Positions 1 through 64,000 of a stretch of DNA of 64,000 nt are shown here, in pieces. The stretch's first letter is position 1; every line of letters begins with the position of its first letter. Origin of the DNA: Bacteroidales bacterium. Lineage in GTDB: Bacteria; Bacteroidota; Bacteroidia; Bacteroidales; GCA-2748055. The DNA is taken from contig JAIPBT010000008.1 of NCBI GenBank assembly GCA_021738565.1, positions 1-64,000 on the forward strand, read 5' to 3'. The position numbers were made by a program, and so were the translations under genes. The notes under the pieces were generated by a model, which was given only the letters and a program-made list of their open reading frames with translations, was not told the DNA's origin and searched no databases.

Positions 1-318
1 TATAGATAAACAAGGAACTCTATTTTGAATAGATAGCCTACTTTTTTACCGGAAAAATCAAATAGAACACCCTAAAATAAAAGCACACAAAGGGTAATTA
101 TGCTATTTTTGAAAAAGTTTCGGATGAATGTGAAAAAATGTATTTTATTCAAATTTATATACGTGTAAAAACTTGTATATCAATTCAATAAACTCTTTTC
201 CTTAATATATTGCGTAAATAAATTGCAAAATACTGTAATAATTTCCTTTGCTGTTCGTCTACGGTGTAGAAATCAAAATCAATAAGTAAAATTATTCATT
301 AATTTAAACGAAATTATC

Positions 319-822
319 ATGAAAAAAGCAGCAGTTTTAATAGTATTTGTGCTTGTTCCTTTTATTATGAACGGACAATCACAGACCATCGATGCAGTTA
401 TTGATAAATACAGCGGACAGGAAGGTGTTACAGTTGTCAATATAAGTCCCGAATTGTTCCAGGTTATGTCCGGTATGAAGATCGAGCAAATAGAAGATGC
501 AGAGGTTCCTTTTGACAAATTGTCGGAAGTAAAAATTCTGTCCATTGAAAACCAGGCGTTGCTGGCAGAAAATGACTTTTTTGCAGAAGTTACCGATGGT
601 CTGAATACATCTGAATTTGTTGAAATAATGACAGTAAAGGATGGAGATGAAAATATTAGGATGTGGATGAAAAATGAGGGCAGGCAGATTCGTGATTTCT
701 TGCTGGTTGTGTCCTCTCCGGATGAAGGTGTGGTTGTGTATATTAAAGGAGATTTCAATATGAATGACATCGAAGGATTGGCGGAATCATTTGGTGACAT
801 TGAAGATCTGGAAATTAATTAA
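319..822 (+). CDS. DUF4252 domain-containing protein (exported)
   Basis: ORF with signal-like N-terminus (MKKAAVLIVFVLVPFIMNGQ); similar in length and pattern to the second copy at 2051-2569. Confidence 0.75.
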   Translation: MKKAAVLIVFVLVPFIMNGQSQTIDAVIDKYSGQEGVTVVNISPELFQVMSGMKIEQIEDAEVPFDKLSEVKILSIENQALLAENDFFAEVTDGLNTSEFVEIMTVKDGDENIRMWMKNEGRQIRDFLLVVSSPDEGVVVYIKGDFNMNDIEGLAESFGDIEDLEIN

Positions 823-850
823 ATTTACAGGAAACACAAGGTATTTTTCA

Positions 851-1363
851 ATGCGATCTTCAGAATTCAGGCAAAAGTTGATTCCCTTTAGCTCCCGGTT
901 GTTCAGGTTGGCTTTCGGTCTGCTTGGAAACCGGGAAGAAGCTGAGGATACTGTACAGGAAGTATATTTAAAATTATGGAAAATGCGCAACGACCTGGAG
1001 CAATACGATAGTCTTGAGGCCTTTAGCATGAGCATCACAAGAAATGTCTGCCTTGATTACCTGAGAAGGAAAAAGATAGAAAGGAGGGCTTACAGCCAAT
1101 CAGATGAAAACAATTCCTATGATCCGGATCCTTCTGTAAAACTAGAAATTAAGGAAAAGGCTTTACTGATCAACCATCTGATCAGTCAATTGCCCGAACC
1201 CCAGCGGTCTTTGATATATTACCGACATATTGAAGGTAAAGAATACAAGGAAATAGAGGACCTGGTTGGAATGAAAGAAAATGCGATTCGTGTCAGCATT
1301 TCCAGGGCAAGAAAAAAATTGCGTGAAATGTTGCAAAATCAATATGCATCATGGATAAATTAA
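851..1363 (+). CDS. ECF-type RNA polymerase sigma-70 factor
   Basis: Region 2 (NREEAEDTVQEVYLKLWK) and region 4 (LPEPQRSLIYYRHIEGKEYKEIEDLVGMKENAIRVSISRARKKLRE); in-frame ATG at 851 preferred over the ORF-track start at 764, which overlaps the upstream CDS. Confidence 0.9.
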   Translation: MRSSEFRQKLIPFSSRLFRLAFGLLGNREEAEDTVQEVYLKLWKMRNDLEQYDSLEAFSMSITRNVCLDYLRRKKIERRAYSQSDENNSYDPDPSVKLEIKEKALLINHLISQLPEPQRSLIYYRHIEGKEYKEIEDLVGMKENAIRVSISRARKKLREMLQNQYASWIN

Positions 1364-1923
1364 CATACATACGGAAAATCCTGAAGAAATTCTACGAAGG
1401 GAATTCCAGCCTGGAAGAGGAGAAGGAACTAATTGAATTCTTTTCGGAGAATGCTGTTCCTGATGACCTGCAGGCAGATAAAGAGATGTTCACCTCAATG
1501 ATCCATCTCTCTGAACCAGTGGAGATACCGGATGGACTGGACGAAAGGATCACAAAAAGACTGGCGAAAGAAGAGCAAAATGAAACCAGGGGAAGGAGGA
1601 TTACTTTATTTTCACTTTCAGGTCTGGCAGCAGGGATAATTATTATTCTGAGTGTTTACATGGGTTTTATCAGAAACGGCAATCAGCAGGGGCAATTGGC
1701 CCAATATACGATTGAGGACCCGGAGCTGGCCTATGAAGAAATAAGAAAGACCCTGTCATTTGTTTCTGAAAAGTGGAACGAAGGCACAGGTGAACTTCAG
1801 TCTCTTGAGAATATAAGTAGCGGCATGAAAAGTATAAGTCCCCTGCGAAAGATTTCAAGTGGGTCAAAGGAGTTAAACCTGCTTGGAAACCTCAGGAGGG
1901 CAGATGAAATAAAAGCGCAGTAA
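1351..1923 (+). CDS. Probable anti-sigma factor / membrane protein
   Basis: Overlaps the sigma gene 3' end; single predicted TM (ITLFSLSGLAAGIIIILSVYMGF). Confidence 0.6.
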   Translation: MDKLTYIRKILKKFYEGNSSLEEEKELIEFFSENAVPDDLQADKEMFTSMIHLSEPVEIPDGLDERITKRLAKEEQNETRGRRITLFSLSGLAAGIIIILSVYMGFIRNGNQQGQLAQYTIEDPELAYEEIRKTLSFVSEKWNEGTGELQSLENISSGMKSISPLRKISSGSKELNLLGNLRRADEIKAQ

Positions 1924-2050
1924 TACAATAAATATAAAGTCATGAAACGAACATAAAATTTACCAATCATAATATCAATAAAGGAAATGATTGAAAAAAA
2001 TTATGTGAGGGCAAAGTTCCATATGGCAATAAATAATAAAAAATAAGCAA

Positions 2051-2569
2051 ATGAAAAAATTAAGTTTGGCATTCACTCTCCTGGTGTTTTTCGGGGCACT
2101 GAATGCACAGTCGGCAGCAGACAAGATCTTCAAAAAATATTCCGGAAAGGATGGATATACTACAGTTGTCATTAGTAGCTATATGTTCCAGTTTCTTTCG
2201 AATATTGAAAGTGATGATCCTGACTACCAAATATTTAAAGATGCAACTTCAGGCATTGAGACACTGCGAATCCTCACACAGGACGGACCACAATCTGAAA
2301 ATTTCGGTAAGGAATTACTTGACATGCTGCCGAGAGTTGAGTACAAGGAGTTGATGGTGGTTAAGGAAGACAATGAGGAAGTTTTGTTCCTGGTGAAAGA
2401 AGCTGGCGGTGGCAAAATATCTGAATTTTTATTGATAGTAACCGGTGACGGAGAAGACAATGCTTTGATCGTCATTACAGGCAACATCAACCTTGAAAGC
2501 ATCTCAAGCCTGTCCAGAGGATTGGACCTTCCTGCCATGGAAAACCTTGATAATCTGGAAGATCAGTAA
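2051..2569 (+). CDS. DUF4252 domain-containing protein, second copy
   Basis: Signal peptide; paralogous in pattern to 319-822 (KYSGKDGYTTVVISSYMFQFLSN vs KYSGQEGVTVVNISPELFQVMSG). Confidence 0.75.
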   Translation: MKKLSLAFTLLVFFGALNAQSAADKIFKKYSGKDGYTTVVISSYMFQFLSNIESDDPDYQIFKDATSGIETLRILTQDGPQSENFGKELLDMLPRVEYKELMVVKEDNEEVLFLVKEAGGGKISEFLLIVTGDGEDNALIVITGNINLESISSLSRGLDLPAMENLDNLEDQ

Positions 2570-3939
2570 TAAATTATTTTTTCTACTCTGTTTTTGCGCA
2601 GCCAGTTACTGAGTATCTGACGTACATCACGGTTATCGATTGCCGGCTGAATGCAATCCAGAAGCTGGTCAACATTCAAATATCCTTCGTCAACAGAGAT
2701 GTACCCGTAGCCTTTGTACATTCCTTCTTCAATGTTTATAATGCTTCTTTCCCTGTTTTCCCTTCCCCTGTCTATTATCATCATATTGCCCCGGTCAAAC
2801 GAGAATTGCGAAATGAGCGCTTCAGCTCGCCTGTTATACTCTTTTACAGGTTCCTTTTGAATGCATGCTCCGTTGCATTGCCTTATGCCATAGTGGAAAC
2901 ATGCACCTTCAGTAGTATATAATCCACTTAATTTCTGACACAGCCAGTGTTTTTCAACAAGTTTTGAGAGTATTTGACGGGCTTCTGCCTTATTATTGAA
3001 TGCAGTTACAGGATGATCGAGTTGGTCAGCAACCCTGGACAATTTGAAAGTAATGTAACCGAAACTGTCTTTTTCCTGGTACAGCCCCCAGTGTGAAAGC
3101 GAGCGGCGCTGGGCACGGTTGTACAGTGGTTTGTTTCGTTTTATCTCCTCTGACTCCTTCAGGAGTGCAATTAACTCACTACCGGTCAACTCATAGGAAA
3201 TGGAGGTAATTCTTTCTTTCATTTCCATGTTCCTCTTTCCTTCATTGCTGGCAAGGTGGGACAATACCCTTTTCTTGATACTTACGCTTTTTCCGATGTA
3301 AAGCAATGTACCCTTCTCATCATGGAAATAATAGGTTCCTGTCTTGTCAGGAAGAGACTCAATATCCTGTACAGACAAATTTCCGTTCAGGTTCTTGTAT
3401 TTTGCCCTGTTGAATGCAAGCAGGTCAGTTTCACCAATGCTTTCTTTCGCCTTTGACATTAATAATTCAAAAAGCTGTACGGTTGCAAAAGCATCCCCGG
3501 AGGCCCTGTGTCTGCCATTTATCTCAATACCCAGTTCGTTACATAATTTCCCGAGGCTGTATGATTTATGCCCGGGAATTAGCTTTTTGCTTAACTTGAC
3601 AGTGCACAATGTTTCCCTTGAATAATCATAACCCAAACGGTGAAATTCATTCTTGATAAAGGAGTAGTCAAAACTCACATTGTGACCCACAATTGCAAAG
3701 CCCTCTGTTCGCTCCACCAATTCTTTGGCGATGTCATAAAATTTCGGAGCACTTTCCAACATTTCATTGCTGATGCCTGTTAAACCGGTAATGAATGGAG
3801 GTATGCTTCTTTCAGGATTGATCAAAGTAGTCCATTCGTCAACAATTCCTTGTCCGTCATGAAAATAGATGGCTATTTCAGTAATTTTTTCAACTTTCGG
3901 ACTTCCGCCTGTAGTTTCAATATCAAGAATGGCATACAT
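2563..3939 (-). CDS. DnaQ-like 3'-5' exonuclease fused to GIY-YIG (UvrC/Cho-like) nuclease
   Basis: N-terminal YAILDIETTGG / GHNVSFDYSFIKNEF exonuclease motifs; central GTYYFHDEKGTLLYIGKSVSIKKRVLSHL GIY-YIG motif. Confidence 0.85.
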   Translation of the reverse strand: MYAILDIETTGGSPKVEKITEIAIYFHDGQGIVDEWTTLINPERSIPPFITGLTGISNEMLESAPKFYDIAKELVERTEGFAIVGHNVSFDYSFIKNEFHRLGYDYSRETLCTVKLSKKLIPGHKSYSLGKLCNELGIEINGRHRASGDAFATVQLFELLMSKAKESIGETDLLAFNRAKYKNLNGNLSVQDIESLPDKTGTYYFHDEKGTLLYIGKSVSIKKRVLSHLASNEGKRNMEMKERITSISYELTGSELIALLKESEEIKRNKPLYNRAQRRSLSHWGLYQEKDSFGYITFKLSRVADQLDHPVTAFNNKAEARQILSKLVEKHWLCQKLSGLYTTEGACFHYGIRQCNGACIQKEPVKEYNRRAEALISQFSFDRGNMMIIDRGRENRERSIINIEEGMYKGYGYISVDEGYLNVDQLLDCIQPAIDNRDVRQILSNWLRKNRVEKIIYY

Positions 3940-4008
3940 TATGGACAGACACTAAATAATTTGTGAAGGCACTTTCATTAACCGCCATTCGAATAAAGTG
4001 GAGCCTTT

Positions 4009-4530
4009 CTATTTTTTATCATTGGATTCCTTCTTCTCAGCGGTTTCTTTTTTTGTTGAAGTGCCTTTTTTATTTTCAGCAGTTGATTTGGCGGATTTTG
4101 CGGGAGCTGACTTTTTCGCATCCTCTTTTTGATCCTCCTGCTTTGCGGATCCGGATTTTTCTGATGTCCCGGTTTTAGATCCTTTAGCAGTTGATGCTTT
4201 CGATGCTGGCTTGCTTTCAGCTTTGTTGGCTTCTTCCTTTTTTACCTCTGTTTTTTTAGCCTCAGGGGCAGCTGCCGGTTTTTCTTTTTTTACCTCTGCT
4301 TTTTTTACCTCAGGAGCAGCTACCGGTTCTTCTTTTTTCGTTACCGGCGCCTCAGGAGCATTAGCTTTGGCAGCCTCCTCTTTTTTCTCTGCTTTGGGTT
4401 CGGTTTTTTTTGCCTGCCTGGCAGCAGGTTTTGCAAGTGGCATTGTTGCACTGTTTTTCCGAGGTCTTAGTCTGCCGTAAGATCCAATAAATAATTTACC
4501 TCTCCTGGTTTTTCTGTCTCCTTTACCCAT
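4009..4530 (-). CDS. 30S ribosomal protein THX (bTHX) with long Ala/Lys/Glu-rich C-terminal tail
   Basis: N-terminus MGKGDRKTRRGKLFIGSYGRLRPRKN is THX-like; the remaining ~145 aa are low complexity. Confidence 0.75.
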   Translation of the reverse strand: MGKGDRKTRRGKLFIGSYGRLRPRKNSATMPLAKPAARQAKKTEPKAEKKEEAAKANAPEAPVTKKEEPVAAPEVKKAEVKKEKPAAAPEAKKTEVKKEEANKAESKPASKASTAKGSKTGTSEKSGSAKQEDQKEDAKKSAPAKSAKSTAENKKGTSTKKETAEKKESNDKK

Positions 4531-4685
4531 TTTGTATGTAATTATTAGTTAATATTATGATGTTTGTCGTTCACTGTTCCGAAAACCAAAAATAGCGATT
4601 ATTTGTCATATAGCAAATGTCATAATTACGGCAATGATTTGAACTTTAGAATTTTGAATTTGTTTACAAGTTAAATGATGAATAT

Positions 4686-5222
4686 ATGATTAATACAGGC
4701 ATAAGCAGTTTTATATATCGGGGCAGACTGGTATGTTCAATGACATTAATTTTCATTTTTAGCATGCAGTTGCATGCTCAGGATGCGGATATTTCAGAAG
4801 AGAGAAATAGGGATTCAGTTAACATTGAACAAATTAATGATCCAATGAAATACAACAAACTCAATGATTTTGAAAAATATGTGATCCTTAATAAAGGGAC
4901 CGAGCGTCCAGGGTCAGGTGATTACGTGAATCATAATGGCAAAGGCACCTATTTTTGCAAACAATGCAATGCTCCATTGTACCGTTCCAATGATAAGTTC
5001 AACAGCCATTGCGGTTGGCCCAGCTTTGATGATGAAATTGAAGGGGCCGTAAAGCGTCAGACCGATGCCGACGGGAGAAGAACAGAGATTATCTGTAATA
5101 ATTGCGGTGGCCATCTCGGACATGTATTTCTTGGAGAAGGATTTACAGAAAAGAACACAAGGCACTGCGTGAATTCCGTTTCACTGAAGTTTGTCCCTGA
5201 AGATAATGAGAATAACAAATAG
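4686..5222 (+). CDS. msrB: Peptide-methionine (R)-S-oxide reductase MsrB, probably exported
   Basis: [47 protein letters not shown] motifs; hydrophobic N-terminal leader. Confidence 0.92.
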
Positions 5223-5236
5223 CGAAGAGAACCCCG

Positions 5237-7684
5237 TTAATCATTTTCAAGCATTAAAAGGTAATTCTCCAGCCTTTTCAATAATTGATCCTGTTTGTGT
5301 TGAAGAATGAATGATTTCATTGTATCGGGTGCTGGTTCTTTGTATACTTCGCTAACCCTGCAGGCATGTTCTTTGAGGGAAGTGAGTATTTGTTTGTTTG
5401 GGGCGCGGTTGATCTCGTGACTGAATTCTATTACCGGCTTGTCATCGCTGTTGAGTGCAACCCCGGATGTAAATTTATTCAATTGTTCATCCTTCATACA
5501 GAAATGTTTTAAAATATCAGTAACATTCATGTAATATGACTGTTCCAGGTAATCAACCAGGGAATCGCTGACCAGCTTTTCTTCTATGTCAGTGATAGAA
5601 TAACCGGGGCATTTGGAAGATCCCAGTATTATGGTGTGAGCATCATTAATGATCCACAAGGATGCATGGTTAAAAACTTCAGTGAAGGATCTGATGAGGA
5701 TCCTGTATTCTTCATATGTCATCCAGTTGGTTGGGATCCATTGACACATAACCCCGTTTTCTGAAAGTTTTCTAAGGCATAGTTCATAGAAATCTTTCGT
5801 GTAAATGTTGTTTCCAAGCCTTGGATGTATTGCATTGGTGGTGATGATGTCATACGTATGCTCAGTTCTGTAAAGGTGTGCACGTCCATCTTCCATGTAT
5901 ATCGTCGGATTTCCCGCCATTGTATGGTTAAAATACCCGAAAATATGCTTACTCGCGTTTACTACCCCGGGACTGATTTCAGCAATTGTAATATGAGGAA
6001 TATCAGCCTTATTTAGTGTATTGGCAGTTATACCGATCCCAAGTCCTACGACCAGAGCTTTGTCTGGATTGTTGCTGTGGATATATGGCAAAACGGCCAG
6101 CATTTTATGGACCTGAACATCATTTGGTATTGTATAGGCGGTAATGGCACCGTTTATGGACAGGGCTGCATGCGTATTCCTGTATTTTGTAACAGCGACA
6201 GAGGCAGCAGGACCTTCCTTATAGTATATTACAGCGTTTTCCAGTATATGGTTCCACCGCTTGTTGATAAATTCGGTATCTCTGGGCAGCACAATTACCA
6301 GGGCCAGCAGAAAGAACAGGCAATAGGCAACCATTCTCTTCAGTGGGAATTTTTCTCTTACATATTGGAATATCCATGCAGATAACAAGATGTTAATTAT
6401 CACAATGATCAGGAATGCATTTACACTGCCGGCCAACGGGATCAGGAGGAATCCGGTTAGTACAGAACCGGCAACCGAACCAATGGTATCAAGAGCTCCA
6501 AGGGTCCCGATATCACTTCCTATCTTATCAGATGAGTTGTTATAGATAATGCTTACAAGTGGGAAAGTGAATCCCATTAATACAACAGGGGGGAGGACAA
6601 TGAGAAACACATAAACCTGTTCTGCACCGATGGTCCGGAGCCAGGTTGCCTGGTTTTCCCTGAGTTCATGAAACCATGGAGCAGTCGTTATGAATAATAT
6701 GAAATTCAACAGGTAGATCATACCTATCCAGAACTGTACTTTCCCCAGCATTTTCAGGGGATCCTTTATCCTGTTAATGAACCTGGATATATAATAACTT
6801 CCCAGTGCAAGACCTCCGACAAATGCTGTAATGATGGTGGTATAGAAGAACGAAGTTTTGTCATATGAGAATTCGTGCATGATCCTTGTCCATATAATTT
6901 CATATGCCAGCGTTGTGAAGCCCTCAATTGCAAAAACCCAAAGTACGATCCTTACTGTGCGCCTGGAATAGATATGTTTGTTCCTAAACGGAACTTTATG
7001 CGGCATTTTCCCGGGCAGGCCGCTTCTTAATCCGGGTTTTAATGTCAGTACCATGATCGCATTCAATGCATTCAATGAAGCTCCAATCCATAGAGAACCA
7101 GAAATGCCTGCAGACTTCAGTAAAAAATATCCTGTCACGATTCCCCCGAAAAATGCTCCGAGATTGTTTGAACCATATAACAAGCTTATCCTTTGTCCCA
7201 GATCCGCTGTTTTTTCTGTAATGCCCTTTGTTAATACAGGTAACGTTCCGCCCATAATTGATGTGGCTATGAGCAGCAAAGGAAATGCAGAAGCAAAGCG
7301 TACGATCTGTTGCACAAACACCCCGCTTGAAGGGTCTGGGGCTACCAGGAGGTAAATGTCCGCAATCAGAGCCTTTATCCATGGGAAAGCCAGGGCATAG
7401 ACTGCAAGTGAAATTTCCATTAAGATGAAAAGCAACAGGGGATCGCGGATCCTGTCGGAAAGCTTGCCGAAAATCCAGCTTCCAAGTGCAAGTCCCGACA
7501 TGAAAGCTGCAAGAACAGTAGTGCTGCTGTATACCTGGATGCCAAAAAAAGTACCCAATTCCCGAATCCAGGTGATCTGGTATATCAATGCAGCGAACCC
7601 GGATAAGCCAAAAGCTGCATATATTGCAATTAATGGCAATTTTTTCTGAATTAAGGTATTGCCCGGGTATGGTGCATACCGCAT
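5237..7684 (-). CDS. Fused MFS-like membrane domain / spermidine synthase-like protein
   Basis: Many TM segments N-terminally; C-terminal Rossmann motif ALVVGLGIGITANTL...IAEISPGVV...GRAHLYRTEHTYDIITTNA. Confidence 0.8.
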   Translation of the reverse strand: MRYAPYPGNTLIQKKLPLIAIYAAFGLSGFAALIYQITWIRELGTFFGIQVYSSTTVLAAFMSGLALGSWIFGKLSDRIRDPLLLFILMEISLAVYALAFPWIKALIADIYLLVAPDPSSGVFVQQIVRFASAFPLLLIATSIMGGTLPVLTKGITEKTADLGQRISLLYGSNNLGAFFGGIVTGYFLLKSAGISGSLWIGASLNALNAIMVLTLKPGLRSGLPGKMPHKVPFRNKHIYSRRTVRIVLWVFAIEGFTTLAYEIIWTRIMHEFSYDKTSFFYTTIITAFVGGLALGSYYISRFINRIKDPLKMLGKVQFWIGMIYLLNFILFITTAPWFHELRENQATWLRTIGAEQVYVFLIVLPPVVLMGFTFPLVSIIYNNSSDKIGSDIGTLGALDTIGSVAGSVLTGFLLIPLAGSVNAFLIIVIINILLSAWIFQYVREKFPLKRMVAYCLFFLLALVIVLPRDTEFINKRWNHILENAVIYYKEGPAASVAVTKYRNTHAALSINGAITAYTIPNDVQVHKMLAVLPYIHSNNPDKALVVGLGIGITANTLNKADIPHITIAEISPGVVNASKHIFGYFNHTMAGNPTIYMEDGRAHLYRTEHTYDIITTNAIHPRLGNNIYTKDFYELCLRKLSENGVMCQWIPTNWMTYEEYRILIRSFTEVFNHASLWIINDAHTIILGSSKCPGYSITDIEEKLVSDSLVDYLEQSYYMNVTDILKHFCMKDEQLNKFTSGVALNSDDKPVIEFSHEINRAPNKQILTSLKEHACRVSEVYKEPAPDTMKSFILQHKQDQLLKRLENYLLMLEND

Positions 7685-7867
7685 ATTGTTAGGCTTAGTT
7701 GTTAATCAACAAATGTTTCTCTTATTATACTTTTCCAGGATAGTCTTACTAAACCGAATTCCTTTTGAGTTCCCTATTCTAATAATTGATACTTCCATGT
7801 TATGCCATTTTTATGTAATTACAAAGTTTAATACATAATTTTATGCAAACAAATTGGTGGAAATACA

Positions 7868-8025
7868 ATTTCGTGCTTGTCAATAAAGTTGGAGTGGCTG
7901 GATCATAAAGTTCGAGAGCAAAGCGCGCAAAAATCTTAACCCGCAGTATCCGCCGACGGACGGATTCGAGGATTTAAGATTTTTGCAGCAATGCAGCTAT
8001 CGGACTTTATGGACAGACACTATTT
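7868..8025 (-). mobile_element. Short interspersed element family A, copy A1 (core 7872-8021, 150 bp, plus ATTT flanking repeats)
   Basis: Near-identical to 30194-30337 (same orientation); ends CGTGCTTGTCAATAAAGT...ACTTTATGGACAGACACT; ATTT at 7868-7871 and 8022-8025. Confidence 0.85.
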
Positions 8026-8133
8026 AAATGATGGAAAGCAATTAATCCCGACTCTGTTGTATCAGCATATCCCGAAGTAAATTCCTCAATGACCATCAGG
8101 GTGATGGGTGAAATTGCAATGGTTCAAAGTTTT

Positions 8134-8164
8134 TTTGATAAACATACAATTAGCTGCATCTTTG
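8134..8164 (+). promoter_or_regulatory. Putative Bacteroidota-type promoter
   Basis: TTTG-N19-CATCTTTG, one mismatch to TAnnTTTG; 17 bp upstream of the 8182 ATG. Confidence 0.4.
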
Positions 8165-8181
8165 TGTATTAATACAATTAT

Positions 8182-9336
8182 ATGGCAACAATGACAAAAG
8201 ATTACCGGAATGCGCTGACTGCAATGCGCCGGCATTTGCATAAACATCCGGAAACAGCTCACCAGGAGAAAGCAACATCGGATTATGTTGCTGATTTTCT
8301 TTCTCAATTCGATCCGGATAAAATAATCCGGAAGATTGGGGGTAACGGACTTGCAGCTGTCTTTTCAGGTAATAAAAAAGGGCCGGTGGTGATGATACGT
8401 GCCGAATTGGACGCACTGCCACTGAAAGAGGAAAATCAGCTTGCTTACCGTTCGGCTTACAGTGACAGGGGACATCTGTGTGGCCATGATGGGCACATGA
8501 CAATGGTTGCAGGCCTCGCACCACTTATCTCTGCATCAAAGCCAGGTAGAGGCAGGGTTGTCCTTTTCTTCCAGCCTGCAGAGGAGACTGGCGAAGGAGC
8601 CAGGAAGTCAATTGAAGATGAAAAGTTTAAGGAAATTGAACCCGATTATGTGTATGCACTTCATAATTTGCCCGGTTATGAAAAGTCATCGGTGGTATTG
8701 AAGAGAGACGTATTTGCCTCAGCTTCCAAAGGCCTTATCATTAAATTGGAAGGAGCATCTTCGCATGCAGGACATCCGGAAGGCGGCAACAATCCTTCCG
8801 TGGCAACCGGGTTGATATTGCAATCTGTGTTAAGTATCCCACAGAGAAAGGTTCCGCTTCACGAATCAGTTTTGATTACCCCGATACACCTGAGAGTTGG
8901 CAGACCGGCTTTTGGAACATCTCCAGGTGAAGGGGAGTTAATGTTCACCCTGAGGGCGCATTCAAATGAAATTATGGAAACCATGGAAAAGGCCATTCTG
9001 AAAGAGGTCAGGGAAATCGCAAAGTCACATGATCTGTCATTTAACTACAGCTGGACCGAGCCTTTCGAGGTGGTAAAAAACGATGGGAATTGTGTGGATA
9101 TGATAAATAAATGTGCTGAAAATCTGGACCTTACAATTGTGAACAGGGAAATTCCTTTCCCGTGGTCAGAAGATTTCGGTGTTTTTACCTCCAGGTATCC
9201 CGGCGCCCTTTTCGGACTTGGAGCAGGGAAAAACACACCGCAGCTCCATCATCCCAATTATAATTTTCCTGATGACATATTGGAAAAGGGAACCCTGCTG
9301 TTCTATCAGATAATTGCCGGGCATTTAAATGATTGA
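8182..9336 (+). CDS. M20 family amidohydrolase (N-acyl-amino-acid hydrolase / carboxypeptidase-like)
   Basis: HLCGHDGHMTMV, FQPAEETGEGA, ALHNLPGY, SHAGHPEGG motifs. Confidence 0.9.
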   Translation: MATMTKDYRNALTAMRRHLHKHPETAHQEKATSDYVADFLSQFDPDKIIRKIGGNGLAAVFSGNKKGPVVMIRAELDALPLKEENQLAYRSAYSDRGHLCGHDGHMTMVAGLAPLISASKPGRGRVVLFFQPAEETGEGARKSIEDEKFKEIEPDYVYALHNLPGYEKSSVVLKRDVFASASKGLIIKLEGASSHAGHPEGGNNPSVATGLILQSVLSIPQRKVPLHESVLITPIHLRVGRPAFGTSPGEGELMFTLRAHSNEIMETMEKAILKEVREIAKSHDLSFNYSWTEPFEVVKNDGNCVDMINKCAENLDLTIVNREIPFPWSEDFGVFTSRYPGALFGLGAGKNTPQLHHPNYNFPDDILEKGTLLFYQIIAGHLND

Positions 9337-9364
9337 TTGAAAAATTTAAATCCAGTTAAGTTTT

Positions 9365-10528
9365 ATGCTACACACTTCATTTATAGAACTCAACCCGGAG
9401 GCCCTGCAAAATAACATCAGGTACATGCGGGATCACATGGCAAAAGGTGCAAGGTATTCCATGGTGATCAAGGGAAATGCTTATGGACATGGGATTGAGA
9501 ATATAATTCCAATGGCGGAAGCGTGCGATGTGGATCATTTTTCTGTTTTTTCCGTTTCGGAAGCCATAAGGGCCAGAAAAACTGCATCTGCTGAAACAGA
9601 AATTATGATAATGGGCTGGATTGACCGCGAAGAGATAGAGTGGGCCATTCAAAATGATGTCTCTTTTTATGTTTTTACCTTTGACAGGCTGACAGCAGCC
9701 TGTAACACTGCAAAAAGATTGAAGAAAAGTGCAAGTATCCATCTTGAGCTGGAAACCGGAATGCACAGGACCGGGTTCAATGGCAAGGAATTGGATAAAG
9801 TCCTGCATTACCTGGCCAGGAATAGAAAACACCTGTATGTGGAAGGGATCTGTACCCATTATGCAGGTGCAGAGTCAATAAACAATTATTCCAGGATAAG
9901 GGAACAGATCGATACATTCAATTCATTGGTTAATAAGTCCATCAATGAAGGTGTAGTCCCAAAATACAGGCATACCGCTTGCTCCGCAGCTGTTTTGAGG
10001 TATCCTGAAACGATCATGGACCTTGTCAGGGTTGGAATAGCCAATTACGGCTTTTGGCCGAGTGAAGAGTTGCGCATGAACCATTTCATTGACAGCGAGA
10101 AAAAAGGTGTTCCTCCCACGGATCCGCTTGATCGTGTACTTGCCTGGAAAAGCACTGTAATGAGCGTCAATGTTGTTCCTGCGGGAGAATATATTAGTTA
10201 TGGCAAGTCATACCTGACAAACAGGGACACGACCATTGCCACGGTTCCTGTTGGATATGGATATGGCTATGCCAGAACACTGAGCAATATGGGACATGTA
10301 TTGCTGCATGGCAAGCGGGTTAAGGTCATTGGCTCAGTAAATATGAACATGATGGTGATTGATGTTACCGATGTAAAAAAACCAAAAATTGGCGATGAGG
10401 TAGTGCTTATTGGTAAGCAGGGAGATCTTAATATCTCGGTAAGTTCATTCGGCGATATGACCAACAGTCTGAATTACGAATTGCTTACCCGGTTGCCGGG
10501 CCACATACCACGACATATCAGCGAATAG
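9365..10528 (+). CDS. alr: Alanine racemase
   Basis: PLP-lysine motif MVIKGNAYGHG; LELETGMHRTGF; RVGIANYGFWPS. Confidence 0.9.
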   Translation: MLHTSFIELNPEALQNNIRYMRDHMAKGARYSMVIKGNAYGHGIENIIPMAEACDVDHFSVFSVSEAIRARKTASAETEIMIMGWIDREEIEWAIQNDVSFYVFTFDRLTAACNTAKRLKKSASIHLELETGMHRTGFNGKELDKVLHYLARNRKHLYVEGICTHYAGAESINNYSRIREQIDTFNSLVNKSINEGVVPKYRHTACSAAVLRYPETIMDLVRVGIANYGFWPSEELRMNHFIDSEKKGVPPTDPLDRVLAWKSTVMSVNVVPAGEYISYGKSYLTNRDTTIATVPVGYGYGYARTLSNMGHVLLHGKRVKVIGSVNMNMMVIDVTDVKKPKIGDEVVLIGKQGDLNISVSSFGDMTNSLNYELLTRLPGHIPRHISE

Positions 10529-10659
10529 CATGTTATTTTTTGGTAGATTTTTTTTGAAAATTTGCATAATAATTAAAAAATAATCTACTTTTGGTCAATA
10601 TATTCCATTGGTTTATATAAATTAGTGTATATCAGTACAATACATTTATATATCAATAG

Positions 10660-12069
10660 ATGAAAAATACATATTTTGATCTCATTGAACAGAGTTTCTA
10701 CTTTCCGCAGGAGGGTTTTGATCTGAGAGACGGATATTTGACATTTCATGGTGTTGCACTGAAGCACCTCATAAAAAAATACGGAACTCCATTCAGATTC
10801 ATATACTTGCCAAAAATCGGTGACCAGATCAAAAAAGCCCGGAACCTTTTCAACAGGGCAATAAAATCGCACGGATACAATGGCAGGTATTACTTTTGTT
10901 ACTGTACGAAGTGCAATCACTTCTTTCATGTGATAAAAGAAGCGCTGAAGCACAATGTGAACCTGGAGACCTCATCTTCATACGATATAGATCTCATACT
11001 TGAGCTGGCAGAAAAAGGATTGATCGATAAATCAAGGTACATCCTTCATAATGGATTTAAAACAGAAGATTACCTGAAACGTATCCTCAGGTTGTACGAT
11101 GCAGGATTTAAGAACAGTGTGATCATCCTCGACAGCATGTCTGAATTGGACCGGCTCGAAAGGCTAATGGATGGACATAAACTGAAGCTGGGAATAAGAA
11201 TGGCCATTAACGAGGAAGCGCAGTCTGCATATTATACTTCACGTCTGGGCATCCCGGAATCAAAAATAATGGATTTTTATCACAACAGGATAAAGACCAA
11301 CCCTAACCTGGAACTGAAAATGCTTCATTTTTTCATAGATTCAGGCATCAGGGATTCACTTTATTTCTGGGGAGAATTCAAAAGGGCGCTGAAATTATAC
11401 ATCGAATTGAAAAAGGAATGTAATAACCTTGATTCTTTTAACCTTGGAGGAGGCTTTCCAATCAGGAATCACCTTGGTTTTGAATACAGTTACGAATATA
11501 TGATCAATGAGATCACCGGTGCAATAAAAGATGATTGTGTAAAGGAAAATGTTGCAGAACCTGATATTTACACTGAATTTGGAAGGTATACCGTAGGCGA
11601 GTCGGGAGCTATTGTATTTGAGGTGTTGGAGCAGAAAAAACAGAACGACAACGAGATCTGGTACATCATTAACAACAGCCTTATGAACACGATCCCTGAT
11701 GCATGGTCGATGCACGAAAAGTTTATCCTGCTTCCCATTAATAAATGGTACAACGAATACGGGCGAGTGAATATTGGCGGCATCAGCTGCGATCATTCAG
11801 ACTATTATAATTCCGAGGACCTCAACCAGGAAATATTGTTGCCGAAATACAAGGATCAGGATAAGGAACCTCTGTATATAGGTTTCTTTCATACAGGTGC
11901 ATACCAGGATTCGATAAGTGGATACGGTGGCATCAAGCATTGCCTGATACCGGCACCCAAACATGTGATCATCGATCGCGACGAAAAAGGAAATATTGTC
12001 GATCATGTATACAGGGAGGAACAATCAGCAGGTGATATGTTTATTATCCTTGGCTATAATGTGCAATAA
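10660..12069 (+). CDS. PLP-dependent fold-III decarboxylase, probable arginine decarboxylase
   Basis: Lys/ornithine/DAP/arginine decarboxylase-2-like sequence (FNLGGGFP, YTEFGRYTVGESGA, GGISCDHSDYY); 1-bp overlap with agmatinase supports arginine specificity. Confidence 0.75.
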   Translation: MKNTYFDLIEQSFYFPQEGFDLRDGYLTFHGVALKHLIKKYGTPFRFIYLPKIGDQIKKARNLFNRAIKSHGYNGRYYFCYCTKCNHFFHVIKEALKHNVNLETSSSYDIDLILELAEKGLIDKSRYILHNGFKTEDYLKRILRLYDAGFKNSVIILDSMSELDRLERLMDGHKLKLGIRMAINEEAQSAYYTSRLGIPESKIMDFYHNRIKTNPNLELKMLHFFIDSGIRDSLYFWGEFKRALKLYIELKKECNNLDSFNLGGGFPIRNHLGFEYSYEYMINEITGAIKDDCVKENVAEPDIYTEFGRYTVGESGAIVFEVLEQKKQNDNEIWYIINNSLMNTIPDAWSMHEKFILLPINKWYNEYGRVNIGGISCDHSDYYNSEDLNQEILLPKYKDQDKEPLYIGFFHTGAYQDSISGYGGIKHCLIPAPKHVIIDRDEKGNIVDHVYREEQSAGDMFIILGYNVQ

Positions 12070-12920
12070 TGAGAACATTTGGTGGAATTGATCCGCGGTA
12101 TGCATTATTTGACAAGGCTGCAGTTTTATTGCAGTCCATCCCTTATGATGGCACCAGTACCTGGGGTAAAGGCGCTGATCAGGGATTTGATGCGTTTCTT
12201 GAGGCTGCGGAAAACATGGAATTATATGATATTGAGACCGATTCGGAAGTCTATAAAGTGGGCATACACATACTGCCGGAAATCAGAGAGAAAAGCTCTC
12301 CGGAATCTGTTTACCATGCAGTGAAAAAAAATACCCGGAAATTGCTCAAGCATAACAAGTTATTGACATTTTTCGGAGGTGAACATTCGATCAGCATAGG
12401 GATCATAGAGGCATTTCTTGAAAAATATCCCGGTTTAACGGTTTTACAGCTTGATGCGCACGCAGACCTGCGCGATAGTTATGACGGAACACCATACAAC
12501 CATGCCTGCGCCATGCATGCTGCAAGCAGATACGCCAACCTGATACAGGTAGGAATTAGAAGTATGGACCGGATCGAAATGCAATTCATGGACCCCGATA
12601 AATGTTTCACTGCTGAAATGATGAAGCAGAATGGGCGCTGGATTCAAAATTCTCTGGATCTCATGGGTGAAGAAGTTTATATTACACTTGACCTTGATGT
12701 ACTGGATCCTTCAATTATGCCTTCCACCGGGACCCCTGAACCGGGAGGTATGCTCTATTATGAGATACTTGAATACCTCAGAGAGGTTTTTTATGAAAAG
12801 AAAGTGGTAGGATTTGACATCGTGGAATTTGCCCCGTTAGAAGGTCTGAATGCCCCGGGATTTACTGTTGCAAAGTTATATTACAAATTGTTGTCATATT
12901 ATTTTAAAAATGCAGAATAA
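12069..12920 (+). CDS. speB: Agmatinase / ureohydrolase
   Basis: Mn-binding motifs FFGGEHSIS, QLDAHADLRDSYDG, ITLDLDVLDPSIMPSTGTPEPGG. Confidence 0.88.
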   Translation: MRTFGGIDPRYALFDKAAVLLQSIPYDGTSTWGKGADQGFDAFLEAAENMELYDIETDSEVYKVGIHILPEIREKSSPESVYHAVKKNTRKLLKHNKLLTFFGGEHSISIGIIEAFLEKYPGLTVLQLDAHADLRDSYDGTPYNHACAMHAASRYANLIQVGIRSMDRIEMQFMDPDKCFTAEMMKQNGRWIQNSLDLMGEEVYITLDLDVLDPSIMPSTGTPEPGGMLYYEILEYLREVFYEKKVVGFDIVEFAPLEGLNAPGFTVAKLYYKLLSYYFKNAE

Positions 12921-13887
12921 AGGAGCTGTAAGCAGTTTTATGCTTGAACATTTCAGGCATTTTAATGCAGCTGCGTTGCTGGATGCAGCCAAAGCTTATG
13001 AAGAACAGATCAACAAGGGGAACATGATGATGATCACCCTTGCAGGTGCCATGAGTACCGCTGAACTGGGAATTTCTCTGGCAGAGATGATACGCAATGA
13101 CAAGGTACACATCATCTCTTGTACCGGAGCGAATCTTGAAGAGGACCTTATGAATCTCGTTGCCCATTCACACTACAGACGTGTTCCCGGTTACAGGGAC
13201 CTGACACCTGAAGAGGAAAGGGGACTCCTTGATAAGGGACTGAACAGGGTGACAGATACATGCATTCCCGAGGAGGAGGCATTCCGGCGTCTTCAAAAAC
13301 ATATCTATAAACTATGGAAAAAAGCTGATGATGATGGACTGAGTTTCCTGCCCCATGAATTCATGTACCAGCTGATCCGTACCGATGAATTGAAAGAATA
13401 CTATGAGGCAGATCCAAAAAACAGCTGGCTGCTTGCTGCTGCTGAGAAAGACCTGCCTTTGGTGGTTCCGGGATGGGAAGACTCAACCATGGGAAATATA
13501 TTTGCCTCATATTGCCTTAAAGGGGAACTTTCTCCTAAAACTGTACGGTCGGGTATAGAGTATATGACCCTGCTGGCTCAGTGGTACACGGAAAATACGA
13601 AGGACAATGGGGTTGGTTTCTTTCAAATAGGGGGTGGAATTGCCGGTGATTTTCCGATCTGCGTGGTACCCATGTTGTACCAGGACCTGGAATTGACAGA
13701 GACCCCTTTTTGGAGCTATTTTTGCCAGATATCAGATTCGACCACCAGTTTTGGCTCCTATTCCGGAGCTGTTCCAAATGAGAAGATTACCTGGGGCAAA
13801 TTGGATGTGGATACACCAAAATTCATTATTGAATCTGATGCAACCATAGTTGCACCCCTTATATTTGCATATATTTTGGGGAAATAA
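12910..13887 (+). CDS. Deoxyhypusine synthase-like protein
   Basis: DHS-like sequence (MMITLAGAMSTAELG, DKVHIISCTGANLEEDLMN, WGKLDVDTPKFIIESDATIVAPLI); start at 12910 overlaps the agmatinase 3' end by 11 bp. Confidence 0.85.
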   Translation: MQNKGAVSSFMLEHFRHFNAAALLDAAKAYEEQINKGNMMMITLAGAMSTAELGISLAEMIRNDKVHIISCTGANLEEDLMNLVAHSHYRRVPGYRDLTPEEERGLLDKGLNRVTDTCIPEEEAFRRLQKHIYKLWKKADDDGLSFLPHEFMYQLIRTDELKEYYEADPKNSWLLAAAEKDLPLVVPGWEDSTMGNIFASYCLKGELSPKTVRSGIEYMTLLAQWYTENTKDNGVGFFQIGGGIAGDFPICVVPMLYQDLELTETPFWSYFCQISDSTTSFGSYSGAVPNEKITWGKLDVDTPKFIIESDATIVAPLIFAYILGK

Positions 13888-13904
13888 TTTGCATACATTC
13901 AGTT

Positions 13905-14047
13905 AATTAGTGTCAGAAATAAAACTCATATTATTAAGCAGTGCTTGATAAGAAAACGTCAAGAGCATCCCGATAGTCATCGGGATCGATGACTGTTTTG
14001 AAGTTGACCATAACGCAGCAATTGGCGTTTTCTTGCAAGCACTAATT
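13905..14047 (+). mobile_element. Short interspersed element family B, copy B1 (core 13909-14043, 135 bp, plus AATT flanking repeats)
   Basis: AGTGTCAGAAATAAAACTCATATTAT...TTGGCGTTTTCTTGCAAGCACT; AATT at 13905-13908 and 14044-14047. Confidence 0.85.
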
Positions 14048-14057
14048 ACCATAAGCC

Positions 14058-14633
14058 ATGTTACTTATTATTGATAACCAAAGTGCGTTTATCAGGAAGT
14101 TTAAGCGCCAATACCTGTCTGAGCAAAACTTTGATTTTGTTTTTTTTGATCACAACCAGCCAATCACTCTTTCTCAAAAGAGTGAAATAAAAGGGATCAT
14201 TTTGTCAGGCGGAAGGGGCAATCCTTTTGAACCACTGAACCTTACAAGCAATTTTGTGGCATTGATGAATTTTGATGTACCCGTTATCGGGTTTTGCCTC
14301 GGACATGAGATCATAGCAGCTGCCTACAGGGGAAGGATAAAGAAATTACCGGAATACCATGCAAAAAAGGAACTCATTACAATCACAAAGCCGGAAGACC
14401 CCATATTTAAAGGATTGGGTAAGACAGAGGTGATCCTGCAGAAGAAGCATGCCTTCCATGTTACTGAACTGCCCGAGTCATTTATATCGCTTGCCTCTTC
14501 CGATACCACAGCTACTGAAATAATAAGACATAAGGAAAAATATATATATGGATTTCAGGCACATCCTGAAGTGGGTAGTCCTGACGGTTTGATGTTAATT
14601 GAAAACTTCCTGAGAATCTGTAATATTCTTTAA
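14058..14633 (+). CDS. Class I glutamine amidotransferase-like protein
   Basis: Cys nucleophile motif VIGFCLGHEIIAAAY and FQAHPEV His/Glu motif. Confidence 0.88.
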   Translation: MLLIIDNQSAFIRKFKRQYLSEQNFDFVFFDHNQPITLSQKSEIKGIILSGGRGNPFEPLNLTSNFVALMNFDVPVIGFCLGHEIIAAAYRGRIKKLPEYHAKKELITITKPEDPIFKGLGKTEVILQKKHAFHVTELPESFISLASSDTTATEIIRHKEKYIYGFQAHPEVGSPDGLMLIENFLRICNIL

Positions 14634-14713
14634 ATGGGATTTGCTGAAAAACACAAAATAACTTTATAATGAGCATGATACATAAATTTAGATCAGCATA
14701 GAAAAATATTTTA

Positions 14714-16870
14714 ATGAAAATAGCAATCATTTACAATAAGGATATCGAAGGTGTCATCAACACTTTTGGTATGCAAAACAAAGAGTTTTACAATGAAAAA
14801 ACTGTGAAAAAGGTGGCGGCCAGCCTGGAAAAGGCGGGTCATAATGTTGCGGTTATGGATGGAAACAAGCAGATCATTGAGCGGCTGGAAAACTTTTTAC
14901 CGCGGGTGACGGAGGGGGAAAACATGGGAATGATTTTCAATATGGCCTATGGCATCCAGGGAGAAAGCAGGTACACACATATCCCTTCGATGCTTGAAAT
15001 GCTGGGATTGCCTTACGTTGGGTCATCTCCATCCGGGCATGCCATCGCACTGGATAAGGTATTGACAAAGATTATATGGAAAAACAATAACCTTCCAACT
15101 CCCGATTTCTGGGTGTTCAATTCTGCCGGGGATGACCTTTCAACAGTAAACTATCCCGTTATAGTCAAACCCAAAATGGAAAGTGTTTCATTTGGATTGA
15201 GGGTGGTTAATAACCCGGCGGATTTGCGGGATGCTGTTGAGTTCATTGTAAATGAATTTGACCAGCAGGCGCTTGTGGAGCAATTCATCAGGGGCAGAGA
15301 ATTTGCCATTGGATTACTTGGAAATTCTCCAATTGAGTCATTTCCCGTACTGGAGATAGACCTGGATGGAGATCCTGATGCCATACAGACAGTGGATCAT
15401 AAAAAACTAAACCCGAGACAAAAAATTTGTCCTGCACAGATTTCTGAAAACCTTGCAGCAGAAATGCAAAGGCTAAGTATTGAAGCATTTAAGGCAATTA
15501 ATTTGCGTGATTTTGCCCGGGTTGATATCAGGTTGGATGAAAACGACAATATCTACCTGCTTGAAATAAATTCAATGGCCAGTCTCGGAGAATCGGGCTC
15601 CTATCCACATGCTGCAAAGGTAGCCGGCTATTCTTACGAAGCGCTTGTAAATCGAATGCTTGATGTTGCCGCAGTACGTTATTTTTCTGGCAACATGGAG
15701 CCACCGGTATTACCAGGGGATTTGAAAGCCGCTGCCCTGCCTCAGACAGCAAGGATCAGATCATTTCTAAAAACACGTGAACCACAGGCAGAGCGACTGC
15801 TTCGAAAGCTTGTTGATGTAAATACCCATGTCAGGAATGTGGAAGGTGTCAACCGGTCAGGCGAGATCATTACCTCTGAATTAAGCCAACTGGGTTTTCG
15901 ACATGAAGTATTTCCCCAGGTAGAGGTCGGGAACATCCTTTTCTATACAAATTCTTCTGATCAGGAATGTGATTACCTGATACTGTTGCCCGTGGATAAC
16001 CGCGTAAAATTGCCCAATCATGAAAATTTTCACAGGGATGAGCAATACATAGAAGGAACCGGTATCTGGGAGAACAAAGGAGGAATTTCAGTTGTTATAT
16101 CTGCACTTCAGGCACTCCGGTTTATAAGAAAATTAAGAAAATTGAGGATTGGTATATTGTTGACCACAGATTCCTCAATTGACGGGAAATTCTCTAAGTC
16201 AATTATTCAACAAAAATCAGAGCAGGCAAATGTTATTCTTGCTGTAAGTGGCTCAACCAAGGATGGGGGTATCGTTCTTTCCCGTTCAGGATCAGCCAGG
16301 TACTGGCTGGAGACAAAATTAATGAAAAAGGAGTTTGCGGAAAATATCTCCATTACGGCTGCGAACTTCAACAGGATGATCGCAGGTATCACAGATATTA
16401 CCCGCGATGATAATGAGAACCTGATTGCTCCTTTTGAAATTAATTTCAGCAGCAATATCTTTAAGGAAATTGCCTACGGTTCTGCCGGCATAAGTGTTCG
16501 GTACAATTCAACAGAGGCGATGGAACAAATTGAAGGAAAAATAAAGAAAATAATCAATCAGTATAAACGCAACAAGGTTTATCATATTCATTTTGAAGGC
16601 GGATTGAAAAGACCGGCAATGTACAGATCTGAAGTTTCCGATAACCTGTACAACAAAATTCTTTCCATTGCCAAAAGTATCGATGTGAGGGTTGCAAAAA
16701 TTCACAGATGGAGTTCAGCTGACATCTGTCATATAAACAGGGAAATGCCAAAAATAGATGGTTTGGGACCGATTGGTGAGTTCCTTCCATCAAATAACGA
16801 AAGGATTTTAAGGCATAGCCTGGTTGACAGGGCACTTATGTTTGCCCTTATCCTGCTTAGAAATAAATAA
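14714..16870 (+). CDS. D-alanine-D-alanine ligase-type ATP-grasp protein fused to a degenerate M20 peptidase-like domain
   Basis: N-terminal ATP-grasp motifs (GLPYVGSSPSGHAIALDKVLTK, YPVIVKPKMESVSFGLRVV, ARVDIRLDENDNIYLLEINSMASLGESGSYPHAA); C-terminal CPG2-like M20 pattern (GTGIWENKGGISVVI...DGLGPIG) with altered metal-site motifs. Confidence 0.82.
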   Translation: MKIAIIYNKDIEGVINTFGMQNKEFYNEKTVKKVAASLEKAGHNVAVMDGNKQIIERLENFLPRVTEGENMGMIFNMAYGIQGESRYTHIPSMLEMLGLPYVGSSPSGHAIALDKVLTKIIWKNNNLPTPDFWVFNSAGDDLSTVNYPVIVKPKMESVSFGLRVVNNPADLRDAVEFIVNEFDQQALVEQFIRGREFAIGLLGNSPIESFPVLEIDLDGDPDAIQTVDHKKLNPRQKICPAQISENLAAEMQRLSIEAFKAINLRDFARVDIRLDENDNIYLLEINSMASLGESGSYPHAAKVAGYSYEALVNRMLDVAAVRYFSGNMEPPVLPGDLKAAALPQTARIRSFLKTREPQAERLLRKLVDVNTHVRNVEGVNRSGEIITSELSQLGFRHEVFPQVEVGNILFYTNSSDQECDYLILLPVDNRVKLPNHENFHRDEQYIEGTGIWENKGGISVVISALQALRFIRKLRKLRIGILLTTDSSIDGKFSKSIIQQKSEQANVILAVSGSTKDGGIVLSRSGSARYWLETKLMKKEFAENISITAANFNRMIAGITDITRDDNENLIAPFEINFSSNIFKEIAYGSAGISVRYNSTEAMEQIEGKIKKIINQYKRNKVYHIHFEGGLKRPAMYRSEVSDNLYNKILSIAKSIDVRVAKIHRWSSADICHINREMPKIDGLGPIGEFLPSNNERILRHSLVDRALMFALILLRNK

Positions 16871-16976
16871 CCCGGCTGCCCATTTTGCAATGGTTTCACA
16901 ACGATCTGATCCTCATAGTGCGGACATGTATATTTTACATCCAATGCAGTCAAAGCAATTACCGCATGATTTTAAT

Positions 16977-19547
16977 TTAGCCCAGCTCTATTTCTATTTC
17001 ATGTGGCCCTGCTCCTTCAAATGACTGGACCAGGTAAGTGGAGCTTTCAATTTTTTCTGTGCCTGCTGATAACAGCGCTTCACCGTTCTTAATGACATTT
17101 ACAATGTTTTTTCCTTTTGGGAGCAGCATTCTAACTTCGGTATGTTCGGCATTTCCCGTGAACAGGATCCTGTACCTGCCGTTCGAAAACTTTTGATACT
17201 TATAGGTAATATATCCGCCAGAGGCTTCGTATTTTGCAGTGGCAGTAACTTCATCCACACCGGCAGCTTCCCACCTGGGCGACAATGTTGCTTTGCTGAA
17301 GGCTGTCCCGGTATCGTTCATGCCGGCCAATCCTTCAAGCACAGCGTAAATAACAGCTGCTGCCCCCCAATTATCGGGAGCTCCGTAGGAAATTTGGGAA
17401 GGCATGAACCAAACCGGGTAATCAGAAGTGGTAAGCCCGAGTATGATCCATTTTCCGGGTGCTTCAGCCCCTTTGAATGCAATGCTTTTTATTGTTTTCT
17501 CCGGATACGGATTGTTAAAACCATACAGAAAAGCTCCTACAGCAAGACTTCTTGCATTTGTCACAATGGCAGCTACCCTTAGGTTGGTCTGGTTGGTTTC
17601 CTGCGGATACCACCAGCCACTGATATTCACCCCGCTGGTAATATAAGTCTTGTGATCGGAACCATCGGAGTAATTGAGAATTATTTCTCCCATATGTCTG
17701 CCTCCGCTGTGCGTATGAATTAAATATATTGATTTCGCGGTCTTGTTGTAAGGTAATTCTGCCCGCTGCACATAGTTTTTTTCCTGTGAGATGATCAGAC
17801 AGGCTTTCCTGCCATTGTCCGAAGGATCTATCAGATCGAATGGTATGTCGTGAAATGATTTTTTTCCTGTTGGGAAGTTTTTCAGGTCATTATCTCCTTC
17901 GTTTACAAATCCGGGAACCCCGGGGGCACCGGTTCCGTAAGTGTCAGCGTTTGCCACTTCTTTCAGTGAGATCATGTCAAAATTTCTTTCCGGTTCTTCC
18001 GGCATGGCACCCCTGTAAATGCATTTCATAAAGTTGTCACTGATCTGCGCAGCCTCATTCAACCGCCTGAGGCAATCGACACCATATTCTTCAAAACCAT
18101 GCTCAAAGGCACCATGAGCAAGTTCTCCTCCAACAATTGAAGAAACGCCTCCATTCATATATTCCCATTTTGGATTGTGCCAGCCCTTCTCATAGGGGGG
18201 ATAACACATATACCATTCACCCGGAGAACTTTCAGGCATTTCATTGCGAATGCGCTGATACGTTTCTATGATCGCCTTTGCTTTTTCATGTCCAATGCGC
18301 CTGTTTATAGCATATGCGTTTGATATGGTCACCTGGCGGTCGAGAGGAGTGTTCCCGAAATCTCTTTTTAGATCAGGGTTTTCCTGCACGTGATGTGTAT
18401 AAAATTCTCCATTCCATGACAACTGGTTCAATCTGCTCAAAAGCGTTTCCCCAAGTTGCCTGTGTTTCTCAGCTTCTTGCTCTCTTCCTGCGTATTCAAG
18501 CATTTCAGAAAGGTATTTGCATCCCACGGACATTCCAACGTTATCCCCAAACATTACGCTGTATTCGGTAATACCGGGCTTGGCCATCATTATGTCACCT
18601 CCGAATTTCCTGTTGTCCATTTCAGGCTGAAAATCCCAGATATCAATGGTATATCCGCGTTTTAGCAATTGGAACTTCTCCGACCATCGGTATTCATCTG
18701 AGGTGGCGTATTTTACTGCCTTTATGCAATGGTCCAGTTTGCCTTTCATCCATGCATCATCGCCAGTTGCTTTCCATGCATAATATACACCTTCAAGAAA
18801 TGTGAACTCGCTCATATTTTCTACGGGGATCCGTATGTAAAAGGTGGAACTTGTTTTTTTGTCACCCTTTGTCCATACAAACCTTTCCCCGAAGCGTGTA
18901 AGCCAGCTTTTGTAGCCGCTCCAATCCATGTAAGAGTTGTCTGCCAGCATCCCGTCATTTCGCTGCCCCATGGCCCAGAGATCAAATCCGGAAGTGACAT
19001 CCTTATCAAAGTACTTCATCGCTTTAAATACATGTACATGATCCTGGAACCACCCGGCATAGGTCATATATGTCTTTTCTTTCATCCGAAAATAGGAGGG
19101 ATTGTATTTCCGGCATGAATAAACAAGCATATCTAGCATCTTCCTGAACTCTTCATTTTTATCTTCAATCGATGTTTTGGTATCTACTTTAAAAGCAGCA
19201 ACATCAATGATTCTTTGCTTTTTATCCAGTAAAAGGACCATTTGGCTGCCCAGGGCACCGGCGATCCTGAATTTGCATGGATCATCTGCATCCATTGATT
19301 TGTAAAGAATTCCATTACCGTCATACACATTGACCGTCTCTCCCGTATTGCAAGAGATCTTTATTTCCTGCAATGGTTTGAAATGGTCGAACATCTCCGG
19401 TGCGTGGATGGTCAATATTTCCCCCTGGATCAGGTTGTCATTTTCTCCTGTCGAATTGTTTATAATTGCTTTTACCGGTAAGGTTGAAAGCGCAGCTCCG
19501 CCACCAATAGCGGAAATCTGTTTGATGAAGTTACGTCGGTTTTTCAC
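16977..19547 (-). CDS. Secreted (alpha/alpha)6-barrel glycosidase-like protein with Tat-like leader
   Basis: MKNRRNFIKQISAIGGGAALSTLPVKA leader; W/Y-rich GH-like sequence (TYAGWFQDHVHVFKAMKYF, EYMNGGVSSIVGGELAHGAFEHG). Confidence 0.55.
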   Translation of the reverse strand: MKNRRNFIKQISAIGGGAALSTLPVKAIINNSTGENDNLIQGEILTIHAPEMFDHFKPLQEIKISCNTGETVNVYDGNGILYKSMDADDPCKFRIAGALGSQMVLLLDKKQRIIDVAAFKVDTKTSIEDKNEEFRKMLDMLVYSCRKYNPSYFRMKEKTYMTYAGWFQDHVHVFKAMKYFDKDVTSGFDLWAMGQRNDGMLADNSYMDWSGYKSWLTRFGERFVWTKGDKKTSSTFYIRIPVENMSEFTFLEGVYYAWKATGDDAWMKGKLDHCIKAVKYATSDEYRWSEKFQLLKRGYTIDIWDFQPEMDNRKFGGDIMMAKPGITEYSVMFGDNVGMSVGCKYLSEMLEYAGREQEAEKHRQLGETLLSRLNQLSWNGEFYTHHVQENPDLKRDFGNTPLDRQVTISNAYAINRRIGHEKAKAIIETYQRIRNEMPESSPGEWYMCYPPYEKGWHNPKWEYMNGGVSSIVGGELAHGAFEHGFEEYGVDCLRRLNEAAQISDNFMKCIYRGAMPEEPERNFDMISLKEVANADTYGTGAPGVPGFVNEGDNDLKNFPTGKKSFHDIPFDLIDPSDNGRKACLIISQEKNYVQRAELPYNKTAKSIYLIHTHSGGRHMGEIILNYSDGSDHKTYITSGVNISGWWYPQETNQTNLRVAAIVTNARSLAVGAFLYGFNNPYPEKTIKSIAFKGAEAPGKWIILGLTTSDYPVWFMPSQISYGAPDNWGAAAVIYAVLEGLAGMNDTGTAFSKATLSPRWEAAGVDEVTATAKYEASGGYITYKYQKFSNGRYRILFTGNAEHTEVRMLLPKGKNIVNVIKNGEALLSAGTEKIESSTYLVQSFEGAGPHEIEIELG

Positions 19548-19843
19548 TGGAAAATTTTATAAGTTAGTAATGTTGGTTTTCTAAACCGAAAGGTAATAAA
19601 TAATTTTGACGCCGACCGAAATAGCTCCTATCACATCTTCTTCCATTGCTGTTTATCGAATTTTTTTTCTATGTTTGAAAAGAAGTTAAAACCAACCAAC
19701 ACATCCGTAAAAAAATATCTGTTGATTTTTGCGGACAATAGTGACTTGTACATTACATCAGCATAATTTCATTCAAGGAAAAGTTTGGTTACATTTGGGT
19801 GAGTTTGAAAAACCGGCCGATCACAATTAAAAAAAATTAAACG

Positions 19844-20629
19844 ATGTATCAAAAATTAATGATCTTAAGTGTCTTCGCTTTACTGGTCAGCTTCGGTTGT
19901 AACCAGGGACCGGGGACCGAATGGGAACTGGCATGGAGTGATGAGTTCAATTATTCCGGGGCGCCCGTTGATTCGTTATGGAACTATGAATTGGGTTATG
20001 TAAGGAACAATGAACTTCAGAAATATACCAATTCTGCTGAAAACATTCGTGTCAAAGATGGCTTTTGCATTATAACATGCAGGATGGAAGAGGATAGCGC
20101 CATTACCTCTGCTTCGATTACCACGAAAAATAAGAATGATATTAAATACGGAAGGGTGGAGGTACGTGCACAAATTCCTTCGGCCCTGGGATCATGGCCC
20201 GCCATTTGGTTGCTCGGAAACAATGTTAAAGAGGTTGGCTGGCCCGCCTGCGGTGAAATCGATATAATGGAACATGTTGGATTTGATCCTTTGAAGGTTC
20301 ATGCCAATATACACACGAAGGCCTACAACCATGTCAATGGGGATACCAGGGGGAATGCTATTGAAGTGGAAGATCCGTCAATGGACTTTCATGTTTACGC
20401 GATCAACTGGTACAGGGACCGGATAGATTTCTTTTTTGATGATTCACTGTATCATTCCTACGCGAATGACATGCAGGAGGATCCGGATACATGGCCCTTC
20501 GATGAACCGCATTACCTGATCATGAACCTGGCATTCGGCGGTGGCTGGGGTGGTGTGAAAGGAGTGGACCTGAACGCACTGCCTTTGGAATACAAGATCG
20601 ATTATGTGCGGGTTTACCAGAAAAAATGA
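19844..20629 (+). CDS. Glycoside hydrolase family 16 lipoprotein (beta-glucanase/laminarinase-like)
   Basis: Catalytic motif GEIDIMEHVG; lipobox LLVSFGC; ELAWSDEFNYSG. Confidence 0.9.
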   Translation: MYQKLMILSVFALLVSFGCNQGPGTEWELAWSDEFNYSGAPVDSLWNYELGYVRNNELQKYTNSAENIRVKDGFCIITCRMEEDSAITSASITTKNKNDIKYGRVEVRAQIPSALGSWPAIWLLGNNVKEVGWPACGEIDIMEHVGFDPLKVHANIHTKAYNHVNGDTRGNAIEVEDPSMDFHVYAINWYRDRIDFFFDDSLYHSYANDMQEDPDTWPFDEPHYLIMNLAFGGGWGGVKGVDLNALPLEYKIDYVRVYQKK

Positions 20630-20666
20630 TCATTTTTTACTGGAAATGAACAATAAAATTTTCAGG

Positions 20667-22325
20667 TTACCTGCTGTTGCTGTACTTGACGATCAATTCG
20701 TCATGTAAAGTATTATACATCTCCAGGACTTCGTTCATGTTTGCCTTTACATATTCAGTGAGAAAGTCACGGGCTTTGTCCGGATCCTTTTTGTAAAGTA
20801 TGAGGGCTTTTTCGTCAACCCGTTTTTGTTCATCAAACAGTCTTTCTTCAAATGGATCCCTTACAGCGCGTACATCCTTAATCATTTCCTGCCATTTCAG
20901 ATACAGAAGATTGTCTACAAAATCGATGGCCCAGGCAGCAGATTCCCTGCTGTATTTTGCCGGATCAAAATTCTTGTAGCATTCCGCAATTTCATTTGTG
21001 CCGGCGTAGATGGGTACATACGGACTTGTATAGGCATTGTCGAGAAAAACCCAATATATGCCCCCGATCGGATCAGGGTACCAGTCACGGAGTTGGGCGA
21101 TCATCCCGTAATACCCCTGCGGGCGGGCAACATTCCTGCGGTTATTAATATCCAGCAATTCCCTCCAGTCCTTTGTCGGAAAGGGTGTGGCAAGCGGACT
21201 CTTCTTCAGGCCTCCCTTGCCATCGGGCACATACCAGTCGTAATCCTCGGTCTTGTCGTATATGGTTCCTTCAAATGTAGAACGCTGGAAAGCCATGATA
21301 TCCCTGAGCCCGATCTTCTTTTCAACTTTTACAGAGGTGGGGTAGATTGAAATGGGTTCAACGTACTGGATATATTGATTGTATCCCATCATATGACCGT
21401 CATCGAGGCTTCTTTTGGGCCATTCGGCATTATTCGGGGCATAGGTGCTGTAGAAGAGCCAGAGTCTGCTTGTGGCCCATTCACGGGGCATGGGAGCATA
21501 TACTTCCTGAAGAACAAAAGGTTTGGTCCCGTATGGATCGTACCATCCTTTTTCTATGGCAAATGATTTGTAATTGGATGAATAGATAAAATTTTCATGG
21601 TCCTGCTCGTCCACTTCCTTGATAATGCTCCAGTTGGCAACCACCAGGGCATGGTCATCCGGGATCCGCTGAGCAACCCAAATGGCGCCGGGTTCACCGC
21701 TTTCAGGATCCCAGTCAGTACCCACACTGAAAATCTCTATCACCCAGATCTCCCTGGTATCACCAATAACAAGAGTTTCAGATTCTCCCACACAGGAAGG
21801 TAGAAAACCATATTTACTCATGAGTTCACCAATGAGTCTGACTGCCTCGTGGGAAGTTTTGCACCGCTGCAATGCAAATGCCTGGGCCTGTTCCACGGTC
21901 ATGATCTGCTTGCAAACAGACATGTCAACCTTTAATTCTTCCCTCTGGCTCGTTGTACTTTCTGCAATGGCCAGTTGGTGTTCATTCATGTGAGGATATG
22001 CCGAATGAAAGTACTTGTAGGTTTTCATGGTCTGGGGAATGGTGCCCAGTACCTCGCCAAAATCGTCGAGCGGCCTGTCAATATCCTGGATCCCCCAGTA
22101 TACATTGGCCAGTGCACCCTTTTTATATATTTTTTCCGGTATAACCCTGATCCTGCAATCGGCCCCGCAATCGGTATGGGAAATGTATACAGAACCATCT
22201 GATGAGGCCTTTTTCCCGACAGCAATGATGGTACATGCGGATAATTTAACGGGAAGGAAACTGATGAAAGACAACAATGCCAGTGTAATGGCTGGGATCA
22301 ATACTCTTTTCATTTGTTTAAACAT
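20667..22325 (-). CDS. C69 family dipeptidase
   Basis: Exported; CTIIAVGKKASSDGSVYISHTDCGADCRIRVIP and YYGMIAQLRDWYPDPIGGIYWVFLDNAYTSPYVPIYAG. Confidence 0.85.
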   Translation of the reverse strand: MFKQMKRVLIPAITLALLSFISFLPVKLSACTIIAVGKKASSDGSVYISHTDCGADCRIRVIPEKIYKKGALANVYWGIQDIDRPLDDFGEVLGTIPQTMKTYKYFHSAYPHMNEHQLAIAESTTSQREELKVDMSVCKQIMTVEQAQAFALQRCKTSHEAVRLIGELMSKYGFLPSCVGESETLVIGDTREIWVIEIFSVGTDWDPESGEPGAIWVAQRIPDDHALVVANWSIIKEVDEQDHENFIYSSNYKSFAIEKGWYDPYGTKPFVLQEVYAPMPREWATSRLWLFYSTYAPNNAEWPKRSLDDGHMMGYNQYIQYVEPISIYPTSVKVEKKIGLRDIMAFQRSTFEGTIYDKTEDYDWYVPDGKGGLKKSPLATPFPTKDWRELLDINNRRNVARPQGYYGMIAQLRDWYPDPIGGIYWVFLDNAYTSPYVPIYAGTNEIAECYKNFDPAKYSRESAAWAIDFVDNLLYLKWQEMIKDVRAVRDPFEERLFDEQKRVDEKALILYKKDPDKARDFLTEYVKANMNEVLEMYNTLHDELIVKYSNSR

Positions 22326-22551
22326 TTGTATTTCTTAATTGAAAACTTAAAAATAGGATAATTAATTACGAATTACGAATTGGATTATCAAAGCAGCAAT
22401 TCACAATTGAAACATTACTTCTACATTCGAAATTCGTAATTATTCTCCCGACTGATTGTCGGGATCATGGGCTCTTCGCCGCGGCGAATCGGTTCGTAAT
22501 TCGTAAACGGTTACCACATTTATACGGAGAGAAAAAGATCGGAATTATTGC

Positions 22552-22652
22552 CCCGGGTCATTCGGCTCGAGGTTCGGCGGAGCTCACTATTACGTATGGG
22601 AAAAGGGTAGGACTATCCCGGGTCCTTCGGCTCGAGGTTCGGCGGAGCTCAC
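22552..22652. repeat. Two 36-bp direct repeats CCCGGGTC(A/C)TTCGGCTCGAGGTTCGGCGGAGCTCAC
   Basis: Copies at 22552-22587 and 22617-22652 differing at one base. Confidence 0.9.
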
Positions 22653-23006
22653 CTCTTCGCTCAGGAACCGGTCTTTATTGTCAGGAACCGATCTCGACAA
22701 GCTCGATCTTCCCACCTCACACCCCAACCCGCCGGTTCCCGATCGAAGCGTTGCACTGAGCGTAGCGCTGTACTGAGCGAAGTCGAAGTGCCGAAGTGTC
22801 GAGGGATGCCTCGTTATTGAAATGTGTTAATAATAAAGTGAGTACAAATCGCAAACTATGATATATATATTTAAATAGTAAGATAAATATATATTTCATG
22901 AATTTCAGTTGCGGATATGTCCTGTAGTTTGCTATTTTTTAAGTTATTGCGAATTTATGTATATTGCATAGGCAAGTAGTATGTACCAGTTATAAAACAA
23001 AAAGAA

Positions 23007-24083
23007 ATGAAAACTATATTAATCGCACTCGCATGTTGCATCATTGCAATTGATGGTTTTTCACAGGGTGGGGAGGCCAGTAAAAGCGGGGATGCTGAAA
23101 AAGATCAAGTATTCATGTATAGTGATTCGGGTTTTGAACCAGGAAAAAAATACGTGATCACCAGGCATGATGGCATAGAATACCGGGGAGAGATATTGAG
23201 TGATGATAACAGGGAGATACTGATGGATACAAAATCTCTGGGGAAAATTTACATTCCGAAATACCAGATCAGCACGATTTATGAAATTGCTGAGAAAACA
23301 TCCATCGGATATAGTTCCTACCAGGCCGAAGGTCCGTTTACCACGCGCTACTCCTTTACCACGAATGCGCACCCGATCAAGAAAGGGGAGAATTACGGCA
23401 TGCTCAATGTACACGGACCTGAATTTCACCTTGCCGTATCTGATCACCTGAATGTGGGATTAATGGCAACCTGGATGGCCAGTCCGTTGGTCCTGGCCGG
23501 AAAATATTCCTTTAATACAAAAGAAGCGAAAATCCATTTTTCAGTGGGAACCCTGCTTGGAACTTCGGGTTACATTAATAATTTCAGAGGGTACGGGGGA
23601 CTTCACTGGGCGAATGTTACATTTGGCGACAGGAAGAGCAATATTACTTTCTCTGCGGGATATGCTTACCTTCAAACAGGCACCCTGCATGAATATTATG
23701 CCCCGGGCACCTATTATACAGAACAACAATTCTCGGATGTAGGATCAGAGAGGCTTCAAAGTATATTCCAGGGTCCTATCGTTTCCATTGCAGGAATAGG
23801 AAGAATAGGTGCGAAAGCGAGTTTCGTATTCGATTCCATGATCGGAAATTTCAGCTATGATAAGAACAACGTTGAATCAATTTACAACGATCTGAACGGT
23901 ACCAATACCTATGTTGCAAGTGACAGGCGTACAAATGCCACTGCGCTGTTCCTCATGCCTGGTGTCCGGTTTCAGAGCACCCCCAGAAAGGCCCTGCAGA
24001 TATGCGTGGCAGGCGTTTCTGTATTCGCGGATGAAAGCGCATCCTTCCCCATCCCCATGGTTAGCTGGTTTTATCAGTTTTAG
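23007..24083 (+). CDS. Hypothetical exported protein, beta-barrel-like
   Basis: Signal peptide; C-terminal half rich in alternating aromatic strands; ends MVSWFYQF. Confidence 0.6.
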   Translation: MKTILIALACCIIAIDGFSQGGEASKSGDAEKDQVFMYSDSGFEPGKKYVITRHDGIEYRGEILSDDNREILMDTKSLGKIYIPKYQISTIYEIAEKTSIGYSSYQAEGPFTTRYSFTTNAHPIKKGENYGMLNVHGPEFHLAVSDHLNVGLMATWMASPLVLAGKYSFNTKEAKIHFSVGTLLGTSGYINNFRGYGGLHWANVTFGDRKSNITFSAGYAYLQTGTLHEYYAPGTYYTEQQFSDVGSERLQSIFQGPIVSIAGIGRIGAKASFVFDSMIGNFSYDKNNVESIYNDLNGTNTYVASDRRTNATALFLMPGVRFQSTPRKALQICVAGVSVFADESASFPIPMVSWFYQF

Positions 24084-24130
24084 ATGCAATAATAAAAGCC
24101 AGGGGCCAAGGGCCGGTCAAAACCAGCATA

Positions 24131-24300
24131 TAGTATGTGAGTTCACGACTGCACGACTGCACGAATACATGACTGCACGAAGGGGAGAGGGGGTGACCGG
24201 GTGACTGGGGCCAGGGGGCAAAAGCCTGGACTGGATGACCAGGAGACCAGGTGAGGGGGTAATCAGGCGACTGGGTGACTTGGGGACCAGGCGACTGGTA
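24131..24300. repeat. Degenerate G-rich satellite-like tract
   Basis: Repeated GACTGCACGA and GACYRGGYGA-like units between convergent genes. Confidence 0.7.
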
Positions 24301-24471
24301 GTAGGGTTGCCGAGCGGAGTCGAGGCTAAAATAATAATCCCAATTCCCCGCTTCCCGAGCGAAGCCGAGGGACTGCAAATCCGCGAAGCTCCTTTTTACT
24401 TTTACCGCAAAGGACCAAAAGAAATGTTTTCTCTGTTTACCTCCCAGATCCCTTAAATTTCATTCAATTCT

Positions 24472-26799
24472 TTAATACTTCACTATCTTTTCCGTTCTCA
24501 CCCAGGCACTGGATCTTACAGAAACAAAGTAAATACCCCTGGAATACTGACTTAAATCCACCTGTTCAGCTGTTTTGTTGTGTTCTTTCCGATAAATAAC
24601 ACGACCTGCAATAGAAAAGATTTCAATATCGGTTTGTACTGAATGGGCAAGTTCAATGGTGAAAGTTCCGTCATTGGGATTCGGATAGATTCTAACGCCA
24701 GCTTCGCTATAAATACCAACAATATTGGATGTGTCATTACAGTTCTCGAACACAATATTATCACTGCCTGTAGCACTATATTTTTCCTTTCTGCCTTCAG
24801 GAGGGAATGGCAGCTCCCATACAATCACTTCTGTAAGGGTTGGCATGTCCATTAATAGCAGGTTAAATCCATAAGTATAATCTGGGTTCTGATCAATCAT
24901 TAAGTCAGTATTGTTGCAAATATCGAGGCTTGTCAATAAGTTAGCGGAGCAATCCAGGTGACCCAGCCAGGCATTGTTTGTAAGGTCTAGTTCTGTGATG
25001 GCATTATGCTGGCAGTCCAGAACAACCAGCAGGGGATTATTAGTTACATCCAGACCGGCCAGTTTATTAGACGAACAATCCAGAACAGCAAGGTCAGTGT
25101 TCTGTGTTACATCAAGGATGGTTAATGCGTTATCATAACATAATAATCGTACCAGTTCAGTGTTATTTGAAACTTCCAGGTTCGTTAGCTGGTTGATGTT
25201 ACAGTTTAGGTAGTTTAGTTTAGAATTTTGGGATACATCCAAAGATGTTAACTGGTTGATTCCACACAATAGTATTTTTAAGGAATCATTCTGTGAAACG
25301 TTCAGGGAGGTTAGATGGTTATTGTAACAATATAACGTTTGGAGGGATGTAAAACCTGTAATGTTCAAGGTGTCTAATGAGTTTTTACTACAGTCCAGAT
25401 AGGTAAGATAATTACCATTTGTGATATTTAATTCCGTGAGGTCATTTCCATGGCAATCTATATAGCTGAATGATTTATAGTTTAAGATATCTATATTTGA
25501 AAGGTTGTTATCGCAACAATTGATAGAATCCAACAAAGTAAATCTCTCAATTCCGGATAAATCAGAAATGTTACCGTTTGAGATATTTAGTTTTTTAACA
25601 TTTTCTGCCTCTGAATAACTGATAAAACCATCTTCATTGGTGTCTACACCTTCCTTAATTAGTGCCGATAAAAAGTACTTGTCAGGGAATATAATATATC
25701 GTGCATAAGAAGATGGACAAGTTCCCCATTTAGGAAAAAACACGGATGCCAATGGACAATCGGTAGCAAAATCCTTTGGTTCCCGATCTATTTTTTCCAC
25801 ACACCAAACGGATATATTCTGATTAAATGACTCCGCTTTTGCAAACATCTCACTCATATCGGTCACGTTACTCACATCCCATGATTTAATGTCTTGATTG
25901 AATTGCCAATTTCCATAAAACATCTGTGACATATTTGTTACTGGCGAGGTGCAAAGAATGGTTAAATCAGCGCCTTCATCTCTTCTTTGTTCAAGTAATT
26001 TCCTGTTTACAGCTTCATAGAGAATACTATTTACGGTTCCTGTATCTCCGGGTTGGCATTTTTCGCATTTAATTGTCGTACCGTTTTCGTCTAAGTAGAA
26101 ATAAGGAATACAGGGTTCACCCCATTCAGGGAAAAAGTCTGACTGCAACGGGCAGCCACCTGCAAAATCCTCCGGTTCAATATTTATATTTTCAACACAC
26201 CAAATTGATATATCCTGGTTGAATGATTTGGCAGCCCTGAACATAGCCGACATATCAGTTACATTACCAACATCCCATAAGCCAATGTCCTTGTTAAATG
26301 TAGTTGCAAAAGAAAACATATAATCCATTTTTGTCACCCTGCCTACATCCCACGCTTCAATATCTTGGTTAAAAGCATCAGCATCATAAAACATATGACT
26401 CATATCAGTCACATTACTTACATTCCATGCACCAATATCCTGGTTGAATGAAGCAGCATAATTAAACATATGACACATATCAGTCACGCTACTTACATCC
26501 CATGAACCAATATCCTGGTTAAAATCATCCATGCGATAAAACAGACTATCCATTTCCGTGACCAGCGAGGTACATATTACGATCAAATTGGCTCCTTCAT
26601 CTTTTCTTTTATCCAGTAATTCCCGATCCACAGCTTCATACCGAATCCCATTCACAAGTCCTGTATCCCCGGGTTGACAGTTTTTACATTTGATAGTGAT
26701 ACCGTTTTCATCTAAATAGAAAGTGGGGATCTCCTGTGCCGGGCATTGTTTTGCCGTGATGAATAGAAGTACAAGAATAAGGCCTGGCAATTTATTCAT
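24472..26799 (-). CDS. BspA-like (DUF285) / LRR surface protein with T9SS C-terminal sorting domain
   Basis: Repeated FNQDIGxWDVSxVTDMxxMF units, ~22-aa LRR units (LTSLDVSQNSKLNYLNCNINQ), C-terminal GVRIYPNPNDGTFTIEL...IVKY. Confidence 0.88.
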   Translation of the reverse strand: MNKLPGLILVLLFITAKQCPAQEIPTFYLDENGITIKCKNCQPGDTGLVNGIRYEAVDRELLDKRKDEGANLIVICTSLVTEMDSLFYRMDDFNQDIGSWDVSSVTDMCHMFNYAASFNQDIGAWNVSNVTDMSHMFYDADAFNQDIEAWDVGRVTKMDYMFSFATTFNKDIGLWDVGNVTDMSAMFRAAKSFNQDISIWCVENINIEPEDFAGGCPLQSDFFPEWGEPCIPYFYLDENGTTIKCEKCQPGDTGTVNSILYEAVNRKLLEQRRDEGADLTILCTSPVTNMSQMFYGNWQFNQDIKSWDVSNVTDMSEMFAKAESFNQNISVWCVEKIDREPKDFATDCPLASVFFPKWGTCPSSYARYIIFPDKYFLSALIKEGVDTNEDGFISYSEAENVKKLNISNGNISDLSGIERFTLLDSINCCDNNLSNIDILNYKSFSYIDCHGNDLTELNITNGNYLTYLDCSKNSLDTLNITGFTSLQTLYCYNNHLTSLNVSQNDSLKILLCGINQLTSLDVSQNSKLNYLNCNINQLTNLEVSNNTELVRLLCYDNALTILDVTQNTDLAVLDCSSNKLAGLDVTNNPLLVVLDCQHNAITELDLTNNAWLGHLDCSANLLTSLDICNNTDLMIDQNPDYTYGFNLLLMDMPTLTEVIVWELPFPPEGRKEKYSATGSDNIVFENCNDTSNIVGIYSEAGVRIYPNPNDGTFTIELAHSVQTDIEIFSIAGRVIYRKEHNKTAEQVDLSQYSRGIYFVSVRSSAWVRTEKIVKY

Positions 26800-26843
26800 A
26801 GCCCTAATTTAAGTTTTAAGTTGAACAATTGAGGCAAATAGCT

Positions 26844-28232
26844 CTACTTTCCGATACAAAAATTCCTAAAAATATTTCCCAGGATCTCGTCGGTCGTTAC
26901 CTCACCGGTGATCTCGCCGAGGTAATGAAGTGCTTCGCGGATGTCCTGGGCTAGGAGGTCCTGGGGCAGGGCAGAGGAAAGTCCGTCGAGGACGCGTTCC
27001 AGGCTTCCCGAGGCGGCATTGAGTGCATTGAAATGCCTGACGTTGGTGATCAGGACATCCTGGTGTTTGACATGACCAATGTTTACAGCATTCATCAATG
27101 TTTCCCTTAACTGGTCGATGTTTTGGTGGTTCCTGGCGGAGATGCGGCAGATGTATTCACCTTTTTCCAGAAAATTGTCATCAAATACCCTTGGATCGGC
27201 AATGTCCGATTTGTTGATCACCAGGATCAAAGGGCTTTTTCTGTCCTTCAACTGCTCCCTGATGGCCCGGAGTGATTCAAAAATAAGTTCCTGTCCGTCT
27301 GAAGCTTCAACAAGAAGCATCACCACGCTGGCCTGACCGATCTTCTGATAGGTTCTCCTGATGCCGAGGTTTTCTATTGTATCTGCTGTTTCACGTAACC
27401 CTGCAGTGTCAATGAAACGGTAGGTGATCCCATCTATTACCACCGTATCTTCAATTGAGTCCCTCGTGGTTCCTTCTATTTCGGAAACAATTGCCCTATC
27501 TTCTTCGAGCAATGCATTCAGCAGTGTTGACTTCCCTACGTTGGGACGGCCGACAATCGCTACCGGCACCCCTGATTTTATAACATTTCCCAGTTGGAAA
27601 GAATTTTTCAGGGTCTCTACAAGTTCCTTTACTTCATTTACCAGCAAAGAGAGTTCTGTCCTGTCGGCAAATTCGACATCCTCCTCACTGAAATCAAGTT
27701 CAAGCTCAATCAGTGATATGAAATGCAACAATTTGTCCCTTAGATCTTTTATTTTCTTTGAAAATCCGCCCTTTATCTGGTGCATGGCCACATCATGGGA
27801 AGCTTTTGATTCGGCCGCGATCAGGTCGGCAACAGCTTCGGCTTGTGAAAGGTCCATCTTGCCGTTCAGGAAGGCACGCTGGGTAAACTCCCCGGGGCGG
27901 GCAGCTTCAGCGCCCTTGCTTATGAGCAGCTCCATGATCCTTTGCTGAATATATGCAGAACCATGGCAGGAGATCTCGATCACATCTTCACCGGTGTATG
28001 AATGGGGAGACCTGAAAAGACTGATAAGTACTTCATCAACGACATCTTCTCCATCGTGGATCGTTCCAAAATGAATGGTATTGGCAGAAAGCTTCAGGAG
28101 ATCCTTTTCGGTTTTCGCCGGTTTAAATACACTATTAACGATTTCATAGGTTGCTGGTCCGCTTACCCTGATTACAGCAATGGCTCCGGTTCCGGAGGTG
28201 GCAATGGCACATATAGTGGATTCGGAGATCAT
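26844..28232 (-). CDS. mnmE: tRNA uridine-5-carboxymethylaminomethyl modification GTPase MnmE
   Basis: GTPase motifs GRPNVGKSTLLNALL, DTAGLRETADTIE, NKSD; C-terminal FCIGK. Confidence 0.96.
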   Translation of the reverse strand: MISESTICAIATSGTGAIAVIRVSGPATYEIVNSVFKPAKTEKDLLKLSANTIHFGTIHDGEDVVDEVLISLFRSPHSYTGEDVIEISCHGSAYIQQRIMELLISKGAEAARPGEFTQRAFLNGKMDLSQAEAVADLIAAESKASHDVAMHQIKGGFSKKIKDLRDKLLHFISLIELELDFSEEDVEFADRTELSLLVNEVKELVETLKNSFQLGNVIKSGVPVAIVGRPNVGKSTLLNALLEEDRAIVSEIEGTTRDSIEDTVVIDGITYRFIDTAGLRETADTIENLGIRRTYQKIGQASVVMLLVEASDGQELIFESLRAIREQLKDRKSPLILVINKSDIADPRVFDDNFLEKGEYICRISARNHQNIDQLRETLMNAVNIGHVKHQDVLITNVRHFNALNAASGSLERVLDGLSSALPQDLLAQDIREALHYLGEITGEVTTDEILGNIFRNFCIGK

Positions 28233-28256
28233 GGCGCAAAGGTAGGGAAAGTTGAA

Positions 28257-28308
28257 GAATTTCGAATGTTGAATTTCGAATGTAGAATATCGAATATCGA
28301 ATGTCGAA
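28257..28308. repeat. Degenerate 14-bp tandem repeat (GAATTTCGAATGTT)
   Basis: GAATTTCGAATGTT GAATTTCGAATGTA GAATATCGAATA TCGAATGTCGAA. Confidence 0.85.
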
Positions 28309-28494
28309 GTGGGCTTTGGGTGGAGAAGGGAAGCAGGTATACTTTAACCTACAGCACGGTTCCTGAGCAAAGTGGTGAGCCTTTTGAAAAACGGGTTACT
28401 GCCGAAGGACAACCTGTGGAAACGGTAATACGCGGTATTGAAATGAAAATTTGTATTTTAGATGTGAATTATTTAAATATAACCTGAACCAATA

Positions 28495-28896
28495 ATGAAA
28501 AGAAGAAACTTTATCAAAAACACAGGACTCGCAGCGCTTGCAGGAACCGGCATGGCCGCTTCCGGGTGCAATGTTAAAAGCAAAAGTTCACTGGCGCCCG
28601 GACAGATCCGGCATGGAGTGATCTTTACCCTGAAGTATAAAAAAGGCAGCGCTGAGGCTGATAAATTCCTGGAAGATGGAAGAAAAATCCTGTCGGCGAT
28701 TCCGGTGGTTCAGCATTTTATGGTGTACCGTCAGGTGAGTACGAAAAATGAGTACGATTACGGGTTTACCATGGTATTTGATAACATGGAGGATTATGCA
28801 ACTTACAATGACCATCCCGACCATGTTGATTTTGTTGAGAACAGGTGGAAAACTGAAGTGGAAAAATTTCTGGAGATTGATTTTGAATTATACTGA
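28495..28896 (+). CDS. Dabb (stress-responsive A/B barrel) domain lipoprotein
   Basis: Tat/lipoprotein-like leader MKRRNFIKNTGLAALAGTGMAASGC; IRHGVIFTLKYKKGSAEADKFLEDG...YNDHPDHVDFVEN. Confidence 0.75.
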   Translation: MKRRNFIKNTGLAALAGTGMAASGCNVKSKSSLAPGQIRHGVIFTLKYKKGSAEADKFLEDGRKILSAIPVVQHFMVYRQVSTKNEYDYGFTMVFDNMEDYATYNDHPDHVDFVENRWKTEVEKFLEIDFELY

Positions 28897-28913
28897 TCGG
28901 TCGTCTCCAACCT

Positions 28914-29411
28914 TTATTTGATCTTCTTTTTCCTGTTCAGGTAATTCATTTTGATCCATATCCTCAGTGCCGGTCCGTTCAGTTCAAAAGTGACCTCTTC
29001 AAATCCGGGCTTTTTCAGTTTCAAAAAAGAGGGATTGGTTGACATTCCCCATCCTTCAGCCGGGAGGCTGAGAATGTAGTTCATTGACAGGCTCAGGTCT
29101 TCGTCATCAAGCACGGCGCAGGCATATTTACCGCGGGGCAGACTGTCAATTTCCACAGTCATGTTTCCGTTCTTTAAATGACCTTTATCCCATACAAAAT
29201 TATATTTTGGAGCATCTGTCCACTGTTCTTCAGCATCGTACAGTCCCATCGCAATCTGTCCGGCATTGCTCCTGATGTCAGTGAATGTTATGATCAGCCT
29301 GCCGCAGGCATACGATTGTGCCTGGCAAAATATACTGACCTGGGTGGATAGTAAAATGCATAATACTAAAGGCTTAACGTTCAAGGTAATTGACGGTGAA
29401 GTAATTTTCAT
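28914..29411 (-). CDS. DUF2141 domain-containing exported protein
   Basis: LIITFTDIRSNAGQIAMGLYDAEEQW...GKYACAVLDDEDLSLSMNY; later Met start chosen to reduce overlap. Confidence 0.7.
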   Translation of the reverse strand: MKITSPSITLNVKPLVLCILLSTQVSIFCQAQSYACGRLIITFTDIRSNAGQIAMGLYDAEEQWTDAPKYNFVWDKGHLKNGNMTVEIDSLPRGKYACAVLDDEDLSLSMNYILSLPAEGWGMSTNPSFLKLKKPGFEEVTFELNGPALRIWIKMNYLNRKKKIK

Positions 29412-30147
29412 TGGTTGCAGTAATTTGTATCTCATCCATCTTCATCCTTGAACTCCTGCCATTTTGGTGGTTGACCGCGTACATCTCCGTAACCATGTAT
29501 TTTCCTGCTGCTTTTTCAAGGAGCTCGTAGGATACCGTTTCAATTGTTTTAATTACCTGGTTATCGTAATCATAATATTCTGTCTTCTGCACAATATAAT
29601 CATTTTTCCCAATCCATGCATTTCTTTCAGTGTATCCGTATTCATCCTCCAGGTTGATATTTTTTGGCCGGGCCTTGATCTTCCAGCAGTGGATGCCATT
29701 CACAGTTTCTTCACCTGTCAATTCATAATCGAAATCTTCAACTTTAGGGGCAGACATATCGCCATTGCTGAATTCTGATCCCATGAATGAATTGCTTTTC
29801 TCGCTGGATACTATGCGGCGTGTCTTCCTGAGCGCGGGCAGGTAGATCCACATATCATCGGCTTTGTCCTCGTAGTCAAATATCAGTATTCCCGTGCCCT
29901 TAACTTCAGCCGGGGAGGTAAATTTAATGATCCTTTTTTCGGTTCCGTCTGCATAGGCTTTGGATGCCATGGTATTTTCCCTTATCCTAACATTCCCTCG
30001 ACTGTCGGTTATAGATAGCGTTGACAATGCCTCAAACGAACTGATTTTAACGGCATCATGACTTTTTCTTACAATTTCAGCCGGATCCTGACCCTGACAT
30101 AAAACAGAATGTAAAAGGATAAAACTTATAATTATTATTTTATACAT
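29374..30147 (-). CDS. LolA-like outer membrane lipoprotein-sorting protein
   Basis: Signal peptide; ILIFDYEDKADDMWIYLPALRKTRRIVSSEKSNSFMGSEFSNGDMS pattern. Confidence 0.8.
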   Translation of the reverse strand: MYKIIIISFILLHSVLCQGQDPAEIVRKSHDAVKISSFEALSTLSITDSRGNVRIRENTMASKAYADGTEKRIIKFTSPAEVKGTGILIFDYEDKADDMWIYLPALRKTRRIVSSEKSNSFMGSEFSNGDMSAPKVEDFDYELTGEETVNGIHCWKIKARPKNINLEDEYGYTERNAWIGKNDYIVQKTEYYDYDNQVIKTIETVSYELLEKAAGKYMVTEMYAVNHQNGRSSRMKMDEIQITATNENYFTVNYLER

Positions 30148-30189
30148 AATAATATTATTTTAATAATTAAAATATAAATAAATTAGATT

Positions 30190-30341
30190 ATATAGTGCTT
30201 GTCAATATAGTTGGAGTGGCTGGATCATAAAGTTCGAGAGCAAAGCGCGTAAAAATCTTAAACCGCAGTATACTAACGTATTCGAGGATTTAAGATTTTT
30301 GCAGCAATGCAGCTATCGGACTTTATGGACAGACACTATAT
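30190..30341 (-). mobile_element. Short interspersed element family A, copy A2 (core 30194-30337, 144 bp, plus ATAT flanking repeats)
   Basis: AGTGCTTGTCAATATAGT...ACTTTATGGACAGACACT; ATAT at 30190-30193 and 30338-30341. Confidence 0.88.
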
Positions 30342-32642
30342 AGCTTCTAATAAATCATCATCTCTCTGACTTTTCAGTTTTGTTGTTACAGGTTCCAGGA
30401 ATTTAAATTTATATTTCAGTACCAATGCAGGTAAAACTACGAGAGCTCCTGCAAGACAGCTGAATATACTCACAACCACAAGGATGCCAAAAAAGCGGAT
30501 TGGGGTAAATGATGATATGATCAGTATAATGAATCCCACTATAACTGAGAAGGCGTTGAAGATTATTCCTCTTCCCGTGGTGGTTAATGTGGTTATTACA
30601 GCCTCTTTTTTGGGCCGGTGCTGCTGTCTTTCTTCCCTGTATCTCCACAAAAAATGTATGGTATAGTCAACACCAACACCGATCATGATTGAAGACAAAA
30701 GGGCGGTTGCCACATCCAGGTTGACGCCTGTGATCCCCATGAGCCCGAAAAGGATGATGATTGAGATCCCAAGCGGGATAATACTTATCATTCCGGCCTT
30801 CAGGGATTTGAATATTACAGAGAGGATGATAAAGACGATGAGCATGGCAATACTCAGGGAATAGAACTGGCCCTGCACAACTTTGCTTGCAAGCTGGCTC
30901 CTTACAAACCCGTACCCTCCCACAGCGGTAACATGCGGGTCATCTTTGGTAATCTCTTTGATCCTGACGATGATGTTGTTGACCACTTTGTTATGTACAC
31001 TATTGATCCTGATGAGCATATGGGAATGTTCATAACCAAAATCCACCAGTTGGTCGAGGTCTTCGGTATTGCCATTCATACTGTACAGTTCCATGAATTG
31101 AGCTACGGCATTTCTCATGGGAGGTATCGCATTGAAAAGCGGATCACCCGGGTCATAGAGGGCTTTGCTTATTTCTTTGATCACATCCGGGAAAGACATT
31201 ACCAGGTCGATTTCTTCCACTTTCAATAATTCCTTTTCATAGCTTTCAATAGAACCAAGCATTGCCGGATCCAGCATATCACCTTCAAACAGGATGGAAA
31301 GATTTTCCGATCCCCCGTATTTTGAATTGATCAGTTTGGAACCCTGTTTTACCGGGTGTTTATCGAGAAAGAAATTTTCTTCATTGGAGTCTACCTTGAG
31401 GAAGGCTATTCCCGTACCAATGGCAATGGTCAGGATGAGGGCAACCACCGGTATCCTTCTATATTTTGATGTAATAAAAAATGCGAGTCTGTTCAGGAAA
31501 TTGTTTCTTTGTAAGACAGATCTTTTTTGAAGTGCCGGCAATGGTTTGGAAGGTTTCAGCAGTGACAGAATGGCCGGAAGCAGGACAATGCTGTAAACCA
31601 ATGCAAAAACAATACCTATCCCTGCAATTAAGGCCATCTGGCGTGCAGGGATCATGGTATGTGCAAGAAGGGCCATGATCCCGGCTATGGTCGTTATGCC
31701 GGTCAGCACTATCGGTCTCCACAGTTTTTTTGCAATGATCAATGCAATCTCTTTCATGGTATGGTTGTTGTCCCCTGCATTGATCTCCTGGTATTTTGCC
31801 ATGATATGTATTCCGTAGTCATTTGCAATGGCAATCAGCATAATCGGAACCAACAGGGTAATAAAGTAGAACTGCCAGCCGATAAGGGGGATAAGGGACA
31901 GAGCAATTGTGGTGGACATAATAACCACAAGGAAAGGCATGATCACTCCCCTGGGCTCCCTGAATACAAAAAAGAGAAAAATGGTCATCAACAGCAATGC
32001 AGCAGGTACAAGTATGAGCGCGTCCCTTTTGATGTCCTTGTTCATTTCCTGTCTGAGGTAGGGCAGTCCGCCATAAAAAACATCCTCCTTACCCGGGTAC
32101 TCTTCCAGCAATGAGTGAACTGCCATGAATACACTGTCTTCATCAGCATTCTCTGCGAGAGAGGCAATAATGGCCGAAGACCGAAAATCATCTGCTACAA
32201 CGATATTCATCACAAGTTCGTTCCCTGCAAGTGTTTCCTTTAACTCGTCGGTTTCTTCGAGGGTCCGCGGAATACGTTTGATCGCAGGTTCAACGTACAT
32301 TATGCCATCCTTTCCATAGATGTGGTTTGAGCTGAAAAGCGAATTGGTTTTTCGAATGCCATTGATGCGTCCAATCCCCCGGTCGATATTTTTTATCCTC
32401 TTCAGACTGTTTGCATTGATGATGTTTTCTGTTTTGAAGATGATCATGACAATATCCTGGTTGCCAAATTTTTCCTCTATACGATTCGTGGCAACCATGC
32501 TTTCCATTGTTTCAGGAAAGTAATTTTTCAGGTCAGGATCAATTGAAATATTTTTCAATTGCAGTGCCAGAACGGTGGTCAGCAAAAAACTTGCAATTAT
32601 TAATGGCCACCTGTATTTGATTATTCCTCGCATTTTATACAA
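30336..32642 (-). CDS. RND/MMPL family transporter
   Basis: Two 6-TM repeats; ANDYGIHIMAKYQE and GVDYTIHFLWRYREE motifs. Confidence 0.88.
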   Translation of the reverse strand: MYKMRGIIKYRWPLIIASFLLTTVLALQLKNISIDPDLKNYFPETMESMVATNRIEEKFGNQDIVMIIFKTENIINANSLKRIKNIDRGIGRINGIRKTNSLFSSNHIYGKDGIMYVEPAIKRIPRTLEETDELKETLAGNELVMNIVVADDFRSSAIIASLAENADEDSVFMAVHSLLEEYPGKEDVFYGGLPYLRQEMNKDIKRDALILVPAALLLMTIFLFFVFREPRGVIMPFLVVIMSTTIALSLIPLIGWQFYFITLLVPIMLIAIANDYGIHIMAKYQEINAGDNNHTMKEIALIIAKKLWRPIVLTGITTIAGIMALLAHTMIPARQMALIAGIGIVFALVYSIVLLPAILSLLKPSKPLPALQKRSVLQRNNFLNRLAFFITSKYRRIPVVALILTIAIGTGIAFLKVDSNEENFFLDKHPVKQGSKLINSKYGGSENLSILFEGDMLDPAMLGSIESYEKELLKVEEIDLVMSFPDVIKEISKALYDPGDPLFNAIPPMRNAVAQFMELYSMNGNTEDLDQLVDFGYEHSHMLIRINSVHNKVVNNIIVRIKEITKDDPHVTAVGGYGFVRSQLASKVVQGQFYSLSIAMLIVFIILSVIFKSLKAGMISIIPLGISIIILFGLMGITGVNLDVATALLSSIMIGVGVDYTIHFLWRYREERQQHRPKKEAVITTLTTTGRGIIFNAFSVIVGFIILIISSFTPIRFFGILVVVSIFSCLAGALVVLPALVLKYKFKFLEPVTTKLKSQRDDDLLEAI

Positions 32643-32659
32643 ATTATATTTGGGTGAAA

Positions 32660-34063
32660 CTAAAATCTCAGATCAAGCATCATATATAATGCATTGAGTT
32701 CAGGACCTGCCAGTGCATACAGAGAATTGTCCTTGCCATACAGGTAATAGCCGCCGAAACGTGCAGACAAACCATCTGTAATGTTGAATTTAAGTGAGGG
32801 CATCATGGTCAGTTCACTCGCTGAAAAATTATACATTCCGGGAATATCTATTGTTAATAATTCATGAAACAGATGAATTGACATGGACGCGTATACAGCA
32901 TGATAAAACTCTTTGGCCTGGTAATTATAGAGTCTGTTAAATCCATCCGTCTGTTCTGTTATATATTCATTCACGATGGTCAAATCGGGAGCAGTGCCGG
33001 GCGGAAAAATCCCGGAAGGGTCGGGAAATTCATCTGTAATTCCGGAAACATCCACCTCATTTTTTTCGAAATCAAGAATGTATTTACCATAATATCCGGC
33101 GATCACAGTAATGTTTGAACCCGATTGTTCTATTTCAGCCGTGTAGGAGATCTCCGGAAATGTATGAGAAACATTCAGATCTTCAACAGGTTGCAACCAA
33201 CCGGCTTCGGCTCTGATCAGGTAATTTCCCAGGGGCACTGTCAAATTCAGACCGGCAGAATTTATTTTGTATGGTTTTTTCTTTAGAAGGATCATTTCCG
33301 GTTGCATCGTCAGGCTATCAAATACTGCGGTATCTGTATGGATCGATGGAGTGTTCCTGTATCCGTGAAAGAATGACAAAGACATATCAAAATAACCGGT
33401 TCGCACATCGTAATTAAACCTGTAGCCACTGTTTTCCAGGGTCAGAGGCACGGGATCATGGTCATGGAATTCCAGGTATTCCGGAAATTCAAATACATCC
33501 GTTAGAAGTTCAGAAGGGACATATGCGGGCATCCAGACTACCTGAAGAGAAGTTGAGTTACTGAGGATCAATTTGGTTTGTAGGGCCCAGGTTCCCAACC
33601 TGAGGTCATCTTCAATTGGCGAACGGAATGCGGGATCCTGCGGTGATGATTGATCAGAAGGATTAATAAAGGAGGTGGCTCCCCATGCCATGATCTGCTT
33701 TCCTGCCTTGAGTTGCAGAGGTCCGAGGTATAGATTAACATAGGCTTCCCGCAATTCGAGTTCCGTGAATGGAGCATTGAATTCATTTCCTGTTCTAATT
33801 CTCATTTCAGCATAAGCATCGCCATATTCCCCTGCCTTTGCGTCTGCTGAAAGCCCCATCTGGCTGTAGATGCTTTGAAGGTAAAGTTCATCATCATTGT
33901 TTTTCCCTCCATATACAACGCTTCTTGCGAAACCATTGATAGTTACGTTTTCGAGGGCAAGTGAATCACTTTTACCCAGTGAGGATTCAAACAGTCCCTG
34001 GGAAAACAGATCTCCGGTCAGAAGGGCATGGATACCAATGAGAACTACAATGTGTTTTACCAT
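32660..34063 (-). CDS. DUF1302-like outer membrane beta-barrel protein
   Basis: Signal peptide; LREAYVNLYLGPLQLKAGKQIMAWGATSFINPSDQSS; C-terminal DLRF; same operon as MMPL and LolA-like genes. Confidence 0.65.
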   Translation of the reverse strand: MVKHIVVLIGIHALLTGDLFSQGLFESSLGKSDSLALENVTINGFARSVVYGGKNNDDELYLQSIYSQMGLSADAKAGEYGDAYAEMRIRTGNEFNAPFTELELREAYVNLYLGPLQLKAGKQIMAWGATSFINPSDQSSPQDPAFRSPIEDDLRLGTWALQTKLILSNSTSLQVVWMPAYVPSELLTDVFEFPEYLEFHDHDPVPLTLENSGYRFNYDVRTGYFDMSLSFFHGYRNTPSIHTDTAVFDSLTMQPEMILLKKKPYKINSAGLNLTVPLGNYLIRAEAGWLQPVEDLNVSHTFPEISYTAEIEQSGSNITVIAGYYGKYILDFEKNEVDVSGITDEFPDPSGIFPPGTAPDLTIVNEYITEQTDGFNRLYNYQAKEFYHAVYASMSIHLFHELLTIDIPGMYNFSASELTMMPSLKFNITDGLSARFGGYYLYGKDNSLYALAGPELNALYMMLDLRF

Positions 34064-34221
34064 GAGATAAACTTTGATTCAAAAGTACAATAGAGATTGT
34101 TGCTCATCGTCCTGACTGAGTGGGATGTCCCAGTAAATTTTATATTGATGGTGCTGACTTAGCGGTTTGGCCCTCAATTCAGTAATAAAATATTTCTAAT
34201 TTTGAATTCCCCGGATCGATT

Positions 34222-34263
34222 AAATAGTGTCAGAAAGAAAACTCATATTATCAAGCACTAAAT
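34222..34263 (+). mobile_element. Short interspersed element family B, minimal copy B2 (core 34226-34259, 34 bp, plus AAAT flanking repeats)
   Basis: AGTGTCAGAAAGAAAACTCATATTATCAAGCACT; AAAT at 34222-34225 and 34260-34263. Confidence 0.82.
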
Positions 34264-34312
34264 AAGATGAAATACAGCCGGGATTCACACAAAGCTTAAT
34301 AAATTAACTACG

Positions 34313-35707
34313 ATGATGCTTGTAAGAGAATTGGTTGATCACATCAATGCAACAATAGAACGGCAGCGGCGCCATTTCCTGGAAGGAAAGACTTTTCCCC
34401 TCTTGTACAGGAAAGAAAATCTGGCCAGGTTGAAAAGGATTCTCAAAGAGAATGAGAAGGAAATTGCCGAGGCAGTTTACAAAGATTTTGGAAAATCCTA
34501 TTTCGAGGTAATGGAAAATGAATTGGGACTTGTTTATGCAGAGATATCGGTGCATCTGCGCCGACTTGGAAAGTGGGCCAAACCGGCAAAGCCACCCACC
34601 TCGCTGATCAATTTACCTGGTCAAAGCAGGGTTTACCCCGTTCCATTTGGCAATTCCCTGGTCATTTCACCCTGGAATTACCCGGTTCAGCTGGCATTGA
34701 ATCCTGTGGTATCTGCCATATCCGCGGGAAATACCATCATTTTAAAACCAAGCGAAGTTGCAGGACATACTTCAAACATGCTTGCAAAGATAATCAATGA
34801 GAACTTTCCGGCTGAACTTTTTCATGTAGTGGAAGGTGGGCCGGAAGTTGCCTCGGAATTATTGAAAAACCGATTTGACAAAATATTTTTTACAGGAAGT
34901 ACAAGGGTTGGGAAGATCATTATGAAGGCTGCAGCAGAATTCCTCACCCCGGTAACGCTTGAGCTTGGGGGAAAAAATCCCACCATCGTGCTGCATGATT
35001 GCGATATAAAAATGACCGCAAAAAGAATTGTATGGGGAAAATTCCATAACAGCGGACAGGCTTGTGTGTCGCCGGATCACATTTATGTACATGAATCCAT
35101 TGCCGGGCAGTTAGTTGAGGAGATGAAAATTAACATACGGAAGAACTATGGAGACAATCCTGAGGCCAGTGAGGCTTTGACCGGGATCATTGATGACAGG
35201 CACTACAACCGCTTAATGGGGTTCATTGATAATGAAAGGATCGAGATCGGGGGACGTGGACTTGCGGAGTCCAGGTTCATTGAGCCAACTATTATAAGCC
35301 GGGTCATGCATAATGACAGCATAATGAAAGAAGAGGTGTTCGGTCCGATTATGCCTGTACTCACATTTTCTGATCTGGACAATTTGATTGAAAGCCTTAA
35401 AAGCAAACCTTCACCACTTGCATTGTATATTTTTACAAGAAATATCAGTAAGGCAAAAAAAATTCAGCGTGAATTCAGAAGTGGGGGAGGTATGATCAAT
35501 GATACCGTGGTTTATTTTGTGAACAATACCACTCCTTTCGGAGGTATAGGTGACAGTGGAATGGGCCATTACCACGGGAAAGCAGGTTTTGATTGTTTCA
35601 GTCATAAAAAGACAGTCATAAAAAAACCACTCTGGTTCGAATTGTGGATAAAATATCCACCTTATACCAGGTTCAAGCTCAGGCTTATTAAGGCATTCCT
35701 GAAATAG
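34313..35707 (+). CDS. Aldehyde dehydrogenase family protein
   Basis: VISPWNYPVQLALNP, FFTGSTRVGKIIM, VTLELGGKNPTIV, NSGQACVSPDHIYV motifs. Confidence 0.93.
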   Translation: MMLVRELVDHINATIERQRRHFLEGKTFPLLYRKENLARLKRILKENEKEIAEAVYKDFGKSYFEVMENELGLVYAEISVHLRRLGKWAKPAKPPTSLINLPGQSRVYPVPFGNSLVISPWNYPVQLALNPVVSAISAGNTIILKPSEVAGHTSNMLAKIINENFPAELFHVVEGGPEVASELLKNRFDKIFFTGSTRVGKIIMKAAAEFLTPVTLELGGKNPTIVLHDCDIKMTAKRIVWGKFHNSGQACVSPDHIYVHESIAGQLVEEMKINIRKNYGDNPEASEALTGIIDDRHYNRLMGFIDNERIEIGGRGLAESRFIEPTIISRVMHNDSIMKEEVFGPIMPVLTFSDLDNLIESLKSKPSPLALYIFTRNISKAKKIQREFRSGGGMINDTVVYFVNNTTPFGGIGDSGMGHYHGKAGFDCFSHKKTVIKKPLWFELWIKYPPYTRFKLRLIKAFLK

Positions 35708-35733
35708 AAAAAGGATAAAGGGAATTCAAATTG

Positions 35734-36858
35734 TTAATCAGATGCTTCGTGTTGGATGCTTTTTAAATATTGACTGGGGGTAATTCCGGTTAATTTCTTG
35801 AATATGGTATTGAAGGCAGATTTGCTGTTGAAACCGCTGTCATAGGCAATGGCCAGAATGGTAAAATTATCGTACTGGTTGTTCTTCATCCTTCTTTTAA
35901 CTTCTTCAACACGGTATTCATTGATCAGCATATAGAAATTCTTCCCCAGTTCTTCATTAATGATCTCGGTGATGAAATGTCGGGGTATATCCAAAGCTTT
36001 AGACAGGTCTCCGATCGTAAGATCACCTTCAAGATATGGTTTATCGCTTTCAAGGTATTGAAGGATCCCGTTCTTGTATTTTTCAATGTCCTTCTTTTTA
36101 AGACCAGACCTGCTGTATCTTTTTACCTTTTCTTCATGGGCAATTGGGCGATCAGGTAGTATCCGCATCTCTTCAAAAATATAGGGCTGGTTAAAACCAT
36201 AGAAACCATACAGAAAGGCAAAAATTGTGAGTCCGATAAAGGAGAGTTCATATGGATCAAACGGCATGAAATTCAGCAGGATATCAAATAATCCAAAAAT
36301 AAAAACAAGTACATAACTTATATAGAAAGTTATTGAAAGTCCAAGCAGCCATTGCAGTGTAACCTTGCCTGAGGAATAGCTGATAACGTTTTTAAGGTTT
36401 TGCTGGTGCTTGTATATTACCACGAATGTAGCTATGCTGTATGCTGTTACTGAAATAAAAAACGAGATACTGTAAATGATGCGCAGGGAGATGAACCTGT
36501 CTGTAAGTAAAAATCCCTTGGTGCCTTCCATTACAGGCTTGTTAAGGAATATCAGTGATACAATGAAAAATACAGCAAATGGAGCAAAGTGCCAGAGGTA
36601 CCTGTAATTAAAGGTTGGTGTCTGGGAGGTTTCCATTTTTGCATAAAGGAACATCAGGGGGCCATAGGTAAAAGGCAACACTTTCAGTGAGTACAGTTCG
36701 ATCCGTGTTGAATCAATGAGCACAATAACCATTTCTATGCAAATGAGGAAAAACCAGGCTGCAAGCACCTGGTTGGCCATGATCCTCGGCTTTTTGGTTG
36801 CAATAAGCAGACCTGCAAAAAAAGCCTGTGATATTCCAATGTATAGGATCTCCTTCAT
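35734..36858 (-). CDS. AraC-family regulator with N-terminal membrane domain
   Basis: Multiple TM segments then HTH (LAIAYDSGFNSKSAFNTIFKKLTGITPSQYLKS). Confidence 0.88.
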   Translation of the reverse strand: MKEILYIGISQAFFAGLLIATKKPRIMANQVLAAWFFLICIEMVIVLIDSTRIELYSLKVLPFTYGPLMFLYAKMETSQTPTFNYRYLWHFAPFAVFFIVSLIFLNKPVMEGTKGFLLTDRFISLRIIYSISFFISVTAYSIATFVVIYKHQQNLKNVISYSSGKVTLQWLLGLSITFYISYVLVFIFGLFDILLNFMPFDPYELSFIGLTIFAFLYGFYGFNQPYIFEEMRILPDRPIAHEEKVKRYSRSGLKKKDIEKYKNGILQYLESDKPYLEGDLTIGDLSKALDIPRHFITEIINEELGKNFYMLINEYRVEEVKRRMKNNQYDNFTILAIAYDSGFNSKSAFNTIFKKLTGITPSQYLKSIQHEASD

Positions 36859-37024
36859 ATTGTACCGAAGGTATAAAAAAATAGTCTGATCGGTACTATA
36901 CGGATCTTAAATGCATACGTACAGGAAACCGGAAAAATGACCCGGCTACCGGATTTATATCCCTGAAACAGGTATTTGCTGTTAATAATTTTAATTTTGA
37001 AATCAATGTTAACTTATCTACTTT

Positions 37025-37204
37025 TAACCTGAATTATTCATGAGTTTTTCGTGATGAGAATTCAGAGCGCCAAGCGTTAAGGGAAGCGCAAACTTTCGGC
37101 TCGCAGGAATAGCCTGGTTATTTTGAGAACCGAAAGTTGAGCATTCTCTTTAATCGCAGGCGATATGGATTCGTAACAGATCAATTCGTGAATAATTCAG
37201 GTTA
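37025..37204. mobile_element. TA-flanked MITE-like element family C, long copy C1 (core 37027-37202, 176 bp)
   Basis: 16-bp perfect terminal inverted repeat TAACCTGAATTATTCA / TGAATAATTCAGGTTA; internal hairpin AACTTTCGG / CCGAAAGTT. Confidence 0.8.
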
Positions 37205-37237
37205 GAAGCTGATTTTTAAAGTTTAATTCAACCAGAG

Positions 37238-38113
37238 ATGAGCGTACTTCTTAATAAGGATTCAAAAGTAATTGTGCAGGGATTTACAGGAAGCGAAGGG
37301 ACATTTCACGCGCAGCAGATGATAGAATATGGAACCAATGTTGTTGGAGGAGTTACACCGGGTAAAGGAGGTCAGCGGCACCTCGACAGGCCTGTTTTCA
37401 ATACAGTGGAAGACGCCGTGAATGGTACGGGAGCCGATACATCTGTAATTTTTGTCCCCCCTGCATTTGCAGCTGATGCGATCATGGAAGCGGCCGATGC
37501 CGGAATTAAGCTTGTGGTGTGCATTACTGAAGGTATTCCCACACTTGATATGGTCAGGGTAAAAGAGTACCTTGGCAAGCGGGATACGCGGCTGGTGGGC
37601 CCCAATTGCCCGGGTGTGATCACCCCGGGTGGATCAAAAGTGGGAATAATGCCTGGTTTCATACATGAGAAGGGGTGTATCGGAATCGTTTCCAGATCCG
37701 GAACATTGACATATGAAGCTGTTGATCAAATCACGAAACAGGGCCTGGGACAGTCCACATGTATCGGGATAGGAGGCGATCCTATTATCGGAACAACCAC
37801 AAAAGAGGCGGTGCAATTATTAATGGAAGATGAACAAACAAAAGGAATCATCATGATCGGGGAGATCGGGGGAAGCATGGAAGCCGATGCAGCATACTGG
37901 ATAAAAGATCACGGGGCCAAACCTGTTGTGGGATTCATTGCCGGGCAGACGGCTCCCAAGGGAAGGAGAATGGGCCATGCAGGAGCAATAGTTGGAGGAG
38001 CATCTGATACTGCGGAAGCAAAAATGAAGATCATGCGGGAATGCGGTATCCATGTGGTTGAATCTCCTGCAGATATTGGAAAAAGAATGTCAGAACTGAT
38101 TCAGAAGCAATAA
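37238..38113 (+). CDS. sucD: Succinate-CoA ligase subunit alpha
   Basis: [51 protein letters not shown]. Confidence 0.95.
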
Positions 38114-38129
38114 AAAGATAAAGCATAAA

Positions 38130-38873
38130 ATGGAATTACTAAAAGAAAAAGTTGCATTGATAACAGGCGCTGCACGCGGAATAGGCAGAAAAATTGCGGA
38201 AGAGTACGCAAAAGAGGGTGCAGATATAGCTTTTACAGATCTTAAGCGAGATGAAAACATGGAGGCTCTTGAAAAGGAGCTGTCCGGTCTTGGCGTAAAA
38301 TGCAAGGGTTATGCAAGCGATGCCAGTGATTTTGAAGCTGCCCATAAAACGGCAGAGGAAGTTTTCAATGATTTTGGCAGGATTGATATACTGGTGAATA
38401 ATGCAGGTATTACAAGGGATACGCTCCTTATGAGAATGGAAGAGGAGATGTGGGACCTTGTTATAAAGGTTAATTTAAAATCTGTATTCAATTTCACCAA
38501 AGCTGTCCAGAAATATATGCTTAAGGCCCGCACCGGTTCGATCATCAACATGAGTTCCGTTGTTGGGGTGAATGGCAATGCCGGACAGTCTAATTACTCT
38601 GCTTCCAAGGCCGGTATTATTGGCTTTACAAAATCCGTTGCTAAGGAATTGGGGTCCCGCAACATACGCTGTAATGCCGTTGCTCCGGGTTTTATAATCA
38701 CTGCTATGACCGATAAGTTGCCCGATGATGTAAAAGAGCAATGGATAAAGACCATTCCACTGAGAAGGGGAGGAGTTCCTGAAGATGTTGCCAGGGTATG
38801 CATTTTCCTCGGGTCAGGACTTTCATCATATGTAACCGGGCAAACTATTTCTGTGTGTGGAGGTATGAGCTAA
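38130..38873 (+). CDS. fabG: 3-oxoacyl-ACP reductase FabG
   Basis: SDR motifs TGAARGIGRKIAEEYA, NNAGITRDTLLMRM, YSASKAGIIGFTKS. Confidence 0.93.
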   Translation: MELLKEKVALITGAARGIGRKIAEEYAKEGADIAFTDLKRDENMEALEKELSGLGVKCKGYASDASDFEAAHKTAEEVFNDFGRIDILVNNAGITRDTLLMRMEEEMWDLVIKVNLKSVFNFTKAVQKYMLKARTGSIINMSSVVGVNGNAGQSNYSASKAGIIGFTKSVAKELGSRNIRCNAVAPGFIITAMTDKLPDDVKEQWIKTIPLRRGGVPEDVARVCIFLGSGLSSYVTGQTISVCGGMS

Positions 38874-39880
38874 TTGCAGGCGGTACAAGGAATCTTTGTA
38901 TTGCCTTTTTCGGTGTTCTGCTATTTTCCAGCTGTACAGGTCCGAAGAGTATTGTTAATGTCGAAATACTGGAACCTGCCGGAATCACTTACCCGGAAAA
39001 TGTGCAAAGGATCGGGTACCTCAACCATGCTCCGCTGTCCAGGGATTCTTACAATGGGTTTTCTGAAGAATTTGACCCCGTATCTTTAAGGATCATCGAT
39101 ACAATGGTCTGCAAAAATCTACAGAAAGGTTTCTTAGATGGCATAAAAAATACTGAATTGAGTTACCTTGACAGTATATTGTTCCTTGAATTTAGGAGAA
39201 AGGATACAACCGCCAGAACACAGCCGCTGACAAACAGGATACTTGAAACGGTTTTTAATACAAAGAACCTGGATGCACTCATCATACTTGATTATTATGC
39301 GGTTGATATTTCCAGGTCATATTCGCATTACAGCCTGATGACAGCCTCATTTGTAGAGGAATACAAGCTTATTATGGAAGTTGCTTACAGAACCGTTGTA
39401 AAGAATAATGACGAACCGCTGGACAAATACGTATCAAAGGACACGCTGTATTTTATGAATGAGTCAAGTATGCCCAGTTCTACTTATTTACATGCTTCAG
39501 ATGTAATCAGGAGCGGTGCCTACGAATTTGGATATGCCTATGGTATGCGGCATATTCCTGTATGGAACCAGGTTTCCAGGGTGGTCTTCAGGGGAAGAGA
39601 GGAAGAATTGAGACAGGCAGCCGCGCATACGGACATGGGAAACTGGGATGCAGCACTTCAAATATGGACTGCCCTGCTGTCAAGTGAAGACCAGCATCTT
39701 GCTGCCAAAGCAGCCCACAATATTGCGGTGTATTACGAACTTGAAGATGATGTTGAAACAGCATTGGGGTATGCTTCCAAAGCTGTTGAATTGTGGGTCA
39801 ATCATTACACCGAACTGTACAAACAGGAATTGAAAATCCGCTATATGAACAGGGAGGATCTGTTAAAACAGGTAAGGTAG
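38798..39880 (+). CDS. DUF6340-like lipoprotein with TPR-like C-terminus; true start uncertain (downstream of 38798)
   Basis: Lipobox LLFSSC; C-terminal TPR-like MGNWDAALQIWTALL...ALGYASKAVELW; stop codon formed at the boundary of element A3. Confidence 0.6.
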   Translation: MHFPRVRTFIICNRANYFCVWRYELIAGGTRNLCIAFFGVLLFSSCTGPKSIVNVEILEPAGITYPENVQRIGYLNHAPLSRDSYNGFSEEFDPVSLRIIDTMVCKNLQKGFLDGIKNTELSYLDSILFLEFRRKDTTARTQPLTNRILETVFNTKNLDALIILDYYAVDISRSYSHYSLMTASFVEEYKLIMEVAYRTVVKNNDEPLDKYVSKDTLYFMNESSMPSSTYLHASDVIRSGAYEFGYAYGMRHIPVWNQVSRVVFRGREEELRQAAAHTDMGNWDAALQIWTALLSSEDQHLAAKAAHNIAVYYELEDDVETALGYASKAVELWVNHYTELYKQELKIRYMNREDLLKQVR

Positions 39881-40068
39881 TGACTGTCCATAATGTCCGT
39901 TTGCTGCGTTACGCTTGTCGGAAAATTGCTCATCCCGATAATATATCGGGACTCCGCATTTCCCAACTTCGCAGGCCTTGCAAACGAACATTATGATCCA
40001 GCCACCCGACTTTATTGACAAGCACTTTGTAGTGCTATTCGACTTTATTGACAGACACCAGGTAAGGT
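39869..40068 (+). mobile_element. Composite family A element A3 (core 39879-40059) with 10-bp flanking direct repeat CAGGTAAGGT
   Basis: AGTGACTGTCCATAATGTCCG...ACTTTATTGACAAGCACT, then TTGT, then AGTGCTATTCGACTTTATTGACAGACACC; CAGGTAAGGT at 39869-39878 and 40059-40068. Confidence 0.78.
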
Positions 40069-40186
40069 GCATTTTTCAGAGGATGCATACAAAGACGATA
40101 TCCCCAAAAAATCAGATTGGCTGTTATTTTTGTGATTATTCTGAATGAACTGTTAATTTTGCTGACCAATAATACCGGATCTTAAT

Positions 40187-41422
40187 ATGACACAATTGAT
40201 ACTTGGAGTTCTGCTGTTTATTGTATTGGGTGGATTTTTACTTGAACGCTGGCTCGATTATATAAATATGAAACACACTGTACCGGTTCTCCCCGGAGAA
40301 CTCGATGATATTTATGATAAGGATGAATACAGGAAGAGTCAGCTTTACAAAAAGGTAAATACGAAGTTTTCTTTCATAACCAGTACTTTCAGTGTTTTAC
40401 TGCTCTCGTTGGCCCTTACACTGGGTATATTCGGACTGTTGGATCAATATTTATCTTCCAGGGTGGATTCATATTATCTTTTGGTCTTGTTGTTCTTTGG
40501 TGTTCTTGCATTTGTATCGGATATTCTGTCGGTTCCGTTCGAAGTGTACGACACATTTAAAATTGAGGAAAAGTATGGTTTTAACAGGACTACACCTGTT
40601 ACCTATGTTGCGGATAAGCTAAAAGGATGGCTATTAATGATCATATTAGGCGGTGGACTCCTCTTATTGATAACATGGCTGTACCATGTTACGGGTAAGT
40701 ATTTCTGGATCCTGGCATGGGGGGCGTTAACGGTCTTTTCCATATTCATGAATATGTTCTATTCCAACCTTATTGTGCCGCTGTTTAATAAGCAAAGGCC
40801 CCTTGAGGAAGGCGAGCTGCGACAGTCCATTGAGAATTTTGCCCGGCAAACAGGTTACAACCTTGCCAATGTCTATGTAATAGATGGTTCCAAACGATCG
40901 AGCAAGGCAAATGCTTATTTTACAGGGCTGGGACCAAAAAAACGGATCGTGTTGTACGATACACTGATCAATGACCTGCAAGTAGATGAGATCATTGCTG
41001 TGCTTGCTCATGAAATAGGCCATTACAAGAAGAAGCACAGTTTACAGGGCTTGATAGCGGGTATAGTACAGACTGGGATTATGTTGTTCCTGTTTTCCCT
41101 TTTTGTCGCAATTCCTGAATTTTCCAGAGCGCTTGGAGGCAGTGAAGCCTCTTTTCACCTTGGATTGATTGCCTTTTCCATCATTTACTCTCCGGTATCC
41201 ATGATCATTGGGTTGTTAACGAATTACATTTCAAGGAAAAATGAATATGAGGCAGACGCCTATGCTTCAGATCACTACAACGCAGATGCCCTTATCAGCG
41301 GGTTGAAAAAGCTAACAAGGAACAACCTGAGCAATCTGACCCCGCATCCACTATACGTGTTTTTTAACTATTCACATCCAACATTGCTGCAGAGGATCAG
41401 ACATCTGAAGCAAGATCATTGA
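40187..41422 (+). CDS. M48 family metallopeptidase (Ste24/CAAX prenyl protease-like)
   Basis: Zinc motif HEIGHYKKKH; multiple TMs; NEYEADAYAS. Confidence 0.92.
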   Translation: MTQLILGVLLFIVLGGFLLERWLDYINMKHTVPVLPGELDDIYDKDEYRKSQLYKKVNTKFSFITSTFSVLLLSLALTLGIFGLLDQYLSSRVDSYYLLVLLFFGVLAFVSDILSVPFEVYDTFKIEEKYGFNRTTPVTYVADKLKGWLLMIILGGGLLLLITWLYHVTGKYFWILAWGALTVFSIFMNMFYSNLIVPLFNKQRPLEEGELRQSIENFARQTGYNLANVYVIDGSKRSSKANAYFTGLGPKKRIVLYDTLINDLQVDEIIAVLAHEIGHYKKKHSLQGLIAGIVQTGIMLFLFSLFVAIPEFSRALGGSEASFHLGLIAFSIIYSPVSMIIGLLTNYISRKNEYEADAYASDHYNADALISGLKKLTRNNLSNLTPHPLYVFFNYSHPTLLQRIRHLKQDH

Positions 41423-41448
41423 ATCAATAATCTCTGAGTGAACCAATT

Positions 41449-42696
41449 ATGAATGCAGCAATTGTTACCATAGGAGATGAAATTCTGATCGGACAGATTA
41501 CAGATACTAATTCCGGCTGGATTGCCAGAAAGCTAACAGCTATTGGTTTGCATGTAAGTGAGATGGTGAGCATTTCTGATTCTACGGGACACATAACCTC
41601 CACACTTGACAGGCTTTCGGGCAGGGTACAGGTAATTATATTAACAGGAGGACTGGGGCCGACAAAGGACGACCTTACAAAGCAGGTGCTGGCAGATTAT
41701 TTTGGAGCCAGGCTCGTGATGGACCAGGATATATTAATGAGGATAGAAGAATTCTTCAGTAAAAGGGGGCGCAAGATGATAGAATCAAACAGGCTTCAGG
41801 CCATGGTCCCGGACAAATGCACAGCCCTGAGAAATGATCATGGTACGGCACCGGGTATGTGGTTCAGAAATAACAATACACATGTAATTTCTATGCCTGG
41901 AGTTCCTTATGAAATGAAACCAATGGTTGAGAATGAAGTAATACCAGGGTTAAAAAGGGTTTTAAAGATACCGGAGCTTGTTCATAAAACGATCATGACC
42001 CAGGGCGTCCCGGAATCCTACCTGGCGGAAATGATCAGGGATTGGGAAAACAATCTGCCTGAATGCCTTAAACTGGCTTACCTGCCACGTCCGGGTATCG
42101 TTAGGTTAAGGCTGACAGCAACCGGGAAATGTGCGGAGGAAGCTCAAAAGATGATCCAGGATCAAATTGATAAACTATTGGGGATCATCCCCGAACATAT
42201 CTATGGATATGACGACCTGCTTCTTGAAAAATCACTTGGAGATCTGCTGAAGGATAAAAAAGCAACTGTGTCAACAGCAGAAAGCTGTACGGGAGGCAAC
42301 ATTGCCAGACTGATCACTTCAATTCCCGGGAGTTCGTCATACTACAAGGGTTCCATTATTGCCTACAGTAATGAGGTCAAAGCATCCTTCCTGGAAGTTG
42401 GACCAAAACTCCTGGAAGAATTCGGGGCTGTCAGTCAGCAGGTAACAGAAGCAATGGCCATTGGAGCCCTTGGAAAAATGAAGAGTGACTATTCGATCGC
42501 TACATCAGGTATTGCCGGTCCGGATGGCGGAACGGAAGAAAAACCGGTAGGAACCGTATGGATTGCTGTTGCAGGGGGGAACAATACATACAGCCGGGTA
42601 TTCAGATTCGGAGGACACAGGGAGTTGGTCATTGAACAATCAAGTATTATGGCCATGGGAATATTAAGAAAATTCATTCTCGAAATGATCCCTTAA
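41449..42696 (+). CDS. cinA: CinA family protein (competence/damage-inducible; NMN amidase domain)
   Basis: IVTIGDEILIGQITDTNSGWIA, TGGLGPTKDD, STAESCTGGNIA, SGIAGPDGGTEEKPVGTVWIA. Confidence 0.94.
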   Translation: MNAAIVTIGDEILIGQITDTNSGWIARKLTAIGLHVSEMVSISDSTGHITSTLDRLSGRVQVIILTGGLGPTKDDLTKQVLADYFGARLVMDQDILMRIEEFFSKRGRKMIESNRLQAMVPDKCTALRNDHGTAPGMWFRNNNTHVISMPGVPYEMKPMVENEVIPGLKRVLKIPELVHKTIMTQGVPESYLAEMIRDWENNLPECLKLAYLPRPGIVRLRLTATGKCAEEAQKMIQDQIDKLLGIIPEHIYGYDDLLLEKSLGDLLKDKKATVSTAESCTGGNIARLITSIPGSSSYYKGSIIAYSNEVKASFLEVGPKLLEEFGAVSQQVTEAMAIGALGKMKSDYSIATSGIAGPDGGTEEKPVGTVWIAVAGGNNTYSRVFRFGGHRELVIEQSSIMAMGILRKFILEMIP

Positions 42697-42756
42697 ATAT
42701 TATAAGCTTAGTGTGCATTTTATTGTTTAAAACCAGGGTATTTTTTATTCCAAAAG

Positions 42757-42789
42757 TTTGAATAATTGAAATAAAATCACGTACTTTGC
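42757..42789 (+). promoter_or_regulatory. Putative Bacteroidota-type promoter of rpmB operon
   Basis: TTTG-N21-TACTTTGC, imperfect match to TTTG-N19/21-TAnnTTTG. Confidence 0.35.
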
Positions 42790-42823
42790 GCCTCGCTAGC
42801 AAAAACGAAAAGATTCAACAAAA

Positions 42824-43066
42824 ATGTCAAGGATTTGTCAGATAACAGGAAAAAAGGTTGTGAGTGGCAACAATGTCTCACATTCGAAAAAAAGAACAAG
42901 GCGCAAATTCTATCCAAATTTATTTGATAAGAAATTTTATCTCCCTGAAGAAAAGCGATACATTAATTTAAGCGTTTCAGCACAAGGCATCAGGAAAATC
43001 AATAAGAAGGGGTTGAAAGCGTGCCTGGATGAAGCCAGGAAAAAAGGTTACATAACAAAGTATTAA
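42824..43066 (+). CDS. rpmB: 50S ribosomal protein L28
   Basis: MSRICQITGKKVVSGNNVSHSKKRTRRKFYPNL. Confidence 0.96.
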   Translation: MSRICQITGKKVVSGNNVSHSKKRTRRKFYPNLFDKKFYLPEEKRYINLSVSAQGIRKINKKGLKACLDEARKKGYITKY

Positions 43067-43086
43067 CAATATTTTAGTTTACAATA

Positions 43087-43275
43087 ATGGCCAAAAAAGG
43101 TAAAGGCAACAGGGTTCAGGTGATCCTGGAATGTACGGAACACAAGGATAGCGGTATGCCGGGAACTTCTCGTTATATAACTACCAAGAGCAGGAAAAAC
43201 TCACCTGACAGGATGGAGCTTAAAAAGTATAACCCGGTCCTCAAGAAAGTTACAGTACACAGAGAAATTAAGTAG
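43087..43275 (+). CDS. rpmG: 50S ribosomal protein L33
   Basis: [38 protein letters not shown]. Confidence 0.95.
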
Positions 43276-43350
43276 TGTCAGAAAGAAAACTCATATTATT
43301 TTGCAGTGCTTGATAAGAAAGCTATTGGCGTTTTCTTGCAAGCACTAAGT
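43270..43350 (+). mobile_element. Short interspersed element family B, copy B3 (core 43274-43346, 73 bp, plus AAGT flanking repeats)
   Basis: AGTGTCAGAAAGAAAACTCATATTAT...TTGGCGTTTTCTTGCAAGCACT; AAGT at 43270-43273 and 43347-43350. Confidence 0.87.
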
Positions 43351-43364
43351 AAAACATTTGAACT

Positions 43365-43517
43365 ATGGCAAAAAAAGTAGTAGCATCATTGCAGAGGGGA
43401 GTAGGAAAAAATTTCACCAAGTGCATAAAAATGGTAAAATCTCCCAAAACAGATTCTTACATATTTGATGAGCAGATCGTTCATAATGATCATATTAAGG
43501 ACTTTTTTGCAGACTGA
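43365..43517 (+). CDS. DUF4295 family small protein (50 aa), absent from the supplied ORF track
   Basis: Translation MAKKVVASLQRGVGKNFTKCIKMVKSPKTDSYIFDEQIVHNDHIKDFFAD; position after rpmB-rpmG and before ftsY fits DUF4295. Confidence 0.85.
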   Translation: MAKKVVASLQRGVGKNFTKCIKMVKSPKTDSYIFDEQIVHNDHIKDFFAD

Positions 43518-43549
43518 AAATATTTGATTTATATTATTTGAACAAAAAG

Positions 43550-43578
43550 AAGCTTTCTTTAACGGGAAAGCTTTTTTT
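43550..43578 (+). terminator. Rho-independent terminator-like hairpin
   Basis: AAGCTTTC-TTTAACGG-GAAAGCTT followed by a T run. Confidence 0.7.
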
Positions 43579-43606
43579 GTAATTTTATTACTGTTAATGT
43601 GCAGGT

Positions 43607-44548
43607 ATGGGATTGTTTTCATCAGATAAGAAAAATAACCTTGACAAAGGACTTGAAAAGACGCGTGAGACTGTTTTCAAGAAACTCTCAAGGGCCGTGG
43701 TTGGTAAATCAAGGGTGGATGATGAGGTGCTTGATAACCTTGAAGAGGCTTTGATAAGTTCTGATGTGGGCGTAGACACCACGCTCAAGGTTATTGAAAG
43801 AATAGAAGCCAGGGTTTCGCGGGATAAGTATTTGAATACAAATGAATTGAATAATATCCTCAGGGAAGAGATCATTGAACTTCTCACTGAAAACAACCAG
43901 TCTGATATTTCCGGTTTAGGATCTGATCTTCCTTCAAAGCCATACGTGATCATGGTTGTTGGTGTAAATGGTGTCGGAAAGACCACAACAATTGGTAAAC
44001 TTGCTTACCATTTCAAGAATTCCGGAAAAAAAGTACTGCTCGGAGCTGCAGACACTTTCAGGGCAGCAGCAGTTGACCAGATAAACATCTGGGCAGAGAG
44101 GGTGGGGGTTGAGATCATCAGTCAGCAGATGGGATCTGACCCAGCTTCCGTAGCTTACGATACGGTTTCTTCGGCATTGTCAAAAGATACTGATGTTGTG
44201 ATCATTGATACTGCCGGACGTCTTCATAACAAGGCAAATTTAATGAACGAGCTTGCAAAGATCAAAAGGGTTATGAAAAAGGTGATCCCTGATGCCCCGC
44301 ATGAAATCTTACTGATCCTGGATGGTTCAACCGGGCAAAATGCATTTGAACAGGCAAGGCAGTTTACCGCTGCGACCGAAGTGAATGCACTTGCGCTTAC
44401 AAAACTCGATGGAACTGCCAAGGGAGGCGTAGTCATCGGGATTTCCGACCAGTTCAGGATCCCTGTCAAATACATAGGAATAGGAGAAAAAATGGAAGAT
44501 CTTCAGGTATTTGACCGAAAAGTATTTGTTGAAACTTTATTCAGCTGA
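43607..44548 (+). CDS. ftsY: Signal recognition particle receptor FtsY
   Basis: SRP GTPase motifs VVGVNGVGKTTTIGKLA, DTFRAAAVDQ, DTAGRLHNKANLMNEL, TKLDGTAKGG. Confidence 0.96.
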   Translation: MGLFSSDKKNNLDKGLEKTRETVFKKLSRAVVGKSRVDDEVLDNLEEALISSDVGVDTTLKVIERIEARVSRDKYLNTNELNNILREEIIELLTENNQSDISGLGSDLPSKPYVIMVVGVNGVGKTTTIGKLAYHFKNSGKKVLLGAADTFRAAAVDQINIWAERVGVEIISQQMGSDPASVAYDTVSSALSKDTDVVIIDTAGRLHNKANLMNELAKIKRVMKKVIPDAPHEILLILDGSTGQNAFEQARQFTAATEVNALALTKLDGTAKGGVVIGISDQFRIPVKYIGIGEKMEDLQVFDRKVFVETLFS

Positions 44549-44550
44549 CT

Positions 44551-45837
44551 ATGGTTATTCAGCTCATTACGCTGGGGTGCTCCAAAAACCTGGTTGATTC
44601 GGAATACCTTCTTAAACAACTGGAGTCGAACGGACACCGGGTCTGCCACGATACTCCCGGTATTGAATCTGATGTTGCAATATTAAATACTTGTGGGTTT
44701 ATACTGGACGCCAGGCAGGAATCGATCGATGCCATTCTTCATTTCGTTGACCTGAAACGCCGTGGGAAAATCGGCAGATTAATTGTAATGGGCTGTCTTA
44801 GTGAGCGGTATAAAGATGAACTGCGTAAAGAACTGCCTGAAGTTGATGGTTTTTACGGTGTATGGGACCAGCGGGATATTATTTCTGACCTGAATTCGGC
44901 GTATGATCCTGGACTGGGAAATCATCGATGGGTCACCACACCGGTGCACTATGCATTTCTGAAAATATCCGAAGGATGCAACAGGAAGTGTTCTTTTTGT
45001 GCCATTCCCGGCATCAGGGGCATGCAACGTTCTAAACCTCTGCCAGACCTTACAGAAGAGGCGGAAAATCTGGCTTCGGGAGGTGCAAAGGAGCTGATAT
45101 TGATTGCCCAGGACCTCACAAATTATGGTATCGACCTTGACGGGAAGAATCAATTGCATTCATTATTAAAAAGTATATCCGGCATTGACGGAATAGAATG
45201 GATCCGTTTGCATTATGCCTATCCAACCGGGTTCCCGAAGGAGGTTATTGAATTCATGGCTGCAAACGAAAAAGTATGCAATTACCTTGACATTCCCATA
45301 CAGCACATTAATAACAGGATCTTAAGATCCATGCAGCGTGGCCATGGTCGGGAAGCAATAGAAAAGTTATTGAATGATTTCCGCACCCTGATCCCGGATG
45401 TTGCCTTAAGGACGACAATAATGGCAGGATACCCGGGTGAAACTGACAAGGAGTTTGAGGAACTCGTTGAATTTGTCAGGTATTTTGAGTTCGACAGGCT
45501 GGGGGTTTTTCCTTATTCTGCTGAAGAAGGAACACCGGCATCGGCTCTGAAAGACGATGTCCCGGAAAAAATAAAAGCAGAAAGGGTGGATATGCTTATG
45601 GAACTTCAGCAGGATATTTCCCTTAAAAAGAACCTTTCAAAAACAGGCAGTCGATTTAAAGTCATAATTGACCGGGAAGAGGGTGGTCATTACACTGGAA
45701 GGACTGAATATGACAGTCCTGAGGTGGACAACGAAGTTATCATCGGCAAAGAGAAAGAGCTGCGTCCGGGAGAATTCTACAGCATAGAGATAACCGGTGC
45801 TTCAGAATTTGACCTGTTGGGCAAGCCTGTCGATTAA
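44551..45837 (+). CDS. rimO: Ribosomal protein S12 methylthiotransferase RimO
   Basis: LGCSKNLVDSE, radical SAM CNRKCSFCAIPGIRG, C-terminal TRAM-like region. Confidence 0.95.
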   Translation: MVIQLITLGCSKNLVDSEYLLKQLESNGHRVCHDTPGIESDVAILNTCGFILDARQESIDAILHFVDLKRRGKIGRLIVMGCLSERYKDELRKELPEVDGFYGVWDQRDIISDLNSAYDPGLGNHRWVTTPVHYAFLKISEGCNRKCSFCAIPGIRGMQRSKPLPDLTEEAENLASGGAKELILIAQDLTNYGIDLDGKNQLHSLLKSISGIDGIEWIRLHYAYPTGFPKEVIEFMAANEKVCNYLDIPIQHINNRILRSMQRGHGREAIEKLLNDFRTLIPDVALRTTIMAGYPGETDKEFEELVEFVRYFEFDRLGVFPYSAEEGTPASALKDDVPEKIKAERVDMLMELQQDISLKKNLSKTGSRFKVIIDREEGGHYTGRTEYDSPEVDNEVIIGKEKELRPGEFYSIEITGASEFDLLGKPVD

Positions 45838-45852
45838 ACGCTTATCCGAAAA

Positions 45853-48522
45853 TTACTTCGCATCTTTTTTCTCTTTCCCTGTATCCTTTTGACTTTTAGA
45901 TTCCGGAAGTACATTATTACCTTTGGGAAGCGTACTGTTTCTTTCAATTCCTGTTTTCTTTTGACTTTTAGATTCCGGAAGTTCTTTTTTACCCTCCGGA
46001 AGCGTACTGTTCTTTTCAATATTTACCACTATCTTTTCATCCTCTTTATTAAAGTCAACGATCAGTTTGTCACCTTCTGATATGGATGATTTAATAATGG
46101 CTTCAGCCATCGGGTCTTCAAGATATTTCTGGATTGCACGCTTCAAAGGCCTTGCTCCGAATTGAATATCATAGCCCTTATCGAGTACATAGTCTTTTGC
46201 ATCATCAGACAGACTTATATGATAACCAAGGCTATTTATTCGATTATACAGGCCCTGCAATTCGATATCAATGATCTTATGGATGTCATCCCTTGTAAGG
46301 GAATTAAATAACACCACATCGTCGAGACGGTTCAGGAATTCAGGTGCAAAGGCCCTTTTCAGGGCTTTTTGAATAACACTTTTTGTGTGTTCATTAAAAG
46401 AATCCTGTTTTGCCTTTGTAGCAAATCCCACGCCCTGTCCAAAATCTTTTATTTCCCTGCTGCCGATATTGGAGGTCATGATTACAATGGTGTTGCGAAA
46501 ATCAACACGGCGTCCCAATCCATCTGTAAGATGTCCTTCATCAAGAACCTGAAGGAGAATATTGAAAACATCCGGATGTGCTTTTTCAATTTCATCGAGT
46601 AGAACAACAGCGTAGGGCTTTCTTCTTACTTTTTCAGTGAGCTGGCCTCCTTCTTCATATCCGACATATCCCGGAGGGGCCCCCATAAGCCGTGAGACGG
46701 AAAACTTTTCCATGTACTCGCTCATATCTAACCGGATCAGGTTTTCAATCGTTTCAAAAAGGTATTGAGCGAGGATCTTTGCAAGTTGCGTTTTTCCTAC
46801 ACCGGTCGGACCCAGAAATATGAAAGTTCCTATAGGTTTGTTAGGATCCTTAAGTCCTGCACGATTTCGCTGTATGGATTTGACAACTTTCTCTATGGCT
46901 TCATCCTGACCAATGACACCTCCCCTTAATTCATCACCCATGTTCATGAGTCGCGTTCCTTCGGCCTGTGCAATGCGCTGAACAGGAACACCTGTCATCA
47001 TCGCCACAACCTCGGCAACTTTTTCTTCATCCACAATTTCCCTGTTGAGGGCAAGTTCCTTTTCCCATTTGCGTTTTTCGGTATCCAGCAATTCCAGCAA
47101 ATCTTTTTCACGGTCCCGGAAACTTGCAGCCTTTTCAAAATTCTGGTTTTTAACTGCCTGTATTTTTTCCTGTTTGGTGGCTTCCATCTTTTCTTCCAGC
47201 TGGACTATCCTTTCCGGGACTACAATATTGGAAATGTGCACACGTGACCCCGCCTCATCAAGAGCATCAATGGCCTTGTCGGGCAAATGCCGGTCGCTTA
47301 TGTAGCGCTGTGTCAGTTTTACACAAGCCTGGATGGCATCTTCGGTATAAATAACATTGTGGTGCTCCTCGTACCTTTCTTTGATGTTGTTGAGTATATC
47401 AACGGTTTCCTCCGCCGTAGTGGGTTCAATCATCACCTTCTGGAAACGGCGCTCAAGGGCCCCGTCCTTTTCAATGTATTGCCTGTACTCGTCAAGTGTG
47501 GTAGCCCCGATGCATTGTATTTCCCCCCTTGCAAGCGCAGGCTTTAACATGTTGGCTGCATCAAGCGAACCGGTTGCACCGCCTGCTCCTACAATGGTAT
47601 GGATCTCATCGATGAAGAGTATGATATTGGTATTTTTATTCAACTCATTGAGTATGGCCTTCATGCGTTCTTCAAACTGACCGCGGTACTTCGTCCCCGC
47701 AACGATAGAGGCAAGGTCAAGCGTAACGACACGTTTGTCGAACAGGACCCGGGATACTTTTCGTTGTGTGATGCGCAATGCAAGACCTTCAGCTATGGCA
47801 GATTTACCCACCCCGGGTTCACCGATCAAAATTGGATTGTTTTTCTTCCTCCTGGACAAGATCTGGGCAAGTCTTTCGATCTCCGTGTTCCTGCCAACAA
47901 TCGGGTCGAGCCTGTCCTCTTCTGCAGCTTTTGTAAGGTCAATTCCAAAATTATCCAATACAGGAGTATCTGAAGATGATTTCTGTTGTCCTCCCTGGCT
48001 TCCACGACCACCTCCTGATGGACCGCCACTGAAAGGTCCCTTTGGTTCTTCATCTTCATCTCCCGGGAAATCAGCCTTGCTATCAGGCGATACACGCTCC
48101 AGTTCCTGTTTTACCACACTGTAGTCGATCCCGTTTTCCAGCAAATACCTGGAAGCATAATTGTCTTCGTCTTTGAGTATTGCAAGCAGGAGATGACTGG
48201 TTTGAATGATTTTCTCTTTCATGGCCCTTGCTTCAAGATGAACCAGTTTCAGTATGCGCTCTGCACTTTTTAAAAGCGGTATGCTGTCCGGATCGGCTAC
48301 GGGTGCAGGCACTTTATTCTTGATCGCCTTTTCAATTGCCATCCTGAGGTCATACAATTCACCTCCAAGCATTACCAGTGTCTCAATGGCTTTTCCTTCT
48401 CCATCCCGAAGTATCCCCAGGAATAAGTGTTCTACCTGTATGTGGGAATTACCAAGCCTGATCGCTTCTTCCTTGCTATAACCCAGTACATCCTTTACGC
48501 GTTGTGAAAACCTTGCATCCAT
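45853..48522 (-). CDS. clpC: ATP-dependent Clp protease ATP-binding subunit ClpC
   Basis: Clp N-domain, two AAA+ modules ([25 protein letters not shown]), UVR-like linker; extended C-terminal tail. Confidence 0.93.
45874..46017 (-). repeat. Tandem 72-bp in-frame duplication in the clpC 3' end
   Basis: [24 protein letters not shown] / [24 protein letters not shown], 24 aa each. Confidence 0.9.
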
Positions 48523-48729
48523 ATATCTAATGGTAAATTGAGATTCAAATATAACTTTACAAAGTTAAAAATATAGTGGTAAAACTACCAACAATTATAA
48601 ACAGTTCAATGTTGATAATTACGTAGTAAAAATGAGGAAAATAGCCCGGAATTCGTTATTTTCGTGAGTTCTGTTATACAGGGCTTTTTTTTATAGATAA
48701 AATACTGATAATTAATTAGTTATAAATAC

Positions 48730-51285
48730 ATGGCAGACGGAGAAAGGATTCTTAGGATCAATATTGAGGAAGAAATGAAATCGGCCTACATCGATTACTC
48801 GATGTCGGTTATCGTTTCAAGGGCATTGCCTGATGTCAGGGATGGTTTGAAGCCGGTTCACCGGAGGGTATTATTTGGAATGCGGGAACTGGGAGTATTG
48901 TCCAACCGTTCTTATAAAAAATCAGCAAGAATTGTCGGTGAGGTACTTGGTAAATACCATCCGCATGGTGACAGTTCCGTATACGACACGATGGTAAGAA
49001 TGGCACAGACTTGGTCATTGAGGTATCCATTGGTAGACGGGCAGGGAAATTTTGGTTCAGTTGACGGTGACAGTCCGGCAGCCATGCGTTACACCGAGGC
49101 CAGGTTGCATAAGATTGCTGAGGAGACCATGCTCGATCTCGACAAGGATACGGTGAATTTCCAGCTTAATTTTGATGACACCATCGAGGAACCAACAGTG
49201 CTGCCCACGAGAATTCCCCTGTTACTGGTTAATGGCACTTCCGGGATCGCTGTGGGAATGGCTACCAATATGCCACCACACAATTTATCAGATACGATCG
49301 ATGCCATAGTGGCTTACATCGATAACATGGAAATTGAAGTACCCGAACTGATTGATATTATCAGGGCCCCCGATTTTCCCACAGGGGGAATTATTTACGG
49401 ATACCAGGGTGTCAAAGACGCGTATGAAACCGGAAGGGGAAGGATCGTCATGCGCGCAAAAAGTGAAATTGAAATTACCGATTCAGGGCGTGAAAAGATC
49501 GTGATCACCGAAATACCCTATTTGGTGAACAAAGCTGAGATGATCAAAAAGACGGCAGACCTGATCAATGAAAAGAAGATTGAGGGCATTTCCTATATCA
49601 ATGATGAGTCTGACAGAAATGGAATGCGCATTGTCATCATACTTAAAAAAGAAGCAAGCGCCAACGTTGTTCTTAACAACCTGCTTAAATATACCGCATT
49701 GCAAACCTCGTTCAATGTCAACAGCATTGCCCTGGTTAATGGAAGGCCCCGTACACTCAACTTAAAGCAGATCATTGGTCATTTTGTGAATCACCGACAT
49801 GAGGTCGTCATCAGACGAACCAGGTTTGAACTTGACCAGGCTGAAAAAAGAGCGCATATCCTCGAGGGTTTGATCAAAGCCCTTGACCACATAGATGAAG
49901 TAATAGCACTGATCAGGGCATCCAGGACACCGGAAGATGCCAAAAACGGCCTGATTGAAAAATTTGACTTTACAGAGATACAGGCCAAAGCCATTCTCGA
50001 TATGCGCCTCCAGCGCCTTGTTGGTCTGGAAAGGGATAAACTCAAGGAGGAATATGCAGAACTGATGGAGCAGATCGCCTATTACAAAAAGGTTCTTGAG
50101 GATGAAGTATTAAGAATGCAGATCATTAAGGATGAATTGTTGGATATAAGAGAGCGGTATGGAGATGAAAGAAAAACCGAAATTGTTCCTGATGAAGGAG
50201 AATTCAATCCGGAAGACTTCTACGCCGATGAAGAGATGGTGATCACCATCTCAAAGCTGGGCTACATCAAGCGGACCCCCCTGTACGAATTCAGAACACA
50301 GAACAGGGGAGGAGTGGGCGCAAAAGGAAGCACCACACGGGATGAGGATGTGATCGTGAGTATGTTTTCAGCAACCATGCACAATACGATATTGTTTTTT
50401 ACAGAACAGGGCCGGTGCTTCTGGCTCAAGGTTTATGAAATTCCTGAAGGAACAAAAAGTTCAAAGGGGAGAGCCATTCAGAACCTGATCAATATTGGTT
50501 CAGGGGATTCTGTAAAGACCTACCTGAGGGTCGGGGATCTTAAAGATGAAGCATATATCAACAATAATTATATTGTTCTCGCAACCAAAAAGGGCATTAT
50601 CAAAAAAACCAGACTGGAAGCCTATTCAAGACCCAGGGTGAATGGCATCAATGCCATCAATGTCAGAGAAGGTGATACACTGATTGAGGCCAGGCTAACC
50701 GATGGTGAGATGGAAATGATGCTGGCTGGAAGATCCGGCAAGGCCATCCGTTTTCATGAAAATCATGTGAGGGCCATCGGCCGGACAGGTGCAGGTGTAA
50801 AAGCCATTACACTGGCAAATGAAAATGACGAAGTGGTAGGAATGATCGTCGCAAGGAGAGGTGAAGACGATATCCTGGTAATTTCAGAAAATGGATTCGG
50901 GAAACGATCTGCTATTGATGATTACAGGATCACAAATCGCGGAGGCAAAGGCGTAAAGACAATCAATATTACGGAAAAGACCGGCCAACTGATTGCTATT
51001 AAATCAGTTACGGATAATGACGATCTGATGATCATTACAACATCAGGCATTGCCATCAGGCTGTCGGTCAGTACAGTAAGGGTAATGGGGCGAAATACCC
51101 AGGGAGTCCGGCTTATCAATCTCAGGGAAACCGATGGTATTGCAGCCGCAACAAAAGTCCCTTCCGATAACGGGGATGAAGGCGAACATAGCAGCCCTGA
51201 AGTTGTCAGCGGAAACAAGCGGCCGGAAAATGATGCTGAGCCCGATGTTGATAAAGGTAATGATGAACCTGAAGCTCAGGAATAA
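48730..51285 (+). CDS. gyrA: DNA gyrase subunit A
   Basis: [50 protein letters not shown]-terminal beta-pinwheel repeats. Confidence 0.96.
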
Positions 51286-51322
51286 TAAGTATTATAAAAC
51301 ATCAATAAAGTCTGGCATCTTA

Positions 51323-51354
51323 TTTGAAGATGTTTGTCAAAGTTCTTATTTTTG
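51323..51354 (+). promoter_or_regulatory. Bacteroidota-type promoter
   Basis: TTTG-N20-TATTTTTG matches the -33/-7 consensus; 22 bp upstream of the 51377 ATG. Confidence 0.6.
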
Positions 51355-51376
51355 ACCAAAATTAAAACACACAATA

Positions 51377-52756
51377 ATGAAACGTATCTTATTATTTGCG
51401 GCAGCTGTAGCTTTTGTTATCAGCAGTGCCAATTGCCAGGAATTTAATTCCGGATATGCTCCTGTATTGCTTAACTATGAAACACTACAGAAAAAAGTTG
51501 AGAAAAGCGATGAAAGGATAGCACATGAGAGGAGGGGTGCCAAACCCAAGACATGGATAAGGAGGGGAGAGCTGTTCCAGGACCTGGACAACTTCGGACT
51601 TGAACAGATACAGTTGGGTATCAACTACACAACATTGAAACTTATCTACCAGGAGCCTGTTTCTTCTGAAGTTAGAGATGACAATGTTGAAGTGTATACC
51701 TATGAGCATATGAAGTATTTCTTCGAAAACGGTCTTCTTAGGGGTTGGAAAAAGCTCGACCCGATCCATGAACAACCTTTATTTGAAGCGCTCAGAAGCT
51801 ATAATAAAGCCATTGAGTTGAATGACGAAGAGGACCGTATGAAGGAGATGATGGGTATCAAAGATGATCTGATAGTGTTGAAATCCCAGTTCAGAAGAGC
51901 AGGGCAGAACCATTATTTCCACCGCGAACTTGAAAATGCACTCGAGGATTTCGAAGCCATATTGAAAATCGGTGAAATGGCTGTCTTTGAAGGTGCAATT
52001 GATACTTTAATGATCACCTATTGCGGTGTAGTTGCAAGAGAAATTGGCAGAAGCAGCCTTGAAGCCGGGAACGATGCTAAGGCGGAAAAGATGTATCGGA
52101 AAGCGATCGACTATTATGATCAACTGACGGATCTTGGATACGGGGGATCTACTTCGTATGTTCAGATGACCAGGGATTATTATGCGATTGGAGATACACT
52201 CGGAGCCATCAACAATTTGATGGAGGGATTGAAGCAGTATCCTGACAGCTCGCTGCTGGTAACCGTTACTGCCCAGGCGTATTATCTTATGGACGAAAAT
52301 GAGAAAGGACTTGAATTCGTTAACCAGCGGATCGAGGAGAAACCGGATTGTCCTGCAGCTTATTACTGGAAAGGGTTGTTTATAACGAATGTTGAGGATG
52401 TTGAAGAAGATGTTATAAAAGAGGCACTTGATCTCTATGACAAATCCCTTGAGCTGGATCCCGCAAATGGAAATGTATGGTACCAGACAGGCTATGTTAA
52501 TTATGCAGTTGGGGCCAACTTTTTTGAGCAGGAAAGCTATGAAGAAGATGACAGTCTGAGAAAGGAGCTCAATAAAAAAGGTGTGCAGTATTACGAAACC
52601 GCTTCTAAAAAACTGGAGAAAACCACAGAAGTTGCGGAAGATGATCCGATTCTGTTAAAGGAATCACTCGATCTGCTAAAGCGAATTTACTACAAGTTAT
52701 ATGGTGGAGAGGATGAACGTTACCACGATGTGAACAGGAGACTTAACAATCTGTAG
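51377..52756 (+). CDS. Exported tetratricopeptide repeat protein
   Basis: Signal peptide; TPR-like helices (ALDLYDKSLELDPANGNVWYQTGYVNYAVG). Confidence 0.8.
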   Translation: MKRILLFAAAVAFVISSANCQEFNSGYAPVLLNYETLQKKVEKSDERIAHERRGAKPKTWIRRGELFQDLDNFGLEQIQLGINYTTLKLIYQEPVSSEVRDDNVEVYTYEHMKYFFENGLLRGWKKLDPIHEQPLFEALRSYNKAIELNDEEDRMKEMMGIKDDLIVLKSQFRRAGQNHYFHRELENALEDFEAILKIGEMAVFEGAIDTLMITYCGVVAREIGRSSLEAGNDAKAEKMYRKAIDYYDQLTDLGYGGSTSYVQMTRDYYAIGDTLGAINNLMEGLKQYPDSSLLVTVTAQAYYLMDENEKGLEFVNQRIEEKPDCPAAYYWKGLFITNVEDVEEDVIKEALDLYDKSLELDPANGNVWYQTGYVNYAVGANFFEQESYEEDDSLRKELNKKGVQYYETASKKLEKTTEVAEDDPILLKESLDLLKRIYYKLYGGEDERYHDVNRRLNNL

Positions 52757-52764
52757 AATATATG

Positions 52765-52794
52765 AAAGGGAAGGATAAAAATATCCTTCCCTTT
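52765..52794 (+). terminator. Perfect 13-bp inverted repeat, probable terminator
   Basis: AAAGGGAAGGATA-AAAA-TATCCTTCCCTTT just after the stop at 52756. Confidence 0.75.
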
Positions 52795-53263
52795 ATTAAT
52801 TTATTTTCAATTTAACATAATATTAATTATAGGACAATGATACAGGAATCTTTTATTTGACAGTTAATGCAGAAACCTTATCCGGCAGACCATATGCATG
52901 CTGAAAAATATTCCTTCGTATCAGATCACCAAAGTATAAACTTACATCTGCATTATTTTTTAATGTATTTTCGGTAAGTTTGGGCAGATATAATTTTTGT
53001 ACAATTACCAACGTTAATTACTACAGTCAACTCGGAAATTTGCATCCTGTTGCTTATGAAAATGGCATCGTGGAAAATGTCAGCTCGTTTAAGATTACAA
53101 AGGGAACCATGGAACATTTCTTTTATTCGCTGATCCATCATGGAATTCTATATATAAGAAGAGGAAATGCAATGATGGGATTTGTACGTAAAGAATCTTA
53201 TTATTTATGATAACATACAGTGCACTTATTATAAATGATGCCCCATTTCAACTTTTATCACGA

Positions 53264-55675
53264 ATGAGAACGGCCCTGCTATCCATGTTCTTATTGTTGA
53301 TCACCCTGAATGTTTTTTCTCAAAGCTATACCATCAGTGGATATATACAGGATGCCAGCACCGGCGAGAAATTGATTGGCGCCAACATATACTGCGCAAA
53401 GGAACTGACAGGTACCGCATCCAACAATTATGGTTTTTACAGCCTTACGCTGGAACAGGATACTTATGAAATTACATTTAGTTATGTTGGTTATCAGTCG
53501 GTTACAAGATCAATATCTCTGAATGAAGACCGTGAACTGAATATTTACCTTGAACCTGCCATTGGGATTGAGGAGGTTGAAATCACCGCGGCAACAAGTC
53601 AATCGGTAGAATCAAGTCAGATGAGTTCCATTGACATTTCCGTGGAAAGCATTAAAAAGATTCCCGCACTTTTTGGGGAAGTTGATGTCATAAAAGCCAT
53701 ACAATTGCTGCCGGGTGTTCAGTCCGGCACCGAAGGAGCCAGTGGCCTGTATGTCCGGGGCGGTGGTCCTGATCAGAATCTTATTCTTCTGGATGGAACA
53801 CCAGTATACAATGCATCGCACCTGTTCGGATTTTTCTCTGTTTTCAATGCGGATGCCATAAATAATGTACAACTCATTAAGGGAGGATTCCCTGCACGCT
53901 ACGGAGGCCGCTCTTCATCGGTTCTTGATATCAGTCTGAAAGAAGGAAATAAAAAGGAATTTCAGGGAAGCGGGTCCATTGGTTTGATCGCTTCTAAATT
54001 AACACTGGAAGGTCCCATCATCAAAGACCGTACATCATTTATCATTTCAGCAAGGAGAACTTATATTGACATTATCGCACAACCCATGATACGTGAAATA
54101 GCCGATGGCGATGAATTCAGCAAACAGGGGTATTACTTTTATGACCTGAACGCCAAAATAAACCATAAGATATCCAACAAGGACCATCTTTATCTAAGTG
54201 TTTATTCGGGTGATGACAAATTTTATCAGAACCAGGAGCCCTATACGTATCTGTACGGTGGAAATTTATTCACAAATGAGTCAAGGTCAAATCTCGGATG
54301 GGGAAACATAACCTCTGCCCTGAGGTGGAACCACCAATACAACAGTAAGCTCTTTAGCAATACCACCCTTACCTACAGCAATTACGATTACGAAGTAAGA
54401 AATTACTCAGAATCGATTGTTGAAACTGCAGATAGTGTTACCACAGAGATTAATTCCCTGAGTTTCCTTTCCGGAATTGAAGATTTTGCCGGGAAGATCG
54501 ATTTTGATTACCATCCTGCATCGGATCATTATATCCGGTTCGGTGCAAATTTTACATACCATACATTTAAGCCTGGAGCCTCAGCATACAAAATAAAGAA
54601 CCAGGATGTTGGAGAGATCGATACAACGCTGGGTGAGGCATATATCCGGGCAAGTGAGTTTTATCTGTATGGTGAAGACGACTACAAGATATCCAACAGG
54701 TTAAAGGCAAACATTGGGCTTCATTACTCAGGTTTCCTGGTCAATCAGAAATACTATCACTCTTTGCAGCCAAGGCTCTCCGTAAGGTACCTGATCAACA
54801 AAACATGGTCGATGAAAAGCTCTTATGCCATGATGCAGCAATACATACATTTGCTGACCAACAACAACATCGGACTTCCAACCGATCTGTGGGTGCCGGC
54901 AACCGACAAGATCCGGCCCCAACAGTCGCATCAGGTTGCAGCTGGTTTTTCAAAAAGTATTGGAAAAATGTATTTGTTTTCCGTTGAGGGCTATTACAAA
55001 TACATGACCAACCTGATAGAATACCAGGATGGCGCTTCATTTATGGGTACCCGTACAGGATGGGAAGACAAAGTTGAATCCGGCAACGGATGGTCCTATG
55101 GTGCAGAGATCTTCATGGAAAAGAAAATCGGGAAACTGACAGGTTGGCTGGGTTATACCCTTTCGTGGACAAACCGGCAATTCGAGAATCTGAACCAGGG
55201 AATGGTGTTTCCCTACAAATACGACCGGCGGCATGATGTTGCTCTTGTAATGACCTTACCACTGGACGAAAAATGGGATTTTTCTGCAAGCTGGATCTAT
55301 GGAACCGGCACTGCACATACCCTTCCAACTGAAAGGTACCTGGGCAGAACCAGTGGATGGGGGTATAATTTTCCTATGAACCCAAAGGATCCTACAGGAA
55401 GCAATCCCTATTCAACTTTCAACAGTGAATTGGAGCACATTGATGGTCGCAACTCCATCAGGGCAGCTGATTATCATCGCCTGGATGTCAGTTTTCAGAA
55501 AAAGAAAAAAAGAAGCTGGGGTGAATCGTCATGGACCCTGGGTGTTTACAATGTGTATAACAGGAAAAATCCTTTCTATTATTACATAGGTTATGATACA
55601 AGGGGCAATCGTGCACTCAGGAGGGTTAGCCTCTTCCCTTTCATTCCTTCTGCAACGTATAGTTTTAAATTTTAA
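53264..55675 (+). CDS. TonB-dependent receptor with carboxypeptidase-like regulatory N-domain
   Basis: Signal peptide MRTALLSMFLLLITLNVFSQ; YTISGYIQDASTGEKLIGANIYC; plug VDVIKAIQLLPGVQSGTEGASGLYVRGGGPDQNLILLDG; in-frame ATG at 53264. Confidence 0.92.
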   Translation: MRTALLSMFLLLITLNVFSQSYTISGYIQDASTGEKLIGANIYCAKELTGTASNNYGFYSLTLEQDTYEITFSYVGYQSVTRSISLNEDRELNIYLEPAIGIEEVEITAATSQSVESSQMSSIDISVESIKKIPALFGEVDVIKAIQLLPGVQSGTEGASGLYVRGGGPDQNLILLDGTPVYNASHLFGFFSVFNADAINNVQLIKGGFPARYGGRSSSVLDISLKEGNKKEFQGSGSIGLIASKLTLEGPIIKDRTSFIISARRTYIDIIAQPMIREIADGDEFSKQGYYFYDLNAKINHKISNKDHLYLSVYSGDDKFYQNQEPYTYLYGGNLFTNESRSNLGWGNITSALRWNHQYNSKLFSNTTLTYSNYDYEVRNYSESIVETADSVTTEINSLSFLSGIEDFAGKIDFDYHPASDHYIRFGANFTYHTFKPGASAYKIKNQDVGEIDTTLGEAYIRASEFYLYGEDDYKISNRLKANIGLHYSGFLVNQKYYHSLQPRLSVRYLINKTWSMKSSYAMMQQYIHLLTNNNIGLPTDLWVPATDKIRPQQSHQVAAGFSKSIGKMYLFSVEGYYKYMTNLIEYQDGASFMGTRTGWEDKVESGNGWSYGAEIFMEKKIGKLTGWLGYTLSWTNRQFENLNQGMVFPYKYDRRHDVALVMTLPLDEKWDFSASWIYGTGTAHTLPTERYLGRTSGWGYNFPMNPKDPTGSNPYSTFNSELEHIDGRNSIRAADYHRLDVSFQKKKKRSWGESSWTLGVYNVYNRKNPFYYYIGYDTRGNRALRRVSLFPFIPSATYSFKF

Positions 55676-55682
55676 ACTGAAT

Positions 55683-56618
55683 ATGGTTCGAATGGCAAGA
55701 AAACATCATATAATCGTAACGATCTTGATCGCATCGCTGGTATTTTCCTGCGAAACTACCGAAAAGATCGATGATTTTCCGCTTAGACCATCCAGGATGG
55801 TTGCCAACTGCTTCTTTTCTTCTGGCAGCACATGGACCTTCCAGATAAGCAAAAGCCTTTCGGTACTTGACAATGCCGAACTGCAACTGGTAAAAGACGC
55901 AAAGATCGTAATTATGAATGGCGGGAAAGTCATTGATACAATAAAAGGGGCGGATCCTGTTAATCAATTGTACCACTCGGATCTGGAATTGCCTGTAGCA
56001 GGGGAAACTTATTCCATTGAGGTTATTTCTCCCGGTTTCAAGAACTCCCTGTTTGCTGAGGATGTGCTTCCCGACAGCGTACCTATAACAGATGTTTCTA
56101 TAACAATAATTGACTCTACATTCTATTATGACCCTTACGCCGATTTTTCCTATGGAAACGTAAATGGGATATTCAACGTCTCTTTCAGGGATCCGCCTGA
56201 TGAAGAGAATTATTACCAGATCTCAGTATATGGTTATTACCAATATTATGATTACATGGATTCAACTTATTTCGAAGAAAAAAGGCCCATCTCCTTCAAC
56301 ACGGGTGATCCTGTTGCCGACAATGATGATTCCTTCAGAACCAACCTGCTTTTTTCCGACGATATTTTCAATGGACAAAACTATCAGCTGAAACTCGATT
56401 TTGAAGACTGGGATGCCTCACGAAAAAGTACTTATGAGATTGAACTGATGAGCATCAGCCGGGCAGGTTATTTGTATCGACGCACTGTTAAGGAGTATCA
56501 GAATTCATCGGAAGATCCTTTTTCAGAACCTGTATTGATCTACAGCAATATTGAAAACGGCTATGGAATATTTGCCGGCCAATCTACAAACCGGTACATC
56601 GTGAAATTATTTGAATAA
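55683..56618 (+). CDS. DUF4249 family lipoprotein
   Basis: Lipobox LIASLVFSC; located directly after the TonB-dependent receptor, the usual DUF4249 context. Confidence 0.82.
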   Translation: MVRMARKHHIIVTILIASLVFSCETTEKIDDFPLRPSRMVANCFFSSGSTWTFQISKSLSVLDNAELQLVKDAKIVIMNGGKVIDTIKGADPVNQLYHSDLELPVAGETYSIEVISPGFKNSLFAEDVLPDSVPITDVSITIIDSTFYYDPYADFSYGNVNGIFNVSFRDPPDEENYYQISVYGYYQYYDYMDSTYFEEKRPISFNTGDPVADNDDSFRTNLLFSDDIFNGQNYQLKLDFEDWDASRKSTYEIELMSISRAGYLYRRTVKEYQNSSEDPFSEPVLIYSNIENGYGIFAGQSTNRYIVKLFE

Positions 56619-56624
56619 AACCTG

Positions 56625-58568
56625 TTATTCCGGTACCAAAAAGGCAGCATATCCCCCACCGGGCGCCATTTTTATTTGGATAATATCTCCGAATTCCACC
56701 TCTTCTTTAATTTTATCAATCTCCTGCCCTTCCATCCAGGATTTTTCCGAATCTGAATAGCCGACCAGTTCATATTTTTTGCCTGGTACCAGAAAATTCA
56801 GGTCTATTGCAATTTCCCTTGCATCGCTATTCGTCATGGAAGCTAAAAACCAGCGCTCCCCGGACCTCCGGGCCATCGTTATGTATTTTCCGATCTCACC
56901 ATTCAAAACTTTGGTATCGTCCCATACAGAAGGAACTTCCATTAAAAACCCCCTTCCCGACTGGTTGTGGTAATTTTCCGGATGATCACAGGCAACGAGA
57001 TAAGGGCTGTCGTATATAACAAATTGAGCCAGTGTATGTGACCTTGTTCCCTGGACCCTCGCAGGAGTCCCTGTTATGAATTGTTCTGCGGTACAATTCA
57101 GGAATCCACCGGGAGTGTAATCCATTGGTCCTGCCAACATACGAGTAAATGGAAGCGTGCAGTTATGGTCGGGTGTCACACGATAGGACCATTTGGTGTA
57201 TTCATTGCCCAATACTCCTTCACGGGTCATAAGGTTGGGAAATGTCCTTCGCCAGCCCGTTGGTTTGTATGCACCGTGAAAATCAACCATTAACTGGTGC
57301 CTTGCAGCTGTTTTTACCACTTCATGGTACCAGTTTACCATTTCCTGGTCATCCCTCGCCATAAAATCAATTTTAACACCTGCAATGCCCCAATCGCGAT
57401 ACAACTTGCATGCCTCGTTGAAATCAGCTCTTTCTACGTCTGTCCAGTAAAGCCACAACCAGCATCTAATATCCTTCTGACCGGCATATTGAAGGATTTC
57501 GGACATGTTTAACTGGGGGGCCGGCTTCATAATATTTGCTTCGGAACGGTCGAATTGTCCATACCATTGCCAGTCAATAAGCATATATTCCCATCCCATT
57601 TCCGAGGCAAGATCAATGTATTCATAAATAACATCCTGTTCCATCCTGACTTCACCGCTCCACCAATGATCCCAAGCACTTATTCCGGGTTTTATCCAGG
57701 ATGGATCCTGAATTTTGCAGGCTGCATTAAGGTTTTGTATGATCTCTGATTCAACGAGTTCACCCGCTGTCCTGCCTAGCATAATTACCCGCCAGGGTGT
57801 TTTATGTACACCTGAAAAAATCACCTTTTCCCCTTCCCTGTCCTTGTTGTGCCTGGGCGCGAGTTGTGATCTTAATACCTGACCTTTTGACGCTTCGTCA
57901 GCAACAAGATACATTCCGGAATAGTCAATGAGGGCAGCTTCTGTAATGGCACCATATATGTTTTCGCTGAACTGAATTGTTAATGGCAATCCTATCAGCA
58001 TATTTTTTGTTACATCAGACAATGACATTTTTGTGAATTCACTTTCCTGGTGCGTATCAAATTCCTTGTAATCAACAGCCCAGCATTCGAGATCTTCTGA
58101 GAAACGAAACCTGGTTTCTTCTTCCATGATGGTCCATCTGAAACTTGTATCTGCAGGAAGGAAAACAGTCCTGAAGGCTATACCATCATTATATGCCCTG
58201 ACTTCAATGTTGATCTTTCTGGCAGGATATTTCATCTCCTGTAATTCAATGACCATGCCTTTATATTGATTCCTGATAACAGCATATCTTTTGAGGACCG
58301 GCTCCCAGTTTTTATCTACCTGATACGTTTCAATATTCAGGATCTTGAGGAATTTCCCAATCGGAGGTGCATTTTGAAAGCTGAAACCTAAAGTTGACTG
58401 ATCTATGATCATGTTCTGATCCATGGTCACAGAATAACTGAGCATTTCCTGATTTATGATATCCACACTGATGGTGCCATCCGGCGATGTCAGAGTGATC
58501 TGCCCTGTGTTGGTGCAGGAAAGCAGCGTCAGGAAAAGTGCAAAGAAAAGGATATATTTTTTAATCAT
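56625..58568 (-). CDS. Glycoside hydrolase family 97 protein
   Basis: Lipoprotein-like leader; ISAWDHWWSGEVRMEQDVIYEYIDLASEMGWEYMLIDWQWY, WGIAGVKIDFMARDDQEMVNWYH, HGAYKPTGWRRTFPNLMTREGVLGNEY. Confidence 0.9.
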   Translation of the reverse strand: MIKKYILFFALFLTLLSCTNTGQITLTSPDGTISVDIINQEMLSYSVTMDQNMIIDQSTLGFSFQNAPPIGKFLKILNIETYQVDKNWEPVLKRYAVIRNQYKGMVIELQEMKYPARKINIEVRAYNDGIAFRTVFLPADTSFRWTIMEEETRFRFSEDLECWAVDYKEFDTHQESEFTKMSLSDVTKNMLIGLPLTIQFSENIYGAITEAALIDYSGMYLVADEASKGQVLRSQLAPRHNKDREGEKVIFSGVHKTPWRVIMLGRTAGELVESEIIQNLNAACKIQDPSWIKPGISAWDHWWSGEVRMEQDVIYEYIDLASEMGWEYMLIDWQWYGQFDRSEANIMKPAPQLNMSEILQYAGQKDIRCWLWLYWTDVERADFNEACKLYRDWGIAGVKIDFMARDDQEMVNWYHEVVKTAARHQLMVDFHGAYKPTGWRRTFPNLMTREGVLGNEYTKWSYRVTPDHNCTLPFTRMLAGPMDYTPGGFLNCTAEQFITGTPARVQGTRSHTLAQFVIYDSPYLVACDHPENYHNQSGRGFLMEVPSVWDDTKVLNGEIGKYITMARRSGERWFLASMTNSDAREIAIDLNFLVPGKKYELVGYSDSEKSWMEGQEIDKIKEEVEFGDIIQIKMAPGGGYAAFLVPE

Positions 58569-58809
58569 CTCCGGTTTGTTAATGTTTTATAAAGTTAAAA
58601 AATCTGATCAACAAAGCGAATCATTTTGCCTTTTGCTGCATGTCTGAATACTTACCGATGAAGATCATTCATGCTAAATAATAGTCTGGTTTGAAGGAGT
58701 AATATTGACTGTTATTTGTAATTAATCACTTGAGATATTGCACTCATCCTCTATTTTGTGCCGTTTATGAAGAAAAAATCTTAAATTAGTTGTTCAAGAA
58801 GATGCATAA

Positions 58810-60852
58810 ATGATTGAATTCAGAAAAATATTATTTCTATTGTCCCTTGTATCTCTTAATATGCAGGTTTCAATTGCACAGGACTCACCGGTTACCAGCA
58901 CCGATTCACTTTTTAAGATAAGGTCTTCCACCAGTGGAAAACCCAGGGCAGAAATAAATCTTGAGATCGCACGTTACCATTTTTTAAAGGACCAGGATTC
59001 ATTATTGTATTACATCGGTCTTGTAGATCAGTATTTAGAAAAGGAACCTGACACAAGAATGGAAGGATTTGTATACAAGTTCAAAGGATACAATGCTTTA
59101 CTTTCACTTGATTTTGATTCTGCCATCATGTATGACCTGAAAGCACTCAACAAGTTTCAGGAATTGAATGATGCAAAGGAATCAGGCTGGGTATTGAATA
59201 ACATGGGCAATATATATTACAGGCTTGATAATTTCGCTGTTGCAACGGATTATTTCCTTCGTAGTTTATCCTTTTTTGAGCAAATAGATAACAAGCATGG
59301 AATAGCGGAGATTTATAACAACCTGGGCAGGATCAGTTACAGATCCGGTCAACCTGAAAAAGCCAGGAATTATTTTGAATCATCCCTTGAATTATTTAAA
59401 GGAATCGGACGGAATAAAAATACTTATAAGATTTATAACAATTTAGGCCTGATATTATTTGACCAGGAGTTATTCAAGGAAGCTCTCGATTATTTTACCC
59501 ATGCAGCCAATGGATATCAGATGCTGAAGGACAAAACAAGGCTTGCTACGGTATATGGCAACATGGCTCTGTGCTACGATGGCATGTCTGATCTTCCAAC
59601 AGCTGAAATATTTACAAGAAAGGCCCTCAAGCAGTCGATGTTACTTGATTATGAGATAGGAATTATTGTGAACACCATAAATCTTGGATATTTACTTCGA
59701 TCACAGGGGCAATATGATTCCGCACGAATTTACCTTAATATGGCACTGGATATGGCTACAGAAAAGAATCTTCTTAGTTACAAGGCGGGATCTTATGAAG
59801 AACTTGCTTATCTGGAAGTTGCCATGAATGATTACAAAAATGCTTACCTGTACAGGGTCAGGCAGGATTCGATCAAACATCTGATCATCAATCAGCAATC
59901 GACGGAAAAGATCAATGAACTGATGTTCAGTTACGAGCAAAAGCTTAAAGAGCGGGAGATCGATCAACTAAGGGCAGAACAAAGAATGCAATCCAGGCTT
60001 AACACCATATTTCTGATCGCCATCATCCTTTCAATGGCATTGTTAGTAATTCTTGTATACTGGCAGTTTAGTATTAGGAGAAGCAAGCAATTGCTGACTG
60101 GAAAGAACAACTTATTGTATGAATACAACAAAAGGCTTGTTGCCTCAGAGAGTGATTTAAAGACACTTATGAACGAGAAGAACAAACTTTTTTCTATCAT
60201 CGCCCACGACCTGAAAAATCCTGTTTCAGCTGTAAATGGTTTTTCAGAATTATTGATGGTAAACTATGATGAATTGCATGAAAGGACCAGAAAAGAATAT
60301 GTATTGCAGATCTATAAGGGATCAGAACGAACGCTGTCACTTCTGGAAAACCTGTTGCTTTGGGCACAGTCTCAGATGAACAATATCAAAGTAGAAAAAG
60401 AGAGTGTCCCGGTAATTGAGCTTATTAATGATTGCACCAGTCACCTGATGACATTAATTGAGAATAAGAACCTCGAATTGGTAACAGAAATCCCGGAAAA
60501 TTTTTTAATTTTCGTTGACAAAGAAATGATCAAAGCAGTCATTCGAAACCTGTTATCAAATGCCATAAAATTCAGTTTTCCAGGCCAGAAGATTATTATC
60601 TCAGTGCAGTCAAGTGATAATGAAAACTGCATAAAGATTACAGATTATGGTACTGGGATGAAACCCGAATTTGTCAATGAATTATTTACAAAATTGAACA
60701 TTCCTTCATCTTCAGGTACGTCAGAAGAGAAGGGATCAGGACTCGGTTTGCTGATTGCGAAGGACTATACAGAAAAAAACGATGGTGAACTAAAAATTGA
60801 TAGTGCTCCCGGTAAAGGAAGTACATTCTCTATATGTTTTTCCAAATCGTGA
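58810..60852 (+). CDS. TPR-containing sensor histidine kinase
   Basis: Signal peptide, TPR array, TM, H-box FSIIAHDLKNPVSAVNGFSELL, ATPase motifs NLLSNAIKFS, GSGLGLLIAKDY. Confidence 0.92.
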   Translation: MIEFRKILFLLSLVSLNMQVSIAQDSPVTSTDSLFKIRSSTSGKPRAEINLEIARYHFLKDQDSLLYYIGLVDQYLEKEPDTRMEGFVYKFKGYNALLSLDFDSAIMYDLKALNKFQELNDAKESGWVLNNMGNIYYRLDNFAVATDYFLRSLSFFEQIDNKHGIAEIYNNLGRISYRSGQPEKARNYFESSLELFKGIGRNKNTYKIYNNLGLILFDQELFKEALDYFTHAANGYQMLKDKTRLATVYGNMALCYDGMSDLPTAEIFTRKALKQSMLLDYEIGIIVNTINLGYLLRSQGQYDSARIYLNMALDMATEKNLLSYKAGSYEELAYLEVAMNDYKNAYLYRVRQDSIKHLIINQQSTEKINELMFSYEQKLKEREIDQLRAEQRMQSRLNTIFLIAIILSMALLVILVYWQFSIRRSKQLLTGKNNLLYEYNKRLVASESDLKTLMNEKNKLFSIIAHDLKNPVSAVNGFSELLMVNYDELHERTRKEYVLQIYKGSERTLSLLENLLLWAQSQMNNIKVEKESVPVIELINDCTSHLMTLIENKNLELVTEIPENFLIFVDKEMIKAVIRNLLSNAIKFSFPGQKIIISVQSSDNENCIKITDYGTGMKPEFVNELFTKLNIPSSSGTSEEKGSGLGLLIAKDYTEKNDGELKIDSAPGKGSTFSICFSKS

Positions 60853-61479
60853 TCATTTTTTCAGTTTGTCCTTAAACAGTTTGTTGAATTTTTCGATCTT
60901 CGGTTGAATTACAATCCTGCAGTACCCCTGGTTTGGATTGTTCTCAAAATATTCCTGGTGGTACTCTTCAGCGGGATAAAAATTCTTGAATTCACTTACT
61001 TCAGTTACTATTGGATCATTCCAGATTCCCCCGTCGTTTAACATAGCAATAATCTCATTCACAGATTTTTTTTGTTCTTCTGAATGATAGAAAACTGCCG
61101 AACGGTATTGTGGTCCTACATCAGCTCCCTGCCGGTTCAAAGTTGTTGGATCATGGGTCCTGAAAAATATTTCAAGCAATTCTTCATAGCTGACGATATC
61201 AGGATCATATAAAATCCGGATCGTTTCAGCATGACCGGTGTTTCCCTTTGTAACTTCCCTGTAACCTGGATTTATAACATGTCCGCCTGAATAGCCGGAC
61301 ATAACGGATGACACACCTTCTACGCGTTCAAAAATAGCTTCTGTACACCAGAAACAGCCCCCCGCAAAAGTTGCGGTATCAGTCTTTACTTTATCGGGAT
61401 CATGGTTTTTCATATCAGATGGATAGATGTTTTCATTGAACAGTAAAACTGTTAATAACAGTAAAATTAATTTTTTCAT
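60853..61479 (-). CDS. msrA: Peptide-methionine (S)-S-oxide reductase MsrA, probably exported
   Basis: TATFAGGCFWCTEAIFERVEGVSSVMSGYSGG; N-terminal signal-like segment. Confidence 0.95.
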   Translation of the reverse strand: MKKLILLLLTVLLFNENIYPSDMKNHDPDKVKTDTATFAGGCFWCTEAIFERVEGVSSVMSGYSGGHVINPGYREVTKGNTGHAETIRILYDPDIVSYEELLEIFFRTHDPTTLNRQGADVGPQYRSAVFYHSEEQKKSVNEIIAMLNDGGIWNDPIVTEVSEFKNFYPAEEYHQEYFENNPNQGYCRIVIQPKIEKFNKLFKDKLKK

Positions 61480-61492
61480 GTCACGAAGTATT

Positions 61493-61550
61493 TATCCTGA
61501 ATTATTCACCAATTGATCTATCACGAAAAACTTATGAATAATTCTTGTTA
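61493..61550. mobile_element. TA-flanked MITE-like element family C, short copy C2 (core 61495-61548, 54 bp)
   Basis: TCCTGAATTATTCACCAATTGATCTATCACGAAAAACTTATGAATAATTCTTGT; reverse complement matches both ends of C1 without the middle. Confidence 0.7.
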
Positions 61551-61618
61551 TCAGATAACAAACATTGAAATCGGAATGTTTAAAAATTTTTCAATTAAAA
61601 ATCGTAACTTACAATTTC

Positions 61619-62620
61619 ATGAATGAGGCACTGTATTATCGGGTTTCAGGCAATAATATAATTGAGTGCTACCTGTGTCCTCATAATTGCAGGATCAGAG
61701 AAGGAAAGCGTGGTATTTGCGGTGTAAGGCATCACATCAAAGGCAAATTGATAGCAGAGACTTTTGGCAGGGCATCCTCAGTTGCTATAGATCCGGTAGA
61801 AAAGAAACCGCTTTATCACTTTTACCCTTCAAAACAAATTCTTTCCATAGGTTCCTTTGGTTGTACGATGCATTGCTCCAATTGTCAGAACAGCAGTATT
61901 TCGCAATGTAAAGATATTAGCCAAAAAAAATCAACAAAAGCAGAACCTGAAGATTTGGAGCGTATGATTGTTGAAAATGACCTTGGACTGGCAGCTTTTA
62001 CATACAATGAACCAACTGTGTTTTACGAATTCATGACAGGTCTTGCAAAGCTATTCAAATCATTAAATGTTAAATCTGTGATGGTTACAAATGGTTATAT
62101 TAATAAAAAGCCCCTGCTTGATCTCTTACAGTATATCGATGCCTTTAATGTTGATTTGAAATCATTTACTGATGAGTTTTACAGGCGAATAACAGGAGCT
62201 GAACTTAAACCTGTTCTGGATGCCATGGAAATCATAAAAAAAGCATCAAAACACCTTGAAATAACTTTTCTGGTCATTCCAGGCCTAAATGACCAGAGGG
62301 ATCAGTTCATTAATATGATAAAGTACCTGGCACATAATTTTGGAAGGACACAGGTTCTTCATATTTCCAGGTATTTTCCCAATTACAAAATGAACATCCC
62401 CCCTACTCCTCCTGAAAAGATCAGCGAGTTTGTTGCCATAGCAAGGGAAAATCTCGATTTTGTATATGCAGGTAATACCGGGGATTATATGGATTCAAAC
62501 ACTTATTGTCCCAAATGCGGTCACCTCTTGATCGTGCGAAATTATTATTCTGTCAGGGTTCGGGGATTGCGTGGTAACAATTGCGAATCTTGTGGAAATA
62601 CAATAGAAGGTAAATTTTAA
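61619..62620 (+). CDS. amrS: AmmeMemoRadiSam system radical SAM enzyme
   Basis: YLCPHNCRIREGKRGICGVR; SIGSFGCTMHCSNCQNSSIS; C-terminal CPKCGH / CESCGN pair; in-frame ATG at 61619. Confidence 0.93.
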   Translation: MNEALYYRVSGNNIIECYLCPHNCRIREGKRGICGVRHHIKGKLIAETFGRASSVAIDPVEKKPLYHFYPSKQILSIGSFGCTMHCSNCQNSSISQCKDISQKKSTKAEPEDLERMIVENDLGLAAFTYNEPTVFYEFMTGLAKLFKSLNVKSVMVTNGYINKKPLLDLLQYIDAFNVDLKSFTDEFYRRITGAELKPVLDAMEIIKKASKHLEITFLVIPGLNDQRDQFINMIKYLAHNFGRTQVLHISRYFPNYKMNIPPTPPEKISEFVAIARENLDFVYAGNTGDYMDSNTYCPKCGHLLIVRNYYSVRVRGLRGNNCESCGNTIEGKF

Positions 62621-62626
62621 TTGATT

Positions 62627-63466
62627 ATGATACGAAAACCAATTGCAGAAGGAAGATTTTATTCAGACAACAAAGACACTGTCTTCCAAAAGATTCATGA
62701 ATTTGACAAGAAAGCTGAATTACCGGCTCTGGATCTTCCCCCTGAAAATATAACTGGGGCAGTTCTTCCGCATGCCGGGCATGTTTACAGCGGTTTTCAA
62801 ACGGTGCCTTTCTTCAAAATTCTTAATAAGTATAAAATAGTCCCTGAGACATTCATTATTTTGAATCCGAACCATACCGGCCAAGGCCCTGAAATTGCGC
62901 TTGACGAACATCAGGCATGGCAAAATTCAATAGGGACCGTGGATTTAGACATTGAATTAAGAAAAGAGCTGCCTTATAAGATCGACGCAAAAGCACAGAA
63001 GAATGAACATTCAGCTGAAGTTATCATTCCATTCATTCAATATTATTTTCAGAAAGAAAATGTCAGGATCCTTCCCATTTGTCTTAAACCTGTGTCTCCG
63101 GATCATGCCATGGAGATAGCAAAAAACATTCGTCGTGCAGTAAAAAAAACAGGCCGGAACACCATGCTCATTGCTTCCAGCGATTTTTCCCATTACCTTC
63201 CTCCTCAGGAAGGATATAAAATGGATCAAATGGTACTTGATAAGATTGATGAAAGAGATATAGAGGGGATAAACAATACAGTAATCGAGAATCAGATTAC
63301 GGTTTGCGGTTATTGTCCAATAATGGTTTTGATGGCCTATTCAGGCATGCTTGACAATAATTACAAGACAACAATTCTTGCCAGGGGCCATTCAGGTATG
63401 GTACATCATTCTTTCGAAGTTGTGGATTATATATCCATACTTTTTCAAGGAAAGTCCGATTCATGA
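62627..63466 (+). CDS. amrB: AmmeMemoRadiSam system protein B (Memo family)
   Basis: MIRKPIAEGRFYSDN; AVLPHAGHVYSG; LNPNHTGQGPEIAL; IASSDFSHYLP. Confidence 0.92.
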   Translation: MIRKPIAEGRFYSDNKDTVFQKIHEFDKKAELPALDLPPENITGAVLPHAGHVYSGFQTVPFFKILNKYKIVPETFIILNPNHTGQGPEIALDEHQAWQNSIGTVDLDIELRKELPYKIDAKAQKNEHSAEVIIPFIQYYFQKENVRILPICLKPVSPDHAMEIAKNIRRAVKKTGRNTMLIASSDFSHYLPPQEGYKMDQMVLDKIDERDIEGINNTVIENQITVCGYCPIMVLMAYSGMLDNNYKTTILARGHSGMVHHSFEVVDYISILFQGKSDS

Positions 63467-64000
63467 ACATAAATAATAAAAACCAGCATACACTATTGAG
63501 CATTGCCGAATGGTCGGTCCAGGACTATCTTGACCATGACAGGATCAGGAGATTGCCGGAGAAATTCCATATTGACGAGGAATTGAGAAGCAGGTGTGGT
63601 GTTTTTGTGACAATTTACGTGGGAAAAAAGCTTCGCGGCTGCATAGGCACCTTTTCTGAAGACAATGAATTGTATCTTAATGTGAAGAATATATCGGTGC
63701 AGGCAGCATTTGAAGACAGGCGTTTCAAGCCAGTCTCTGCAAATGAAATTTCAGATATGAAAGTCGAGATTTCGATTCTCTCACAAAAAAGCAGGGTCAG
63801 CAGGCCTGAAGAAATAGATATTGGAAGGCATGGTATTTATCTCATTAATGGTATACGACGCGCTACCCTTCTGCCCCAGGTAGCGGTTCAGAATGATTTT
63901 TCCCCGGTTGAATTCCTGGAATGCTGCGCCGAGAATAAGCTTGGAATGCATCGAGACAGCTGGAAAGATTCTGAGATTTTTGTGTATGAAGTTACAGTTA
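63463..64000 (+). CDS. amrA: AmmeMemoRadiSam system protein A (AMMECR1 domain), truncated by window end
   Basis: Reading frame open from ATG 63463 to window end: CGVFVTIYVGKKLRGCIGTF...NVKNISVQAAFEDRRFKPVSANEI...VEISILS; overlaps amrB stop by 4 bp. Confidence 0.9.
   Translation, partial: MNINNKNQHTLLSIAEWSVQDYLDHDRIRRLPEKFHIDEELRSRCGVFVTIYVGKKLRGCIGTFSEDNELYLNVKNISVQAAFEDRRFKPVSANEISDMKVEISILSQKSRVSRPEEIDIGRHGIYLINGIRRATLLPQVAVQNDFSPVEFLECCAENKLGMHRDSWKDSEIFVYEVTV

Follow-up and report, generated by a model that had tools for sequence, protein, structure and literature searches.

A mobile repeat in a Bacteroidales genome lies across gene stop codons at a higher rate than expected from matched insertion sites

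The 3′ end of an MMPL-family transporter gene (30336-32642, minus strand; Pfam MMPL, PF03176, E 1.2e-42) raises the question of whether a repeat that has entered a stop codon and rebuilt it is an accident of one locus or the habit of a mobile element. The gene is found in a 64,000 nt stretch of DNA from an uncultured Bacteroidales MAG, here called the window, to which the positions refer. On the minus strand it ends GAA GCT ATA T|AG. The T of the TAG stop (30336-30338, minus strand) comes from a target-site copy, and the AG (30337-30336) is the end of A2, a MITE-like element of 144 bp (30194-30337, minus strand). A2 has imperfect inverted ends, AGTG...CACT, with the sequences AGTGTCTGTCCATAAAGTCCG on the MMPL side (other strand) and AGTGCTTGTCAATATAGTTGG, and it forms a strong hairpin. 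The target-site duplication, ATAT, is present as a distal copy (30190-30193) and as an MMPL-side copy (30338-30341), whose base 30338 is the T of the stop codon. Downstream of A2 is a LolA_like outer-membrane lipoprotein-sorting gene (29374-30147, minus strand; PF17131, E 1.5e-55).

When the flanks are joined without A2 and with one ATAT removed, the gene reads GAA GCT ATA TAA. Both the regeneration of the MMPL stop by A2 and a TAA at the empty site had been proposed from the sequence of the locus, and both are borne out. MMPL orthologues in four related Bacteroidales MAGs have the same end codon and lack the element; they end ...K A I TAA in three (L201, L202, L203) and ...V A I TAG in the fourth (L204). 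In two genomes of the same genus (G002 and G003) the orthologue also ends ...KAI TAA. Because the orthologues stop at the same Ala-Ile codon without the element, A2 is seen to have inserted in the native MMPL stop.

A2 has the structure of a MITE, i.e., it is short and non-coding, with terminal inverted repeats and no protein frame of note. Folded as RNA together with its target copies (30190-30341) it gives -44.1 kcal/mol, with z = -5.8 relative to shuffled sequence. A search of Rfam at gathering score shows no RNA family match in the window. With A2 as query, 32 near-complete copies are detected in the genome, up to 99% identical, and the end pattern has 267 matches genome-wide versus 42 for a reversed control. 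The MAG comprises 3.98 Mb in 83 contigs, and elements were surveyed in 2.65 Mb of it (67%), a complete element being taken as two ends that face inward and have the same 4 bases on their outer sides. Dispersed through these 2.65 Mb are 97 complete elements with a 4-bp duplication, or 94 loci after back-to-back copies are merged; the copy number of the repeat in the genome is well over 100. A second family, B, has the ends AGTGTCAGAAAGAAAAC and AGTGCTTGCAAGAAAAC.

The duplicated target is ANNT, with matching NN, in 91 of the 97 complete elements, and it is flanked by T and A in 81. The outer flank favours Y on one side and R on the other, which gives a preferred site Y-T-ANNT-A-R (YTANNTAR). 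A 6-bp TANNTA duplication was considered and rejected, as the flank bases do not co-vary; non-consensus flanks differ from the terminal bases of the element in nearly all cases, and the duplication is therefore 4 bp. T-ANNT-A is recreated at both junctions, and back-to-back elements occur. Element lengths cluster at 143-155 bp, with a second group at 22-66 bp. Seventeen short elements with duplications were found versus none for seven permuted end sequences. The short forms resemble remnants of deletions whose edges were joined at short repeats, and since their junctions lie at microhomologies of 2-4 bp they are probably hairpin deletions. Examples with perfect 4-bp duplications are at 34226-34259 of the window, C53:38665, C74:111494, C20:15373 and C50:115134, and several unrelated loci share one and the same 34-bp form.

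Two other elements of the window also complete a stop. A3 (39879-40059; target AGGT at 39875-39878 and 40060-40063) completes the TAG at 39878-39880 of a DUF6340 gene (38855-39880, plus strand), which reads AGG TAG with the element and AGG TAA without it. B3, of 73 bp (43274-43346; target AAGT at 43270-43273 and 43347-43350), completes the TAG at 43273-43275 of a small gene, which we take from its protein letters alone to encode ribosomal protein L33. B3 is situated between this gene and the next, inside a likely operon. The remaining elements are an A element (7873-8021, target ATTT), intergenic and with one end mutated to CGTG; a B element of 135 bp (13909-14043, target AATT) located 17 bp past the upstream stop; and the remnant-like B element of 34 bp noted above (34226-34259, target AAAT). 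The original prediction foresaw the TAG at the A3 junction correctly, and its count of two in six window insertions at T^AA stops has to be raised, as A3 is also a conversion of T|AA to T|AG and three of the six complete elements (A2, A3 and B3) rebuild a stop. Two further features of the window are recorded here. A lone element end, AGTGTCTGTCCATAATGT, at 3936-3953 overlaps the start codon of a minus-strand gene (2563-3939), with no second end found. Tandem 75-bp repeats at 25814-26722 lie in a 775-aa gene whose repeated MF/FNQDIxxWDVSNVTDM motifs resemble, by eye, a BspA-like surface protein.

Stop overlap was then counted against 1921 genes called with a simple home-made hexamer model in 67% of this one MAG. 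The start of the gene stop, relative to the first base of the element, is at -1 (T|AG) at 30 element ends and at -5, where the stop lies inside the flank and target copy, at 14, with almost none elsewhere. By locus, the 94 divide into 25 at -1, 9 at -5, 16 that lie no more than 60 bp past a stop, 38 in other intergenic positions and 6 that overlap genes; at 25-26 loci the element supplies the AG that completes a gene stop. Overlap in the 2.65 of 3.98 Mb analysed is above expectation, so the view that it is no greater than that of intergenic ANNT sites does not hold. When TANNTA sites serve as the null, we count 19 loci at -1 where 2.4 are expected (p 1.6e-12), and with YTANNTAR sites 15 where 3.3 are expected (p 4.7e-7). 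Sequence-matched tolerated sites altogether give an expectation of 2.4-4 loci (p 1e-7 to 1e-12). The addition of 141 small genes changes this little (20 versus 2.7 for TANNTA and 16 versus 3.9 for YTANNTAR). Perfect target sites are occupied at about 30% when at stops and at about 6% when noncoding.

Flank composition as the cause of the excess was rejected. In a logistic regression with flank, composition and context terms, the outer-flank YR and the GC near the site matter, and the stop term persists, with an odds ratio of 11 (z 6) for -1 and 4.4 for -5. When sites are matched by gap size and motif, the odds ratio drops from 10 to about 4-5 (p about 0.005); the -5 excess is then largely gone. 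In gaps of 60 bp or less the odds ratio is 2.4-2.5 and not significant. Long gaps have few occupied noncoding sites, possibly owing to uncalled genes within them. Sites 0-60 bp past a stop are occupied at expectation, so there is no general preference for gene ends. The repeat sits exactly across gene stops at about 4-6 times the frequency expected from matched insertion sites.

The best explanation overall, and one that we consider probable, is that A2, a non-autonomous MITE-like insertion, landed in the TAA that was the native stop of the MMPL gene, and that such silent insertions accumulate at stops through the target motif, purging and perhaps a residual preference. The enzyme would cut a palindromic Y-T|ANNT|A-R with a 4-base stagger, and ANNT is duplicated because of this presumed stagger. 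The rebuilding of the stop is in itself certainly mechanical, as it follows from the letters of the element ends and the target: the element starts with AG, so that when the last T of the target opens a stop the result is T|AG, regardless of whether T|AA, T|AG or T|GA stood there before. As the stop is rebuilt, the insertion is silent for the protein. Only at gene ends is the in-frame T the first base of a stop, so that insertions there are silent and other coding insertions truncate. The target half-site, TAR, is itself the sequence of a stop codon, and gene ends therefore offer ready targets. Insertions within genes would be purged and those at stops would survive. Beyond this tolerance, exact stop positions still show a 4-5 fold excess over motif-matched noncoding sites. 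For this residual, we slightly favour an insertion-level preference or a context effect beyond the 8-bp motif over selection against noncoding insertions. The original prediction had offered either a T|A target preference or selection for insertions that rebuild a stop. Both contribute in part, the first because the half-site spells TAR, the second because only stop-preserving insertions survive at gene ends, while neither accounts for the size of the excess and its single-base sharpness.

A distinct possibility, though we doubt it, is that tolerance suffices: YTANNTAR sites everywhere would receive insertions, which would harm genes and most noncoding DNA, and stops would be the safest places by virtue of the AG end. 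The coding sites, almost empty with 2 of about 550 YTANNTAR occupied, and the smaller stop excess in short gaps agree with this. Tolerance alone predicts equal occupancy just past the stop and in convergent gaps, and does not fit because neither is seen. In the fine profile the counts are 27 versus 4.5 expected at the stop, and yet 4 versus 4.7 at 0-15 bp past it, where the protein is equally spared. Convergent gene pairs need no promoters, and yet their noncoding sites are as empty as those of promoter-bearing regions; in these pairs stop sites are occupied in 7 of 42 cases versus 4 of 229 for noncoding sites. Nor is there depletion in the 150 bp upstream of starts. An active form of the preference should be considered as well, whereby insertion is guided to the exact in-frame stop base by the enzyme, or by the condition of the DNA or transcript where translation ends. 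We put this forward tentatively, as improbable on present evidence. If true, half-sites spelling TAR and an end spelling AG would amount to a built-in safe harbour.

It is unlikely that the excess reflects survivorship, i.e., an even spread of insertions from which stop-forming copies were kept because deletion of their ends would extend the protein. The oldest class is slightly higher at stops (5/16), yet copies at least 95% identical to another copy are similar (9/38), so that the predicted age trend is not evident; moreover merely two bases per element would be protected. Complete A elements at stops have the AGTGTCTG end toward the gene in 11 of 12 cases (p 0.006), versus orientations of 3:3 and 6:3 in two neighbouring classes. 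This orientation bias is suggestive only; both ends of the A element start with AG and would rebuild a stop equally well.

For 16 genes of stop loci, 30 orthologue ends were recovered from two same-genus genomes by a search with concatenated C-termini. All 16 have an orthologue that ends within 5 codons of the insertion point, and in 12 at least one orthologue has exactly the same end codon. None of these orthologue ends carries an element, as is expected of a MITE with empty sites in relatives. Any gene would be stopped by T|AG in frame 1, and R is favoured after TA in the target. It is nevertheless very improbable that insertions truncated genes and new TAG codons were mistaken for native stops, for in 24 of the 25 paired elements at -1 the empty site already has a stop at this codon, and the orthologue ends refute this reading for those 16 genes. 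An element-like end adjoins 7 of the 25 stop loci, and some empty-site stops are therefore element-derived; the orthologues still back several of these.

The element is named MITE-like because no autonomous transposon with shared ends was found in the genome portion and families searched. The 67% of the genome that was read holds no long autonomous element with the same ends and duplication, and chance long pairs of ends enclose host genes only. Throughout the whole genome, no member of PF01609 (DDE_Tnp_1) or PF01797 (Y1) has matching ends; the sole Y1 transposase gene has an internal stop (TAG) and no matching ends nearby. An IS630-like element (GTGTCATGTCAAT..., MVKYKVTLTKEER...), recorded at the contig ends of C13, C22 and C45 and at the C72 end, adjoins element ends at CAC|TA at three contig ends. 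Its own end differs by one inserted base from the element end in its GTGTCTGTCAAT form. It was rejected as a partner, as it is also found after CTA where no element is adjacent and seems to prefer CTA. An IS4-type transposase gene (C71:62456-63440, inverted repeat TGTCCCGTTTAA) adjoins a B element. The plasmids and phages searched have no match to the elements. In viral contigs one end has 0 matches and the other 8, with no element structure.

Each of the three same-genus genomes that were searched has such elements, as do some other families of the order. Of 12 loci in relatives from other genera and families, 3 have a stop completed at -1, among them both loci of G028, a more distant relative within the order; this is a small but independent sign that the stop-completing habit may be old. 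The repeat is a clear case of a mobile sequence whose end and target motif fit together so as to straddle stop codons and leave the host protein unharmed. It makes testable how far the end and target sequence of a transposon lower the cost of insertion, and it alerts annotators that in such genomes a large number of stops are part of an insertion.

Bacterial MITEs such as RUP of pneumococcus and Correia of Neisseria are mobilised by IS630-type transposases, as described in excerpts of a review (PMC2229807). In the same excerpts, these share with the present elements a length of about 100-150 bp, inverted repeats, lack of coding sequence, high copy number, a hairpin and a mostly intergenic location. 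RUP inserts at TA, whereas the elements here duplicate ANNT inside T-ANNT-A and so lack the TA duplication of IS630-type MITEs. A stop-codon excess is not mentioned for RUP or Correia in those excerpts of the review text (PMC2229807), nor was one found for such repeats in the literature searched, which omits most subscription journals. REP and REPIN sequences, which RAYT tyrosine transposases move, are likewise short, palindromic, extragenic and of high copy number (PMC3733652, PMC2817692). The present elements differ in their 4-bp target duplication and their length of 140-190 bp when complete, and they do not have the absence of duplication and the Y1 partner that characterise REP/RAYT systems.

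MITEs and other small mobile repeats at the 3′ ends of genes are known. QMITE2 of Coxiella lies at the 3′ end of enhC and lengthened its protein by 33 residues in one strain (PMC5896051), whereas here the native stop codon is restored. The enterobacterial RU-1 (ERIC) repeat is also found at gene 3′ ends, where it removed the normal stop and added residues (PMC2759123); the elements here add none. The 3′-end MITEs in the literature found extend proteins (PMC5896051, PMC2759123), with none restoring a native stop. Tn7 at attTn7 is similar in that insertion at the 3′ end of a gene spares the protein (PMC2918618). Tn7, however, is specific for a single gene sequence, that of glmS, downstream of which it inserts, whereas the repeat described here is found at many unrelated genes and in the stop codon itself.
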